Source of the DNA: Methanococcoides burtonii DSM 6242
GTDB lineage: Archaea > Halobacteriota > Methanosarcinia > Methanosarcinales > Methanosarcinaceae
Reading direction: 5' to 3'
Length of the DNA: 64,000 nucleotides
Assembly: GCF_000013725.1 (NCBI RefSeq)
Contig: NC_007955.1
Span: 899,579 to 963,578 of the forward strand
Under the pieces are notes generated by a model. That model searched no databases. It was not told the origin of the DNA and saw only the letters and a program-made list of their open reading frames with translations. Below are positions 1-64,000 of the stretch, piece after piece (the stretch's first letter is position 1; each line of letters opens with the position of its first letter). The position numbers were made by a program, and so were the translations under genes.

Positions 1-474
1 GTTCTCAAGTATGATCACATAATCTGCTGAATTTCGAAGTGCTGTTGAGAATCCGGGTTCAACACCAAATAATATTGTCTCTTTACCATGCTCGTTGGCT
101 TTGTTCAGAAGAGGCTTAAAATCAGCATCTCTTGTGACAAGTGCTATTGTATCGATAGTTGGGTTATATACAAGTTCCATCCCTTCTACTGCAAGACGAA
201 CATCAACATCACTGGAGCAGATGATCGGCTCGAACCCATTGTTCTCAATAGCTTCTACAAGTTTATCTGATGCATACTGGTTCAGGAACACTCGGCCGAT
301 CTTCACGTTGCCGTATTCTTTTAGTACATCACGTATCTCTTCAAGGTTGACGTTGAATTCCTTGCGTAATACATTAGGACCATCTACCAAAAGACCAATG
401 CTTCTCCTGCCGGTTTCCTTCTTTGTACTAAGATACTTGACAATGGAGTTTAATCCGGTTTTAACATTCTGCAT
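1..474 (-). CDS. NYN-domain protein, 3' end outside the window
   Basis: The minus strand is open from an ATG at 474 to the window edge (158 codons, no stop), so the gene is cut at its C-terminus. The protein begins MQNVKTGLNSIVKYL and has the NYN/PIN-like RNase fold signature: LLVDGPNVLRKEF at about residues 28-40 (first acidic site), SSDVDVRLAVEGMEL near 87-101 and DTIALVTRDADFKPLL near 108-123 (the SGDSDF-type acidic motif). It matches the archaeal TIGR00288-type family of conserved NYN proteins from recall; their substrate is not established, and RNA cleavage is inferred from the fold. The ATG is preceded by GGTTGAGG, a modest ribosome binding site. No neighbour explains its role. Confidence 0.72.
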   Translation of the reverse strand, partial: MQNVKTGLNSIVKYLSTKKETGRRSIGLLVDGPNVLRKEFNVNLEEIRDVLKEYGNVKIGRVFLNQYASDKLVEAIENNGFEPIICSSDVDVRLAVEGMELVYNPTIDTIALVTRDADFKPLLNKANEHGKETILFGVEPGFSTALRNSADYVIILEN

Positions 475-671
475 GTTTTCCTCAACCTTTTCTTAGAATA
501 CTAAATATACAAATCGATAAACATGTCCACATTCAAATTAATATTTTCTTTTTTCAAACATTAATTGACAGTCTAATACAGCCCCATTTACATAATTCTA
601 TGCTAAAATCCCTCAGTCAATTCCCAATAAATGAATGAGGGGATATTATATATATATTTTTTCTGTCCGTT

Positions 672-1085
672 TTATAATATTTCTGCCAGAGCAATTCTTT
701 TTGCACGGACAGTAATCGGGGCTTCTACAAGCAAAAAACAATTTTGTATCTTATTGCCTTGTTTTTTCCGTGTGTAACGAATTTCCCCTCCGTAAAGGAG
801 ATGGTCATTCAATATATCTTCAAATTGTATCCTTTCTTCTGGTTTTAGTTCAATAACACTGATGCCATCAAGAAACCAATTATAGACTTTTAGGAGAAAT
901 ACTTCTCTGACCCTTTTTAGATTTTCAGGATCATATGCTGACTCCTTGTCCAGATATATGGTCTTTTTTAATCCAGGTGCCCATCCTGCAAGTTTTTCCT
1001 CCATCTCTATGAACTGGATGGGTATCTCTTCTCCGCTTTCAGGTCGTGGGCGGTAGCTTGCAAGACGAGACCTTTTATCTTTCAG
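672..1085 (-). CDS. Small conserved-looking protein of unknown function, possible CTG start
   Basis: I do not recognise this protein. The part from the first ATG (1004) is 110 residues and charged (KLAGWAPGLKKTIYL, then FLLKVYNWFLDGISVIEL), with no membrane segment or cysteine motif. The same frame stays open upstream to a CTG at 1085, giving 137 residues. A strong Shine-Dalgarno sequence (AAGGTGATC, 1097-1089) lies just before that CTG and nothing like it precedes the ATG at 1004. The same SD string stands before the ATG at 55313 with nearly the same spacing. I therefore favour the upstream start, without certainty. The SD overlaps the stop of the rhomboid gene, so the two are probably co-translated; their pairing is the only functional hint. 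Confidence 0.5.
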   Translation of the reverse strand: MKDKRSRLASYRPRPESGEEIPIQFIEMEEKLAGWAPGLKKTIYLDKESAYDPENLKRVREVFLLKVYNWFLDGISVIELKPEERIQFEDILNDHLLYGGEIRYTRKKQGNKIQNCFLLVEAPITVRAKRIALAEIL

Positions 1086-1090
1086 TCAGA

Positions 1091-2005
1091 TCACCTTCGA
1101 AAACCGTAGGAATTCTGACTGCGCGGTACAATTGTCTTTTTGATCTTGTATCCCATGATTACTCCTACCAGGACACCACTAAGGTGGGCAGTGTGGGCTA
1201 CCATATCATTTGCATTCAATAGCATAAAGTCAAGAAGTACGAACAATAAGAGTGCGTATTTTATTTTCATCGGGATGAAATACACATATACTTCCATGTT
1301 TGGTGCAAGTATTGTAAGTGCTGCAAATACTCCCATGATCGCACCGCTAGCCCCTATGATCGGGACATTGTTTGCACTGGTTATTGAATATCCGAGTGCT
1401 GCAATTATTCCTGATATGAAATATACATAAAGGAAAAGGTCTTTTCCTATACGTTTTTCAAGTTCTCTGCCAAAGAAGAACAAAACCAGCATATTAAAGA
1501 ACAGGTGTCCGAAACTGGCATGAAGGAACATGTGTGTGATAAGCGTCCATGGTTTTAAGAACATCAGGCTTGGCAGTAGCTGGAATGATGCTACATAGCC
1601 CGGAATAATTTTCAGGAAGAACGAAACGATGCAAATGAATATGATCGCCATCGAGGGGCTTGTCTTTATTGATGAACGTGTCCTGCGGGCAGCTTGGGAT
1701 GCGGCCCCTTTTGCTGCGGTCTTTGCCGCTTCTTTCATCATGTTCTTCACGAGTTCATCCATGTTGGTACCGGGCACTTGTCCCGAACTGTTATGATCAC
1801 TGCGGTAATTATTATCAGAATGATCATTGTATTGTCCGGTATCCCTGTCAAGTCCTGTGCATGCATGTCTTTCAGGAAGTCGGTGATCTGAACAATACGA
1901 TTTTCCACAAAAGCGACAGGTGAACATCATAGGTTCTTGTTTACCACATATCCAGCATTTATTATCCAAGGTATCCTCCCAAACACTATATTGGAGTGTA
2001 TTCAT
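1091..2005 (-). CDS. Rhomboid-family intramembrane serine protease with N-terminal AN1 zinc finger
   Basis: 304 residues. Residues 17-48 form an AN1-type zinc finger (CWICGK, CRFCGKSYC, SDH, HAC). A linker of about 60 residues follows, then a rhomboid domain of six or seven membrane helices from about residue 118. The catalytic serine is in GASGAIMG (near 218) and the catalytic histidine in HTAHLSGVLVG (near 272); the N-terminal helix has HMFLHASFGHLFFNM, the usual rhomboid H-x3-H-x4-N pattern. Rhomboids cut transmembrane helices of other proteins within the membrane; the substrate is unknown. The AN1-rhomboid fusion is known in methanogens. No SD precedes the ATG, but TTTTATTA (2032-2025) lies about 27 bases upstream, so a leaderless transcript is likely. 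The downstream small gene (672-1085) starts at this gene's stop. Confidence 0.88.
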   Translation of the reverse strand: MNTLQYSVWEDTLDNKCWICGKQEPMMFTCRFCGKSYCSDHRLPERHACTGLDRDTGQYNDHSDNNYRSDHNSSGQVPGTNMDELVKNMMKEAAKTAAKGAASQAARRTRSSIKTSPSMAIIFICIVSFFLKIIPGYVASFQLLPSLMFLKPWTLITHMFLHASFGHLFFNMLVLFFFGRELEKRIGKDLFLYVYFISGIIAALGYSITSANNVPIIGASGAIMGVFAALTILAPNMEVYVYFIPMKIKYALLLFVLLDFMLLNANDMVAHTAHLSGVLVGVIMGYKIKKTIVPRSQNSYGFRR

Positions 2006-2024
2006 TAAGTTAATATCTGCTATC

Positions 2025-2032
2025 TAATAAAA
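2025..2032 (-). promoter_or_regulatory. Probable TATA box for the rhomboid gene
   Basis: On the minus strand TTTTATTA lies about 27 bases before the ATG at 2005. With archaeal TATA-to-start spacing near 25, transcription would begin at or beside the ATG, in line with the lack of a ribosome binding site. Confidence 0.35.
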
Positions 2033-2216
2033 TGATTTCCAATAATTGATTCGTTATGTCCAAATAAAGCAACACTTTTACATTCCGATAGTTCGATAAT
2101 TTAAATCAGGCCAATGCTTTTATGCGTGGTATGCAAGAAGGTCATTATTTCATTTGTGTAACGGTGTAAACAAACCAAATAATTTATCTGGTATAATCAT
2201 GATAAATTGCCAAAAT

Positions 2217-2262
2217 GCTTATATATTGGTTTTGCATACTACATCCAACAGTCCAAAGACTG
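2217..2262 (+). promoter_or_regulatory. cdh operon promoter (TATA box) and leader hairpin
   Basis: GCTTATATATTGG at 2217-2229 is a good archaeal TATA box; transcription should start near 2245-2250, giving a leader of about 110-118 bases before cdhA at 2363. The predicted transcript start coincides with a small perfect hairpin, CAGTC-CAAA-GACTG (2249-2262). Leader-mediated, carbon-source-dependent control of the cdh operon has been reported in Methanosarcina, so a regulatory leader is plausible here, but this leader is shorter and its role is inference. The 2006-2216 stretch before it has no gene that I can see. The cdhA SD, GGAGG, is at 2348-2352. Confidence 0.5.
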
Positions 2263-2362
2263 CTATGTGTTTATTAAGTTTTATTCAATTCGTAACACTT
2301 GGAAAATAGTCTAATATTCCAGTCTAACTATAAGAAGTTAAATCCAGGAGGGCATAAAATAT

Positions 2363-4771
2363 ATGAGTGAGCTAACTACAGGTAGATTTTCTATCAGCGA
2401 CCTTGATAATGTTCAGATCACCATCAATAACATTGTAGGTGCTATTGAAAAACAATCAGATGACATTGATGTTGAGATGGGGCCAACGGTCAAGCCCGGA
2501 GTTTCATCACTGAGGGATTGGGACCATAATATTCTTGACAGGTACAATCCAGTTTATACTCCAATGTGTGACCAGTGTTGTTACTGTACTTTCGGACCAT
2601 GTGACCTTAGTGGAAATAAAGAAGGTGCCTGTGGTATCAACCTGGAAGGCCATAATGCACGTGAGTTCATGCTGCGTGTGATCACAGGAGCAGCAGCACA
2701 TTCAGGACACGGAAGACATCTCCTTCACCATTTGATCGGTCTGTATGGTAAGGACCATCCACTTGATGTTGGTGCTACTAATATTATAGCTCCAAATGTC
2801 CAGCTTGTCACAGGGGTACAGCCAAAGACACTTGGTGATCTTGATTCTGTTCTCAGCTATGTCGAAGAACAGATCACACAGTTGCTTGCAGCTATTCATG
2901 TAGGTCAGGAAGGAGCAGCAATTGACTTTGAGTCGAAAGCACTTCATGGCGGTATGATCGATCATGTTGGTATGGAGATCTCAGATATTGCACAGATATC
3001 CTGTCTTGACTTCCCTAAATCAGATGAAGAGGCACCCCTTGCAGACATTGGTATGGGATGTCTGGATGCTTCAAAGCCTACTTTGATAGTCATCGGGCAC
3101 AACGTTGCAGCAGTCACTGATATCATCGATTATATGGAAGACAAGGGTCTTAACGATAAGATCGAGCTTGGTGGGCTTTGTTGTACCGCTCTTGATATGA
3201 CTCGTTACAAGACCGGCGACAGAACCCTTCCAAGGGCAAAGGTCGTTGGCACTCTTGCAAAAGAACTTAAGACCATCAGATCAGGGATACCTGATGTTAT
3301 CATTGTCGATGAACAGTGTATAAGGGCCGATGTCCTCAAAGAAGCAAGTAAGCTCATGATACCTGTTATCACGACAAATGATAAAGTCATGTATGGACTT
3401 AAAGATCGCTCCAATGATAGTATTGAGGACATCCTCGAAGACCTTACTACCGGAAAGGAAAAAGGCGCTTTAATGTTCGATTACGTGAAGCTTGGAGAAC
3501 TTGCACCTCGTCTTACTATGATGATGTCCGAGATAAGGAAGCAGAAGGGCATCAAGGCACTTCCAACAGATGAAGAGCTCAAGGAGCTTGCAGACAGTTG
3601 TGTTCACTGTCTTAAATGTGAAGTTGCATGTCCTAATAGCCTGCCTATCAGCGAGGCAATGACCGCTCTGAGCGAAGGTGACCTTTCAAAGTTCGAGCTG
3701 CTACATGACAAATGTATCGCATGTGGTCGTTGCGAATATGCATGTCCAAAGGATATTGATATCGTCAATGTTATCGAAAAGTCCTCACAGCGTGTTATAA
3801 GCGAAGAGGTTGGGAAGGTTCGTGTCGGTAGAGGGCCTATCAGTGACCCAGAGATCAGGGAAGAGGGAGTCAACCTCGTACTCGGAACAACTCCGGGTAT
3901 TGTTGCACTGGTCGGATGTTCCAACTATCCGGATGGTACGAAAGACCTTTTCACGATCGCAGATGAGATGCTCAGAAGGAGTTACATTGTTGTGGTCTCA
4001 GGTTGTTCTGCAATGGACCTTGGTATGTACAAGGGCGAAGACGGACTGACCCTTTATGAGAAGTATCCTTCAAGGTTCAAGAGTGGAGGTCTGCTTAACA
4101 CAGGGTCATGTGTATCTAACGCACATATTACAGGTGCGGTAATCAAGGTCGCATCCATCTTTGCACAGAAGAACATCTCCGGAAACTACGAAGAAATCGC
4201 AGATTACACACTCAATCGTGTTGGTGCTGTTGGTGTTGCATGGGGTGCATATTCCCAGAAGGCAGCATCCATCGGAACAGGCTGCTCAAGGCTTGGTATT
4301 CCGGTCATTCTCGGTCCGCATGGCTCAAAGTACCGCAGGGCACTTATTGCAAAGCCATATGAGGAAGAAAAGTGGAAGGTTTACGATGCGAGAAATGGCA
4401 GTGAGATGCAGATCCCTGCAGCTCCGGACTATCTGCTTACAACCGCAGAGACAGTTGAGGAAATGATGCCTATGCTTGCGAAGAGCTGCATCCGTCCAAG
4501 TGACAACAACATGGGCAGGATGATCAAGCTGACGCATTACATGGAGCTCAGCCAGAAATATCTTGGTATCATGCCAGAGGATTGGTACAAGTTCGTCAGA
4601 ACTGAGACCGATCTTCCTCTTGCAAAGCGTGAAAAACTGCTTAAGATACTGGAAGAGGAGCATGGTTGGGAGATCGACTGGAAGAGAAAGAAGATCCTTT
4701 CAGGACCAACGATGAAATCCGATGTTTCAGCACAGCCGACAAACCTCAAGAGACTTTGTAAGGAGGCTTAA
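2363..4771 (+). CDS. cdhA: CODH/ACS complex alpha subunit (carbon monoxide dehydrogenase)
   Basis: 802 residues, full length for the family. The alpha subunit oxidises CO to CO2, or reduces CO2 to CO, at a Ni-Fe-S C-cluster in the acetyl-CoA decarbonylase/synthase complex in the cytoplasm. An N-terminal cysteine cluster ([12 protein letters not shown], then GACGI, about residues 69-91) would bind the B/D-type clusters. Two ferredoxin-like 4Fe-4S motifs follow: [12 protein letters not shown] near 413 and [12 protein letters not shown] near 452, which the archaeal enzyme has and the bacterial CooS lacks. C-cluster ligand regions are seen at GGLCCTALD (near 271), VGCSNY and GSCVSNAHI. First gene of the six-gene operon; cdhB starts two bases after its stop. 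Confidence 0.97.
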
Positions 4772-4773
4772 TC

Positions 4774-5289
4774 ATGGTTGATGTCATTAAGAATACTCAG
4801 ATACATTGCACATATGGTTGCAAGAGCTCAAAGGCAGTGCAGCCAGATGTTGCCGGAAAGATGATATCAAAGGCAAAGCGTCCTTTGTTCATTGTTGGAT
4901 CACAGATACTCAAGGATGAAGAGTTGTTGAAACGTTCCATCGAGATCGCAAAGAAAGCAGATCTGCCGGTAGCTGCTACCGGTCACTCCATGAGTGGTCT
5001 TGTCGATCAGGGTGTTAATGCAAAATATATCAATGTACATGCACTGGCAACCTATCTTTGTGATCCTAACTGGACCGGTCTTGATGGTAAGGGCCAGTAT
5101 GATACTATCATCGTACTGGGGCATTTTAAATACTATATCGATCAGGTACTTTCCGGTTTGAAAAGCTTTTCAAAACTTAAGTCGATCGCGATCGAAAGAG
5201 AGTATATTCAGAACGCTACTATGTCCTTTGGAAACATAACTCCTGCTGTACATATTGAAGCGCTGGATGAACTTATAGATAACTTATGA
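4774..5289 (+). CDS. cdhB: CODH/ACS complex epsilon subunit
   Basis: 171 residues, normal length. The epsilon subunit binds tightly to CdhA in the alpha2-epsilon2 CODH component; its fold is like that of FAD/TPP-binding central domains and it has been proposed to assist electron transfer to FAD. The sequence shows the typical N-terminus ending in [12 protein letters not shown] and the [17 protein letters not shown] stretch. The ATG follows the cdhA stop by two bases and the SD AAGGAGG lies in the end of cdhA, so the two are translationally coupled, as fits a fixed 1:1 ratio. Confidence 0.95.
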
Positions 5290-5337
5290 TCTGATACATT
5301 ATCACGAATACTTTGACTATATTACGGAGGACAAAAT

Positions 5338-6750
5338 ATGGCAGACGAATATCCTTTCGAGATCTCACCGATGTTCGAAGGGGAGAGGATTAGGAAAGAC
5401 GGCATGCACGTTGAGCTCTCAGGACCGAAATCGAAAGGTTATGAGCTTGTAAGAGCTACTTCAATGGATGAGATCGAGGACGGTAAGTTCACACTTATCG
5501 GTCCCGATATTTCTGAAATGGAAGAAGGCTCAAGACACCCGTTCGCAATGATCTACAAGATCGCAGGGGAACTTGTAGAAGAAGACCTTGAGTCTATTGT
5601 AGAGCGTAGGAACCACGATTTCCAGAACTACATTCAGGGTTTAATGCATTTGAACCAGAGATATGATGTATGGATCCGTGTAAGCAAGGATGCTGTGGCA
5701 AAAGGTCTTACTTCCTTTGAGCCTATTGCTCAGGCCGTTATGATGCTGTTCAAGAACGAGCTTCCATTCATAGAGAAGGTCGAAGCTGTCTACATAACAG
5801 ATCTCGCTGAGATCGAGAAAGAGATGGATAATGTAAAGGCCATCTACAAGTCAAGGGATGACAGGACACGTGACCTCCACGATGAGGATGTTGACACCTT
5901 CTACGGATGTACCCTCTGTCAATCATTTGCTCCTTCTAACGTTTGTGTGATCACACCGGACAGGATATCACTCTGTGGTGCTATCAACTGGTTCGATGGT
6001 CGTGCAGCTGCAAAGGTTGACCCTGAAGGTCCGCAGTTCGCTATTCCTAAAGGTGATACGATCAATGCAGTAGCTGGTGAGTATTCCGGTGTTAATGATC
6101 TTGCAAAATCACTCTCAAGCGGTGAATATGATCGTATCAACCTTCACTCCTTCTTCGAATATCCACATACATCATGTGGCTGTTTCGAGGTAGTAGGTTT
6201 CTATATCCCTGAGGTAGATGGTATCGGATGGGTTGACAGAGACTTTACAGGTGTTGCACCAAATGGTCTTCCATTTTCAACAATGGCTGGTCAGACTGGC
6301 GGTGGAAAGCAGGTTGTTGGTTTCCTTGGTATTGGTATCAACTATTTCAGGTCACCAAAGTTCATTCAGGCAGATGGTGGCTGGGACCGGGTTGTATGGA
6401 TGCCAAAGCATCTGAAAGACCGGGTATTAGCTGACATTCCAGCTAATATTGCAGATAAGGTTGCAACCGAAGAAGATGCTTCAGACCTTGATTCCCTTAA
6501 GAACTTCCTTACTGAGAAGGATCATCCTATCGTTCAGAGATGGGAAGAAGAAGCTGAGGAAGAACCAGAAGCTGAAGAGGAAGTTCAGGAAGCAACAATG
6601 TTCGCAGCACCTCCAACGATGCAGAACACTATGCCAATGCAGGGTATGCCAATGATGATGCCATCTTCATCAGGTACTGGTGGCGTTAAGATAATTCTTA
6701 AGAATGCTAAAGTGAGCATTGAGAAAGTGATCATTCAGAAAAAGGAGTAA
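5338..6750 (+). CDS. cdhC: CODH/ACS complex beta subunit (acetyl-CoA synthase)
   Basis: 470 residues. It makes or cleaves acetyl-CoA at the Ni-Ni-[4Fe-4S] A-cluster. A-cluster ligand cysteines are seen in YGCTLCQSFAPSNVC (about residues 189-203) and in the CGC motif of TSCGCFE (near 280). The archaeal protein lacks the N-terminal CODH-binding domain of bacterial AcsB, as usual. After about residue 400 comes a very acidic stretch (EEEAEEEPEAEEEVQE), then a methionine- and proline-rich linker (MQNTMPMQGMPMMMP) and a short basic tail, likely a flexible tether to other subunits. SD GGAGG lies nine bases before the ATG. Methylotrophic relatives use the complex mainly for carbon assimilation. Confidence 0.97.
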   Translation: MADEYPFEISPMFEGERIRKDGMHVELSGPKSKGYELVRATSMDEIEDGKFTLIGPDISEMEEGSRHPFAMIYKIAGELVEEDLESIVERRNHDFQNYIQGLMHLNQRYDVWIRVSKDAVAKGLTSFEPIAQAVMMLFKNELPFIEKVEAVYITDLAEIEKEMDNVKAIYKSRDDRTRDLHDEDVDTFYGCTLCQSFAPSNVCVITPDRISLCGAINWFDGRAAAKVDPEGPQFAIPKGDTINAVAGEYSGVNDLAKSLSSGEYDRINLHSFFEYPHTSCGCFEVVGFYIPEVDGIGWVDRDFTGVAPNGLPFSTMAGQTGGGKQVVGFLGIGINYFRSPKFIQADGGWDRVVWMPKHLKDRVLADIPANIADKVATEEDASDLDSLKNFLTEKDHPIVQRWEEEAEEEPEAEEEVQEATMFAAPPTMQNTMPMQGMPMMMPSSSGTGGVKIILKNAKVSIEKVIIQKKE

Positions 6751-6762
6751 ACGAGGTTTTCT

Positions 6763-7515
6763 GTGACAAAAGTTATAGCATTAACAGGTAAGGGTGGAAC
6801 AGGGAAGACTGCTATAACCAGTCTTCTCATTCGCCATCTTACAAAGACTAATAAGGTTGTCCTTGCAATCGATGCTGATCCGGATACAAATTTACCGGAA
6901 ACACTTGGTTGTGAAGTGTCAAAGACAGTTGGTGACATGAAGCAGTTCATGCAGGATGAGAGAGATAATCTTCCTCCTGATGTGAATAAACAGTCTATTT
7001 TTGAATCCAAGCTCTATGAGGTTCTGGAGGAAATGCCAAAGTACGATCTTATTGTAATGGGTCGTCCAGAAGGTTCTGGTTGTTACTGCTATGTGAACAA
7101 TCTGCTTCGTGGTATAATGGACAAGCTTGTCAAGAACTATGATGTTGTTATCATCGATACCGAAGCCGGACTTGAGCATTTTAGCCGTAAAATGATCAGG
7201 GACGTTGATGAGCTTATTGTCGTTACAGATGGTTCAAGACGCGGACTGCGTACAGCAGAACGAATAAGGGATCTGACTGAGGAACTTGACACCAACATAA
7301 AGAATATAGTCGTTGTTGCGAATAAGGTCACAGATGCAAATAGGGCCGAGATCAAGAGCACAGCAGAAGGACTGAACCTTGAATTGATAGGAACAGTTCC
7401 AATGGATAGTATCATTGCGGAAAGAGACCTCAAAGGGATCCCTCTTTTTGATCTTCCTGACGATTCCGTTGCAGTTCAGGAAGTTGATAAGATCGCAAAG
7501 AAACTTGGTCTTTGA
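6763..7515 (+). CDS. CooC-like nickel-insertion ATPase of the CODH/ACS operon
   Basis: 250 residues, starting with GTG; the SD AAAGGAG is in the end of cdhC. It is a SIMIBI/MinD-type ATPase with the deviant Walker A loop ALTGKGGTGKTAI (residues 6-18), Walker B VVIIDTEAGLEHF and the YCYVNN segment with a GSGCYCY cysteine pair (near 106-110), as in CooC/AcsF proteins that load nickel into CODH or ACS. Family knowledge gives an ATP-dependent dimer that binds Ni at these cysteines. The position between cdhC and cdhD is the Methanosarcina arrangement. AcsF-like versus CooC-like specificity cannot be told from sequence alone. Confidence 0.9.
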   Translation: MTKVIALTGKGGTGKTAITSLLIRHLTKTNKVVLAIDADPDTNLPETLGCEVSKTVGDMKQFMQDERDNLPPDVNKQSIFESKLYEVLEEMPKYDLIVMGRPEGSGCYCYVNNLLRGIMDKLVKNYDVVIIDTEAGLEHFSRKMIRDVDELIVVTDGSRRGLRTAERIRDLTEELDTNIKNIVVVANKVTDANRAEIKSTAEGLNLELIGTVPMDSIIAERDLKGIPLFDLPDDSVAVQEVDKIAKKLGL

Positions 7516-7555
7516 TCACTGTCATTATTTCACATAAGTAAAATGGTGAATTCAT

Positions 7556-8875
7556 ATGTCAAACAAGATGAAATTATCAGGTCTTACTGATATTCTTAAA
7601 GACCTCGATGTCCAGTCACTCGAAGGAGTGACAATTGAAGGTGACATCGAGCTCGATATTTCCGGAGGCGGCGGATTAAATCCTGCAATAGCCTACGCAC
7701 TTGGGCACGAAGCTGCTCAGATATCAATGCATGTTGCTAATATTGCACGAATGTTAGGATACCCTGTTGACCAGCTTTTCGCAGCATCAATGGGCGGAGT
7801 TCCACAGCAGGCACCTGTTGCAGGTGCATCAAGGATACCAGAACTCCTTCCTGCTAAATTCGATGTCTCAAAGATGAGCGAATGGGCAACACCTATTCAG
7901 GAAGTTACCCTTGGTGCAACATCAGCAGATGGCGGTTCCCGTAAGAGCACTGTAACTCTTGGTGGAGAAAATGCACTTCCTTATTACTTTGATGCAGAAA
8001 TGCCACACCGTAATTATGTTACAATGGATGTTTTTGACATGCCGATAAGCATGGCAAAATCTGTCAAAGAGAACTATGGTGATGTTATCAACGATCCTGC
8101 CGAATGGGCAAAGAAGGTCGTAAAGGACTTCAATGCAGATATGGTAACAATTCACCTTATCTCAACAGATCCACTCATCAACGATACTCCGGCAAGGGAA
8201 GCTGCAAAGGTCGTAGAGGATGTTCTTCAGGCGGTCAAGGTACCTATTGTCATCGGTGGTTCAGGTAACCCTAAGAAAGATCCTGAAGTTCTCGAAAGGG
8301 CAGCTGAAGTTGCAGAGGGGGAACGTGTTCTCTTAGCATCTGCAAGTCTAAACCTTGATTATGAAAGAGTTGCAAAAGCTGCTACTGACCACGGTCATGC
8401 AGTACTTTCATGGACCCAGCTTGAGATCAATGCACAAAAAGAACTTAACAGAAAGCTCATGAAACAGTGTAATGTCCCAAGGGATAGCATTGTCATGGAC
8501 CCAACCACAGCAGCGCTTGGTTATGGTCTTGATTACGCATACACTAACATGGAACGTATTCGACTTGCAGGTCTTATGGGCGATGATGAACTGACATTCC
8601 CAATGTCTTCTGGTACTACCAATGCATGGGGTGCACGTGAATCATGGATGAAGGAATCTCCACTCAAACAGGATTCTGATTGGGGTCCACGTGAGTACAG
8701 AGGTCCTATTTGGGAGATCATCACAGGTCTGACACTTTCACTTGCAGGTAATGATATGTTCATGATGATGCACCCAACATCCGTTCAGGTGCTCAAAGAA
8801 ATAACACAAACACTCTATGGTTCAATTGAGGCAGAAGAGATCGATATCACTAAGTGGATCGGAGCGGAGGTGTGA
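7556..8875 (+). CDS. cdhD: CODH/ACS complex delta subunit (corrinoid protein, small subunit)
   Basis: 439 residues. With CdhE it forms the corrinoid iron-sulfur protein that carries the methyl group between tetrahydrosarcinapterin and the A-cluster. The TIM-barrel core is seen from about residue 130, with [44 protein letters not shown] and [18 protein letters not shown], typical of the pterin-binding-like fold. The N-terminus carries a glycine-rich stretch ([19 protein letters not shown]). The 40-base gap after the cooC-like gene holds TGGTGA as SD. The stop is three bases before cdhE. Confidence 0.96.
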
Positions 8876-8878
8876 TAA

Positions 8879-10285
8879 ATGAAAATAAACAGCCCTCTTG
8901 AAGCATACAAGTTCCTTCCTGGAACTAACTGTGGTGAATGTGGTGAAACATCCTGCATGGCATTTGCTTCCCATCTTATCGACAGATCATTAAAAGCAAC
9001 CGATTGTACACCTCTTGTCAATGAGAGCAAATACAAGAAGAAATATGATGAACTTGTAACTCTCCTTGCTCCTGAGATAAGGGAAGTTGTCATCGGTGTC
9101 GGAGATAACGCTATCAGTATCGGTGGAGACGATGTATTGCATCGTCATAAGCTTACTTTCTTCAACAAGACAGCTCTTGCCTATGATGTCTGGGACACCA
9201 TGGAAGAGACTGACCTTGTTGAAAGAGTAAATAAGATACAGGATTTCAAGAAGTTCTATGTCGGTGATTACCTCACCCTTGACATGATAGCTGTCCGCAG
9301 TGTATCAAATGACCCTGAAAAGTTCGCAGCGACTGTAAAGAAGGTAATGGAGACCACTGAGTTCCCAATGATCCTCTGCTCGTTCGAGCCTGCTGTTCTA
9401 AGGGCAGGCCTTGAGGTTGCAGCTGAAAAAAGGCCGCTTCTTTATGCAGCTAACAAGGATAACTGGCAGGAAGTCGCAGCTCTGGCACAGGAATTCAATG
9501 TCCCTGTAACTGTCTTTGCACCAAATGACCTTGATCTTCTCAAGTCAATGGCAAAGACCTTTGCAGACAATGCCATTGAAGATGTTGTACTCGATCCGGG
9601 AACATTCCCAACAGGAAAAGGTCTTAAGACGACCCTCAACAATTTCCTGAAGATCAGAAGAGCAAGCATCAATGGTGACCGTGATATCGCATTCCCGATC
9701 ATGGCAGTTCCGTTCACAGCGTGGATGGCACATGATGACGAAGTAAGCGCATCATACTGGGAAACCGTTGTAGCTTCCATATTCACTATCAAGTACGGTG
9801 ATATCATGATCATGCATAGCATCGAACCTTATGCACTGATGCCACAGTTGCATATACGTGATACGATGTACACTGACCCAAGGAAGCCTGTTACGGTCGA
9901 TCCTGCAGTCTATGAGATCGGTTCACCAACGGCAGATTCACCCTTGCTTGTAACCACCAACTTCGCACTCACATACTACACAGTTGAGAGTGACCTTTCA
10001 TCTAATGGTGTGGACTGTTACCTCACAGCTATCGACACTGATGGTATCGGTGTAGAGGCTGCTGTGGCAGGAGGACAGCTTACAGCCGCAAAGATCAAGA
10101 AAGGACTTGATGATGCAGGCTTTGATATGGAAAAGCTGACCCATAAGGTCATTGTGCTTCCTGGACTTGCAGCACGTCTGCAGGGCGATGTGGAAGACGA
10201 GACCGGTGCAGGAGTAATGATCGGTCCGGCAGATTCAGGCAGGTTGCCTGGCTGGATGGAACAGAACTGGCCACCACAGAAATAA
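8879..10285 (+). CDS. cdhE: CODH/ACS complex gamma subunit (corrinoid iron-sulfur protein, large subunit)
   Basis: 468 residues. The N-terminus has the low-potential [4Fe-4S] motif CGECGETSCMAFA with a further Cys at about residue 42, which binds the cluster that re-reduces inactive cob(II)amide. A TIM barrel follows (AVRSVSNDP, PMILCSFEP, EDVVLDPGTFP), and the C-terminal third (from about 350, PLLVTTNFALTYYTVESDL) is the B12-binding Rossmann-like domain. The SD GGAGGTG overlaps the end of cdhD, indicating coupling between the two corrinoid-protein subunits. Last gene of the operon; the terminator begins 15 bases after its stop. Confidence 0.96.
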   Translation: MKINSPLEAYKFLPGTNCGECGETSCMAFASHLIDRSLKATDCTPLVNESKYKKKYDELVTLLAPEIREVVIGVGDNAISIGGDDVLHRHKLTFFNKTALAYDVWDTMEETDLVERVNKIQDFKKFYVGDYLTLDMIAVRSVSNDPEKFAATVKKVMETTEFPMILCSFEPAVLRAGLEVAAEKRPLLYAANKDNWQEVAALAQEFNVPVTVFAPNDLDLLKSMAKTFADNAIEDVVLDPGTFPTGKGLKTTLNNFLKIRRASINGDRDIAFPIMAVPFTAWMAHDDEVSASYWETVVASIFTIKYGDIMIMHSIEPYALMPQLHIRDTMYTDPRKPVTVDPAVYEIGSPTADSPLLVTTNFALTYYTVESDLSSNGVDCYLTAIDTDGIGVEAAVAGGQLTAAKIKKGLDDAGFDMEKLTHKVIVLPGLAARLQGDVEDETGAGVMIGPADSGRLPGWMEQNWPPQK

Positions 10286-10299
10286 TTCTATCTATATCC

Positions 10300-10333
10300 T
10301 CCGTGTCTATACCTGACACGGAAATCTTTTTTT
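10300..10333 (+). terminator. Terminator of the cdh operon
   Basis: An 8-bp perfect stem, TCCGTGTC / GACACGGA (10300-10307 and 10315-10322), with a 7-base loop is followed by a run of eight T (10326-10333). It lies 15 bases after the cdhE stop. Confidence 0.75.
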
Positions 10334-10356
10334 ATTTCACCACTGTTCCTTTAGCC

Positions 10357-11301
10357 ATGGCTAAGAACAGATCGAAGAAGAAAGACGCTTTGAAAATGAA
10401 AAGGATCCTGAAAAGCAATAACCTTGTATTGGTCATTGGCATACTCTTGATCCTCTCAGGTCTTTTCGGGATAATATTTAACCAAGATGATGAGTGGTCA
10501 GTTACTGAAGAGGGCCTGCTCTCGTATCCGGAACGTGATGCTATCCAATATTCTATTATTGATATCGACGACTCTAATTCGAACTACACTGTCAGCACAA
10601 TCGAATATACGAGCAGGAGCAGAATTGTTCCTTCACTTTTGACAATTCCAAGAACAACAACCGATTCGCAGATTCCGGCTATAGTTGTACTTCCGGGTGC
10701 TGGAGTCACAAAAGAGAACGAACATGGTCTATCAGTAATACTTGCTGATATGGGCTATGCCTCGATCATAATTGACCAGCGGGATCTTGGGGCAATTGAT
10801 CTCGACTCGGATATTGAGATGTTCAAGACAGGTGTTGAGTCGGTTCAGTACCTCATAATCTATGATGCTTTAAAAGCTTCTGATGTGCTGAGGGATCAGC
10901 CGGAGATAGATGCATCAAAGGTAGCAATGCTGGGTTCAAGCAATGGAGGCAGACCTGCCATTATCGCAACAGCACTTGATGATTCCCTTTCCGGAGTTAT
11001 CGCCATCAGCACCTGTGGATACGATTCTTCTGCTATTGATCCTGCTCAGGTTACCGATAAATTAGCTTACGAATTCTTCAGGTCGATAGACCCCGACAAT
11101 TACCTTGTGGAAATATCACCACGTCCATTTGTGATGCTGCATTCAATTAATGACAGTGTGATCTCTTATGGTTCAGCACAGTTAACATTTAAAAAAGCAG
11201 AAGAACCTAAGTCATTTGTAACCATTGACAGCACAAGTCACGGTTATACCGGTCTGATGCATCCGGATCTTAAAGAAGGACTTGAACTGATATTTGAATA
11301 A
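10357..11301 (+). CDS. Membrane-anchored alpha/beta hydrolase
   Basis: 314 residues from the ATG at 10357. An in-frame ATG at 10303 exists but lies in the cdh terminator stem and is not credible; a third choice is ATG 10396. A lysine-rich start is followed by one membrane helix (LVLVIGILLILSGLFGIIF, about residues 27-45), so the enzyme is probably outside the membrane. The hydrolase domain shows AIVVLPGAG (oxyanion strand), the nucleophile elbow LGSSNGGRPA (G-x-S-x-G variant with Ser then Asn), a PFVMLHSINDSVI acid segment and the catalytic His in SHGYTGLMHPD. Dienelactone hydrolase/prolyl-oligopeptidase-like; substrate unknown. It has its own transcript if the upstream terminator works. Confidence 0.75.
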   Translation: MAKNRSKKKDALKMKRILKSNNLVLVIGILLILSGLFGIIFNQDDEWSVTEEGLLSYPERDAIQYSIIDIDDSNSNYTVSTIEYTSRSRIVPSLLTIPRTTTDSQIPAIVVLPGAGVTKENEHGLSVILADMGYASIIIDQRDLGAIDLDSDIEMFKTGVESVQYLIIYDALKASDVLRDQPEIDASKVAMLGSSNGGRPAIIATALDDSLSGVIAISTCGYDSSAIDPAQVTDKLAYEFFRSIDPDNYLVEISPRPFVMLHSINDSVISYGSAQLTFKKAEEPKSFVTIDSTSHGYTGLMHPDLKEGLELIFE

Positions 11302-11312
11302 AAAATGAATTT

Positions 11313-11332
11313 GGCATCTGTTTAAGGATGCC
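11313..11332. terminator. Bidirectional terminator between hydrolase and CobN-like gene
   Basis: GGCATC-TGTTTAAG-GATGCC is a 6-bp stem in the 45-base gap between two converging genes, with a T-rich stretch after it on the plus strand and A-runs before it (T-runs on the minus strand). Confidence 0.55.
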
Positions 11333-11346
11333 ATGATGTTCTTATT

Positions 11347-14300
11347 TTAGAACCCCCTTCTGCGGAAACCATAGAATATGATTCCTACTACAAGGAATAC
11401 AATGGCCGTTCCAAGCATATCAGCTCCTGAAAAACCACTGGAAGAAGGTTCAGTATCAATATTTTTCTCTTTTGTCATCTCATAACCTTCAACATAGTTA
11501 TCATCCACTGACTGCTTTGCCTTTGGATCATTTGTCATATCAGAACCGACACCTCCATCCATTGATTGTGTCTGGTTTCCGGTGCTTGTGTCTACAATCT
11601 TTGCTTCAGTTTTCGTTCCACTTCCTGATTTTGATCTTGTCTCAGTTACTTCGGAAAGGGTAGTCGTTTTTGTAGCAGCATCAACAACATCCGTATATCC
11701 TGTAACGGAAGCAAGTCCCTTAACATACTCATGCAAAAGTGGATTCCCACAGGTGTGATGACAGCATGAAACACCATTTTCAACAACTGACTCCTGATAC
11801 TTTTGAGCAAGTGTTTTCAGAACTTCATCCGGTGCATCCCAATATCCTTTGCGAATAGCTTCGATCATCCTTGCTTCCATTGATTGCTTTGCCCAGCTAT
11901 TCTCAGATTGGAACCATTCATCCAGTCCAAGTTCATACTTATCATTTTCGTAAATATTATAGAACTCGTTCCACATATCATTATTTATTTCATCTGGCAG
12001 CATTACATTAAGCCCCCAGAAATCTTCCAGCATCCGATCAATTTCACTGGCTCCTACATATCCATGTTCCATCATACCTTCGATCCAGGTCGGATTCCAG
12101 TACGTTGAACGCAGGTCCCTTGAAAGGAAAGCACCAAGTGTTTCCGTCATTGCCTGAGCTGGATCTTTCAGGTTCACAATGAACATGTCAGGAGTATCGC
12201 CTGAAACATGCCTGACCGCCATTCCAAATCCGCCGAAGAACTCGTATGTATGGTCAAATATCACACTGCTACTTCCACGACCGGAATTACCACTTCTGCT
12301 GAACAACACAGCATCAGTATCTGCAAGTGCCTTTTTGAAGACTTCCGTATCCTTGAAAGCCCAGATCTTATCACCATATGCGTAACTCATAGAATTGATG
12401 TATAGGTTCGCAAGCTTTTCCTCCTCTGTCCAGGTACCACTTGCATCTACCGAATTGGTTAGGCCACCGATGCCCCAACTTCCATCATCCGGTCCAAATA
12501 GCCTACACATTGAAAGCCCTCTGGCTTCAGATGGAGTGTAGTTCTCTGTTTCCATTAGAGCATCATATATTGCCTCAGAATGTTCGTTGACGTAGTTAGG
12601 ATAGGCATTGCTTTCAGCATCTGCTGCAAGTCTTACTGCTCTGTCCATAAGCTGAACCTGCCATTTCCAGTTATCGCGGTAGACTCCTGTCATAGTGACT
12701 AACACATCGATCCTGGGTCTTCCAAGTTCATCTTCAGGAATGAGCTTTACTCCCTCAACTTTACCGGATGAGCTATAGTCGGGTTCTACGCCTAGCAGAT
12801 ACATCACTTCAGCTTCCATGACGCCCTTGTGTCTCATGGATTCGGAAGACCATAATACAAACCCAACTTTTTCAGGGTATTGTCCATCATGACCATCCTT
12901 CCATTCATTCAGGAAGTCATCAACAAGTTGTTTTCCTACTTCCCATGATTCTTTTGTAGGGACTATATTCGGGTTAAATGCGTAGAAGTTCTTTCCTGTA
13001 GGCAATACTTCATCGGGACTTCTTGTAGGATCATCACCTAATGCCGGTGGAATGTATTTACCATTAAGTGCATCGATCATACCATTGATCTCAGCATCTT
13101 TACACTCCTTTAATGCATTAGAATAGTCCAGTGCAGCATAAAGATCGTTAGCAACAGTTAATTGAACATCAGTAAGACGTGTTATAATAACAACATTACA
13201 TCCGTCTTCAGCTACTAATGATCCATTCATGATCGTTGTACCGGAAACTTCTCCAAGTAGTGAAATAATAGCCTGAGCATTAGTATTGTCCTTTTCCATT
13301 TCCAGTATGACATTACTTGATCCATTCTCAGTTATCTCTATGTTCTCAGAATCAAAGTACCAGCTTCCACTGATCATACTTTGATAGATAGAAGCTATTA
13401 CATATTCACCATTAGGAATATCTGTAAAAGTATAGTTTGCATCATCACCAGTGACACACATATCTATAGCCTTACCATCTCTTTGTAAGACCACCGTGGA
13501 ATTTATTCTGGCTTTGATACTTCCATCCATTCCCGGATAACGGGTTTGTCCAGAGATTACACCAGCCCCACTTCCAATTGAAGGCACATCATTAAGCATA
13601 TTCAGAACATATTCAAGTTCTGAGTCTGTTGTTCCTGTTGCATTCTTTGAAAGTGTTATGCCGATATTACCAATAGTTTCTCCATTCTGAATAGTTGTAT
13701 AGTCTTTTCCGGTTATCCATCCATCTGAAACTTCTTTGAACGCATAGATAGTATATTTACCATCTTTCACAAATTCAGCATCATAAGATCCTGATGTATT
13801 GGAAAGAACAGTTGAGTAATAATGTCCATATGTGTAGTCTATATTAAATTGATCGATAACAACGTCCATTGGTTCAGTTCCATTGATCAGAACCTTTGTT
13901 AGTATTTCATCCAGAACATTCGGCGAATGAGCAGGGCTCAACATATCGGGATCTTCACAGAGACCGGTTGCATTAACATGCTTCCTAAAGTCATTTCCGA
14001 GCATTGACTTGACCATTGCAGTAAGTCCTTCTTCGCTCATGTCCTCGCCAAGTATGTGAAGGCCGTAAGGCATGTATGAAGATGCTATCTCATGCAGATA
14101 ATCATGAACAGGTCCATGTAATACGAAATTCTCGAACGTTTCATTTTCCATTGCAGAGAGATCATCTGATGAATTTCCAAGTTCATGTTCAAGATTAAGA
14201 TCTTCGTAATAGTTAATTATTGATCTTTTGTATTCCTGTTTTAGAGAACCTTCCGCTTCTTCATAATTATGCATTGCATCGTGAAGCTGTGTTAAGTTTC

Positions 14301-17300
14301 CGTATAATCCTGAATTAATTACTGGTGCAGTAAGATGGTCCACCATGACGGCATTACCTCTTCTTTTTGCAGTAATACCTTCTCCGATACCGCCAACATC
14401 ATATAGGTAGATCACAGGCATATCCTGAATAAGGAGAGCTGGCCAGCATTCTTTAACAGAAAGTCCTACTCCTTTACCCTGCAACCATTCCTCGGAACCG
14501 TGTCTTCCGAAATGGACAACTGCATCTGTGTCAAAACCACCTTCATTTTGTTCTTTGTTCAACCAAAGATAAAATGCAATGTAATTGTGTGATGGTGGGA
14601 CTGACTGGTCGTGATAGAGCATTGTATCGTTGATCGTAAGACCTCTTGGAGGTTGTGGTGCAATGAGCACGTTTCCAACTTCGATCTTCGGGAATACAAA
14701 GTATTTACCTGATTCGTTCTCATAGACCATACCCTTTCCAGGAGCTTCGCCCCATGTGCCAATTACACTCTGGCGTGCAGCAGGTTCTATATCTTCGAAC
14801 CATTCAAGATATGTTTCCACAGGTAAAAGTTCAACATCATAGTTCTCGACCATGTAATTTAATTCACCAGGGGCCCAAACTCCAACATTTCTGCCCTGTT
14901 GAAGTACAAGTTCAATAAATTCAGATCGATTGATGTCTTTTCCGTCCAGATCATAGCCGTCCCCTTTCATTGCAGTCAGCATGTTAGGTATGCTTGGTGC
15001 AACATCAAGATTTGCAGCTACCATAGCACCCTGTTTACCATGGTTGTAATAAATTATGGCAACTCTCTTGTCTTTGTTCTTGATGTGTTGAAGATCGATC
15101 CAGCCAACTGTACGGTCTACCATCCATTTCATTTGATAATCGATCGGTTGGAAAGTCCAGGCTTCCATATCTTCATCATATTCTTTACCTCCGATTACAA
15201 TGGACTCGATCTCACCACCGATCTCCATGATCGGGATCTGATATTGGAATCTTCCATCCTGGCCACTTACAGAATTCTCCCATTCTTCGATAGTGCCCTG
15301 ATATTGGATACCATTGATCACAGGTACTCCCATTTCCTGAAGTGCTTCGTTCTGCCATACGAAAGAGGACATACTTGAAACACCCATACCAACATCAATG
15401 AATGCATCAGCTTTCCATTCATTATCTGCTTTGAAGTAGATTTCAGCATCATCCAGCTCGTAAATGACGGCTGGGCGGAATGTTGGTATTACATTTATTC
15501 CTCTTGATTCAAGTTCATTGATGAGTGCTTCGGTAACGCCGTCACACAGATCACCATCATGTCCTTCAAAGAAGGTTATACCGACAGTATAGTTCTCAGG
15601 GTTATAGATATGGTGTTTTCCATCATCCTCGCAGTACCATTCAAGATAAGATACCAGGTCATCGAATATTTCATAACCTGCATCAGGGTGAACAATACCA
15701 TTGGTTGGTGTTATCGATGGTTCTTCGATCCTGATCATTCCATTATATTCTGTGAACGGGGCTGAGAGATCAACTACTGATAGATATGTTATCAAGCGAA
15801 TGATGTTATTGTCATATTGTTCCATCCAGTAATCTTCAAGATATGGATGTTCTGTATGGTTAATGTATTCTATAGTGCTGAGTTCATCAAGGTCAAAGTT
15901 CTGGTCATATACGAATGTCCCTGTTTTGGACTCATTGATCATTTCACATATCTGAGGTTTGAGGTTTGTGCCTAAGAAACTCATACCACCTTTCCAGCTA
16001 ACGAAAACTACATCATACTTTTCCATGCTGATATTTTCTTCAAATGGTGAGTAGAATATTTCCACCCTGTTCTCACGATAACTGCCATAAACATCGACAT
16101 AGTCTTCCATTCCCATATCTTTGACAGCTTGCTTTGTCATGTACGTTTCTTCAGCACCAAGAACAAGGAATAACATACTTTTTGTTTTATTTTCCTCTGG
16201 CAAATAACTGGTTACAAGATCGATCTTCCTCTCAATATCACTATTTTGAGCATTACTTGCAGTAAGTTTTACACAAAATGATCCAACGCTATCATAGACA
16301 TGTATGGGTTTTTGGTCTGTTGAATTGGAGCCGTCACCGAAATCCCAGTGCCATGAAGTAGCATTTTCAGACAGATCGGTGAATTCAACTGTCAACGGAC
16401 AATTGCCAGATGCATTGTTTATCGAAAAATTAGCAGTTGGTACTAGTAAACCATTTTTCTCTTTTAACAGGATAACAATTGTGTCATTTACAGGAGTATT
16501 TAACCTTCTTCCTTTTTGAAGAGTAAATCCTGATATCTCGCTTCTGTCAAGAAGTCCAAGAACTGCATCAACATCTATTGTTTCATCTGTACTGCTGATC
16601 ACAGGGCTTATGATAATATCAGAGCTTGTCAGTTCTAGGGAGGTTGTATTAGTGTACCATATGTCTTTTTTGCTCATCGATGAATAAAGATAACTGAGGG
16701 CTGCAATATTGTAATTCCCATTTGGGATGTCTGTAAAACAAAAACTACCGTTTTGGTCACTGGTTGTGTTTGCAACATATTCTCCTGTGTCTGAAATTAA
16801 AACGAGGGTGGTATCATTGATAGGAGTATTGCTTTTTCTTCCTTTTTTAAATGTAGTACCTGAGATAGCATTTCTCTCAAGCAGTCCAAGAACTGCATCA
16901 ACATCTACTGTTTCATCGGTACTGCTGATCACAGGGTCTATGATAATATCAGAACTTGTTAGTTCCAGGGAGGTTGTATTAGTGTACCATATGTCTTTTT
17001 TGCTCATCGATGAATAAAGATAGTTGAGGGCTGCAATATTGTAATTCCCATTTGGGATGTCTGTAAAACAAAAACTACCGTTTTGGTCACTGGTTGTGTT
17101 TGCAATATATTCTCCCGTGTCTGAAATTAAAACAAGGCTAGTAGCATTGATGAGAGCATTGCTTTTTCTTCCTTCCTTAAATGTAGTGCCTGAAATTTCA
17201 TTTTTTTCAAGCATCCCAAGAACTTTGTCAACATTTACTGAAGTGTCGAGTCTGTTTATTATTGGATCAATGACAATATCAGAACTTTCAATATTTATGT

Positions 17301-17544
17301 TGCTTGTGTTGCAGAACCACATATCCTCTTTAGCCATTGCAGAATATAGGTAGTTCATAGAAGCAATAGAATAATCTCCATTCGGAACGCCTTCAAAAAC
17401 AAAATTTCCGTTCTCATCACTGGTCGTGTTTGCAACAAGTTCATAGGAAGAAGCTGCTGCCGGCATTCCACAAAGGAATATCAAAAGCATCAATGCTGTT
17501 AATATAAATTTGATTTTTTTATATATCGTATCTTTATTTTTCAT
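11347..17544 (-). CDS. Giant exported, membrane-anchored CobN-like chelatase with surface repeats and a PKD domain
   Basis: 2065 residues. A signal peptide (ILTALMLLIFLCGMPAAASS, residues 13-32) is followed by about three tandem ~110-residue repeats of carboxypeptidase-regulatory/SdrD-B-like type (TSDQNGSFCFTDIPNGNYNI) and a PKD domain (SWHWDFGDGSNST, near 390-405). From about residue 455 comes a CobN/BchH-type chelatase domain (DAVVHFGRHGSEEWLQGKG; NPTWIEGMMEHGYVGASE near the end). Between about residues 1215 and 1440 two more regulatory-like repeats interrupt the chelatase domain. The tail is Ser/Thr/Asp-rich with one helix (TAIVFLVVGIIFYGF) and FRRRGF, so the body is outside the cell. Classical CobN inserts cobalt in B12 synthesis with CobS and CobT inside the cell; an outside protein has no ATP, so capture or handling of tetrapyrrole or metal is an inference. 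No cobS or cobT is near. A GTGGTG-type SD precedes the ATG. Confidence 0.82.
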   Translation of the reverse strand: MKNKDTIYKKIKFILTALMLLIFLCGMPAAASSYELVANTTSDENGNFVFEGVPNGDYSIASMNYLYSAMAKEDMWFCNTSNINIESSDIVIDPIINRLDTSVNVDKVLGMLEKNEISGTTFKEGRKSNALINATSLVLISDTGEYIANTTSDQNGSFCFTDIPNGNYNIAALNYLYSSMSKKDIWYTNTTSLELTSSDIIIDPVISSTDETVDVDAVLGLLERNAISGTTFKKGRKSNTPINDTTLVLISDTGEYVANTTSDQNGSFCFTDIPNGNYNIAALSYLYSSMSKKDIWYTNTTSLELTSSDIIISPVISSTDETIDVDAVLGLLDRSEISGFTLQKGRRLNTPVNDTIVILLKEKNGLLVPTANFSINNASGNCPLTVEFTDLSENATSWHWDFGDGSNSTDQKPIHVYDSVGSFCVKLTASNAQNSDIERKIDLVTSYLPEENKTKSMLFLVLGAEETYMTKQAVKDMGMEDYVDVYGSYRENRVEIFYSPFEENISMEKYDVVFVSWKGGMSFLGTNLKPQICEMINESKTGTFVYDQNFDLDELSTIEYINHTEHPYLEDYWMEQYDNNIIRLITYLSVVDLSAPFTEYNGMIRIEEPSITPTNGIVHPDAGYEIFDDLVSYLEWYCEDDGKHHIYNPENYTVGITFFEGHDGDLCDGVTEALINELESRGINVIPTFRPAVIYELDDAEIYFKADNEWKADAFIDVGMGVSSMSSFVWQNEALQEMGVPVINGIQYQGTIEEWENSVSGQDGRFQYQIPIMEIGGEIESIVIGGKEYDEDMEAWTFQPIDYQMKWMVDRTVGWIDLQHIKNKDKRVAIIYYNHGKQGAMVAANLDVAPSIPNMLTAMKGDGYDLDGKDINRSEFIELVLQQGRNVGVWAPGELNYMVENYDVELLPVETYLEWFEDIEPAARQSVIGTWGEAPGKGMVYENESGKYFVFPKIEVGNVLIAPQPPRGLTINDTMLYHDQSVPPSHNYIAFYLWLNKEQNEGGFDTDAVVHFGRHGSEEWLQGKGVGLSVKECWPALLIQDMPVIYLYDVGGIGEGITAKRRGNAVMVDHLTAPVINSGLYGNLTQLHDAMHNYEEAEGSLKQEYKRSIINYYEDLNLEHELGNSSDDLSAMENETFENFVLHGPVHDYLHEIASSYMPYGLHILGEDMSEEGLTAMVKSMLGNDFRKHVNATGLCEDPDMLSPAHSPNVLDEILTKVLINGTEPMDVVIDQFNIDYTYGHYYSTVLSNTSGSYDAEFVKDGKYTIYAFKEVSDGWITGKDYTTIQNGETIGNIGITLSKNATGTTDSELEYVLNMLNDVPSIGSGAGVISGQTRYPGMDGSIKARINSTVVLQRDGKAIDMCVTGDDANYTFTDIPNGEYVIASIYQSMISGSWYFDSENIEITENGSSNVILEMEKDNTNAQAIISLLGEVSGTTIMNGSLVAEDGCNVVIITRLTDVQLTVANDLYAALDYSNALKECKDAEINGMIDALNGKYIPPALGDDPTRSPDEVLPTGKNFYAFNPNIVPTKESWEVGKQLVDDFLNEWKDGHDGQYPEKVGFVLWSSESMRHKGVMEAEVMYLLGVEPDYSSSGKVEGVKLIPEDELGRPRIDVLVTMTGVYRDNWKWQVQLMDRAVRLAADAESNAYPNYVNEHSEAIYDALMETENYTPSEARGLSMCRLFGPDDGSWGIGGLTNSVDASGTWTEEEKLANLYINSMSYAYGDKIWAFKDTEVFKKALADTDAVLFSRSGNSGRGSSSVIFDHTYEFFGGFGMAVRHVSGDTPDMFIVNLKDPAQAMTETLGAFLSRDLRSTYWNPTWIEGMMEHGYVGASEIDRMLEDFWGLNVMLPDEINNDMWNEFYNIYENDKYELGLDEWFQSENSWAKQSMEARMIEAIRKGYWDAPDEVLKTLAQKYQESVVENGVSCCHHTCGNPLLHEYVKGLASVTGYTDVVDAATKTTTLSEVTETRSKSGSGTKTEAKIVDTSTGNQTQSMDGGVGSDMTNDPKAKQSVDDNYVEGYEMTKEKNIDTEPSSSGFSGADMLGTAIVFLVVGIIFYGFRRRGF
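16480..17460 (-). repeat. Three ~330-bp tandem repeats in the CobN-like gene
   Basis: Segments coding the N-terminal repeats are nearly identical at DNA level: AGGTTGTATTAGTGTACCAT recurs at 16641 and 16971, exactly 330 bp (110 codons) apart, and a more diverged unit lies near 17300. This is recent duplication in a surface domain. Confidence 0.75.
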
Positions 17545-18026
17545 GACTACACCACATTAATTCGTTTTCATTGTTTTGTATAAACTTGATTTGTCTTAAA
17601 TTGCGAAAAAAGAGAGATGAATTGGCATTGATAAGTGGTCTAAAAAAGAACGAAGTTATTGTATGCATTGCTCGTTCTGCTTTTACAATTTCGTTAGTGT
17701 TATAGCGATAGAGTTTCGTCTCAAGCTTCAGATAATTATTCTCCCTAAGTGCTGAAATAGGGAATTCTCTATGTCTTCTATAACTCATTTGTACCACACC
17801 AAGAAAATAGATCATAAATTATATTTTATCATCTATTTGCCAATTCACAATCTGCATTAACTATTTTCAATACTCAAACAGTACAAAGTACATAAATATA
17901 AGTTTTAGGATTATATATATGATCTTAAAAGATAATATAAGATGGCATTGCGTTAGTCATCTTATTCATCATTGGTCTGTTACTGCGTTTTAGACTTTAT
18001 TCATGTCCAATATTCTTAAAAATATT
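17545..18026. other. Intergenic region between the CobN-like gene and the IS66 element
   Basis: 482 bases, AT-rich. It should hold the minus-strand promoter of the CobN-like gene; TATA-like stretches occur at 17818-17830 and at the symmetric TATATATA near 17914-17921. A 93-codon minus frame (17534-17815) overlaps the CobN start and has no SD or recognisable features, so I do not call it. Nothing else seen. Confidence 0.5.
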
Positions 18027-19722
18027 GTAACTATTCAGCCACCTTTGCGTGCTAAAATCCCCCCACCTCAATCTATTTCATCTTCTGACATGGATTTTTA
18101 CGAAAAAAGTAAGTAGTAGCATTCTATTTAAGTTCACACCCAAAAAATCAATTGGTTTTGCCAAACAGGAGGTGAATGAACACGAAACGCAAAGAAATCC
18201 TAGCAGTTTATGAACAAGGTCCCGAAGCAGTTGTCACTCTTGTCACTACATTGTACGACATCATTGCTGAACAACAAAGGATCATAGAACTACAAGCTGC
18301 CAGAATAACCGAACTCGAAGAACGAGTTAAAAAATTGGAAGAGCAACTCAAAAAAAACAGCCGAAACAGCAGTAAACCACCTTCAACTGATGTTTTTATT
18401 AATGAGAAACCAAAAACAAAAAGCAGACGAAAAAAGAGTGGAAAGAAACCAGGTGGTCAGAAAGACCATCCTGGAACTACTCTCAGAATGGTAGATGTTC
18501 CTGACGAAGTTATAATTCACAAAGTACACAAATGTAGCAATTGTGAAAGATCGCTTGAAGATATAGAAGTTAAAGATCATGAAAAAAGGCAAGTATTTGA
18601 CATACCTCCCATTAAGCTTCAAGTAACAGAACATCGTGCTGAAATCAAGTCCTGTCCTCACTGCGGTTGCAAGAACAAAGCTACTTTTTCAGAAAAGGTT
18701 AAACAACCCACGCAATATGGCTTACGTCTTGCATCATTAGCAGTCTACTTACATGATTATCAATTACTTCCTTATGAACGCAGCTGTGAATTGCGAGCTG
18801 ATGTTTGTGGATGTGAAATAAGTCCCGCTACTTTGGCCAGGGCAGAAAAGACATGTTTTGAAAAACTTGAAGATTTCGAACAGCAGATCAAGAACTTCTT
18901 AATAGAATCTCCTGTGATAAATTGTGATGAAACTGGTATGAGGATAGAAGGAAAACGACAGTGGTTACATGTTGCTTCTACAAACAAAATGACATGTTAT
19001 TATCCTCATCAAAAAAGAGGCTCTGAAGCAATGAATGTGATGGGAATCTTACCAAATTTTAATGGTACAGTAGTTCATGATTTCTGGAAATCATATTACA
19101 AATATGATTGTGATCATTCGATCTGTAATGCTCATCTATTGCGAGAATTAACAAGTGTAAGCGAGAACGATGATCAATTGTGGTCAAAAGCTATGAATAT
19201 TCTACTTATTGATGTCAAAAAGTCAGTTGACCAGATCCGAGAAATGTCTGGTTGTATGAAACCAGAGAGAATTAAAGAGTTTGAAGATTGGTACGGCCAG
19301 ATTATTCATATTGGGATAGAAGAAAATCCTCAACTTCAAGCCAAATCAAAGAAGCGAGGAAGAACTAAACAAACCACAGCAAAAAATCTGCTGGATCGGT
19401 TTATTGGTTATAAAAATGATATTCTCAGGTTTATGCATGATCTAAAAGTTCCATTTGAGAATAATCTTGCAGAAAGGGATGTGAGAATGATGAAAGTACA
19501 GCAGAAGATATCGGGTACATTCCGAAGTATGCAAGGAGCATTAATTTTCTCGCGGGTAAGAAGTTACATTTCTACTGTTAAGAAGAATCAGGTTCCTGTG
19601 ATGGATGCAATTCGAAATGCAATTGCTGGAATGCCATTTATTCCAACAATTGTTTGAGATTCTAATTTTTTTGTGTAAAGGTTGGTCATATAGGATTGAC
19701 TATAGGTAGGCTGAATAGTTAC
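18027..19722 (+). mobile_element. IS66-family element (single-transposase type), complete
   Basis: 1696 bp bounded by 14-bp perfect inverted repeats, GTAACTATTCAGCC at 18027-18040 and its complement at 19709-19722, with further partial matching inward (ACCT near both). GTAA ends are typical of IS66. The 8-bp flanks (18019-18026 AAAATATT; 19723-19730 TATAAAGG) do not match, so no target duplication is visible. It has one gene only, as in the ISBst12-like branch that lacks TnpA and TnpB. Confidence 0.82.
18176..19657 (+). CDS. IS66-family transposase
   Basis: 493 residues, uninterrupted. A coiled-coil N-terminus (about 25-60) leads into the family signature LKKNSRNSSKPPSTD; a zinc-finger segment (HKCSNCERSLED ... 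CPHCGCKNK, about 118-165) and a DDE domain follow. Catalytic residues are D in INCDETGMRIEGKRQW (near 249), D in VVHDFWKSYYKY (near 302) and E in ENNLAERDVRMMK (near 434). The SD GGAGGTGA abuts the ATG at 18176. With intact termini and an intact frame, the element may still be mobile. Confidence 0.93.
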   Translation: MNTKRKEILAVYEQGPEAVVTLVTTLYDIIAEQQRIIELQAARITELEERVKKLEEQLKKNSRNSSKPPSTDVFINEKPKTKSRRKKSGKKPGGQKDHPGTTLRMVDVPDEVIIHKVHKCSNCERSLEDIEVKDHEKRQVFDIPPIKLQVTEHRAEIKSCPHCGCKNKATFSEKVKQPTQYGLRLASLAVYLHDYQLLPYERSCELRADVCGCEISPATLARAEKTCFEKLEDFEQQIKNFLIESPVINCDETGMRIEGKRQWLHVASTNKMTCYYPHQKRGSEAMNVMGILPNFNGTVVHDFWKSYYKYDCDHSICNAHLLRELTSVSENDDQLWSKAMNILLIDVKKSVDQIREMSGCMKPERIKEFEDWYGQIIHIGIEENPQLQAKSKKRGRTKQTTAKNLLDRFIGYKNDILRFMHDLKVPFENNLAERDVRMMKVQQKISGTFRSMQGALIFSRVRSYISTVKKNQVPVMDAIRNAIAGMPFIPTIV

Positions 19723-19765
19723 TATAAAGGTAACTAATAGTGTGATGTTCTGATCTCTCTACAAA

Positions 19766-20323
19766 ATGGATATGCATATAATGCAGAAACAATATCTGTT
19801 GGTCATGGAATATCAGAACAAAGAATTTGAATCTCAAACTTTTAAGGATATTGACCTTTCTGGCATATCTTTTAAAAATTCAAAGTTCATCGATTGTGTT
19901 TTTGAGGAATGCAATTTATCAAATGTAGATCTGGATAACACAAGATTCCAGGACACTAAATTTAAGAACTCTAAGATCCTTGGATTTGACCTTACGAAAT
20001 GTAATGACTTCATTCTCACTGTTGGATTTGAAGACTCATTTATTTCCCTCTCAGTGTTCTCTCATCTGAATTTAGAAAACACGAATTTCAGTAATTGTCA
20101 GATATATGACTGTGATCTTGTAAATACCAACCTGACAAATGCGAATTTTGAAAATTCGGATCTTAAGAACAGTCTTTTTCAAAAAACGAACTTAAGTTTT
20201 GCATCGTTCAAGAATGCAAAGAACTATGATATAGACCCAAATAATAATTTCTTAAGGAAAACAATATTTTCTGTTCCTGAGGTGATTTCTCTTTTGAATG
20301 GATTTGATATTGAATTGGATTGA
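19766..20323 (+). CDS. Pentapeptide-repeat protein
   Basis: 185 residues. From about residue 25 the chain is built of A(D/N)LxN-type pentapeptides (CNLSNVDLDN, TNLTNANFENSDLKNS), which form a right-handed quadrilateral beta helix. Function is not predictable from the fold; some family members mimic DNA or act as scaffolds. The start is uncertain: ATGs at 19766, 19772, 19781 and 19805 are in frame and none has an SD. The IS66 end lies only 43 bases upstream, so that insertion probably changed or removed the native promoter; TATAAA at 19723, right at the IS edge, could serve as a substitute. Confidence 0.75.
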   Translation: MDMHIMQKQYLLVMEYQNKEFESQTFKDIDLSGISFKNSKFIDCVFEECNLSNVDLDNTRFQDTKFKNSKILGFDLTKCNDFILTVGFEDSFISLSVFSHLNLENTNFSNCQIYDCDLVNTNLTNANFENSDLKNSLFQKTNLSFASFKNAKNYDIDPNNNFLRKTIFSVPEVISLLNGFDIELD

Positions 20324-20482
20324 ATAGTATTTAGTTTCGGGCTGGATGATTTGGTGTACACGTATTTATTTTCATGTGACCACTGCCAGCAAACACGAGT
20401 TTCCACATAAATTCCTCCTCCTTTTTAAAAAACAAAAACTTCATATCCTCAAAATCCAATGTTAATAGTGGAGGGTAACACT

Positions 20483-20689
20483 ATGCAATGCAATGTATGT
20501 GGAGTTGAAACTAACAAAACCTATTGTACAGATTGTGAAGAGGTAATGGAACAGATCATCCGACAGGTAGGGGAGAAGCGTTGGGCAGCGATAGACGATT
20601 GCTCACATATCTATCCAATGGTAAAAAGAGCTGTCAAAGGGGAGCTTAATATAAACGATATAGTAAATGCACTGGAAGTCGAAGACTGA
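20483..20689 (+). CDS. Small zinc-ribbon protein
   Basis: 68 residues from the ATG at 20483, chosen because GGAGGGT (20469-20475) stands eight bases before it; an in-frame ATG at 20459 lies upstream of this SD. The N-terminus has one four-cysteine zinc site, MQCNVCGVETNKTYCTDC (C-x2-C-x8-C-x2-C), and the rest is a helical, weakly acidic domain (MEQIIRQVGEKRWAAIDD, ending NDIVNALEVED). Unknown function; perhaps a nucleic-acid- or protein-binding adaptor. Confidence 0.7.
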   Translation: MQCNVCGVETNKTYCTDCEEVMEQIIRQVGEKRWAAIDDCSHIYPMVKRAVKGELNINDIVNALEVED

Positions 20690-20698
20690 CAACACAAA

Positions 20699-20734
20699 AA
20701 GGTGAGGGCTGAATGATCGATTCTTTCTCACCTT
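20699..20734 (+). terminator. Stem-loop after the zinc-ribbon gene
   Basis: AAGGTGAG (20699-20706) pairs with CTCACCTT (20727-20734) about 10 bases after the stop. There is no long T-run behind it, so it may be a terminator or an mRNA-end hairpin. Confidence 0.4.
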
Positions 20735-20845
20735 CTTGTCAGGACTTGATAATATGATTAAGACAGCATTTGTATTTCGTAAGTCCTTAAAACTTCTAAT
20801 ATTTTAACGGGATAACCATGCCAGTATATATTAGAGATTATCAAA

Positions 20846-22097
20846 TTCAGTACTTCACTAATATTCCCTCCACTAAATAAATCATGCAAGGTTACCTATA
20901 ACATTTCACTACTAACTTTACTTTCAACTTTTTTCTCACCCATACCTCAATAAAGTGAACAAATAAATCAAATCTAAAAACATCTTCTTCTATCGTTTTC
21001 GGTCCCCTTTTCACCTTCATAAAATGCATTCTCTGAATCGATAACCATGCATTTTTCAGCATAAATGATATCAACGCATAGAAATATCGTAGCATTGGAT
21101 TTCTTGAAGATGTTTTCGGTTTCACCACATTCCGCATTCGATATGATGATTCAATAGTAAATCGTTTCCTGTAGATCGTGCTAATCTTTCCTGGTTCCCA
21201 ATCAATTCCATAAACAACAAACCCTAAATTCTCACAACCATTTTTCCCTCTCTTTCCTTTCAGATACTTAACATCAATAGCAATATCAAGTTCTACATCT
21301 CCTTTCTTATTCTTCATAACGTACTTCTCATAACGTTTTTTATTTCCATCAAGAAGATCCTTTATTCTTTTTCCCATCCTTACAACAGGAGTAATATGTG
21401 GAATCTCATTCTCCTGTAAAAATGCAAAAACGTCTCTGGAGTAAAATTCTCGGTCCAAACAAAGAACATTGGTCTTAAGATTGATTTTATCAACTAGATC
21501 TATGAAATATTTAAGATAATCTGTCTTCGTTCTGCCTTTTTCTACAGGCAACATGGAAATTGTAAATCTTGTGTATTTGTTTATGATGCAAAGAGAAATG
21601 TAAGAGTAGAATGAGTTTGTTGATTTCTTAGCTTGTCCTCGAATCACATAGTTCTCATTGATAGCATCCACTTTTCCATAGTATGGATCATTTGTATAAT
21701 CAATTGCAAGATCATACTTTTTATTTGAATCAAGGGTTTAGTGGGATGATTGCAAGAGAATCTTTGCATTGTTTTCAATGAGCTGATCGAAATCAATCTT
21801 ATGCAAATGATATCTCATCGATGTTTCACATGGAGTCTTATGATATTGTTTACCAATTGAATGGATTGAAAGTTTATCGGTGGACATTCCGAGAACATTA
21901 GTGAAAAGGTCTTTAGGAGTAAGTGATCCATTTATTGAAATGGGAATGTTGTCCAGAAGTGGTGGTAGAACCGTTTTGATACAGTGAGCAGGTGTTAATT
22001 CTAGTCGTGATAACATGGAAAGGGCATTTTAAAGGTATATTAATGTGCCGAATGGTATTGATTTCGTGAATTATGCCAAAATTAGAGAACTACTGAA
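20846..22097 (-). mobile_element. ISH3-like element, copy 1
   Basis: 1252 bp. Ends were placed by comparing the two copies in this window and by their imperfect inverted repeats: TTCAGTACTTCACTAATATT at 20846 and, complementary at the other end, TTCAGTAGTTCTCTAATTTT (ending 22097), 17 of 20 matching. The same ends bound copy 2 (58759-59885). No clear target duplication is seen. The transposase carries a nonsense codon. Confidence 0.75.
20892..22016 (-). pseudogene. ISH3-like transposase with one in-frame stop (copy 1)
   Basis: The frame covers 375 codons, from ATG 22016 to the stop at 20892, with a TAA at codon 93 (21738-21740) where copy 2 has GAA. Otherwise it is open and full length for the family. 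The family call rests on FAIDYTNDPYYG (first D), LCLDREFYSRDVF (second D, near 185) and the C-terminal KRFAIESSYR (catalytic E, here KRFTIESSYR) with KPKTSSRNPMLRYFYALI. One base change separates it from an intact gene, so inactivation looks recent. It also keeps about 42 codons missing from copy 2. Confidence 0.8.
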
Positions 22098-23433
22098 ATT
22101 AGCTTTTCGCTTTAAAAACGTAACTCTTTTTTCAAGACTACTGGCACCACTCTGAGCATAGCTTATGCATTACATTTATATTGTAGAAAATGTACCAGTC
22201 CATGAAATATTATTACGATGTTTCGGACGGAATCTGTACCAGAGATTCAATTGCTAACTATCTGAACACAGATAATGCATCAATATGCCAATTTTTGTAT
22301 TTCTTAGATATCGATGACATTGCTTCTTATGTTGAAAGTAGCTATTATACCGATAAGGACTGGCACTTTCGGTATAAGGTTTCGTCAATGATAAAGCTCA
22401 TCGTTGTGAAATGTTATAGAAACCTCTCATTTGAGAAAACAATATCGACCTTAACAAAAGAAGAAGCGCAGCTTCTTTCTTTTGAAGACAATAACGGCAT
22501 TATGAATCTTCCATCCCCTGCAACACTGCATCATTTTGTAAAATACAGACTTGGAAAAACTGGACTCGATGAAGTAATGTTCAAAATTGGAAAGAATATC
22601 TCCAAAAATACAAAGATTAGAGATGCGAAAACAGATTCAACTCCACTTGAAGCATCAAGATATGACAAGTATGCAGATTACAATCCGCATTATAATTGTA
22701 AGATGGACAAAGCTCACATCACCATGATTGGAACACTTCCAATCTGCATGACTCATACAAAAGGTGCTTCTCACGATTCTCCTGAATTGAAGAAACATAT
22801 TGATGCATTGGTAGAAATGGGAGTTGACATTGACACTTATGCATTGGATGGAGGTTATGATTCATTCAGGAATCATGCAGATATCTGGTATAAGTTGAAT
22901 GCAAAACCAGTGATTGCATACTCTTCAGATTCTAAAGTTCAATACGAGGGAATGATGGAAAGAATTGATCACTGGGTTAACAAAATGTGGAAACTTGGTG
23001 GATCTATTCATATGAAATATGAAGAAAAACTTCATTTCCTCTATGAAAATGGAAGAGAAAAACAGGTAGGTATGCACTTGCGAAACAAGAATATCAAAGA
23101 TGATGGATTCGATGAAGATTATTCGCACAGGGGTGAATGTGAACGAGTACACAATCATATTAAGTGGACTGTAAAGTTTGACATCAGAAGAATGAAAAAT
23201 AGCAGTAAGAAACTGTATTCAGTTATGAATTTCGTTGCATATCAATTGCTTGTAGCTACAAATTTGCAAAATGGAGTTAAAGAAACTAACTCATTTACAA
23301 ATTATGTATGAGGTAATGTCATCAAATTAGAATGGGAGAATTTATGAGCTAATTTGATAATCTCATCATCCTTTAGATAAATTTTTAAAAGGATTAATAT
23401 GAATCCTCTTGAGAATAGGGTTTCTACAGAGCC
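22098..23433 (+). mobile_element. IS5/IS1182-like element lacking its left end
   Basis: The transposase gene (22190-23311) is followed by a right end GGGTTTCTACAGAGCC (23418-23433), nearly the same as the 59963-59978 repeat and complementary to 57783-57798. No matching left end is found between 20690 and 22190; the ISH3-like copy 1 lies directly upstream and probably removed it. Confidence 0.6.
22190..23311 (+). CDS. DDE transposase, IS5/IS1182-like
   Basis: 373 residues, uninterrupted. An N-terminal helical domain (about 1-140) precedes a DDE core: D in DAKTDSTPLEASRYDKYADYN (near 152), D in YALDGGYDSF (near 222) and E in RGECERVHNHIKWTVKFDIRR (near 324). It belongs to the broad IS4/IS5/IS1182 clan; I cannot name the subgroup with confidence. 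As the element lacks a visible left end, the protein may be expressible but the element immobile. Confidence 0.75.
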   Translation: MYQSMKYYYDVSDGICTRDSIANYLNTDNASICQFLYFLDIDDIASYVESSYYTDKDWHFRYKVSSMIKLIVVKCYRNLSFEKTISTLTKEEAQLLSFEDNNGIMNLPSPATLHHFVKYRLGKTGLDEVMFKIGKNISKNTKIRDAKTDSTPLEASRYDKYADYNPHYNCKMDKAHITMIGTLPICMTHTKGASHDSPELKKHIDALVEMGVDIDTYALDGGYDSFRNHADIWYKLNAKPVIAYSSDSKVQYEGMMERIDHWVNKMWKLGGSIHMKYEEKLHFLYENGREKQVGMHLRNKNIKDDGFDEDYSHRGECERVHNHIKWTVKFDIRRMKNSSKKLYSVMNFVAYQLLVATNLQNGVKETNSFTNYV

Positions 23434-23515
23434 TAAAAATACAATTCGAAGATCATCGAGACACATAAATATTTCATCTTTCCCACACCCCTGAACAAAA
23501 TGTCACACAACACAC

Positions 23516-23549
23516 CTATAAATAGTCACATCCATCATAACCCTTATAA
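23516..23549 (+). promoter_or_regulatory. Candidate promoter of carA-carB-argG
   Basis: Two TATA-like sites, CTATAAATAG near 23516 and CTTATAAACC near 23541, lie 64 and 39 bases before the carA ATG. Either could be used; the first gives a short leader, the second an almost leaderless transcript. Confidence 0.4.
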
Positions 23550-23579
23550 ACCATTCATGATATCTAATGGCAGGTTCGG

Positions 23580-24677
23580 ATGATGGATGCAGTAATAGGA
23601 TTAGAAGATGGAACGTTTTTAAAAGGTACCGGTTTCGGTGCTGAAGGTATCGTTTGCGGAGAGCTTGTTTTCACTACTCAGTACACAGGTTATGAGGAAT
23701 CACTGACAGACCCTTCATACAGCGGTCAGATCTTGATGTTCACATATCCTCTTATCGGAAATTATGGGGTCAATGATGAGACCTTTCAGTCCGACGGTGT
23801 AAAGGTCGAGGGCCTTGTTGTAAGGGAAGCATGTCGGTCTCCAAGTCACCACCAATCCATGCGTAATATCTACAAGCTGATGGAAGATGAGGGAAAGCCC
23901 GGAATATCCGGAGTTGACACTCGTATGCTCACCATCGGTACTAGAGAGCATGGTACCATGCGTGCTGCACTTATCAATGGCAGTGACGATGGTGAAGAGG
24001 CTGTAAGGCTGGCGAGAGCACAGCCGGATATATCCAGTCTCGACCTGATCTCAAGGGTTACCTGCAAAGAACCCTACATCATAAAAAGTCAGGTCAATAC
24101 CGATGACAAGAAAAATGTCGTACTTATCGACCTCGGTATGAAAAAGAATATTTCTACAAGTCTATTGAACAGAGGCATTGATGTTACAGTGGTACCAGCT
24201 ACCACACCCGCTTCTGTAATTCAGGAATTTGATCCTGATCTTTTATTCCTGTCCAACGGACCAGGTGACCCACAAAATGCAAACGCAGCCATAGACGCAG
24301 TAAAAGAAATGGCAGGAACTGTTCCTATTGCAGGAATATGCCTTGGTCATCAGATCATTGCAAGGGCACTTGGAGCTGACACATACAAGCTCAAGTTCGG
24401 ACACCGCGGAGCAAACCAGCCGGTCAAGGACCTTGAAACAGGAATTGTACACATAACTTCACAGAATCACGGATTCGCTGTGGAAGGAGATTCCTTCGAT
24501 GACACTGATGTAATTGTCACACAGATCAATACCAATGACAGGACCGTGGAAGGTATCGAGCAGAAGGACCTCGATATATTCAGTGTTCAGTATCATCCGG
24601 AAGCACATGCCGGTCCGAGAGATACAGAGAAGATCTTCTTTGGAAAGGTCATGAAAGCTATGGGAGGCAGGGTATAA
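23580..24677 (+). CDS. carA: Carbamoyl-phosphate synthase small subunit (glutaminase)
   Basis: 365 residues, full length. It hydrolyses glutamine and channels ammonia to CarB. The N-terminal CPSase small-chain domain ([18 protein letters not shown], about 15-32; [15 protein letters not shown]) precedes a class I glutamine amidotransferase domain: nucleophile Cys in [16 protein letters not shown] (near 258), the oxyanion segment [10 protein letters not shown] (near 222) and the His-Glu pair in [10 protein letters not shown] (near 341). Two ATGs stand in tandem at the start (23580, 23583). The stop overlaps the carB start by one base, so the subunits are coupled. Confidence 0.97.
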
Positions 24678-27600
24678 TGGCAAAACGAAACGATATTAAG
24701 AAGATCCTGCTCATAGGCTCCGGTCCGATAATGATAGGGCAGGCAGCAGAATTCGATTTCTCCGGAACTCAGGCTTGCAGATCATTGAAAGAAGAAGGAT
24801 ACAAGGTAGTCCTTGTAAACTCCAACCCGGCAACCATCATGACAGATCCGGAAATGGCAGATGCCGTTTACATCGAGCCGCTTGAAGCAAAGATAATCGC
24901 TAAGATCATCGAGAAGGAAAGACCAGATGCCATCATTGCAGGTATCGGCGGTCAGACCGGTCTTAACCTCACAAGTGAACTTGCCGAGATGGGTGTGTTC
25001 GAGAAGTTCAATGTGGAATTGCTTGGGACATCCCTTGAAGCCATCAAGAACACCGAGGACCGTGAGCTCTTCAAGAACAAGATGGAAGACATCGGCGAGA
25101 AAGTGCCCAGAAGTGTGGCAGTTTCCACACTCAAAGAAGCTGAAGCGATTATCGATGAACTCGGATTACCCCTTATCATACGCCCAGCATACACCCTTGG
25201 AGGTGCCGGCGGCGGTATCGCATACACAAAAGAACAGCTTCTCGAGATATCCGAAAGAGGCCTGCGCCGAAGCAGGATCAATCAGGTCCTCATCGAGGAA
25301 AGCGTTCTTGGATGGAAAGAATTCGAATACGAGGTCATGCGTGACTCCAACGATACCTGTATCGTTATCTGTAACATGGAGAACCTTGACCCGATGGGTG
25401 TTCACACAGGTGAGTCCATTGTAGTGACACCTTCCCAGACGCTTAACGACATCGAACACCAGATGCTTCGTACAGCAGCCATCAAGATCATACGTGCTTT
25501 AGGCATTGAAGGTGGATGTAACATCCAGTTCGCTGCCAAGGACGGAGAATACAGGATCGTAGAAGTAAATCCACGTATTTCAAGATCATCCGCTCTTGCT
25601 TCAAAGGCAACCGGATATCCTATCGCAAGGGTCACAGCAAAGATCGCAATTGGAATGACACTTGACGAGATTCTCAATGATGTCACCAAGAAGACACCTG
25701 CATCCTTTGAACCTACCATCGATTACATTGTAACAAAGATCCCAAGATGGCCATTCGACAAGTTCGTCACCGCTGACAAGACCCTTACCACCGCCATGAA
25801 GAGTACCGGTGAAGTAATGTCCATCGGACGTACCATCGAAGAATCCCTTCAGAAAGCTGTCAGGTCCCTAGATATTGATATGAAGTTCGGTAACAAGACA
25901 TGGGAACAGGCAGAGATCATCACCCTTTTGAAGACCCCGACAAGCGAAAGGCTGTTCGTTATCTTTCATGCCCTTAATACCGGAATGAGCATAGAGGAAG
26001 TTTCCGAACTCAGTGGCATTGATGTCTTCTTCATCGAGAAGATTGACAACATCGTCAAGATGGAAAAGAAGCTTGCAGCAGAACTTTTCGCAGGCGAGCC
26101 TGATATTGCTCTCTTAACAGAAGCGAAACGCCTGGGATTCACAGATGAACGAATTGGGGAAATGACAGGAAAGAGCCGTGAAGAGATCAACGATCTGCGC
26201 CGCAATAATGATGTAATCTCGACCTACAAGATGGTCGATACCTGTGCTGCGGAATTCGCTGCAGAGACACCTTACTATTATTCATGCTATGAAACGATGT
26301 GCGAGGATGTACCAACCGACAGGAAAAAGATCCTCATCCTCGGTGCAGGTCCTATACGCATCGGTCAGGGTATCGAATTCGATTACTGTACTGTCCATGC
26401 TGTGACAGCTATCCGTGAAGATGGGATCGAAGCACATATCGTGAACAACAACCCTGAGACCGTTTCAACTGACTACGACACCTCTGACAAGCTGTTCTTT
26501 GAACCGCTTACACTCGAGGATGTCATGAACATAATCGAGCGTGAGAAACCATATGGTGTACTGGTGCAATTCGGTGGACAGACCTCTGTCAATCTTGCAC
26601 TACCTCTCCAGAAGGAACTTGCACGCCGTACTGATCTCGACACTATCATCATGGGTACATCCCCTGAGGACATCGATATGGCAGAGAACAGGGAAAAGTT
26701 CAACCTGATGATGAGCAAGCTCGGTGTTGCACAGCCTGAAGCCGGCTACGCGACCTCACAGGAAGATGCCATCGAGATAGCCACCCGTATTGGATATCCG
26801 GTACTTGTCAGGCCATCATACGTACTCGGCGGACGTGCAATGGAGATCGTCTATGAGCAAAATGATCTCGAACGCTACATGAGAGAAGCAGTAAGAGTAT
26901 CCCCTGAACAGCCAGTACTTATCGACGACTTCCTTGAAGCTGCGGTCGAGATAGACGTGGATGCGGTCTGTGACGGCAAGGACGTACTTATCGGCGCTAT
27001 CATGGAACACATCGAAGAGGCCGGTGTACACTCCGGTGACTCAGCTTGTGTCATCCCGCCACGGTATCTGTCAGAAGAGACCCTTAATACAGTACGTGAC
27101 TACACACGCAAGATAGCACTATCACTCAACGTTATAGGACTTATCAACATCCAGATGGCAGAGCAGGACGGAAAGGTCTACGTGCTTGAAGCGAACCCTC
27201 GATCCAGCCGAACCATTCCATTCGTATCAAAAGCAGTGGGACTTCCACTTGCCAAGATCGCTGCACAGGTCATCATAGGTCACTCCCTTGAGGAACTGGG
27301 ATATGCACAGCAGGACGAGTTACATGTCGAGCACTATTCCGTCAAGGAAGTACTCTTGCCATTCGACAAATTGCCTGGAGCAGACCCTGTCCTTGGTCCG
27401 GAGATGAAGAGTACCGGAGAAGTAATGGGCATAGACTATGATTTCGGACGTGCGTTCTTCAAGGCACAGCTCAGTGCAGACAACCTGTTGCCACTTAGCG
27501 GATATGTTTTCATGTCCATTAAGGAAGCAGACAGAGAAGAATTTGTAGAGATCGCAAAGAAGATGCAGGATGCAGGTCTTAAGCTCATAGGTACCAAAGG

Positions 27601-27904
27601 GACTGCGAACTACCTGGCAGAGAAAGGTATCAACATGGAAGCGGTCATGAAGTTGCACGAAGGCAGTCCTAACGTCATAGACATGTTGCGCAGGGATGAG
27701 GTAGGACTTATCGTGAACACTCCAACAGGAAGCCAGTCACGAAAGGACGGTTACCAGATCCGCCGTGCTGCAGTGGACTTCAAGGTGCCATACATCACCA
27801 CGGTACAGGCAGCAAGAGCAGCCGCTGATGCTATCACATCCATGAAAACAGGTGAGATAACCATCAAGTCCATCAATGAATATCACAAAGAAATCAACAA
27901 CTGA
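24677..27904 (+). CDS. carB: Carbamoyl-phosphate synthase large subunit
   Basis: 1075 residues, a single full-length gene (some archaea split it). It makes carbamoyl phosphate from bicarbonate, ammonia and two ATP. Two homologous ATP-grasp halves are seen, each opening with a GAGPIRIGQ-type loop ([20 protein letters not shown] near 12; [20 protein letters not shown] near 556), an oligomerisation domain between (about 400-550) and a C-terminal MGS-like allosteric domain (from about 935, [14 protein letters not shown]). The product feeds pyrimidines and citrulline. Followed after 25 bases by argG. Confidence 0.97.
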
Positions 27905-27929
27905 TCATCAATTACAAGGAAACAATATC

Positions 27930-29114
27930 ATGTCAAAGAAAGTAGCACTTGCGTATTCCGGAGGACTTGACACATCTATCTGTATCCCTCTCCTCAAGGA
28001 AGAATACGGATACGATGAAGTAATTACAGTAGCAGTCGATGTGGGACAGCCAAAGGAAGATGTCGCACAGGCAGAAGAGAAAGCAAAGAAGATCAGTGAC
28101 AAGCATTTCACGCTTGATGTTCGCGAAGAGTTCGTGAACGACTATATCTTCCCGCTTATAAGAGCCAACGGCGACTACGAAGGCTATGTAATGGGCACAT
28201 CCATTGCACGCCCGCTCATCGCCAAGAAGGTAGTTGAGATAGCAGAGCAGGAAGGCGCAGTTGCACTCGCACACGGTTGCACCGGCAAAGGCAACGACCA
28301 ACTTCGTTTCGAGGCAGTGTTCAGGCTCACCGACATGGATGTCATCGCACCTATGAGAGAGATGAACCTCACCCGTGAATGGGAGATCGAATACGCTAAA
28401 GAACATGGCATACCTGTGGGAGTCACCACTGCAAAGCCATGGAGCGTTGATGAGAACATCTGGAGCAGAAGCATCGAAGGCGGAAAGCTCGAAGACCCTG
28501 GATATATCCCTCCTGAAGAGATATACAAATGGACAACAGCTCCGGAAGATGCACCTGACGCTCAGATCATCGAGATCGGATTCGAGAACGGTGTGCCGGT
28601 ATCCCTTGATGGTCAGAAGATGGGCGGTGTCGAACTTATCGAGAAGATGAACATCATTGCAGGAACACATGGCGTAGGTCGTACCGACATGATCGAGGAC
28701 CGTGTCCTCGGACTCAAGGCACGTGAGAACTACGAACATCCTGCAGCAACAGTTCTGCTTGCGGCACACAAAGACCTCGAAAAGCTCGTGCTTACCCGTG
28801 CAGAGCTCAAGTTCAAGGCAACGGTCGACGCCCAGTGGTCTGAGCTTGCATACTACGGCCTCGTGGATGAACCCCTCTACGATGACCTCAATGCTTTCAT
28901 TGACAAGACACAGGAACGTGTCGCAGGTACAGTAACAATGAAGCTCTACAAAGGTAGCGTCCTCGTTCTTGCAAGGACATCCCCGTATGCCCTTTACTCA
29001 GAAGAGCTCGTATCCTTTGATGGCACAAGCATCGACCAGAAGGATGCTGAAGGGTTTGCCAAATATCACGGATTCCAGGCACGCCTGTACAGAAAATTCG
29101 TAGTTAAGAACTAA
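27930..29114 (+). CDS. argG: Argininosuccinate synthase
   Basis: 394 residues from ATG 27930. The frame extends to an ATG at 27876 inside carB, but AAGGA (27915-27920) precedes 27930 and the protein then begins [16 protein letters not shown] as the family does. It joins citrulline and aspartate using ATP. Motifs: the PP-loop [10 protein letters not shown] (7-16), [13 protein letters not shown] (near 115), [16 protein letters not shown] (near 173) and the aspartate/citrulline segment [11 protein letters not shown]. Its place after carAB suggests a carbamoyl phosphate-to-arginine unit; argF and argH are not in the window. Confidence 0.96.
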
Positions 29115-29146
29115 TCATATTACACGTGTGCGGATTCCACATACGG

Positions 29147-29165
29147 GCTTCTTTTTTCTTTTTTT
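29147..29165 (+). terminator. T-rich terminator after argG
   Basis: A pyrimidine tract with T6 and T7 runs begins about 33 bases after the argG stop. Stem potential before it is weak, but archaeal terminators are often just oligo-T tracts. Confidence 0.4.
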
Positions 29166-29700
29166 GCTCTTAATTTGATTCGGATTGTTCTAAATTTAAT
29201 TCCAGACCATTCATGCTGTTAAAACTCTTGGGTAAAAACATACCCCATATTTAAGGTATGTTGCACCGTACTAAATAAAAGGGTTCGAATCTATCCCCCG
29301 TACTAAAAGAAAGAGTAATAGGTATCTTAGAAAATAGATACTCAATAATTCAGAATGTTTCGGTAAATCAATTTATAACCTTTTTATTATCGAATTATAT
29401 AGCATTTCATTTTTGAGCTATAAAAGCAAAAATAAATAATTTATAAAAGATGGTTATTCGTGAAACTACTACACCCACTGGGCATAACTCATTCAGTCTT
29501 GTCGAGAGTATTGTAAAAGGACGAATAAAAATCCTATTAATTAACGAGATTTTGTTTAAAGCATATTCAAATGAATACAGTTGTAGAGATCAGAGCTAAT
29601 TTCAAACTATAAGGGATGCCGTACTAAACTAATTACAAATGAAAAATGGTTCTGAAAGGTAATTCCACAAAATAATCTTGGAAGAATTGCATATATTTTG
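29166..29700. other. AT-rich intergenic region with a repeated 10-mer
   Basis: About 535 bases between the argG terminator and the IS at 29701. No gene or RNA is recognised. CCGTACTAAA occurs three times in direct orientation (29266, 29298, 29619), and CATACC/GGTATG (29239-29244, 29255-29260) forms a small hairpin. A GGTTCGAATC string at 29282 recalls a tRNA T-arm, but the flanking bases do not pair. Confidence 0.4.
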
Positions 29701-31005
29701 GGGGCTGTCAAAAACTTTGGTGTTAGAAAGTTACAACTAATCAATCACAATGAATATATATTATGAAAGTGGATGAATGGTTATGACACCTAATATAACA
29801 TCCACTTTCGCATCCCACATTGACTCAATACAACTTAAATTAACTGATTGTTTTTCAGGCATTACAACTTTTGAAAAAGCAATCATATCCCATTTTAGTT
29901 CAACTGGAAAAAGGAACATTCGAAATGAGAAGGAACTTGTTTTGCATGCTGACAACCATTTTGATCTTTTACATCCTCAGTGCCCCGTATGTGGTTCCAA
30001 TAAAATAAATAAACAAGAGTATTATACGCGTAAGTTAAAGTTAGCAGAATTTGGAAGTCAAATAATCCACGTACGAAGATATTATTGCAAAAAATGCTCT
30101 AAAAGATTTACAACACCCCGACTCAATTGTTAAAAAAGGTCATCAATATGCCAGAACATATGAACAGTATATTGAAGGTTATGAAACAGGATATTGTTCA
30201 TTTAGACATTTACAAAAAATATTCAGTTCACTTTATGATTGCTCCCCATCCCATCAAACCATCTATAACTGGATAAGGAAATCAAACAAAGAAGTGACTT
30301 CAGAAGCTACAAAAGAATACTCGGGTTATTATTGCTATGATGAACAATATTTAAAATTGAATGGAAGACGATTTTATAGGCTCAGTTTGATTGATTCAAT
30401 ATTCAATAAACCAGTTGAAGAAATGATCGTTACTAATCTTGAATATGATACAGTAAAGGATTTTATTGAAAAAGCAACATCAAACAGACCAATTTATGCA
30501 ATATCTACTGATCATCGGATAAAGTACAAATAGATAATGGATAAACTTGAGATAAAACATCAACTTTGCATATTTCATTTGTATAAATTGATTGGAAACG
30601 ATGTATTCAAAAAGTTAAAATCAAAATTTGTTAGTTACTGTGAAAAGATAAACATGTGTTTAACATTTACAGAAATAAAAGAGATATTTAGAACATATGA
30701 TGTAAGTATCGCAATCAATAGGCTTCAAAATTTAATAGACGGTATTAAGAAAATTCCATATGCTCTTTATAGATCAATAGACAAAATCACTAGAGATTTT
30801 AATAGATTGACTTTGTTTATGGTAGATGGATTTGTTTCTAAAACAACAAATCCAATCGAAAATTATTACAGACAAACATTACCTAATCAGCTAAAAAGAA
30901 TATTTAAAACACCCGAAGGAGTGTTGAATTATTTGGCTGTAAAAAAGAAATACTGGGAAGGTAACATATCAAATAAAGTTTAACATCAAAGTTTTTGACA
31001 GCCCC
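29701..31005 (+). mobile_element. IS element with 19-bp perfect terminal repeats
   Basis: 1305 bp bounded by GGGGCTGTCAAAAACTTTG (29701-29719) and its complement ending at 31005; matching extends to 24 bp with one mismatch. The well-kept ends indicate a recent insertion. No target duplication is evident. Family not assigned. It holds one transposase reading frame in two frames with a TAG. Confidence 0.8.
29777..30983 (+). pseudogene. DDE transposase frame interrupted by a +1 shift and a TAG codon
   Basis: Three open segments make one transposase of about 401 residues. 29777-30119 codes an N-terminal zinc-ribbon domain (CPVCGSNKIN ... YYCKKCSKRFTTP). At the CCCC run at 30116-30119 the frame must shift by +1 to go on as DSIVKKGHQYARTYEQYIEG, which stays open to 30530. 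A TAG at 30531-30533 interrupts DHRIKYK-IMDKLEIKH, then the frame runs to 30983. DDE-type residues are seen in CYDEQYLKLNG, YAISTDHRIKYK and TTNPIENYYRQTLPNQLK. Either it is a pseudogene with two lesions, or both sites are recoded; TAG codes pyrrolysine in Methanosarcinaceae. Confidence 0.75.
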
Positions 31006-31284
31006 ATTAATTCAATACGTTTAAATGTAGGAGACATTTTTTTACTACATTTAATTAAATAAATTCAAAAGCAAGGTTCACTATACAGCCGGTTTATCAT
31101 TATAGTGTTTGCACTTACCATAACAATTGGTATTTCGATAAATCAGGTTTTAGAATCGAAATACCATCAATTGCTTAAACAATTCTTGTCTAATAAAGAG
31201 TGTAATCTATTAAATTATTACAGTGTGTAGTGCTGATAACTTTGACCTTCAATATCCAGGTTAAAAAAGTAAGTCAATTCTTAA
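31006..31284. other. Intergenic region before the shikimate kinase operator
   Basis: 279 AT-rich bases between the IS end and the inverted repeat at 31285. No gene, RNA or repeat recognised. Confidence 0.4.
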
Positions 31285-31322
31285 ATATCAAATTCCCATA
31301 TATACTATCGGGAATTTGATAT
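31285..31322 (+). promoter_or_regulatory. Operator-like 13-bp inverted repeat around the TATA box of the shikimate kinase operon
   Basis: ATATCAAATTCCC (31285-31297) is repeated as its perfect complement GGGAATTTGATAT (31310-31322). The 12-base spacer, ATATATACTATC, holds the TATA box, and the right arm runs into the ATG at 31321. With TATA at about 31298-31305, transcription would start at or near the ATG, so the mRNA should be leaderless; no SD is present. A dimeric repressor bound here would block TBP and the start site together. The regulator is not known. Confidence 0.7.
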
Positions 31323-32184
31323 GACATTTACAGGACAAGCTTATGCACTAGGTGCCGGAACGGTCATAAACGCCATCGCTACCTGGAAAGGGGCGGCTTT
31401 TGGAGTTGACCTTAAAACATTTGCTGATGTTGAACTGACGAAAGAGAGTTCTTCCTTTATAGGCACTATTGAAGGTGTACCACATGGGGACACTACGCTT
31501 ATTGAAAGGTCCATGGACCTTGTCCTCGAGCACTTTGGCATCGAAATGGGTGGGACCGTTGTTACTCGGAGTGAGGTGCCCCTTGCAAGCGGTTTGAAGA
31601 GCAGTAGTGCTGCTGCCAATGCTACTATTCTGGCTACGCTGGATGCTCTTGGTGAAACCCTTGAACCGCTGGATGCAGTTAAAATGGGAGTAAGGGCTGC
31701 AAAGGATGCTGGTGTTACCATCACCGGGGCTTTTGATGATGCATGTGCCTCATTCTTTGGTGGGATTGTTGTAACGGACAACCGGACGAACGAGCTGGTC
31801 AAACGCACTGAAAAGGAAATGGATGTGGTTATCTTTGCACCGGACAGGCAATCCTTCAGTTCACAGACGAATGTGCATAATTCAGAACTGCTGGCTCCCT
31901 GGGTTGATATGGCATACGATCTCGCACTTGATGGGGAATATGAAAAGGCTATGACGCTTAACGGTTTCCTATATTGCGGTGCTCTTGGTTTTAGTACTGA
32001 TGTCATGATGGAAGCATTGAAATGCGGAGTTAAGGGGGTCAGTTTATCAGGTACTGGTCCTGCGTATTCTGCTCTTGTTGACAGGAAAATGGCAGACACT
32101 CTTACGAAAGTTTGGGAAAATCTTGGAACGAGCGGAAAAGTGATAAATACCAAGATTAATAATGATGGATTAACTAAACTTTAA
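31321..32184 (+). CDS. Shikimate kinase, archaeal GHMP type
   Basis: 287 residues. It phosphorylates shikimate at the 3-OH in aromatic amino acid synthesis; archaea use this GHMP-superfamily enzyme instead of bacterial AroK. Motif 1 (substrate side) is at the N-terminus (GQAYALGAGTVINAIA), motif 2 is the phosphate loop PLASGLKSSSAAANATILA (about residues 87-105) and motif 3 is VSLSGTGPAYSALV (near 240). The ATG overlaps the operator described at 31285-31322. Seven to fifteen bases separate it from the chorismate mutase gene, depending on that gene's start. Confidence 0.93.
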   Translation: MTFTGQAYALGAGTVINAIATWKGAAFGVDLKTFADVELTKESSSFIGTIEGVPHGDTTLIERSMDLVLEHFGIEMGGTVVTRSEVPLASGLKSSSAAANATILATLDALGETLEPLDAVKMGVRAAKDAGVTITGAFDDACASFFGGIVVTDNRTNELVKRTEKEMDVVIFAPDRQSFSSQTNVHNSELLAPWVDMAYDLALDGEYEKAMTLNGFLYCGALGFSTDVMMEALKCGVKGVSLSGTGPAYSALVDRKMADTLTKVWENLGTSGKVINTKINNDGLTKL

Positions 32185-32199
32185 TTTGCAGTGGAAACC

Positions 32200-32487
32200 A
32201 TGACCGCAATAGAAGAAGTCCGCAATAGGATCGAACAGATCGACTATGAGATTATAAAACTTATCGAAGAACGTATCGATTGTGCGACTGATGTTCTTGC
32301 TGTTAAAAAGAAAGAGCATATGTCCATCAATGATGGTACGCAGAACCATGTGGTACTCGACAGAGCCACAAATTCAGCAACCGAAAGGAGCCTTGATTCA
32401 GGGGCTGTTAAAGAAATATTCGAGATCCTGATTAGAATGAGCATTGAGCGTCAACATGAACTTAGCGGGGAAGGAAATCTTCCCTGA
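32200..32487 (+). CDS. Chorismate mutase, AroQ class
   Basis: 95 residues from ATG 32200; a GTG at 32191 would add three residues. It turns chorismate to prephenate, the branch to Phe and Tyr. The all-helical AroQ pattern is clear: EEVRNRIEQIDYEIIKLIEERI (helix 1 with the conserved Arg), AVKKKE (near 34-39) and a C-terminal helix KEIFEILIRMSIERQHEL. It is a stand-alone enzyme without the prephenate dehydratase or dehydrogenase fusion of many bacteria. Twelve bases separate it from purE. Confidence 0.88.
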   Translation: MTAIEEVRNRIEQIDYEIIKLIEERIDCATDVLAVKKKEHMSINDGTQNHVVLDRATNSATERSLDSGAVKEIFEILIRMSIERQHELSGEGNLP

Positions 32488-32499
32488 AGGAGATTAAAA

Positions 32500-32889
32500 A
32501 TGGTAGATATTTCAATATTAATGGGGTCTGAATCAGATCATGCAATAGCAACCCGAGTTACGAGTGTCCTTGAGGATACCGACTACTCCTTTGAAGTGAA
32601 AGTTATCTCAGCACACCGTGATCCTAAAAAACTTGATGAATACATTGCTAAGAGCGATGCAAATGTCTTCATTGCGATCGCAGGCCTTTCTGCAGCACTT
32701 CCTGGAGTCATTGCCTCAAAGACCATAAAACCTGTTATTGGTGTACCGGTTAGTGCAAAACTCGGTGGACTTGATGCACTCTTATCCATAGTTCAGATGC
32801 CACCAGGAGTTCCTGTCGCAAGTGTTGGTATAGATAATGGTGCTAATGCCGCAAAACTAGCCATAAGGATACTTGATCTTCTTAATTAA
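32500..32889 (+). CDS. purE: N5-carboxyaminoimidazole ribonucleotide mutase / AIR carboxylase
   Basis: 129 residues, somewhat shorter than bacterial PurE (about 160) but with all motifs: [10 protein letters not shown] (nucleotide phosphate loop, 8-17), [14 protein letters not shown] (catalytic His, near 42), [18 protein letters not shown] and [32 protein letters not shown]. It forms CAIR in purine synthesis. Whether it acts on N5-CAIR or on AIR plus CO2 depends on the presence of purK, which is not here. AAGGAG stands eight bases before the ATG. Purine and aromatic genes share one transcript, perhaps by chance. Confidence 0.93.
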
Positions 32890-32898
32890 AAAAATACT

Positions 32899-32924
32899 GG
32901 AAAAGGGATTACCTTTTTCCTTTT
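32899..32924. terminator. Terminator between purE and the convergent response regulator
   Basis: GGAAAAGG (32899-32906) pairs with CCTTTTTCC (32912-32920, one bulged T), followed by TTTT. It starts ten bases after the purE stop. Confidence 0.6.
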
Positions 32925-32934
32925 AATTTTTAGT

Positions 32935-33843
32935 TTATTTTTTTAAAGCCTTTAGTATCTCAAAATGACAGTATTGATCGCCATTACCCAATGTTTTTTG
33001 CACTTTCACATTGCTATTAGGGAAAAATTGGTTGATGATACGCATAAAAACACCTGTTGTGAGATTACACATTATCGGATTTAAATGAGCTTCTACCTTA
33101 CCCCACAGACATTTCCGGGCCTTGATGAGGCATATATCTTCATCATCTGTCCTATCAATATAATAAGAACCCCCCAGTTGGTTCATTGTATCACAGCAAA
33201 GTTGTGCGGCATCTGATATACTATTAAGTTCAGCTACATAGCCCTGCTTAGTTCCCTTGATTATTGTTTCTACCATATCAACCATCTGATGGACAATTAT
33301 CTTTTTCTGCTCCATGGGTATGTTCGCCAAAAGAGTAGGAACAATGTTTGTCATAATGGAACGGACCTCGTTCTGCATTTCAAGTTGATCTCGCTCGCTA
33401 ACGAGGCTATCCTGCAATTGCTTGATCCGAATAAGGGATCTAACTCTGGTGTTTAACTCCAGTCGGTCGACAGGTTTGGATAGAAAATCATCTGCTCCTG
33501 CCTCAATACCCTTTATTCGATCTTCTCTTTCTGTCAACGCGGTGACCATTATTACAGGCAGGAATTGCGTTTTTATAGAGGATTTTATATGTTCACAAAC
33601 CTCATAACCTGTAATTTCTGGCATCATAACATCCAGAAGAACAAGGTCTAAGTTCTCTTTATTGATAATATCAAGTGCTTCTTGACCTCCAGATGCGGTC
33701 ATAATTTCATAATCAACAAAAAGTAACGCTTCTAGAAGCTCAACATTGTTAGGCTCATCATCTACAATGAGTATGGTGGATCTTTTCTCTTCGGTCATAA
33801 AAACACTCTTACTCAAAAACAATTCATCTATCGATTGTGGCAT
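32935..33843 (-). CDS. Response regulator with methanogen-type output domain
   Basis: 302 residues. A receiver domain begins near residue 20: ILIVDDEPNNVELLEALL (acidic pair DD), phosphoacceptor Asp in LVLLDVMMPEITGYEV (near 71), Thr in VIMVTALTERED and Lys in DFLSKPVDRLEL. After a helical linker (about 140-165) the C-terminal half has a conserved-looking cysteine/tryptophan patch (KCLWGKVEAHLNPIMCNLTTGVFMRII) and ends GDQYCHFEIL, like the domain called methanogen output domain 1; that name is from recall. No DNA-binding domain is seen. ATG 33843 has no SD; ATG 33798 (MTEEKRSTILIV) is an equally good start. It lies 154 bases after the KaiC-like gene on the same strand. Confidence 0.82.
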   Translation of the reverse strand: MPQSIDELFLSKSVFMTEEKRSTILIVDDEPNNVELLEALLFVDYEIMTASGGQEALDIINKENLDLVLLDVMMPEITGYEVCEHIKSSIKTQFLPVIMVTALTEREDRIKGIEAGADDFLSKPVDRLELNTRVRSLIRIKQLQDSLVSERDQLEMQNEVRSIMTNIVPTLLANIPMEQKKIIVHQMVDMVETIIKGTKQGYVAELNSISDAAQLCCDTMNQLGGSYYIDRTDDEDICLIKARKCLWGKVEAHLNPIMCNLTTGVFMRIINQFFPNSNVKVQKTLGNGDQYCHFEILKALKK

Positions 33844-33997
33844 TCGTCCAGATGGACTACTATAATAACTAGAATCAACAATATCTTCTTAATGCTTTAT
33901 ATTTTTGGTTCAAATTTGTATTATGGATCAACTTTGGCGTGATATTATCACAGAGCCATTATGTTAAACAAATTGTTTTTCTAAAATAAGTTCCTGA

Positions 33998-34726
33998 TCA
34001 GACATTACCTGACCCTCCACCATGGAATTCTATCCCCTGGGATGTTATGTCATAACGATTAGCATCCAGTGAGATGTTTGTACTCCTCATTTTAGTAATA
34101 AGAAGGTAACGTTCCATATTTCCTGTATATGGGTTTTCTTTTATGGATATCTTTAGGCATCCATATGTGGAATAATCTGCTATCCGATGAGTTAGGTTGT
34201 AAGATGCTTCATCCATTACTAAAAGTGTGGTGAAGTTCTTCTGTGAAATTAGAAGATTAAGCACATCAAATTTATCTCTGAATTCCTTAGGTTCCATTCC
34301 AATGGCAAATACGCCAATGTTGTCAATAACGACAAATTCGGTATCGTCTGGAATAAGGTCGATGATACCTATCATATTGATCTCTCTTATGCTAAAACCT
34401 TTTATCATTTCAGAGGCCTGTGCTATATCTCGGGTCCTTTGTTCAAGAACGCGCAATATTTCCAGATTTCCATTATCCATATGGCTCTTAAGGTCCAGTC
34501 CTAGCATTTCCGCCTGAACAAGTATGTCTTCTGGGCTTTCTTCAGTCGCTACCATCACACATTTTTTACCATCAATACAACCCTGATCTAAAGCATGTAA
34601 TCCAAAGATGGTTTTTCCTGAACCGGGAACACCTGTAATTAAGATCCCTTTTCCCTTTGGATAGCCTCCATCAAGTTTATCGTCAAGGTATTTTATTCCA
34701 GTTGAGATTCTTTCCATGTGACCCAA
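33998..34726 (-). CDS. KaiC-like RecA-superfamily ATPase, single domain
   Basis: 242 residues, one KaiC domain. Walker A is ILITGVPGSGKTIFGLHALDQG (about residues 28-49), the catalytic glutamate pair lies in MVATEESPEDIL (near 60) and Walker B in TEFVVIDNIGVFAIG (near 128). Archaeal single-domain KaiC-like proteins bind ATP and often pair with signalling proteins; no circadian role should be read into it. The adjacent response regulator suggests a shared signalling role. AGGAGTT precedes the ATG, and a TATA-like TTTATACTTATA lies near 34780. Confidence 0.87.
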   Translation of the reverse strand: MGHMERISTGIKYLDDKLDGGYPKGKGILITGVPGSGKTIFGLHALDQGCIDGKKCVMVATEESPEDILVQAEMLGLDLKSHMDNGNLEILRVLEQRTRDIAQASEMIKGFSIREINMIGIIDLIPDDTEFVVIDNIGVFAIGMEPKEFRDKFDVLNLLISQKNFTTLLVMDEASYNLTHRIADYSTYGCLKISIKENPYTGNMERYLLITKMRSTNISLDANRYDITSQGIEFHGGGSGNV

Positions 34727-35087
34727 TAACTCCTATTACAAATTAAATCCGAGATATTTGATTTAACGAAATATTAGGCATATAAGTATAAATATCTATA
34801 TCTCGATCTTAAGTATCTGGGTCTAAACTGATCCTCAAATAATATTTTTATTTCCAGCTACTTCTAGCTCTTCTTTATCATTTATGTTTGATATAATTAG
34901 AATAGATATAATTTTATTAATATCGATATATTAAAAGTGGTCCATAGTATTATCGGATAGACCGAAAATAGTTAAATATATTTAGTTGAATGCCTCTAGT
35001 GTAGTATTAAATAAAAATCTCGAAGATCGGATTATAAATTAATTCATGTAAAGACTTCATATCATACTGTTTAAATGTGAGTAAACC
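34727..35087. other. Divergent promoter region between the KaiC-like gene and lonB
   Basis: 361 AT-rich bases holding promoters in both directions. For lonB, ATTATAAATT near 35029 is a TATA candidate; for the KaiC-like gene, the complement of TATAAGTATAAATA near 34780. No gene or RNA recognised. Confidence 0.45.
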
Positions 35088-37001
35088 ATGGAAGACGAAA
35101 TGACTGCTACGGAAGAAACCGAACTTTTCGGTGATGATTTTAACACTACAAGTTCAATAGATGTACCTGAACTTATGATAGATCAGGTCATCGGGCAGGA
35201 GCATGCTGTCGAAGTTGTGAAAAAGGCAGCCAGCCAGAGACGTCATGTCATGATGATAGGTACTCCAGGTACTGGAAAATCAATGCTAGCAAAAGCAATG
35301 GCTGAACTTTTACCAAAGGAAGAGCTTGAAGATATAATGACATACCCCAATCTGGAGGATAATAACAACCCAAAGATAAGGGAAGTGCCTGCCGGAAAAG
35401 GAAGGGAGATCGTCTTGGCTCACAAGATGGAGGCTCGCAAAAAGGCTCAGTCACGTAATATGATGATGATGTTCCTTGTGCTGGGTATCGTCATGTACTC
35501 GTTCTACGTAGGGCAGCTACTGTGGGGTATCATCGCTGCGATCATGATACTTATGCTAACGCGACAGTTCATGCCAAAAGAAGAGCTCATGATACCAAAG
35601 CTCATTGTTTCCAATTATCAGAAAGAGCACGCTCCATACATCGATGCGACCGGAACACACGCAGGTGCACTACTCGGCGATGTAAGGCACGACCCATTTC
35701 AGTCAGGTGGTCTTGAAACACCTGCGCATGACAGGGTAGAGAGCGGTGATATTCACAAATCACACAAGGGAGTTCTCTTTATTGACGAGATCAATACCCT
35801 GAGGCTTGAATCCCAGCAGAGCCTTCTTACAGCATTACAGGAGAAGGAGTATGCTATCACAGGGCAGTCAGAACGCAGTTCAGGTGCTCTGGTAAAGACC
35901 GAACCTGTGCCATGTGATTTTATCATGGTGGCAGCAGGTAACCTTGATGCAGTGGAGAAAATGCATCCTGCACTTCGCTCACGTATTAAGGGATATGGAT
36001 ATGAAGTATTCATGCGCGATTCCATGGAAGATACACTTGAGAACCGTAAGTCACTCGTCCGTTTCGTGGCACAGGAGGTCGTACGTGATGGCCACATCCC
36101 GCCATTTGATAAGGGCGCAGTGAAAGAGGTTATCAGGGAATCGAGAAGAAGGGCAGGCAGGAAAGGTCATCTTACTCTGAAGTTCCGTGACCTTGGTGGT
36201 CTTGTAAGGGTTGCTGGAGACATTGCCCATTCCGAGAATGCGGAGATCACTACTGCAACACATGTTCTTGCAGCAAAGAAGATAGCACGTTCCATCGAAC
36301 AGCAGCTTGCAGACAGTTATCTCGAAAGGCGAAAGGATTACCAGCTTTTTGGCAAGCTGGGCGCTGCTGTTGGACGGGTCAATGGTCTTGCTGTCATGGG
36401 TGGTGATTCCGGTATCGTCCTTCCAATTGTGGCTGAAGTGACACCGACGCAATCTTCCGCCGGAGGTCATGTGATAGCAACAGGCATGTTGAAGGATATT
36501 GCAAAGGAAGCTGTCCAGAACGTTTCAGCTGTTATCAAGAAAGTGACCGGTGAGGATATTTCCAATCATGATATCCACATACAGTTCATAGGCACATATG
36601 AAGGTGTGGAAGGTGACAGTGCATCGATATCGATCGCAACCGCCGTTATATCTGCACTAGAAAATATTCCAATTGACCAAACCGTCGCTATGACAGGTTC
36701 ACTATCCGTAAGAGGCGATGTACTTCCTATCGGTGGGGCTACCTACAAGATAGAAGCAGCAGTTCAAGCAGGTATCAAGAAAGTGATCATACCTAAGTCC
36801 AATGAAGCGGATGTCCTTATCGAGGATTACTATAAGGATAAGGTCGAGATAATCCCAGTTACAACAATAGCAGAAGTAATCGAACACAGTCTTGTGGGAG
36901 AGGATAAGGCCGGTATTGTTGAAAAGCTCAAGAATATGAGCAACAAAAAAATCGATTATGCAGCAAGGAGCAAGAAGGTTGCAGGTAGTGACGATGTCTG
37001 A
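35088..37001 (+). CDS. Archaeal LonB protease, membrane-anchored
   Basis: 637 residues. An AAA+ domain with Walker A GTPGTGKSML (about 57-66) is split by two membrane helices (MMMMFLVLGIVMYSFYV and LLWGIIAAIMILML, about 125-160), the archaeal LonB layout that puts the ATPase and protease on the inner face of the membrane. Walker B is GVLFIDEINTL (near 226). The C-terminal protease domain has catalytic Ser in EGDSASISIATA (near 508) and Lys in IGGATYKIEAAVQAGIKKVIIP (near 551). It degrades unfolded and regulatory proteins. It overlaps tldD by eight bases, so the three genes lonB-tldD-tldE form one unit. Confidence 0.94.
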   Translation: MEDEMTATEETELFGDDFNTTSSIDVPELMIDQVIGQEHAVEVVKKAASQRRHVMMIGTPGTGKSMLAKAMAELLPKEELEDIMTYPNLEDNNNPKIREVPAGKGREIVLAHKMEARKKAQSRNMMMMFLVLGIVMYSFYVGQLLWGIIAAIMILMLTRQFMPKEELMIPKLIVSNYQKEHAPYIDATGTHAGALLGDVRHDPFQSGGLETPAHDRVESGDIHKSHKGVLFIDEINTLRLESQQSLLTALQEKEYAITGQSERSSGALVKTEPVPCDFIMVAAGNLDAVEKMHPALRSRIKGYGYEVFMRDSMEDTLENRKSLVRFVAQEVVRDGHIPPFDKGAVKEVIRESRRRAGRKGHLTLKFRDLGGLVRVAGDIAHSENAEITTATHVLAAKKIARSIEQQLADSYLERRKDYQLFGKLGAAVGRVNGLAVMGGDSGIVLPIVAEVTPTQSSAGGHVIATGMLKDIAKEAVQNVSAVIKKVTGEDISNHDIHIQFIGTYEGVEGDSASISIATAVISALENIPIDQTVAMTGSLSVRGDVLPIGGATYKIEAAVQAGIKKVIIPKSNEADVLIEDYYKDKVEIIPVTTIAEVIEHSLVGEDKAGIVEKLKNMSNKKIDYAARSKKVAGSDDV

Positions 37002-38325
37002 AGTTGGGTTTTACGATGTCAGAATGATCGATGGAACGTCTACATCGATCATCCTTGACAATGGCAATATTGAGGAAATCTCGGTCAATTACAGCAAAGG
37101 GTGCGGTGCTCGTGCTTTATGTGGTGGTTCCTGGGGCTTTACAACTGCAGAAGGCGAGTTCGATCTGAAAGCAACAATTGATTCCGCTTCAGAACTTGCA
37201 GCACAGATGAATAGTATTTCTCCAAAGGATGAAGTAAAGCTTAAGCCCGTGGAAAAGCCTGTTATAAAGAACATCCCTATTGCAAAGATCGATCCTGCAG
37301 ATGTTCCTATTGAGGAAAAGGTACAGTTATTGAAGGATATTGAAGACCATGCAAAGATGGATGGTGTCAGCAGTACTTCAGCAGTCTATTCCGAAGCTTC
37401 TGTAAAAGTTCATTATATCAGTTCCGAAGGGATCGATTGCGAATACAGTCTTATCAGAACCGGCTTTGCAATAAGCGCTGTTGCTACTGAAAATGGTTCA
37501 TATCAGGTTGGAAGGGAAAGCCGCTTTGGAGTATGTGGTTTTGAACTTTTTGAAAAGAACGATGCTCTTGCACTTGCAAGATCTGCCGGTGAGACCGCAG
37601 TTGAACTGCTTGAGGCTGAACAGGCGAAGGGAGGCACATTGCCGGTCATACTTGACCCCGAACTTGCAGGCGTATTTGCACATGAGGCAGTAGGCCATGC
37701 ATCAGAGGCAGATCTTGTGCTAGAAGGAAGTTCTATTCTAGCAGACCGTTTGGGAGAACAGATAGCATCCCCTTTAGTCAATATCATTGATGATCCTACA
37801 TTACATGAATATGGATACTATCCATTTGATTCCGAAGGTGTCATGTCTTCAAAGACCACGATAATAAAGGAGGGAGTACTCAATTCATATTTGCACTCAA
37901 GGGAGACAGCACAGGCCCTTGGTGGAACTCCGGGAAACAGTAGGGCACAGGGTTATTCTGAACCTGTTGTTAGAATGAGCAATACTTACATTGATAATGG
38001 CGATTCGAATTTTGATGAAATGCTTGAAGAGATTGGCAATGGGATGTACCTGACAGGCTCAAGAGGCGGTCAGGTGAACACTGGAGAGGGTATCTTCCAG
38101 TTCAATGCCGAGAAAGGTTATCTTATTGAGAATGGGGAAGTTACAAGATTACTCCGTGATGTATCCCTTTCGGGCAAGACACTTGAGATATTGAACAATG
38201 TTGCATTGGTCGGTAATGATCTCAAGATGCACTCTGGAAGATGTGGAAAGGGTGGTCAGCTTGCACCGGTATCGGATGGTTCGCCTCATATATCGATCAC
38301 AAAGGCATTGGTAGGGGGAGTCTGA
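36994..38325 (+). CDS. tldD: TldD-family metalloprotease subunit
   Basis: 443 residues from ATG 36994, inside the lonB end; the frame stays open to an ATG at 36958, but the shorter form starts at the family position. The zinc site HEAVGHASEAD (HExxxH, near residue 230) marks the catalytic TldD half of the TldD/TldE protease, which cuts short unfolded peptides and in bacteria also processes microcin B17 and CcdA. GTPGNSRAQGYSEPVVRMSNTYI and the C-terminal CGKGGQLAPVSDGSPHI are also typical. The partner tldE starts two bases after its stop. Confidence 0.92.
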   Translation: MSEVGFYDVRMIDGTSTSIILDNGNIEEISVNYSKGCGARALCGGSWGFTTAEGEFDLKATIDSASELAAQMNSISPKDEVKLKPVEKPVIKNIPIAKIDPADVPIEEKVQLLKDIEDHAKMDGVSSTSAVYSEASVKVHYISSEGIDCEYSLIRTGFAISAVATENGSYQVGRESRFGVCGFELFEKNDALALARSAGETAVELLEAEQAKGGTLPVILDPELAGVFAHEAVGHASEADLVLEGSSILADRLGEQIASPLVNIIDDPTLHEYGYYPFDSEGVMSSKTTIIKEGVLNSYLHSRETAQALGGTPGNSRAQGYSEPVVRMSNTYIDNGDSNFDEMLEEIGNGMYLTGSRGGQVNTGEGIFQFNAEKGYLIENGEVTRLLRDVSLSGKTLEILNNVALVGNDLKMHSGRCGKGGQLAPVSDGSPHISITKALVGGV

Positions 38326-38326
38326 T

Positions 38327-39637
38327 ATGTTCGAACATGCACAGAAAGCTATTGAGCTTGCTGAAAAACTGGGTGCTGATGAAGCAGAAGTATATATTTC
38401 CTATAATCACTCTATTTCTGCAGATATCAGGAAGAATACCATCGAATCGGCAAAAGAGAATGTCAGTCAGGGTATTGGTATACGTTCGATAATCAATGGT
38501 GCGGTTGGTTTTGCAAGTACGAACAACGTAAGTCGTATCGAGGATATAGTAAATATCTCTGTTTCTTCTGCAAAAGTTAGGGAAAGTGATCCTGAATGGA
38601 CATCACTCCCATCAAATGCAAAATATCCTGCAGTCTCAGGTACATATGACAAAAAAATAAGTGAGATCGGACTGGACGATTGTATAGGTCTTACAGGAAA
38701 GATGATCGAGGGTGCATTATCGGTACCTGATGTCAATACAACCTCCGGAAGCTTTTCAACATCATACAATAAGCACCTCATCATGAATACGAATGGTGTT
38801 GAGATCGTTGATGAAGGAACGGGAGTTTCCGGATTTGTGGATGTCATCACTACTAAAGGAGATCTCTCAACAGCTTATGATTTTGAAGTTTCGAGATCAC
38901 TTGATATCGATGTTTTTGGCATAGGCGCAAGTGCTTCAAGTCTTGCCATCAGATCACAGAACGGTATTTCCATAGAACCGAAGAAGACGAACGTCATTCT
39001 GCATCCATTTGCGTTCTCCGATATTTTTGAGAACACATTCGAACCATCTATAGATGCAGATAATATGCAAAAAGAACGCTCTTCACTAATAGGCAAGAAA
39101 GGAGAGACCATTGCTACATCGGATCTGAACATTATTGATGATGGATTGCTTGAGGGTGGAATTGAAACCTCCATATCCGATGAAGAAGGAACTCCATCTC
39201 AGAGGACCCCTATAATTGAAAATGGTATATTCAAGTCGTTCCTCTATGATAATTATACGGCAGGAAAAGACAATACTTCCAGCACAGGAAACGGAATGAG
39301 GCATTCTTATGTATCGTCTCCTTCGGTAGGCCCCAGAAACCTTATCGTGGAATATCCTTCAAGTGATGTAATTGCAGATACCGATGAGGGTGTTTTCATT
39401 AATACGGTCATCGGAGCACATACGGCAAATGCGATATCGGGAGATTTCTCGGTCGAGGCCAGAAATGCATTTACGATCAAGGATGGGCAGCTTGATAAGC
39501 CTATAAAGTCCCTGATGTTATCAGGCAATATATTCGAGATGCTGAACAAGATCACAGGTGCAGGAAGTGATGTCCGTAAAGTGGGAGGTACTGTGGTGCC
39601 GTCTTTGAGAATAGCTGGAATGAGCATTGTAGGTTAA
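38327..39637 (+). CDS. TldE/PmbA-family protease subunit
   Basis: 436 residues, the non-zinc partner of TldD. It shares the fold (AEVYISYNHSISADIRKN at the N-terminus; SLMLSGNIFEMLNKI near the end) but lacks HExxxH, as expected. Family structures show a TldD-TldE heterodimer with a narrow channel admitting unfolded peptides. AGGGGGAGTCTGAT precedes the ATG at 38327, so translation is coupled to tldD. Confidence 0.9.
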   Translation: MFEHAQKAIELAEKLGADEAEVYISYNHSISADIRKNTIESAKENVSQGIGIRSIINGAVGFASTNNVSRIEDIVNISVSSAKVRESDPEWTSLPSNAKYPAVSGTYDKKISEIGLDDCIGLTGKMIEGALSVPDVNTTSGSFSTSYNKHLIMNTNGVEIVDEGTGVSGFVDVITTKGDLSTAYDFEVSRSLDIDVFGIGASASSLAIRSQNGISIEPKKTNVILHPFAFSDIFENTFEPSIDADNMQKERSSLIGKKGETIATSDLNIIDDGLLEGGIETSISDEEGTPSQRTPIIENGIFKSFLYDNYTAGKDNTSSTGNGMRHSYVSSPSVGPRNLIVEYPSSDVIADTDEGVFINTVIGAHTANAISGDFSVEARNAFTIKDGQLDKPIKSLMLSGNIFEMLNKITGAGSDVRKVGGTVVPSLRIAGMSIVG

Positions 39638-39763
39638 AATACATGTTGATCACAGAAGTGTGCTTAAATACTATAGTAATCATTATATATTCATCATTAC
39701 AATAATGAAGTGATAACTTAAATTTTATTTACCCGGTAATCGATATAGTTTGGTAGGGATGAT

Positions 39764-39805
39764 ATGACCAATATTGAAGATAGCAAGCAGATGTTCTGCT
39801 CCTAA
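39764..39805 (+). other. Possible 13-residue leader ORF before the receiver-PAS gene
   Basis: ATG 39764 opens MTNIEDSKQMFCS and stops with TAA at 39803-39805, ten bases before the next gene's GTGG SD-like stretch. It has GGTAGGGATGAT upstream. It may be chance. Confidence 0.25.
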
Positions 39806-39814
39806 GGTGGTAAT

Positions 39815-40636
39815 ATGGCTGAGAATGACAGAATAAGAATACTCGTAGTCGACGATGAACCTGATAATGTAGAATTGCTTACTGCATATCTATCGTATGA
39901 TTACGATATAGTTCCATCATACAGTGGGAACGAAGCTCTTCAAATACTGGAAAATTCCGATCAAGTCTACCCTGACCTTGTTTTGATGGATATCATGCTA
40001 AAGGATGGTATGGATGGAGTGGAAGCTGCTAACCAGATACATCTCAAATATGACATCCCTGTAGTCTATATCACAGCTTATGCCGATGATAATATTATGC
40101 AAAGGGCAAAGTTAACAGAGCCTTTTGGATATATACTCAAACCATTCGAGGAAAGCGAACTCCGTACGAACATAGAGATTGCACTTTATAAGCATAAGAT
40201 GGAAAGCAAGCTTAAAGAAAGCCAAAAATGGCTTACTGCGATCTTGAACAATACTGGCGATGCTATGATCGCAACTGACAAAGACGGATTGATAAAATTT
40301 ATCAATCCCTTTGCAGAAGCACTTCTTGGCAGGAATCTGATCGATGTTCTTGGTAAGCCACTGAATGATGTTTTTTGTGTCGAAAGTGGGGAAACCGGAG
40401 CTATTGTCGATGATCCTGTGAAGAAAGTGATCCGTGAAGGTATGTTCTATGGACTCGCAAATCAGACGCTTCTTGTTACAAAAGATAATACTAAAGTTCC
40501 TGTTGATATCATTGGTTCTCCGATAAAAGGCGAGAATGAAAATGTTATGGGAATACTGATAACTTTCTGTGATATCTCTGATAGAAAACGCATTGAGAAC
40601 CTTATTTATTCAAAAGCATCAGAGTCTGGTTTCTAA
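39815..40636 (+). CDS. Receiver-PAS signalling protein
   Basis: 273 residues. The receiver domain (about 7-125) has VVDDEPDNVELL, the phosphoacceptor Asp in LVLMDIMLKDGMDGVE (near 54), VVYITAYADD and LKPFEESEL. A short coiled linker (KHKMESKLKES) joins it to one PAS domain (about 140-260; MIATDKDGLIKFINPFAEALLG, ending GILITFCDISDRKRIE). No kinase, cyclase or DNA-binding domain follows, so it must pass its signal by protein contact. It stands alone, 177 bases after tldE. Confidence 0.88.
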   Translation: MAENDRIRILVVDDEPDNVELLTAYLSYDYDIVPSYSGNEALQILENSDQVYPDLVLMDIMLKDGMDGVEAANQIHLKYDIPVVYITAYADDNIMQRAKLTEPFGYILKPFEESELRTNIEIALYKHKMESKLKESQKWLTAILNNTGDAMIATDKDGLIKFINPFAEALLGRNLIDVLGKPLNDVFCVESGETGAIVDDPVKKVIREGMFYGLANQTLLVTKDNTKVPVDIIGSPIKGENENVMGILITFCDISDRKRIENLIYSKASESGF

Positions 40637-40656
40637 TTTTAGTTATAATATATGTC

Positions 40657-40686
40657 AAAAGGGATTAATATCCCTTTTTATTTTTT
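40657..40686. terminator. Bidirectional terminator between receiver-PAS and subtilase genes
   Basis: AAAAGGGAT (40657-40665) and ATCCCTTTT (40670-40678) form a 9-bp perfect stem with a TAAT loop, followed by a T6 run (40681-40686). On the minus strand ATATTATAACT follows, less T-rich. Confidence 0.7.
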
Positions 40687-40696
40687 GGCAAGTTCG

Positions 40697-43600
40697 TTAC
40701 TTTCTCTCTTTCTTATCCACATTTGAAAGAATGCCGGATTCTTCCAATTTCTTTATTTTTGCAGAGACATCTGATCTTGTTGTCTCTACTTTAGGAATGG
40801 GGGGTTCAGTTGCTGAGCGGTTTGAAGCGCGATTTGCAATTGTTGATCCCCCTCTGCCATTTCCTACATCATTGATATTTTCTGCCTTCATTTCTTCGAT
40901 TAAGACTGATACCTTTGTTTTTGTTTCGATGTGATAACCTCTTTTAATTGCAACATAGGAAAGTGAGATCAGAATGAGGAGTGGTATTGCAAATAAGAGG
41001 AATTTAACAGAAGAGCCTTCTGGTTCAGTCTCGACGACTGACAAAGTACCTTCTACACCATCTGAAACTTCAAGTGATGGGGAGGCTTTGCTTGCATCGG
41101 ATGCAACGTTTCCTTCAGTTAAAGAAGAAGCTTGAGTATCTGTAAGGGCTGTTCCTTTTTGAACAGGTTCGATTATTGCAAATGACGAAAATATTTCTCC
41201 GGAAGGTGTAGCTTCATAATAGACATATATTTCATCTTCACCTATTTTTTCGGTAGGCAGAATACCCCATTTATTATTTTTAAATACGCTCATCTTTACT
41301 GAAAATTCAGGTACACTGTTCTCTTTAAGCCAAGATCTCTCTACTCTGAAACCAATGGATGAATCAGTGATCCTTTTTTCAAATCCGAAATCTCCTAACC
41401 AGATATTGATATTCTTATATACTCTTCCTTCTGGTGGTTTGGAAACGAGACTTGAGGTTGTATTAAGTGATTCAACTATTGCCTTAACATTACCAACGTT
41501 CAGATCAGCTGTGACATTGATGTAAGTAATGTCTATCATTTCATTGGTAAATGTGAAGCTTTTTTCCACATCTTTAATGATATGCATGCTTGTAACAGCT
41601 TTTTCTAAGATATTCTCATAACTCTCACTGGTGACACTGCTTCCACCTCCGCCACCTCCTCCGCCTGAGCTGCTCGAACTGGTTGTATCGGTAGTAGGTG
41701 TTGATACTGTGATGAAGTTTGAAATAGAGGTAAAGTTGTCATATTTAGCATTGCTAACATTCAGAGATACAGTGTAAGTTCCTGCAGCTACATATGTATG
41801 GGATGGATGACGATCTGAAGAAGTGTTACCATCCCCGAAGTTCCAGACCCGCTCGGTGGCATTTATAGATCTATCCGTGAAGGATACTTCTAGTGGGTAG
41901 CTTCCGGTCATTGGAGTCGCTATAAAGCTGGCGATCGGCTTTGAAAGAGCAATGACTGTTATGAAATTTTCTTTAAGGACATAGTTTGATCCATCATAAT
42001 TGGACACGTTCAATGAAACGTTGTAAGTGCCTGGAACTGTATATGTATGAACTGGATCAATTTCTGTTGAAGTGTTTCCTTCGCCAAAGTCCCATTCCCA
42101 TGTAAGTGCGTTGGAAGACAAATCTTCAAATTTCACAGATAGCGGTTCTGTACCCGTAGTTATATTTGATGAAAATGCTGCAACTGGGGGAACACGTGCT
42201 ACGACAACGATGTAATTGCTCTTAGTGATAGTATCGAAACCATCACTGTTGATTGCTGTCAGACTTACAGAATATTTACCTGGTTCGGCATAAGTGTGCA
42301 GAGGATTTTGAGCATTTGAATCATTACCATCACCAAAAATCCATACCCAACTTCCAGCTGCGGTTGATGTGTCAATAAATTGCACATCTAATGGCTGTTT
42401 ACCTGAAGTTACATTTGATGTGAAATTTACAGTTGGAGGATTTCTAGTAGTTGCTGTATCATTTGTCCATGATAAATTTATATTGCCTACAATGTCCACT
42501 GTTTTAGTACTGAACTCATAGGCTGTGTTAGTAGTTAGTCCGGTAACATTATAGAATGTTGTATCCTTTGACACATTAGCTAGGAATCCATTGTTGACAT
42601 AAATTGTAGTATGATTGAAATCGTTATCTATTGGATTGGTCCATGTCCATGAGATCCATGTGGGTCCTCTGGCAGACTCTGACAGGTTGGTTACACTGGC
42701 TGGAGGAAGCGTGTTCATTGTGCTGGCACTACTATTTATCCAGGCAGAATTTATATTTCCAACAGTGTCTACAGTATGAGTACTGATCATATGGTCCGTA
42801 TTGTCAATTAGTCCTATAGCAGTGTACGCTGTGCCGGTCACATTTTCTTTAAACGCTCCGTCCAGATATACCATCGTGTAGTATGATTCATCATCATGTG
42901 GCTTTATCCATGTCCATGTGATCCATGTAGAGCCGTTATTAGATTCTGATAAATTTGTTACACTAGGTGGTGCAATAGTATCGATCGTGAAATTTACCAT
43001 TGCTGAGCCATTGTTTCCTGCCAGATCCTGTGCTATTACAGTTATGCTGTGATTTCCATCTGGAAGTGTTAGTGACTGATTTCCACTAAATATGCTATTG
43101 CCGGTATTGTTTATATTATACCACCATTTTGCAATATCTTCGTCAACAGTAGCATTAAGCCAGATCATCTTAGAAATATAATTATGGTTTTCTTCGGGTA
43201 TGTCAATGGTGATTGTTGGTGCAATAGTATCGATCGTGAAATTCACCATTGATGAACCATTGTTCCCTGCCAGATCCTGTGCTATTACAGTTATGCTGTG
43301 ATTTCCATCTGGTAGTGTTAGTGACCGGTTTCCACTAAATATGCTATTGCCGGTATTGTTTATATTATACCACCATTTTGCAATATCTTCGTCAACAGTA
43401 GCATTAAGCCAGATCATCTTAGAAATATAATTATGGTTTTCTTCGGGTATGTCAATGGTGATTGTTGGTGTAATAGTATCGATCGTGAAATTTACCATTG
43501 ATGAACCATTGTTCCCTGCCAGATCCTGTGCTATTATAGTTATGCTGTGATTTCCATCTGGTAGTGTTAGTGACCGGTTTCCACTAAATATGCTATTGCC

Positions 43601-46600
43601 GGTATTGTTTATATTATACCACCATTTTGCAATATCTTCGTCAACAGTAGCATTAAGCCAGATCATCTTAGAAATATAATTATGGTTTTCTTCGGGTATG
43701 TCAATGGTGATTGTTGGTGCAATAGTATCGATCGTGAAATTTACCATTGCTGATGCATTATTCCCTGCCAGATCCTGTGCTATTATAGTTATGCTGTGAT
43801 TTCCATCTGGTAGTGTTAGTGACCGGTTTCCACTAAATATGCTATTGCCGGTATTGTTTATATTATACCACCATTTTGCAATATCTTCGTCAACAGTAGC
43901 ATTAAGCCAGATCATCTTAGAAATATAATTATGGTTTTCTTCGGGTATGTCAATGGTGATTGTTGGTGCAATAGTATCGATCGTGAAATTTACCATTGCT
44001 GATGCATTATTCCCTGCCAGATCCTGTGCTATTATAGTTATGCTGTGATTTCCATCTGGTAGTGTTAGTGACCGGTTTCCACTAAATATGCTATTGCCGG
44101 TATTGTTTATATTATACCACCATTTTGCAATATCTTCGTCAACAGTAGCATTAAGCCAGATCATCTTAGAAATATAATTATGGTTTTCTTCGGGTATGTC
44201 AATGGTGATTGTTGGTGTAATAGTATCGATCGTGAAATTTACCATTGATGAATTTTTATTTCCCAGACTGTCATTAGCATAGATGGTTATATTGTGATCT
44301 CCATCAGGCAGTGCTGGTAATGTTGTATTTGTTGTGAACGATCTAATCTCTGTTCCATTGATCTTATACCACCAGTTAGCTACTGTTTCGTCACCAGTCA
44401 CATTGAGTGGAACTTTATGTGTAGTATAATTTGCATTATTTTCTGGCTGATTGACCGTGATAACAGGTGCTGTAGTATCGATATTGAAATTGATCAACAT
44501 TGATGAATTTTCATTACCCAGACTGTCATTAGCATAGATGGTTATATTGTGATCTCCATCAGGCATTGCTGGTAATGTTGTATTTGTTGTGAACGATCTA
44601 ATCTCTGTTCCATTGATCTTATACCACCAGTTAGCTACTGTTTCGTCACCAGTAACATTGAGTGGAACTTTATGTGTAGTATAATTTGCATTGTTTTCTG
44701 GCTGATTGACCGTGATAACAGGTGCTGTAGTATCGATATTGAAATTGATCAACATTGATGAATTTTCATTACCCAGACTGTCATTAGCATAGATGGTTAT
44801 ATTGTGATCTCCATCAGGCAGTGCTGGTAATGTTGTATTTGTTGTGAACGATCTAATCTCTGTTCCATTGATCTTATACCACCAGTTAGCTACTGTTTCG
44901 TCACCAGTAACATTGAGTGGAACTTTATCTGTAGTATAAATTGCATTATTTTCTGGCTGATTGACCGTGATAACAGGTGCTGTAGTATCGATATTGAAAT
45001 TGATCAACATTGATGAATTTTCATTACCCAGACTGTCATTAGCATAGATGGTTATATTGTGATCTCCATCAGGCATTGCTGGTAATGTTGTATTTGTTGT
45101 GAACGATCTAATCTCTGTTCCATTGATCTTATACCACCAGTTAGCTACTGTTTCGTCACCAGTAACATTGAGTGGAACTTTATGTGTAGTATAATTTGCA
45201 TTGTTTTCTGGCTGATCTACCGTGATAACAGGTGCTGTAGTATCGATATTGAAATTGATCAACATTGATGAATTTTCATTACCCAGACTGTCATTAGCAT
45301 AGATGGTTATATTGTGATCTCCATCAGGCAGTGCTGGTAATGTTGTATTTGTTGTGAACGATCTAATCTCTGTTCCATTGATCTTATACCACCAGTTAGC
45401 TACTGTTTCGTCACCAGTAACATTGAGTGGAACTTTATCTGTAGTATAAATTGCATTGTTTTCTGGCTGATCTACCGTGATAACAGGTGCTGTAATGTCC
45501 AGAGCAACAAGAGTGGTCTCAATGGCATTGATCCATGATCCATTTAGATTACCTGCAATATCAACTGTTTTAGTACTGAACCCATATGTTGTGTTGGCAG
45601 TAAGTCCTGTCACATTATAGAAATTGGTCGTGTTAGATGTATTTTTTTCAAATACACCATCAATGTAAAGCATTGTATGATTAAAATCAAGGTCAATTGG
45701 ATTGTTCCATGTCATGTTGATCCATGTAACTCCTCTGTCTGATGTGGTGAGGTTGGTCACACTGGCTGGAGGAAGAGTGTTCATTGTGCTGGCACTATCA
45801 TTTATCCAGGTCAAATTTATATTTCCGACATTGTCCACAGTATGAGTACTGATAATATGGCCTGTATTGTCGATAAATCCTGTAGCATTGTACGCTGTAC
45901 CGGTCACATTTGCTTTTAGCACTCCATCCATATAGACCATTGTGTGGCTGAAGTCACTATCAAGTGGGTTACTCCACGTCCAGTTGATCCATGTAGGTCC
46001 GGCGGTATATTCTGATAGGTTGGTTATGCTGAAGGGTGCAATTTCATCAGGGGCAACAATTGTATTTGCTGTATCATTTGTCCACGATAAATTGATATTG
46101 CCAGTCAGGTCAACTGTTTTAGTACTGAGCTCATATGTTGTGTTAGCAGTAAGTCCTGTTACATTATAGAATTTGGTCGTGTTAGATACATTTGTCCTGA
46201 ACACATTGTCAAGGTAAAGCATTGTATGATTGAAATCAGGGTCAATTGGATTGTTCCATGCCCAATTTATCCATGTTGTTCCTCTGTCTGATGTAGCAAG
46301 ATCAGTTACACTGAGTGGTGCAATCTCATCATTACTAAAAGGTCCGGATAAAACAATTGCAAATGGTTGTGGTCCAAGAGGAACGTTTGAACCGGTCACT
46401 GTTACTGTGTACCAGCCAGTTGATGGGGATAAGAGTTCTACTTGTTCAACGTTGTTTGTATTATCTCCACCATTCCCTAAATAAGTGCCATAAGGGCCTG
46501 AAATACTAAGATCTAAGTCATTGACCAGACTTTTACTTGCAGAGATTGTAGCGGGTTGGTCTGTCCACACCAGAGTTGTTTTAAAAGGGACTGAATTATT

Positions 46601-48355
46601 GTTCAGGTGATAGCTGGCATTCCAATGATCTGTATAACCAAGACTGATATTATCATGGTACTGCATTGTTCGTGGTGTTGATGGGAAAAGAGATTCTTCA
46701 ATATTGACACGTCCCCAACCCTGTGCATCACTGGATTTGCCCAGGTCAGCTGCACCATTGATCAATGTTGCTTTCAGTAAGGCAGCAGTTGGATTAATTG
46801 ATTCATTATCAACGTAATATTGTCTTACAAGAGCTGCGGTTCCGGCCGTTAAAGGAGTTGCCATACTTGTGCCACTGTTGTATGCATAAAAATCATCAAC
46901 GGTGCCCCACGAATAACTGACATTTGGCATTTTCGATCTTGTGGATACTATATATGTGCCAGGTGCAACAACATCAGGCTTAATTCGATTGTCATCGGTT
47001 GGGCCTTTACTACTGAAATAGGCGATATCATCAATATTATCTGATGGTATCCCCTTATCCGGTCTATAATTCTCTGATGCTCCAACGGTCAATGCATTCT
47101 TTGCTGTCGCAGCAGGGGTTAATGTATTATTAATACCCCCTTCGTTACCGGCTGCAAAAACGATTAGTAAGTCCGGATTATCCCACATAAAACTATCAAT
47201 ATTTTGTGAACGATCGGTGTAGTTTCCGTACTGACTGGGATCTTTGCTACCCCAACTATTGCTGTGTATCCTTGCATTTGTATCGTAAGCTTGTTGAAAA
47301 AGTGTATCAAGATTTGTTGGTGTATAAAGCCCACCAGATGTCAGAGTCGGGCCATCATATTGTAATGCCTGAAAAACAAGCCTTGCTTCAGGTGCCATTC
47401 CTGCATATAAACCAGAAGATAGATTGCCATTTCCAAGAACGGAACCTGCAACATGTGTACCATGCCCATTATTATCTTCCGCACCAGTATCGTTTAAATA
47501 TCCCCACCATGCGTATAATCCATCGATCCTTCCCTCAAGATCATCATGCATTGATGCATTATTGAAACCAGTATCGAGACCTGTGTCAGCAACAGCAACT
47601 ATCTGGCCACTACCGGTCAAACCATGTGTGTTCTGTACAGTTGACACATTAATTATGCTTGCTGCAACATCATTCAAAACAACGGGTTGCACATATCTAT
47701 CCACCCAGCTTACACCATTAATAGCTGCAATATCATTGATCGAAGAACGGTTTATCCTGACCTTGAGTATGCTTTCACCATTGTCAAGTATTTCTCCGCC
47801 AAGAAATCTAACTTCGTTTGAAACATACTCGTTACTTCCGGAATCGAAAAGCATTATTAGAATCTCTTCTTGACCGCTTTGTTCAGAATCAGAAGAAAGG
47901 GCAGAACTTATACAGTATGAAGGGGAGTAGGGACCGATCCATTGAACGGAATCTATAGTTTCTACTTCTGCTTTTACTGAAGTGTTCATTCGTACGATAA
48001 AAGCATTGTTCGGGACGTAACTGAAAAGAGTAGCTCCTGTCCTGCTCACATCTCTTTTCCACTCTTCAAGAATGTATCCTTTGAACTGAACAATATAGTA
48101 GTCTTCCGTTTCATTGGATGATGATTCAATTGAACTGATGCTTGAAGTTGAATGTGAGGACGAAGGTAGTGTATCTGTACTGAATTGTGCATTCTTAAGT
48201 AAGATATGATCTCCGCTGGAATGTTCTTGCAAAGATACATCTAGTGCCAATGCTGAAACTGAAAGCATTGCTGTAATTATCGTAACGATTATAATTTTTA
48301 TGATCATGCCAGACAAATTAACACCACATTTTAGCCTTCGACCTTTGTCACACAT
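40697..48355 (-). CDS. Giant subtilisin-like (S8) surface protease with Ig-like, Fn3-like and PKD repeats
   Basis: 2552 residues. A hydrophobic signal segment (IIIVTIITAMLSVSALALD) follows either ATG 48355 or, 16 residues later, ATG 48307. The peptidase S8 domain has all three catalytic residues: Asp in VAVADTGLDTGF (near 257), His in NGHGTHVAGS (near 300) and Ser in NSGTSMATPL (near 497). Then come fibronectin-like units (YNVTGLTANTTYELSTKTVD), five 85-residue and five 83-residue Ig-like units, two more Fn3-like units, three PKD domains (WVWIFGDGND; WEWDFGEGNT; RVWNFGDGNT), a Gly/Ser linker, a PGF-pre-PGF-like domain (YKNINIWLGDFGFEK), a Thr/Ser-rich stalk, one membrane helix (FLLFAIPLLILISLSYVAI) and a ~75-residue inside tail. 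It is an extracellular anchored protease; substrate unknown. Confidence 0.92.
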   Translation of the reverse strand: MCDKGRRLKCGVNLSGMIIKIIIVTIITAMLSVSALALDVSLQEHSSGDHILLKNAQFSTDTLPSSSHSTSSISSIESSSNETEDYYIVQFKGYILEEWKRDVSRTGATLFSYVPNNAFIVRMNTSVKAEVETIDSVQWIGPYSPSYCISSALSSDSEQSGQEEILIMLFDSGSNEYVSNEVRFLGGEILDNGESILKVRINRSSINDIAAINGVSWVDRYVQPVVLNDVAASIINVSTVQNTHGLTGSGQIVAVADTGLDTGFNNASMHDDLEGRIDGLYAWWGYLNDTGAEDNNGHGTHVAGSVLGNGNLSSGLYAGMAPEARLVFQALQYDGPTLTSGGLYTPTNLDTLFQQAYDTNARIHSNSWGSKDPSQYGNYTDRSQNIDSFMWDNPDLLIVFAAGNEGGINNTLTPAATAKNALTVGASENYRPDKGIPSDNIDDIAYFSSKGPTDDNRIKPDVVAPGTYIVSTRSKMPNVSYSWGTVDDFYAYNSGTSMATPLTAGTAALVRQYYVDNESINPTAALLKATLINGAADLGKSSDAQGWGRVNIEESLFPSTPRTMQYHDNISLGYTDHWNASYHLNNNSVPFKTTLVWTDQPATISASKSLVNDLDLSISGPYGTYLGNGGDNTNNVEQVELLSPSTGWYTVTVTGSNVPLGPQPFAIVLSGPFSNDEIAPLSVTDLATSDRGTTWINWAWNNPIDPDFNHTMLYLDNVFRTNVSNTTKFYNVTGLTANTTYELSTKTVDLTGNINLSWTNDTANTIVAPDEIAPFSITNLSEYTAGPTWINWTWSNPLDSDFSHTMVYMDGVLKANVTGTAYNATGFIDNTGHIISTHTVDNVGNINLTWINDSASTMNTLPPASVTNLTTSDRGVTWINMTWNNPIDLDFNHTMLYIDGVFEKNTSNTTNFYNVTGLTANTTYGFSTKTVDIAGNLNGSWINAIETTLVALDITAPVITVDQPENNAIYTTDKVPLNVTGDETVANWWYKINGTEIRSFTTNTTLPALPDGDHNITIYANDSLGNENSSMLINFNIDTTAPVITVDQPENNANYTTHKVPLNVTGDETVANWWYKINGTEIRSFTTNTTLPAMPDGDHNITIYANDSLGNENSSMLINFNIDTTAPVITVNQPENNAIYTTDKVPLNVTGDETVANWWYKINGTEIRSFTTNTTLPALPDGDHNITIYANDSLGNENSSMLINFNIDTTAPVITVNQPENNANYTTHKVPLNVTGDETVANWWYKINGTEIRSFTTNTTLPAMPDGDHNITIYANDSLGNENSSMLINFNIDTTAPVITVNQPENNANYTTHKVPLNVTGDETVANWWYKINGTEIRSFTTNTTLPALPDGDHNITIYANDSLGNKNSSMVNFTIDTITPTITIDIPEENHNYISKMIWLNATVDEDIAKWWYNINNTGNSIFSGNRSLTLPDGNHSITIIAQDLAGNNASAMVNFTIDTIAPTITIDIPEENHNYISKMIWLNATVDEDIAKWWYNINNTGNSIFSGNRSLTLPDGNHSITIIAQDLAGNNASAMVNFTIDTIAPTITIDIPEENHNYISKMIWLNATVDEDIAKWWYNINNTGNSIFSGNRSLTLPDGNHSITIIAQDLAGNNGSSMVNFTIDTITPTITIDIPEENHNYISKMIWLNATVDEDIAKWWYNINNTGNSIFSGNRSLTLPDGNHSITVIAQDLAGNNGSSMVNFTIDTIAPTITIDIPEENHNYISKMIWLNATVDEDIAKWWYNINNTGNSIFSGNQSLTLPDGNHSITVIAQDLAGNNGSAMVNFTIDTIAPPSVTNLSESNNGSTWITWTWIKPHDDESYYTMVYLDGAFKENVTGTAYTAIGLIDNTDHMISTHTVDTVGNINSAWINSSASTMNTLPPASVTNLSESARGPTWISWTWTNPIDNDFNHTTIYVNNGFLANVSKDTTFYNVTGLTTNTAYEFSTKTVDIVGNINLSWTNDTATTRNPPTVNFTSNVTSGKQPLDVQFIDTSTAAGSWVWIFGDGNDSNAQNPLHTYAEPGKYSVSLTAINSDGFDTITKSNYIVVVARVPPVAAFSSNITTGTEPLSVKFEDLSSNALTWEWDFGEGNTSTEIDPVHTYTVPGTYNVSLNVSNYDGSNYVLKENFITVIALSKPIASFIATPMTGSYPLEVSFTDRSINATERVWNFGDGNTSSDRHPSHTYVAAGTYTVSLNVSNAKYDNFTSISNFITVSTPTTDTTSSSSSGGGGGGGGSSVTSESYENILEKAVTSMHIIKDVEKSFTFTNEMIDITYINVTADLNVGNVKAIVESLNTTSSLVSKPPEGRVYKNINIWLGDFGFEKRITDSSIGFRVERSWLKENSVPEFSVKMSVFKNNKWGILPTEKIGEDEIYVYYEATPSGEIFSSFAIIEPVQKGTALTDTQASSLTEGNVASDASKASPSLEVSDGVEGTLSVVETEPEGSSVKFLLFAIPLLILISLSYVAIKRGYHIETKTKVSVLIEEMKAENINDVGNGRGGSTIANRASNRSATEPPIPKVETTRSDVSAKIKKLEESGILSNVDKKERK
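42982..44226 (-). repeat. Five exact 249-bp tandem repeats in the subtilase gene
   Basis: The marker CGATCGTGA starts at 42982, 43231, 43480, 43729, 43978 and 44227, exactly 249 bp (83 codons) apart. Copies differ at only a few bases. Each unit codes IDIPEENHNYISKMIWLNA and WWYNINNTGNSIFSGN. Confidence 0.92.
44227..45498 (-). repeat. Five ~255-bp tandem repeats in the subtilase gene
   Basis: The marker CGATATTGAAATTG recurs at 44479, 44734, 44989 and 45244, 255 bp (85 codons) apart, with a first unit of 252 bp from 44227. Each unit codes VPLNVTGDETVANWWYKING and DGDHNITIYANDSLGN. It is related in design to the adjoining 249-bp family (same WWY core) but distinct in sequence. Confidence 0.9.
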
Positions 48356-48616
48356 ATTTGAAGTTTTTCTATATTGATCAAAAATTAGTGTTCTTAACTA
48401 ATTACTTATATAGTCAATTTCATATATATAACTTACTATAAAAATGTACACAGATGAGTATAATCATAATGATATTTTATATTTTAATTTATATACTTCT
48501 TCTTGAATGTATACAGATTGTATTAAGTAATCATAAAATCTCACCTAATTGTATTCATTAAATTTTCTAAAATAAAACCAAAAAGGATATTACATGATAA
48601 ACACACATGATTAGTT

Positions 48617-51280
48617 ATGAGTGAGGAAGTCAAATGGCAGCATATTTCTGTGGATGAAGCACTTGCACTACTTGAGACCGATAGAGATGGGCTCTCTGCA
48701 GAAGAAGCGCAGTTGCGCCTTTCTAAATTTGGTTTCAATGAGGTTGAACTGAAAAAAAAGGAAAGTTCGATCCATCGGTTTGTAAGACAGTTTGCAAGCC
48801 CCCTTATTTATGTTCTGCTTATAGCAGCATTTGTCACTTTTTTACTCCGGGAATATGCTGACATGACAGTAATAATCGGAGTGGTACTGGCAAATGCTAT
48901 CATTGGTTTCATTCAGGAAAGAAAAGCAGAAAATGCCCTTGAATCTCTTGCAAAAATGTTGGTCCCTGAGACAAGCATATTAAGGGATGGGCAGAGACTT
49001 ATCGTGGCCAGCAGGGAACTTGTAGTAGGTGATATTGTTTTATTGGAAACTGGAGGCAGGGTCCCTGCTGATCTCCGACTCATATACAAAAAAAATCTTC
49101 GTATCGATGAATCAATGCTTACCGGAGAATCCATCGCTGTTGAGAAAAATACAGATGTTATTGAAGCCAGGAACGTTCCAATCGCTGAACAAAAAAATAT
49201 TGCTTTTGCAGGCACACTTGTAACTAAGGGAAATGGTATAGGTGTAGTAGTGGCAACAGCTGCCAACAGCGAGATCGGAAAGATCTCAGAGTTGATAAAA
49301 AAGACAAAAAAGCTTTCCACGCCTCTTGTCAGAACGATCGATCATATGGGGAAGACACTTGCTTTCGTCATTGTCTTGGTTGCAATGTTGACATTTGCAA
49401 TTGGTAAACTTCGGGGACTTGATGACCTTGATCTTTTCTTTGCTTCTGTAAGTCTGGCGGTTGCAGCAATTCCAGAAGGATTGCCCGCACTCATTACGAT
49501 CACACTTGCTATCGGAATAAAGAAAATGGCAAGCCGGAATGCGATTATTCGGACAATGCCGGCGGTCGAAAGTCTTGGATCTGCAACGGTGATCTGTTCG
49601 GATAAAACGGGCACACTTACTCAAAATGAAATGACAGTCCGGAAGATATACACGGATGAAGGTATGTTCACTGTTACAGGTCAGGGGTATGATCCAAAGG
49701 GGGATATTGAACTTAATGGTAAGAAAATAGATCCCTTTGATCATCGGGCCTTGCTTGAAACGTTAAAAGCAGGTGCACTTTGTAATGATGCTTACCTGCG
49801 TGAAGAGGGAGGCATTGATGGTGATCCCACTGAAGGGGCGCTTCTGGTTTCAGCTGCAAAAGCTGGCAATTTCTACATTACCAGGGTAGATGAAGTTCCG
49901 TTCGAATCAGAAAAAAGATTTATGGCAACACTTCATCAGGACGATGCTGGCAATTCGTGGGTATATGCAAAAGGCTCTCCCGAGATAATTTCAAAACTTT
50001 CCAGCATGCAATTCAATGGAAAGGATTTTTCAAGAATGGAACCTGAAAAGGTACTTCTTGTTGCCGAAGATATGGCATCTGAAGGGCTAAGGGTCATTGC
50101 AACTGCATACAGGAAGCTCGAAAGAGGGAAAACGGAAATTGAAGAAACTGATGTCGATGAACTTATCTTCCTCGGATTGCAGGGTATGATCGACCCTCCA
50201 AGAGAGGATGTGAAAAAATCGATCTTCAAATGTAATAATGCAGGCATAAGAGTGATTATGATCACAGGTGATCATATAAAAACTGCTCACACCATTGCAA
50301 GACAGCTTGGGATACGGACTGAAGGGGCATTGGCAGGTAGTGATATTGGATCAATGACCGATGAAGAACTGATAGAAGCATTAAGATCAGTTTCTGTTTT
50401 TGCGAGAACATCTCCCGAAGATAAATCCCGGATAGTCGGTCTATTAAAACAGGAAGGCGAAGTTGTTGCAGTTACAGGAGATGGTATCAACGATGCACCG
50501 GCACTTGAGAATGCAGATATCGGTATTGCAATGGGACGATCTGGTACCGAAGTCGCAAAAGATGCAGCTGACATGGTTCTTGCTGATGATAATTTTTCAT
50601 CCATCGTGAATGCAGTAGAAGAAGGCAGGGACGTCTATAGCAAGATACAAAAGGTGATTCTCTGGACATTACCTACTAATGCTGCAGAAGGATTGGCGAT
50701 CTTAGCTGCTGTCCTACTGGGATTTGCAGCTCTGCCACTTTTACCATTACACATCCTTTGGATAAATACTGTAACAGCATTGGGTCTTGGAGTGCCTATG
50801 ACGGTCGAGCCGATGGAGAAAGGACTTCTGAATAGGCCCCCAAGACCACAAAATGAGCCACTCCTTCTTCCAGTTATTAAACGAAGGATAATCACCGTTG
50901 CATTACTAATGGTCACTGCCACTTTCCTGCTATATCTCTTCAATATCAATAATGGTATGGATGTCAGTACATCGCAGACAATAGCCTTGAATACTATCGT
51001 ATTTTTCGAGATATTCTATCTTTTCAACTGTAAATCGATCAATGAGAATGTCATTGGACAACTGTTCTCAAATAAATATATGCTTCTTGGCATATCTGTT
51101 GTGATCGGGTTGCAGATGTTCATCACTTACAATCCTGCAATGAACGTAATAATGAGGACAAGCCCTATTCGATTGGTCGATTGGGTTGTTATAATACTAA
51201 CTACAAGTTCGATTTTTGTTTTAATTGAATTTGAAAAGTTCATAACGAAAAAGAGGAGCAAGAAACATATCAATAAATAA
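48617..51280 (+). CDS. P-type cation-transporting ATPase (P2-type, Ca2+ ATPase-like)
   Basis: 887 residues. It has the N-terminal cation ATPase domain (WQHISVDEALALLETD), the TGES actuator motif (MLTGESIAVEK, near 175), the P2-type M4 motif PEGLPALITITLAI (near 288), the phosphorylation site CSDKTGTLTQNE (Asp near 329), the KGSPE nucleotide site and the hinge TGDGINDAPAL (near 619). Ten membrane helices are expected. The PEGLP motif and length fit Ca2+ or Na+/K+-type pumps of methanogens; the ion cannot be set from sequence alone. It starts divergently from the subtilase gene across 261 AT-rich bases. Confidence 0.93.
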   Translation: MSEEVKWQHISVDEALALLETDRDGLSAEEAQLRLSKFGFNEVELKKKESSIHRFVRQFASPLIYVLLIAAFVTFLLREYADMTVIIGVVLANAIIGFIQERKAENALESLAKMLVPETSILRDGQRLIVASRELVVGDIVLLETGGRVPADLRLIYKKNLRIDESMLTGESIAVEKNTDVIEARNVPIAEQKNIAFAGTLVTKGNGIGVVVATAANSEIGKISELIKKTKKLSTPLVRTIDHMGKTLAFVIVLVAMLTFAIGKLRGLDDLDLFFASVSLAVAAIPEGLPALITITLAIGIKKMASRNAIIRTMPAVESLGSATVICSDKTGTLTQNEMTVRKIYTDEGMFTVTGQGYDPKGDIELNGKKIDPFDHRALLETLKAGALCNDAYLREEGGIDGDPTEGALLVSAAKAGNFYITRVDEVPFESEKRFMATLHQDDAGNSWVYAKGSPEIISKLSSMQFNGKDFSRMEPEKVLLVAEDMASEGLRVIATAYRKLERGKTEIEETDVDELIFLGLQGMIDPPREDVKKSIFKCNNAGIRVIMITGDHIKTAHTIARQLGIRTEGALAGSDIGSMTDEELIEALRSVSVFARTSPEDKSRIVGLLKQEGEVVAVTGDGINDAPALENADIGIAMGRSGTEVAKDAADMVLADDNFSSIVNAVEEGRDVYSKIQKVILWTLPTNAAEGLAILAAVLLGFAALPLLPLHILWINTVTALGLGVPMTVEPMEKGLLNRPPRPQNEPLLLPVIKRRIITVALLMVTATFLLYLFNINNGMDVSTSQTIALNTIVFFEIFYLFNCKSINENVIGQLFSNKYMLLGISVVIGLQMFITYNPAMNVIMRTSPIRLVDWVVIILTTSSIFVLIEFEKFITKKRSKKHINK

Positions 51281-51442
51281 TAAAATACAAGGGGCTTTTG
51301 ACCCCATTAATCCTCATTAACGCAGTGAATGCATGAAATATTTACTTGCATTTATCCGGTGCTAAATAATGATCATGCTTAAGAATAATTTAATATGCAA
51401 CATTTTAATTCATATCATACTAGTATTTTTATAAAAAATGAG

Positions 51443-51460
51443 GCAGGATATAAATCCTGC
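51443..51460 (-). terminator. Terminator of the PEF-CTERM gene
   Basis: GCAGGAT-ATAA-ATCCTGC is a 7-bp perfect stem just after the minus-strand stop, with CATTTTTTAT following on that strand. A second small stem, GGGG...CCCC near 51292-51305, could end the ATPase transcript. Confidence 0.6.
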
Positions 51461-51474
51461 ATTCAATGTAATTA

Positions 51475-52071
51475 TCACTCCTCTTTCCTGCGCTGGAAGA
51501 TGAATGTAAGGCCAATTATTGCAACTATTGGAAGTGCAACTGTTGGAAATTCAGGGATCTCTTCTGATGTGCATCTATCATAGCCGAATTGATAAATTGT
51601 AACATGACCCTGTTCTCCGGTCAGAATTTTGATCGTATGAGCTGTTGGTTCAAGTCCTGTAACTTTGAGATATCTCATCTGCTGCATATCAAGAGGCTTG
51701 CCAAGTGCATTAGGTGCCCATGTGTTTCCTTCCCATATAAGTTCACCATCCACATAGATGCTGGCCATTCCATCGTTACGGTCACTTGCAAACTGGACAT
51801 AAAGGCAGGCTGTGGGCTCTGCAATGCTTACTTCCATCTGGCTGTTACCATTGAGATGTAAAAGAGCAAGTCTTCCATCGTATCCTCTCCAATAGCTGCC
51901 AACAAGAGAATTTATTGCAATATCTGCATCATTGTCTGGTTGTAGATAGCCTGGATCGGCATAGATCCAAACATCGGGTTCGCAAACACCATCATTCAGG
52001 GGGGGGTATGCAATAGCGGATCCAATTCCTATCATACTGATAACTAAGGCAGTTATCAGTACAAGTTTCAT
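51475..52071 (-). CDS. PEF-CTERM surface protein
   Basis: 198 residues from ATG 52071 (a longer form from 52101 adds ten residues before the signal peptide). The signal peptide MKLVLITALVISMIGIGSAIA is followed by a roughly 150-residue beta-rich domain with two or three cysteines (VCEPDVWIYADPGY; TACLYVQFASDRNDGMASIYVDGEL) that looks like a carbohydrate-binding or jelly-roll-like domain. The end, PEFPTVALPIVAIIGLTF followed by QRRKEE, is the PEF-CTERM sorting signal, known to be the target of an archaeosortase that removes the tail and links the protein to the surface. The sortase is not in the window. Confidence 0.82.
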   Translation of the reverse strand: MKLVLITALVISMIGIGSAIAYPPLNDGVCEPDVWIYADPGYLQPDNDADIAINSLVGSYWRGYDGRLALLHLNGNSQMEVSIAEPTACLYVQFASDRNDGMASIYVDGELIWEGNTWAPNALGKPLDMQQMRYLKVTGLEPTAHTIKILTGEQGHVTIYQFGYDRCTSEEIPEFPTVALPIVAIIGLTFIFQRRKEE

Positions 52072-52101
52072 AACATTATTTTTTACCACATTTATCACCA
52101 T

Positions 52102-52304
52102 TTGAATTATATTATTATTAATTTAGTTATACTTGAAGTTATTATGTTATGATATATAAACATTATTCAAATATTAATTATGTTATACTAATCATTATGA
52201 GCACATAAATGCTAAATCATCGAGGGGTTAATAAAAATAAAAGATGAAAACTCGTTAAATATAATTGAAGATGTGACAAATCTAAAATAGTAGGTAAATA
52301 TTAA
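52102..52304. other. Intergenic region upstream of the PEF-CTERM gene
   Basis: 203 very AT-rich bases that should hold the minus-strand promoter; several TATA-like stretches occur and none stands out. With the MITE-like element and 52511-52605 it makes the 500-base gene-less gap. No RNA seen. Confidence 0.4.
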
Positions 52305-52510
52305 AACCCAAGTTTGACAGTCCTATTTTTTAGCCTTTTATAATTTGACAGTTGTTACTAAGTTAAAAATTTATGTTAATTAATATTATGTAAAAACTAT
52401 AATTTGTGAGATATTCTTATTTTAGTTACAGATTGGGCAAATATTGATGGAAAATAAGCAAAATGCCACATAAATTAGCATTAATTTTTATAAACTGTCA
52501 AATTCGAGTT
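52305..52510. mobile_element. MITE-like element with IS1634-type ends
   Basis: A 206-bp AT-rich, gene-less stretch bounded by 17-bp inverted repeats, AACCCAAGTTTGACAGT (52305-52321) and, complementary at the other end, AACTCGAATTTGACAGT (52510-52494), 14 of 17 matching. The left end is almost the same as TCCCAAGTTTGACAGTC (57808-57824), just upstream of the IS1634-like relic. It may be a non-autonomous derivative of that family. Confidence 0.5.
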
Positions 52511-52605
52511 AAAGGGGATTGAAGTATAGTTAAGTAGCAGAAAATGAGGATGGCATTAAAATTTATTTAATATACCATCTACTCAATAATTCTGAAAAAA
52601 GCGAA

Positions 52606-52737
52606 TCACTTTTTCTTTAGTTTTGCAAGTTTCTTCTTTGCAGCAGCATCGCCTGAAGATGCCTTTGCTTCAAGTCCTTCCATTTTCTCTTTTTTCTTGC
52701 CACTTTTCCTTGCTATATCCTTCTTAGACATTGCCAT
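52606..52737 (-). CDS. Tiny lysine-rich protein
   Basis: 43 residues: begins MAMSKKDIARKSGKKKEKME, continues GLEAKASSGDAAAKKKLAKL and ends KKK. About 40 percent lysine or arginine and probably helical. The codons are regular and no stop breaks the frame, which is longer than chance suggests for such biased composition. Proteins like this often bind nucleic acid or ribosomes, which is only inference. The SD is weak (AAAGAG). Confidence 0.5.
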   Translation of the reverse strand: MAMSKKDIARKSGKKKEKMEGLEAKASSGDAAAKKKLAKLKKK

Positions 52738-52780
52738 AGAAGCTCTTTTTTGAAGCCAATACTATATAAAATGATGCCAG

Positions 52781-53677
52781 ATGATAATTAAAAAGTGTCT
52801 AATATTCCGAAACCTTATAAGTAAAAAACTGGCATTATCGAATGTGAACAAATATGCGATCACTACAATTGGTAGAAAACTTGACCTGGGATATCCAAAT
52901 AACCGTCTGATAATTCAGTTAGCAACTCTTGTAACAATTTCAGCCCTTATATTCGATGTCATTACTAACAAATATATTTCTGCTTCATTTGTCTATGGCA
53001 TAAAAGCAGGGATCTCAACATTTCTGCTCTGGGCGATCTCAAGGGAAATTGATCCTGACCATGAGGTGGCAGCTTTCATTCCAGTCATATTTTCCCTGCC
53101 GCATGTGATCATTTTTGGTTTACACCCTCTGTTTCATTTATTGTGGTTCTTATTGGTACTAAGATTGGTCAACAGATCTACAGGGGTAAAGGCTGGAGTT
53201 CTTGATTCGATAGCTATTCTTACCATTGGCGCTTTCCTTACATATCAGGTAAGCTGGGTATTTGGGATGATCTCATCACTCGGTTTTTTTCTTGATGGAA
53301 GGCTATCTTCCCCATACAGAGTTCATCGCATACCAGCATTACTATTACTCCTCTATTCTGGTCTTACTCTAATTAATGAAAATATTGATGGTATAATGGA
53401 TGTATCCCTTTTGAAAATCGTTGCCTTCATGCTGATGATCTTACTTGCTTTTCCGTTGGTAAATAGCAAAACCCCTGTCATTAGTATCGGTGATAGAACA
53501 GGAAAAAGGCTGGATGGTCAGAGGGTAAAAGCAACGCAGATACTGGCTGTATTCAGCGTATCTGTATTGATTCTGCTATCTATTTCTGCTAGCGAGCTCT
53601 GGCTTCCTATTTGGATCATAGTGATAAGTATCGGTCTTTACAAGGTGATATTCGTAGATAAACAGATACGAACATGA
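52781..53677 (+). CDS. Polytopic membrane protein of unknown function
   Basis: 298 residues with about seven to nine hydrophobic segments (LATLVTISALIFDVI, VIFSLPHVIIFGL, LFHLLWFLLVLRLV, ILTIGAFLTYQVSWVFGMI, LLKIVAFMLMILLAFPLV, ILAVFSVSVLILLSISAS, LWLPIWIIVISIGLYKVIF). Charged motifs between them (REIDPDHEVAAF; DGRLSSPYRVHRIPAL) with two histidine-containing loops (PHVIIFGLHPLFH) hint at metal or ligand binding near the membrane, but I do not recognise the family. The start is uncertain; a GTG at 52842 is an alternative that drops about 20 basic residues. Confidence 0.65.
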   Translation: MIIKKCLIFRNLISKKLALSNVNKYAITTIGRKLDLGYPNNRLIIQLATLVTISALIFDVITNKYISASFVYGIKAGISTFLLWAISREIDPDHEVAAFIPVIFSLPHVIIFGLHPLFHLLWFLLVLRLVNRSTGVKAGVLDSIAILTIGAFLTYQVSWVFGMISSLGFFLDGRLSSPYRVHRIPALLLLLYSGLTLINENIDGIMDVSLLKIVAFMLMILLAFPLVNSKTPVISIGDRTGKRLDGQRVKATQILAVFSVSVLILLSISASELWLPIWIIVISIGLYKVIFVDKQIRT

Positions 53678-53783
53678 AACATTATAATGTGATGACAACA
53701 GCTTAATATGGCATGCAACTGATATAGTAGATATATTATATTTATCAGTATATTATATAATTTGCTTTATTTAGGGTGATGCC

Positions 53784-54431
53784 ATGATAGAACTTCTCAA
53801 AGCACTGGCCCTGGGATTTACAATAGGTATCTCAGCTGCACTTATCCCGGGTCCAATGATGTTTGCTACTGCTGGCATCTCACTAAATAAAGGCTGGCGT
53901 ACAGGTCCGTTCGTCTTCCTTGGCCACTCAATGGTGGAACTAACAGTGATCCTTTTGGTCATTGCAGGAGCATCCTCTTTCATAAGTGATTCCACTATTG
54001 GCTACGTATCAATATTGGGTGGTATTGTAATGATCATTTTTGGGCTTGTTCTTCTAAAAAGTGCTAAAAGCGTTTCAAATATCAATATCGCTGAATCTGC
54101 CAAAAAATTCAAAGGTTCAGTAGGCCCGGTGTCTGCAGGCATACTGACCACTGCTCTGAATCCTGCATTTATTCTATGGTGGCTCACTGCCGGAAGTGCA
54201 ATTATATTGCAAGAATATCTCTTAGGTATGTTTGCGATCGTCGCATTCCTTATTGGTCATTGGCTTGCAGATTTCACCTTCCTTTTGACCGTTGCATCAT
54301 CGACAGTTAAAGGAAAAGACCTTCTCTCTGAAAAAACACATAGAAAGATACTCTATTTTTGCAGTGTTTTCCTCATGATATTCGGTGTATGGTTTGTATC
54401 GAACTACAACAACATATCTTCATTTGTGTAA
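53784..54431 (+). CDS. LysE-family exporter
   Basis: 215 residues with six membrane helices. The start GFTIGISAALIPGPMMFATAGISL carries the LysE/RhtB signature (PGP), and ILTTALNPAFILWWLTAG (near 120-137) is the matching NP motif in the second half. Family members export amino acids or other small solutes; the substrate is not predictable. GGTGATG stands immediately before the ATG. Convergent with the oxidoreductase genes. Confidence 0.88.
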   Translation: MIELLKALALGFTIGISAALIPGPMMFATAGISLNKGWRTGPFVFLGHSMVELTVILLVIAGASSFISDSTIGYVSILGGIVMIIFGLVLLKSAKSVSNINIAESAKKFKGSVGPVSAGILTTALNPAFILWWLTAGSAIILQEYLLGMFAIVAFLIGHWLADFTFLLTVASSTVKGKDLLSEKTHRKILYFCSVFLMIFGVWFVSNYNNISSFV

Positions 54432-54458
54432 ATCCAGATGGGGTAAAAAAGAAAAAAG

Positions 54459-55313
54459 TCAGATGAAGCTATCCAGTAGCTCATCGACCTTTTTAGGATC
54501 TGCCTTGTTCTTTACAAGAGATCCTGAAGAAAGAACGTCCAGATGGTCCTCGAATGTTGGTTTTTCATTTACATAAAAAACACCCAAAGGTATCCTTTCA
54601 CCCCATTCAAGAGATTTTTCAAACGCTTTAACACGATCTTTGGGTGAATGGTCCTTCTCTTCCATTCTATAGACCCTTTCCGAATACCATTTGAAAGTGT
54701 TCAGCTTATTAAAGGAAACACATGGTTGTAGAACATCCACTAAGGAAAAACCTTTGTGCTGTATCGCTTTTTTGATAAGCTCCGTAAGATGTTCTACATC
54801 CCCTGCAAATCCCCTGCTCACGAAAGAGCAATCAAGAGAGATTGCGAGTGATAGGGGATTTAAAGGTGTATTGAAGACCCCATGGTTCTGGATCTTTGTC
54901 TTCATGCCCAACTCACTGGTGGGAGATGCTTGGCCCTTGGTCAGACCATATATCTGATTGTCATGTACAATGAGGGTAATATCTGGATTTCTCCGTATGT
55001 TGTGAACGAAGTGGTTCCCCCCTTCTCCATAACAATCTCCGTCACCGGTTACAGCAAGAACGGTTAATTCATGGTTCGCGACCTTTGCACCAATGGCAGG
55101 GGGGAGAGACCTTCCATGAAGGCCGTTGAAAACGTTGCATTTAAGATAATGCGGGAGTTTGCTCGATTGCCCTATGCCTGACGTCAACAAAACCTCGTGC
55201 GGTTCTTTCCCAAGCTCTGCAAGAGCACGCTTGATCGCTTTTAAAATCATGAAATTACCGCAACCTGGGCACCATTCGGTCTCGTACTCACCAAAATCTT
55301 CCACACTTACCAT
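54459..55313 (-). CDS. 2-oxoacid:ferredoxin oxidoreductase beta subunit
   Basis: 284 residues. It binds thiamine diphosphate and a [4Fe-4S] cluster: EWCPGCGNFMILKAI (CxxC, residues 14-28), a third cysteine in YLKCNVFNGLHGRSLPPAIGAK, the TPP/Mg motif VTGDGDCYGEGGNHFVHNIRRN (near 92) and DNQIYGLTKGQASPTS. It oxidises a 2-oxoacid with CoA to acyl-CoA, reducing ferredoxin. The SD GGTGATC lies in the end of the alpha gene, one base from whose stop this ATG starts. Confidence 0.9.
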   Translation of the reverse strand: MVSVEDFGEYETEWCPGCGNFMILKAIKRALAELGKEPHEVLLTSGIGQSSKLPHYLKCNVFNGLHGRSLPPAIGAKVANHELTVLAVTGDGDCYGEGGNHFVHNIRRNPDITLIVHDNQIYGLTKGQASPTSELGMKTKIQNHGVFNTPLNPLSLAISLDCSFVSRGFAGDVEHLTELIKKAIQHKGFSLVDVLQPCVSFNKLNTFKWYSERVYRMEEKDHSPKDRVKAFEKSLEWGERIPLGVFYVNEKPTFEDHLDVLSSGSLVKNKADPKKVDELLDSFI

Positions 55314-55314
55314 C

Positions 55315-57039
55315 TCAGATCACCTTCTTCTGTTCAAGAGCTCGTATTATGTGTTCGGGAGTGTATGGTCTCCCGTCAGATCTCAATACATTCTCATCAA
55401 TTCGCAATCCGGTCTCACACTCGAAGAGCCTTGCGAACTGTCCTGTTGCATTGTTCTCCACACAAACTATCTTTCCAGCATCAGTCATCATATCTTTTAT
55501 TGCATCCACTGGCAAAGGATATACGTGGGTAAAATGCAAGTGGTCTACCGAATGTCCTTCACTTGTGAGGATATCCACAACCTCCATAAGAGGGCCGTAT
55601 GTAGAACCCCAACCGATCAAAGTGATATCGGCTTTCTTATTACCATAAAGCTGTGGAGCTTCCATTTCCTTCTCCAGAAACTTTAGTTTCTTCATTCTCT
55701 TCTCGTTCATCAGGATACGGTTATCGATCGTCTGGTCAAGATGACCGGTCTCATTATGTTCATCACTGTCAACAACAACAGTAAATCCTGCCTGACCTGG
55801 AATCGCCCGTGGGGATATGCCGGTGGGTGTTAATTCATATCTGTTGTACTCATTCTTGCCTTTAAGTTCATCATCAGCCATCATATGCCTTTCTATCTCT
55901 ATCTTCGAAGTGTCGAACTTCTTACAGGTGAAAAGAGAATCTGCAAGGTACTGGTCACTCATTACAAATACCGGGATCTGGAACTTCTCTGCGATATTAA
56001 ACGCTTTTGCCGTCAGATAAAAACAATCATCAGGTGTTCCTGGTGCCAGTATGCATCTCGGGAACTCGCCCTGAGCAGCTGTCAGAACGAACTGGAGATC
56101 ACCCTGTTCGGTCATTGTAGGCAGACCTGTGGCAGGTCCCGGTCTCTGTGACAGGAATATCACTGCAGGTGTTTCAGTCATCCCTGCAAGGCCCAGTGCT
56201 TCGGCCATAAGGCAGAAACCTCCACCTGATGTGGTGGTCATAGCTCTTACACCTGCATATGATGCGCCAAGTATCATATTCAAAGCAGCTATCTCATCTT
56301 CTGCCTGTTCTACGACGACATTGAACTCATCGGCCTTTGCAGCTATATAGGTCATAACACCCGTTGAAGGTGTCATGGGATAGGCTGCCAGGAATTGAAC
56401 GCCTGCTGCAAGAGCACCAAGAGCAACGGCATCATTGCCTGCAATGAGCATCCTCCCATCCTTTTCAAGAGGCTCTTTTACGGCAAAATTAAATGCTGAC
56501 GGGCAGTTCTTTTTGGCGTGATCATAACCTGCACGTGCTGCCTTGATGTTATTCTCAATTATTTCGTCGCCTTTTTTCTGGAAGGTCGCAGTTAATACGC
56601 TTTCGAGATACTCAAAATTAAAGCACATAAGGCCCAGTGCAGCACCGATCGCAACAGAGTTGAAATATATCTTGTTCCCGCAAACATCCTTTGCGATCTT
56701 CAGCATTGGAACATGAAAAATAGATTCATTCATCTGTTCTATCTTGATAACATCAGTGTCAACTATTACAACACCATCTGATATCTCTTTCAGGTGCTCG
56801 TTGATGGATGCTTCATCAAGAGCTATTAGGATATCGACCTTCTCGGTCATTGCCCTTATAGGTTCATTGCTTATACGTACCTGATATGTATTGTGTCCAC
56901 CTCTTACTCTTGAAAGATAGAACTGAGTAGTAAAAACGTTGAAACCACTTTTCTTGAAGGTCTTTGCAAGTACCACACCGATGGTCTGTAAACCCTGGCC
57001 TGCGGCACCGCCTACTTTTATCACAAGGTCTGTGTTCAT
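55315..57039 (-). CDS. 2-oxoacid:ferredoxin oxidoreductase, fused gamma-alpha subunit
   Basis: 574 residues. The N-terminal gamma domain (1-185) starts KVGGAAGQGLQTIGVVLAK (CoA/nucleotide-type loop) with SRVRGGHNTYQVRIS; the alpha domain (from about 195) has the substrate motif AAYPMTPSTGVMTYIA (YPxTP), GASYAGVRAMTTTSGGGFCLM and LSQRPGPATGLPT. The order gamma-alpha in one chain plus a separate beta is the archaeal 2-oxoacid/2-oxoglutarate enzyme layout. Substrate choice (pyruvate, 2-oxoglutarate, branched or aryl oxoacids) is not fixed here; no delta ferredoxin subunit is next to it. AAAGGGGGA precedes the ATG. Confidence 0.9.
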   Translation of the reverse strand: MNTDLVIKVGGAAGQGLQTIGVVLAKTFKKSGFNVFTTQFYLSRVRGGHNTYQVRISNEPIRAMTEKVDILIALDEASINEHLKEISDGVVIVDTDVIKIEQMNESIFHVPMLKIAKDVCGNKIYFNSVAIGAALGLMCFNFEYLESVLTATFQKKGDEIIENNIKAARAGYDHAKKNCPSAFNFAVKEPLEKDGRMLIAGNDAVALGALAAGVQFLAAYPMTPSTGVMTYIAAKADEFNVVVEQAEDEIAALNMILGASYAGVRAMTTTSGGGFCLMAEALGLAGMTETPAVIFLSQRPGPATGLPTMTEQGDLQFVLTAAQGEFPRCILAPGTPDDCFYLTAKAFNIAEKFQIPVFVMSDQYLADSLFTCKKFDTSKIEIERHMMADDELKGKNEYNRYELTPTGISPRAIPGQAGFTVVVDSDEHNETGHLDQTIDNRILMNEKRMKKLKFLEKEMEAPQLYGNKKADITLIGWGSTYGPLMEVVDILTSEGHSVDHLHFTHVYPLPVDAIKDMMTDAGKIVCVENNATGQFARLFECETGLRIDENVLRSDGRPYTPEHIIRALEQKKVI

Positions 57040-57083
57040 ATTTTCCCCCTTTGATAATAAGATCGTTTCGATCAGAAACTTCT

Positions 57084-57455
57084 CTATGCTGTGTTCTCAT
57101 CAATTTCCCACAATCCGAAGGTGTTCTCTTCGGTATCCATGCAAACTGCAAGATAGCCCCAACCTGGAACAGGCATCTTTGGTTGTTGCACTATCCCTCC
57201 GAGCTTTTCAACACGAGTGCAATAGTCTTCAACCGATGCAACTTCGATGAAATTGGTTATTCTTTGTTCAGGACTTCTACGAAGTCCCATGCCTCCGGCA
57301 ACTCCTTTCTCACCATCGAGGGATTCTGTCTCTATGAAATAGTAGTCCATAGGTCCCGGTACTTTTTCAAATTTCCAATCGAACAGTTCGGTATAGAACT
57401 CTTTTGCCCTGTCAATATCGTTTGCGGGTAAGTCCAAATGTGCAATAGCTGGCAT
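57084..57455 (-). CDS. VOC (glyoxalase/bleomycin-resistance fold) protein
   Basis: 123 residues, one VOC domain: HLDLPANDIDRAKEFYTELFDW (6-27), DYYFIETESLDG, ITNFIEVASVEDYCTRVEKLGG and a C-terminal DTEENTFGLWEID, with candidate metal residues His6, Glu and Glu at the usual places. Single-domain VOC proteins work as dimers; the substrate is not known. GGGAGTGATC is a strong SD before the ATG. It lies 44 bases upstream of the oxidoreductase alpha gene on the same strand and may be co-transcribed. Confidence 0.85.
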   Translation of the reverse strand: MPAIAHLDLPANDIDRAKEFYTELFDWKFEKVPGPMDYYFIETESLDGEKGVAGGMGLRRSPEQRITNFIEVASVEDYCTRVEKLGGIVQQPKMPVPGWGYLAVCMDTEENTFGLWEIDENTA

Positions 57456-57782
57456 AACTCGATCACTCCCAAATTTAATATGACAGTTAATTGATTTAAG
57501 GTTTGGGTAGATTAAATCGTATCAATAATAAAATAAAAATGAACTGAAAATATCGACCTATTAATTATCTTTCTTTTATCATTGGAGCTTTAATTATGTA
57601 GTTAGTAGATGGGAGATCTGCGATTCCTTTTCTTGTTTTTTGTATTTTTGCCTTTAGTTCTTTCAAAAATGAGCTTTGTAGAAATCCTCATCCAAACTAA
57701 AAACACAGTCTTGACAAATCTGTCAAGATTGTGCAATATTACTTTGAACTTCACATCTTGTATTTGATTTCTATATTTTCTC
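57456..57782. other. Intergenic region with a long hairpin, at the edge of the IS graveyard
   Basis: 327 bases. CACAGTCTTGACA (57704-57716) pairs with TGTCAAGATTGTG (57721-57733) around an AATC loop, 13 bp with one G-T pair. TTTGTAGAAATCCTCATC near 57675-57692 is a diverged copy of the GGCTCTGTAGAAAACCTCAT end at 57783. An 89-codon minus frame here is not credible. Confidence 0.45.
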
Positions 57783-57807
57783 GGCTCTGTAGAAAACCTC
57801 ATTTGAA

Positions 57808-58758
57808 TCCCAAGTTTGACAGTCAAAATTAATATAAGTGATCTTAGTTTATTTGAATCGTGACAAAACAAACAAAACTAAGAACATACGAAATAGTGCC
57901 TAACACCAATATATCCTTTCCGATTGGAACTATCCTGACCGTTGAAAAACTCTATGATGCCCTTGATTTTCTTACTGTCTTTGGTAAACACAAAAAGCAT
58001 GGCATTGACATCAATAGATTATTGAAAGCTCTTGTGAGCTATAAGCTCACAGATAATTTTAGCATCAAAAAAGCACATGAATGGATAAATAATGATGAGG
58101 TGCTTGAACTATTTGATCTTGATCAATTCAGTGAAAGAACTCTTTATCGAGTTCTTGAAACGATTAGTGCAAATCGAGATGAGATCATTTCAGATATCCA
58201 GGATAGCCTGTTCAAAAGGTATGATTTCGAACATACCAACATAAATATGGATTGGACCAGTGTTGTTCTTCATGGCGATAAAGCTCCACTTGGTAATCGT
58301 GTTAAATCAAAGATTTAACAGGAGTTGCAGATTTCTAATCTGCAACAATATGGTTATAGTCGTGATCATAGACCTGATAAGAAGCAAATAACCATAGGGA
58401 TCAGCGAACTCGCTGATTCCATTAATCTTCCAATTCACTGTAGAGAAAGGTAACCTGAATGATCAGACTCATTTTAAGAAGACATATCATCAGGTTAACA
58501 AGAGACTTCGGAAAGGTTCCCTTGTTGTATTTGACAAGGGTGCAAACAGCATAACAAATGTTGCATTCGTCAGGGCAGATGAAATGCAGTACATGACTGC
58601 AAAAAAACTCAATAAGAGCGATGATAAGATCATTGAAAATTTTGATGAATATTGTCCTGAGCTAATTGATCCAGAAAACGGAGTTTATGGGATTAAAAGA
58701 ACTAAACTGAGTAGTGTGAACTATTTTTATTTCTCAGAGAAGCTTCAAAAAGAACAAT
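57808..58758 (+). mobile_element. IS1634-like element, truncated on the right by an ISH3-like insertion
   Basis: The left end TCCCAAGTTTGACAGTC is at 57808-57824, followed after 35 bases by a decayed IS1634-type transposase gene that breaks off at 58758 where the ISH3-like end TTCAGTACTTC begins. No remainder of the transposase is found to the right of the ISH3-like copy. Confidence 0.6.
57860..58758 (+). pseudogene. IS1634-family transposase remnant
   Basis: The first 152 codons are intact (LRTYEIVPNTNISFPIGTIL; INMDWTSVVLHGDKAPLG with the first catalytic Asp). After a TAA at 58316, LQQYGYSRDHRPDKKQITIG and ISELADSINLPI follow in other frames, then THFKKTYHQVNKRLRKGSLV, VFDKGANSITN (second Asp) and a last open piece to EKLQKEQF. 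At least two frameshifts or small deletions separate the pieces, and the C-terminal part with the catalytic Glu is missing. The family call rests on the YGYSRDHRPDKKQ and VFDKGANS motifs. Confidence 0.8.
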
Positions 58759-59885
58759 TTCAGTACTTCACTAATATTCCCTCCACTAAATAAATCATAC
58801 AATCTCACCTATAACATTTCACTACTAACTTCACTTTCAACCTTTTTCTCACCCATTCCTCAACAAAGTGAACAAATAAATCAAATCTGAAAACATCTTC
58901 CTCTATTGTTTTCGGTCCCCTTTTCACCTTCATAAAATGCATTCTCTGGATTGATACCCATGCATTTTTCAACATAAATGATATCAACGCATAGAAATAT
59001 CGTAGCATTGGATTTCTTGAGGATGTTTTCGGTTTCACCACATTCCGCATTCGATATGATGATTCAATCGCAAATCGCTTCCTGTAGATCGTACTAATCT
59101 TTCCGGGTTCCCAATCAATTCCATAAACAACAAACCCTAGATTCTCACAACCATTCTTCCCTCTCCTTACGACAGGAGTGATATGTGGAATGTCATTCTC
59201 CTGCAAAAATGTAAAAACATCTCTGGAATAGAATTCTCTGTCCAAACAAAGAATATTTATTTTGAGATTGATTTTATCAACTTGATCTATGAAATATTTC
59301 AGATAATCTGTTTTTGTTTTGCCTTTTTCTACAGGTAACATGGAAATTGTAAATCTTGTGTATTTGTTTATGATGCAAAGAGAAATATAAGAGCAGAATG
59401 AGTTTGTTGATTTCTTAGCTTGTCCTCGAATCACATAGTTCTCATTGGTAGCATTCACTTCTCCATAGTATGGATCATTTGTATAATCGATGGCAAAATC
59501 ATACTTTTTATTTGAATCAAGGGTTTCGTGGGATGATTGTAAGAGTATTTTTGTATTGTGTTCAATAAGTTGATTCAACTCAATCTTTTGTAAATGGCAT
59601 CTCATTGATGTTTCACAAGGAGTCTTATGATATTGTTTACCAATCGAATGGATTGAAAGTTTATCGGTAGACATTCCGAGAATATTAATGAAGAGGTCTT
59701 TAGGAGTGAGTGATCCATTTATTGAAATAGGGATGTTGTCCAGAAGTGGTGGTAGAACAGTTTTGATACAGTGAGCAGGTGTTAATTCTAGTCGTGATAA
59801 CATGGAGGGGAAATTTAGAACCGCATATAAATGTGCCGCTTGACCTGGATTTAGTGGATTATGCCAAAATTAGAGAACTACTGAA
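58759..59885 (-). mobile_element. ISH3-like element, copy 2
   Basis: 1127 bp with the same ends as copy 1 (TTCAGTACTTCACTAATATT at 58759; complement of TTCAGTAGTTCTCTAATTTT ending 59885). It is 125 or so bases shorter, mainly from an internal deletion in the transposase gene. It sits in the IS1634-like transposase gene. Confidence 0.75.
58805..59803 (-). pseudogene. ISH3-like transposase with a 42-codon internal deletion (copy 2)
   Basis: 332 codons, open. Aligned with copy 1 it lacks about 42 residues between ITPVVR and GKNGCENLGF, in frame; the segment lost includes MGKRIKDLLDGNKKRYEKY and VELDIAIDVKYLKGKR. Short similar sequences (GGAAAAAGA / AGAGGGAAAAAT in copy 1) flank the deleted part, suggesting slippage or recombination between them. 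DDE residues are kept (FAIDYTNDPYYG, LCLDREFYSRDVF, KRFAIESSYR), but a gap of this size in the core probably inactivates the enzyme. It retains the GAA that is TAA in copy 1. Confidence 0.75.
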
Positions 59886-60019
59886 TTTGAAACGATTATG
59901 GAATCTATGGCACGCTGTTGGAATATAATTCCAATTCCAGTCTATCTATGTTGATTTTGATAGGTTTTCTACAGAGCCTAAAATTATACAACATTAAATT
60001 CTATTAAGATCTGGTTACC

Positions 60020-60357
60020 ATGAGATACATCGATATCATAAATCACAAGGTTTCGACTAGAAAAACATAGAATACCCTTTGGTTCGACTACCACAGCCAC
60101 ATGCATATCTAGTAGACGAAACCGCTCAAATTTTCAAAATCGACAACAACGGCAAACCTTTGTTTGTGATCTCCTTGGATGATTAATTAACCCCCACCCT
60201 AGAAGTTATACAACCTACATCATATATCGAATCAAGACTTCGATCCTTGGAAACCCAACTATCACTCTTGCAGAAATCGCAATCAATCAAGTCCACCACT
60301 CTCGCAGATCCAGCTAAATCCTCCATTGCGCAGGGCGATGTTAATCACTCTACCTAG
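60020..60357 (+). pseudogene. Decayed gene of unknown, probably foreign, origin
   Basis: From ATG 60020 the frame reads MRYIDIINHKVSTRK and, after a -1 shift at the A-run near 60061, NIEYPLVRLPQPHAYLVD, ETAQIFKIDNNGKPLFVISL, DD, a TAA (60184-60186), then in the same frame LTPTLEVIQPTSYIESRLRS, LETQLSLLQKSQSIKSTTLA and so on to TAG 60355-60357. The protein-like run with a helical stretch and C-ending codons unlike its neighbours suggests a dead gene acquired from elsewhere, perhaps a virus or plasmid. Family not recognised. Confidence 0.45.
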
Positions 60358-60536
60358 CACTTCGATGGCACCAAAAAACAACGAACGTTAAATCATAAAT
60401 CGTTGTCAGGAGAAGAAGAAAATAAACCTGTGAGCCCGAGGAGATAACACACCTAAATCATGTTTATTGAGTTCGAAACGAGATGATCCGCTACGCTCAA
60501 CACCTCACTGACAGCAAAACAGAAGTCTCAATTCGG

Positions 60537-60584
60537 AATCCAGGATCACAATCAAAGCATCGTGTAGGAGAATCATCCTGGATT
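60537..60584. repeat. 10-bp inverted repeat
   Basis: AATCCAGGAT (60537-60546) and ATCCTGGATT (60575-60584) are perfect complements with a 28-base spacer. AAAAATATTTTTTG follows, so it could act as a plus-strand terminator of a lost gene. Confidence 0.45.
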
Positions 60585-60916
60585 AAAAATATTTTTTGTA
60601 TAGTTGTAAAATTACTCACATAAGGTTAAAGAAAATTATTTATTTGAGATTAAACATTTCTATTTAAAGAAGTATCCATATAGAAACTGGCTACTTAATA
60701 AAGCTTTGTAGATAATAGAATTATATATGGTACTTGAATTTCATATTTTTAATTTGAATGTTGAGAATATGAATATAATAGATGTAAGATCGGTGCCCGT
60801 AAAGAGAGATTCACATAATGTAGATGTGAACAAATATTCCGATTATACTTCTGTAATTTCAAGTGACTTACATAAATATTATCAATACCAAAATTCAACT
60901 ATATGTGGGGAGTTTT

Positions 60917-62086
60917 ATGAAAATTGTCTTGAAAGCTATAATTTTGCTCAGTGTTATTTTAGTATTAACTACCATACCTCTGGCTAGTTCATCGAGTGTT
61001 AATGGCATTGTGGTCACCACTTTAGAAACAACACCTCAATTGGTAGAACCTGGAAATGATGTTACTGTTAAGATAAGAATTAGCAATGAAGGGGTTCAGA
61101 CAATAGACGACTTTGTAGTAAAATTAGATGCTAATTATCCATTTTATCTTAAAAGTGAATCTAATAACTTTAATCAAAAAAGGACATTAAGTGTTGGATC
61201 ATCAATCGATAATACTTATTATCTGATTGTCGATACTGATGCAAAATCAGGCATATATCAGCTTGAATTTGAGATTCATGTAGACGATGTGATCCTGAAA
61301 CCTTCTGATAATAATGTATACATCAAAGTAGTTGGAAAGCCAGACCTTACTCTGAAAACAAACATTAATTCCACTTTATCCCCTGGGGAAACATTTCCAC
61401 TACAAATAGAAGTACAAAATGTTGGAACTGGAATTGCAAAAAATATTAAAATAATTCCCAGATCTGATGATATCTTAATGTTAGGATCTAATCTTAAAGT
61501 AATCAAAAATGTAGAACCTAATGATAATTCAAGTATCGAGTGTAATTTTATTGTTAAGGATAGCCTTGATCCAGATTCATACAAGTTTCCCATCGATCTA
61601 GAATATCTTGACGAACAAGGAAATTATTATTCAGACAGTTATTATGTAGGAATAAACGTACTAAATAAAGCAGATATTGGAATTCAAAATATCAAGATAG
61701 AACCCAGCCAGATTACTCCTTTGGATGAGATTCACATTCAAGGGATGGTGGAGAATACTGGCAAAGGTGATGCAAAAAACGTAATCGTTGAATTGATATC
61801 AGAAGATGAAAATCATAAATCATTTATCGGACAGCTAAAATCAGATGATGATGCACCTTTCTATTTTGATCTGTCACCTGAATCTGCGGGGTCAAAAGAA
61901 TTCAATATAAATATAACTTATAATGATGATTTTGGACCTCATCGGATCGACAATACGATTGAAATAGAGGTAAATAGACCAAAGACAAACATTGCATTGA
62001 TCCTTGGATTTCTTGCATTGATAGCTGTATCTATAGTTTATTATTTTGGCTACATGAAAAAGAAGGAGCCGGAAAATGAACAATAA
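60917..62086 (+). CDS. Exported, membrane-anchored protein with CARDB-like repeats (COG1361-like)
   Basis: 389 residues from ATG 60917, preceded by GGGGAG (60906-60911); an ATG at 60863 would put 18 polar residues before the signal peptide. Signal: MKIVLKAIILLSVILVLTTI followed by PLASSSS. About three Ig-like units follow (VEPGNDVTVKIRISNEGVQT; LSPGETFPLQIEVQNVGTGI; QITPLDEIHIQGMVENTGKG), each of the bacterial/archaeal CARDB type, then one membrane helix (IALILGFLALIAVSIVYYFG) and a short charged tail. In archaea such proteins are often encoded with FtsX/LolD-type ABC genes, as here: its stop overlaps the permease start by 11 bases. Confidence 0.82.
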   Translation: MKIVLKAIILLSVILVLTTIPLASSSSVNGIVVTTLETTPQLVEPGNDVTVKIRISNEGVQTIDDFVVKLDANYPFYLKSESNNFNQKRTLSVGSSIDNTYYLIVDTDAKSGIYQLEFEIHVDDVILKPSDNNVYIKVVGKPDLTLKTNINSTLSPGETFPLQIEVQNVGTGIAKNIKIIPRSDDILMLGSNLKVIKNVEPNDNSSIECNFIVKDSLDPDSYKFPIDLEYLDEQGNYYSDSYYVGINVLNKADIGIQNIKIEPSQITPLDEIHIQGMVENTGKGDAKNVIVELISEDENHKSFIGQLKSDDDAPFYFDLSPESAGSKEFNINITYNDDFGPHRIDNTIEIEVNRPKTNIALILGFLALIAVSIVYYFGYMKKKEPENEQ

Positions 62087-63278
62087 TGACATCAAAGTGA
62101 TGGTATTTTTAGCATATAAAAATCTAGTTAAAAGTAAAACCACTTTCATGGTCATTGTTGCCGTTCTGGCAATGAGTTTTCTTTCAATTACATTTTTTGC
62201 ATCAATTATTGATGGATTAGGTTATGAATTTGAAGAAGGGATGATCAAAGGCCAAACGGGACACCTTATGATAGAGCCTCAAGAAGATCACCCATATATA
62301 AGTAATTCTGAAAATTTAATGAAAAATATAAGAAGGATCCCAGGGGTAGTTGGAGTCTCAAGAAGATTAGATGCCAGTGTTGTGGCAAGGCATAAAAGTG
62401 TAGAAATGGGCATTCCAATGCTGTTTATTGAACCTCAAAATGAAAGAAAGGTTTCTGCTTACTGGGATAGTATCATTTTAGGTGAATATATTTCTGAAAA
62501 AGACTCAGATGAGCTTCTTATAGGTGCAGATCTGGTAAAATCTTATGCACAAGAAGATGATACACAAAAAAGACTGGATGTAAATGTTGGGGATAAAATT
62601 ACTTTAAGTTTTAGCAATGGGGTTGTTAAAGAGTATAAAATAAAAGGCATATATAAAACAGGATCAAGATTTAGTGATGATAAATTAATTGTTAATTTCG
62701 ATGAATATCAATCAATATTTGGCTCATCTGAAAACATTGCATCCAATATATTGGTACGGCTGCCAGAGAGGGGAATGGAAGAACAATACAAAACCAAGAT
62801 AATTGATCTTGGTGTAACTGAACAAATAAATAATTGGCAGACGAAGATGGGAGCTGTAAATCAGTTTGTTGGAAGTCTTCAGATAACAAATAAAATTACT
62901 GGAACAATAGGACTTCTAACAGCTTTTGCAACAATATACATAATTATTTTCATAAATGTAACAAATAAAAGAAAACAGATCGGAATATTAAAAGCTGTAG
63001 GGATAAAAAAAGAGATAATTCTTGGATCATATGTTCTTCAATCATTAACTTATGGGGTCACCGGTGTCATAATTGGAAATCTCCTTATGCAAGTGCTATT
63101 GTCAATTCTGTCAATTCATCCCCTAAGCATGCCTATTGGGGATGTTGTACCCATTTTGACAAAAGATAGGATCATAACAACAACTTTCACACTCATATTA
63201 GCATCATTAGTTGCAGGTATTTTTCCTTCTAAGAAAGCAGCTGATGAAAATATACTGGATGCTATTTTTGGAGGATGA
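62076..63278 (+). CDS. ABC transporter permease, FtsX/MacB/LolC type
   Basis: 400 residues. One N-terminal helix (FMVIVAVLAMSFLSITFFASI), a large outside domain (about 55-265, MacB-periplasmic-core-like), then three C-terminal helices (IGLLTAFATIYIIIFINV, GVTGVIIGNLLMQVLLSI, IITTTFTLILASLVAGIF) around the conserved KRKQIGILKAVGIKKEIIL loop that couples to the ATPase. The overlap with both neighbours shows one operon. MacB-like systems transmit force across the membrane or expel lipoproteins and peptides rather than pump through a channel. Confidence 0.9.
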   Translation: MNNNDIKVMVFLAYKNLVKSKTTFMVIVAVLAMSFLSITFFASIIDGLGYEFEEGMIKGQTGHLMIEPQEDHPYISNSENLMKNIRRIPGVVGVSRRLDASVVARHKSVEMGIPMLFIEPQNERKVSAYWDSIILGEYISEKDSDELLIGADLVKSYAQEDDTQKRLDVNVGDKITLSFSNGVVKEYKIKGIYKTGSRFSDDKLIVNFDEYQSIFGSSENIASNILVRLPERGMEEQYKTKIIDLGVTEQINNWQTKMGAVNQFVGSLQITNKITGTIGLLTAFATIYIIIFINVTNKRKQIGILKAVGIKKEIILGSYVLQSLTYGVTGVIIGNLLMQVLLSILSIHPLSMPIGDVVPILTKDRIITTTFTLILASLVAGIFPSKKAADENILDAIFGG

Positions 63279-63280
63279 GC

Positions 63281-63970
63281 ATGAAAGGTGTTATAATAAA
63301 AACTGAAAATATTGAGAGGGTATACATTACAGGTCCAGTAAAAACATACGCTTTGAAAGATATCAGTGTGGAGATATATGAAGGTGAGTTTGTAGCCATT
63401 ATGGGGCCAAGTGGAAGTGGTAAAAGTACTTTATTGCATCAACTGGGTCTTTTAGACACGCCAACTAATGGAAAAATTACCATAGATGATAATGATATCA
63501 TAAATCTTTCTGATGCAAAGAAAACACAGTTTAGACTTGATAAATTAGGTTATGTTTTTCAATCATACAATCTAATTCCCGAACTTACAGCTCTTGAAAA
63601 TGTTTATATTACAGATATGGCTAGAGGTTTGGGAAAAGAAAAGTATGAAAAAAAAGCAAAAGATATCCTTGAAGCCGTAGGGTTAGGAAACAGGATAGAT
63701 CATTATCCTTCTGAACTTTCAGGAGGGCAACAGCAAAGGGTGTCCATAGCTAGGGCATTGGTAAATGAGCCAAAAATACTATTTGCAGATGAACCTACTG
63801 CTAATCTGGACACAGATTCTTCCAAAGAAGTAATAGATCTATTTAGGAAATTCAATAAAGAAATTGGTCAGACAATAGTTATGGTAACTCACGAAGAAGA
63901 AGAAGGCCTAAAAGCAGATCGGATCATTTGGGTAAAGGATGGCTTGTTAGATAAAGATAAAATAAAATAA
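63281..63970 (+). CDS. ABC transporter ATPase, LolD/MacB type
   Basis: 229 residues from ATG 63281, chosen because GGAGG (63268-63272) has proper spacing to it; ATG 63275, overlapping the permease stop, is too close. Walker A is MGPSGSGKSTLL, the Q-loop YVFQSYNLIPELTALENV, signature LSGGQQQRVSIARAL, Walker B ILFADEPTANLDTDSS and H-loop VTHEEEEG. It powers the permease encoded before it. It is complete in the window; later genes of the operon, if any, lie beyond the edge. Confidence 0.93.
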   Translation: MKGVIIKTENIERVYITGPVKTYALKDISVEIYEGEFVAIMGPSGSGKSTLLHQLGLLDTPTNGKITIDDNDIINLSDAKKTQFRLDKLGYVFQSYNLIPELTALENVYITDMARGLGKEKYEKKAKDILEAVGLGNRIDHYPSELSGGQQQRVSIARALVNEPKILFADEPTANLDTDSSKEVIDLFRKFNKEIGQTIVMVTHEEEEGLKADRIIWVKDGLLDKDKIK

Positions 63971-64000
63971 AGTATCAATAATGCTGGGTTTAGAGATTAT

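Follow-up and report, generated by a model that had tools for sequence, protein, structure and literature searches.

A conserved palindrome across the aroK promoter of Methanococcoides, a putative operator of a single operon

What is known of how archaea regulate the synthesis of aromatic amino acids comes mainly from two proteins, TrpY and Tar. TrpY of Methanothermobacter thermautotrophicus is a methanogen repressor that acts at promoters of an aromatic amino acid operon, and Tar (TK0271) of Thermococcus kodakarensis is an activator that uses the palindrome TGGACA-N8-TGTCCA upstream of BRE/TATA, a site common to the trp, tyr-phe and aro operons (PMC6737238). Repressors that sit further downstream are also described. 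The TGM sites of TrmBL1/Tgr, and repression of the MDR1/Phr type, place an inverted repeat 3' of the TATA box and over the start, where it hinders polymerase recruitment; TGM itself is the short motif TATCAC-N5-GTGATA and is found at many promoters (PMC4158304). In Thermococcus onnurineus, EnfR represses one gene cluster, the codh cluster, from a 36-bp pseudo-palindrome that overlaps a TATA-like box; the protected region spans -44 to +3 relative to the start codon (PMC10570040). Here we describe a palindrome of comparable layout at the promoter of the shikimate kinase gene aroK of Methanococcoides burtonii, found in a stretch of 64 kb, which we call the window.

The inverted repeat and the promoter elements it covers

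The repeat occupies positions 31285-31322 of the window and is 38 bp long. Its left arm ATATCAAATTCCC (31285..31297, + strand) and its right arm GGGAATTTGATAT (31310..31322, + strand) are 13 bp each and perfectly complementary, with the 12-base spacer ATATATACTATC (31298..31309) between them, and the right arm extends over the first two bases of the aroK ATG at 31321. The exact coordinates bear out the form and position given in a preliminary description of this DNA. The gene that follows, aroK (31321..32184, + strand), encodes a shikimate kinase of the archaeal GHMP type (TIGR01920, 273.6 bits against a cutoff of 126.9), and chorismate mutase (32200..32487, + strand; TIGR01791) and purE, the N5-CAIR mutase (32500..32889, + strand; TIGR01162), are the second and third genes of the putative operon. 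This gene order is kept in Methanococcoides and in most other relatives examined; at two more distant loci aroK and chorismate mutase alone were visible within the stretch read.

Among the perfect gapped inverted repeats of the window (gap up to 40) this one is the longest, and aroK alone among 44 crude window genes has perfect arms of at least 8 bp between -60 and +10. We simulated 64-kb sequences with a first-order Markov model matched to the real window in dinucleotide make-up, and arms of at least 13 (gap up to 40) appeared in 2 of 40 simulations, a mean of 0.05 per window. With a chance level of about one in 20, the raw-sequence statistics are suggestive only. As we read the alignments, it is conservation and not these statistics that gives the repeat its persuasive force.

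The preliminary description had taken an ATATATA in the spacer to be the TATA box. This stretch varies between the genomes; CTTAAATATCAA (31280-31291), by contrast, has the same sequence in all 11 Methanococcoides genomes, which moves the TATA box upstream, to CTTAAATAT (31280..31288, + strand; invariant in 11/11 and followed by an invariant CAA), where its 3' end reaches into the left arm. In archaea the TATA box is found about 26/27 bp 5' of the start (PMC4158304), and the mapped starts of Methanolobus psychrophilus are 19-22 nt away from promoter elements (PMC5378194). Taken together with the invariant TATA box, both spacing rules imply that the transcript should start near G31310, at a pyrimidine-purine step within the right arm, and the palindrome is then centred about 19 bp 3' of the middle of the TATA box and about 7 bp 5' of the predicted start. 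The leader predicted from this, GGGAATTTGAT, would be 11 nt long and open with an SD-like GGGA 7 nt before the ATG. A fully leaderless mRNA, as first proposed, does not agree with this position of the TATA box, and the accompanying claim that no SD is present is insecure, since GGGA can pair weakly with the 3' end of 16S rRNA. The duplex with the anti-SD was predicted at -5.4 kcal/mol; the corresponding values are -4.6 for the AGGA of another genus (g5) and -19.1 for a complete SD.

Conservation within the genus and rearrangement beside aroK

If the repeat were an operator it should also be present upstream of aroK in close relatives, and the preliminary description had named this as a check. 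The palindrome was found at aroK in each of the 11 Methanococcoides genomes examined. Of the relatives with a species name, M. alaskense, M. seepicolus and M. vulcani are the nearest, and a collection of genomes with organism names confirmed the relatives and contained no further Methanococcoides clade. The repeat is identical in five genomes, and the six genomes of a sister clade keep 10-12 of the 13 pairs around a spacer of 13 bp, with 1 to 3 uncompensated arm mismatches. In M. burtonii, G059, M. alaskense, M. seepicolus and G064 the identity covers 51 nt 5' of the ATG, and the fourfold-degenerate divergence of aroK from M. burtonii among these species is 12-28%; for the sister clade it is 57-65%. 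Across the genus 23 of the 26 arm columns are invariant (11/13 in the left arm, 12/13 in the right) as compared to 7 of 13 in the spacer (one-sided Fisher p = 0.024), and in the genus alignment the flank also drifts while both arms stay conserved. The TCCC of the left arm is the same in all 11 genomes. In G052 and G028 the repeat gains one inward pair (ATATCAAAATCCCG / CGGGAATTTGATAT), which brings it to 13/14.

The surroundings of the promoter have been less stable in two species. In 9 of the 11 genomes hyuA (hydantoinase/oxoprolinase) ends about 10 nt 5' of the TATA box, and in most relatives its TAA stop lies in the left edge of the conserved block (31270..31279, + strand), abutting the promoter. 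M. seepicolus has an insert of roughly 1 kb between hyuA and the aroK promoter, and in M. burtonii hyuA is about 35 kb distant and on the opposite strand. The sequence 3' of hyuA is common to these two species, which points to one shared insertion and then an inversion in M. burtonii; an inversion of about 35 kb (about 31270 of the window and C1:965597), with a break beside the aroK promoter, is thus likely. From AAGTCAATTC onward the promoter block is unchanged between them, at a fourfold divergence of 20%. That the block stayed the same in both after it had parted from hyuA places selection on the block itself, within about 31271-31322.

Some other features of this region were also observed. 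The insert of M. seepicolus carries an ORF without assigned function, at the site of the M. burtonii break. Between argG and aroK the window contains an IS-like element (29701-31005) with 25-bp terminal inverted repeats GGGGCTGTCAAAAACTTTGRTGTTA; its transposase is broken into several frames and has a weak match to an ISL3-type zinc ribbon. A second perfect inverted repeat, TGGTATTTCGAT (31128-31166), with 12-bp arms and a 15-base spacer, lies between this element and aroK, and it matched no known RNA family above threshold.

A putative operator and other explanations of the palindrome

An inverted repeat that lies on the TATA box and the predicted start, and that recurs at the orthologous promoters of the whole genus, is what would be expected of a repressor site. 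The likeliest reading, in which we have moderate confidence, is that a dimeric repressor uses the 38-bp palindrome as its operator and controls the aroK-chorismate mutase-purE operon alone in Methanococcoides. The left half-site would then be on the downstream edge of CTTAAATAT and the right half-site over the predicted start and the 5' leader, and a dimer bound in this way would keep TBP/TFB or RNA polymerase from being recruited. TATA box, start site, leader and putative operator would in that case be united in one block of 43 bp (31280-31322). Several points speak against an operator. Next to the operon we saw no gene for a transcription factor; a single site offers no independent instance of the motif; the mismatches and the longer spacer of the sister clade would be unusual for a tightly bound dimer; some conservation of the TATA box, the ATG and the SD-like GGGA is to be expected without any operator; and aroK of other genera is found without the repeat.

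It is conceivable, though on balance rather unlikely, that there is no operator and that the block consists of basal promoter and translation signals (CTTAAATAT, the start, GGGA and GATATG), the symmetry in the M. burtonii clade being partly accidental. The outer bases of the arms do fall on the TATA box and the ATG, and GGGA stands at SD distance, like the AGGA of genus g5. The imperfect symmetry in the sister clade, with zero compensating changes, also fits such an accident, as does the occurrence of a perfect 13-bp arm by chance in about 1/20 such windows. To our knowledge no basal element between the TATA box and the start requires TCCC, and basal signals leave the invariance of this left-arm motif in 11/11 genomes unexplained. 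They would also not account for the whole 51 nt remaining unchanged in five species despite the 12-28% fourfold divergence, for the extension by one pair to 13/14 in G052 and G028, or for a repeat that is unique among the 44 window genes.

The repeat could instead function in the RNA. Transcripts reading through from hyuA would form a hairpin that masks GGGA and AUG, and only mRNA from the operon's own promoter, which would begin near G31310 and lack the left arm, would be translated. The close spacing of hyuA and the TATA box in 9/11 genomes is suited to such a switch, the promoter-started RNA would be unable to form the hairpin, and the hairpin of the read-through RNA is predicted at -16.7 kcal/mol for M. 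burtonii (z -4.6), -16.2 for G052 and -14.6 for G002. The corresponding fold in G037 has only -8.5 kcal/mol and a z of -0.9, barely beyond shuffled sequence. Not a single compensatory pair was seen, 10 of the 13 pairs never vary and the other three vary by breaking only, but with so few variable positions the power of this comparison is low. Furthermore, M. burtonii and M. seepicolus have kept the repeat unaltered with hyuA no longer directly 5' of it, and no Rfam family matched at the gathering score, with sub-threshold matches only. We find the hairpin improbable. A transcription terminator or the remnant of a mobile element, which the IS-like element upstream (29701-31005) and the need of hyuA in the relatives for a nearby end signal could bring to mind, is very improbable, as there is no T-run 3' of the repeat, and the repeat is single-copy in each genome, fixed at aroK and outside the IS-like element.

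Distribution of the palindrome and comparison with described regulators

A search with the arms, allowing up to 3 mismatches, found no second site in the M. burtonii genome, and a sequence profile of 46 positions recovered the aroK site alone over the 11 Methanococcoides genomes. Weaker profile matches (E about 0.006-1.5) looked like chance where they were examined, and one of them, which falls in a relative (L080) within apparent coding sequence for EPSP synthase, was rejected on this ground. Four matches in M. burtonii have identical scores, which suggests a repeated element. The surroundings of the chorismate synthase gene gave no match to the repeat. Outside the genus, the region 5' of aroK was examined in Methanolobus, Methanosarcina and further genera of the family, and the Methanococcoides repeat was found in none of them. 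Two genomes of the Methanosarcina-like genus g7 (G032, G062; L092, L098) have a weaker repeat, TTACCTC..GAGGTAA, directly after a TATA-like sequence 5' of aroK, and it is unrelated in sequence to the Methanococcoides repeat.

In the aroA'/DHQS operon of Methanococcoides the TATA box is followed directly by another conserved near-palindrome, GTGYTASTATGTSACATASTARCAC, which differs from the aroK repeat and spans the predicted start of that operon. It occurs once per genome in 11/11 genomes (C1:2102997-2103021 in M. burtonii, L042), G068 and G037 have variants of it that keep the symmetry, and it is probably the operator of another regulator. The preliminary description had proposed a general repressor of aromatic amino acid synthesis and suggested a search for the same pattern at other aro or trp genes. 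This wider role is not supported, since neither the arm search in the M. burtonii genome nor the profile over 11 genomes found another site and the palindrome at aroA'/DHQS is unrelated; the operator itself, as a conserved palindrome over the operon promoter, remains the preferred part of that proposal. One motif at several aro, tyr and trp promoters, as in the regulon of Tar, was not found in these searches, and a shared aromatic regulon of this kind is not supported by a single aroK site next to a different palindrome at aroA'/DHQS. A more speculative idea, to which we give little weight, is that each shikimate-pathway operon of Methanococcoides has a start-site palindrome of its own and an undescribed repressor dedicated to it, as the aroK repeat and GTGYTASTATGTSACATASTARCAC could exemplify. 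This would imply that the control of one pathway is split among private regulators and is not in the hands of one regulon.

TrpY differs from the putative aroK repressor in its target, which is an operon other than that of aroK. The TRP box is TGTACA, and this motif is absent from the arms of the aroK repeat. Tar and the aroK repeat have in common a palindrome at the promoter of a shikimate or aromatic operon. The aroK repeat differs in lying 3' of the TATA box, in its unrelated sequence and in its restriction to one operon, and TGGACA-N8-TGTCCA was not found upstream of the aroK TATA box. In position it resembles the TGM sites, as both are 3' of the TATA box and overlap the start (the predicted start in the case of aroK), but the aroK repeat has longer arms, a spacer of 12 and a single occurrence. 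As a type of candidate it is otherwise ordinary; as a putative private operator in a psychrophilic methanogen it would offer a short and exact bait for a third archaeal regulator of aromatic synthesis. The operator of EnfR, cCaTCtTAaAATcT..., is unrelated in sequence and belongs to a different pathway, yet its geometry is nearly the same, with a layout that is proven for EnfR and predicted for aroK.
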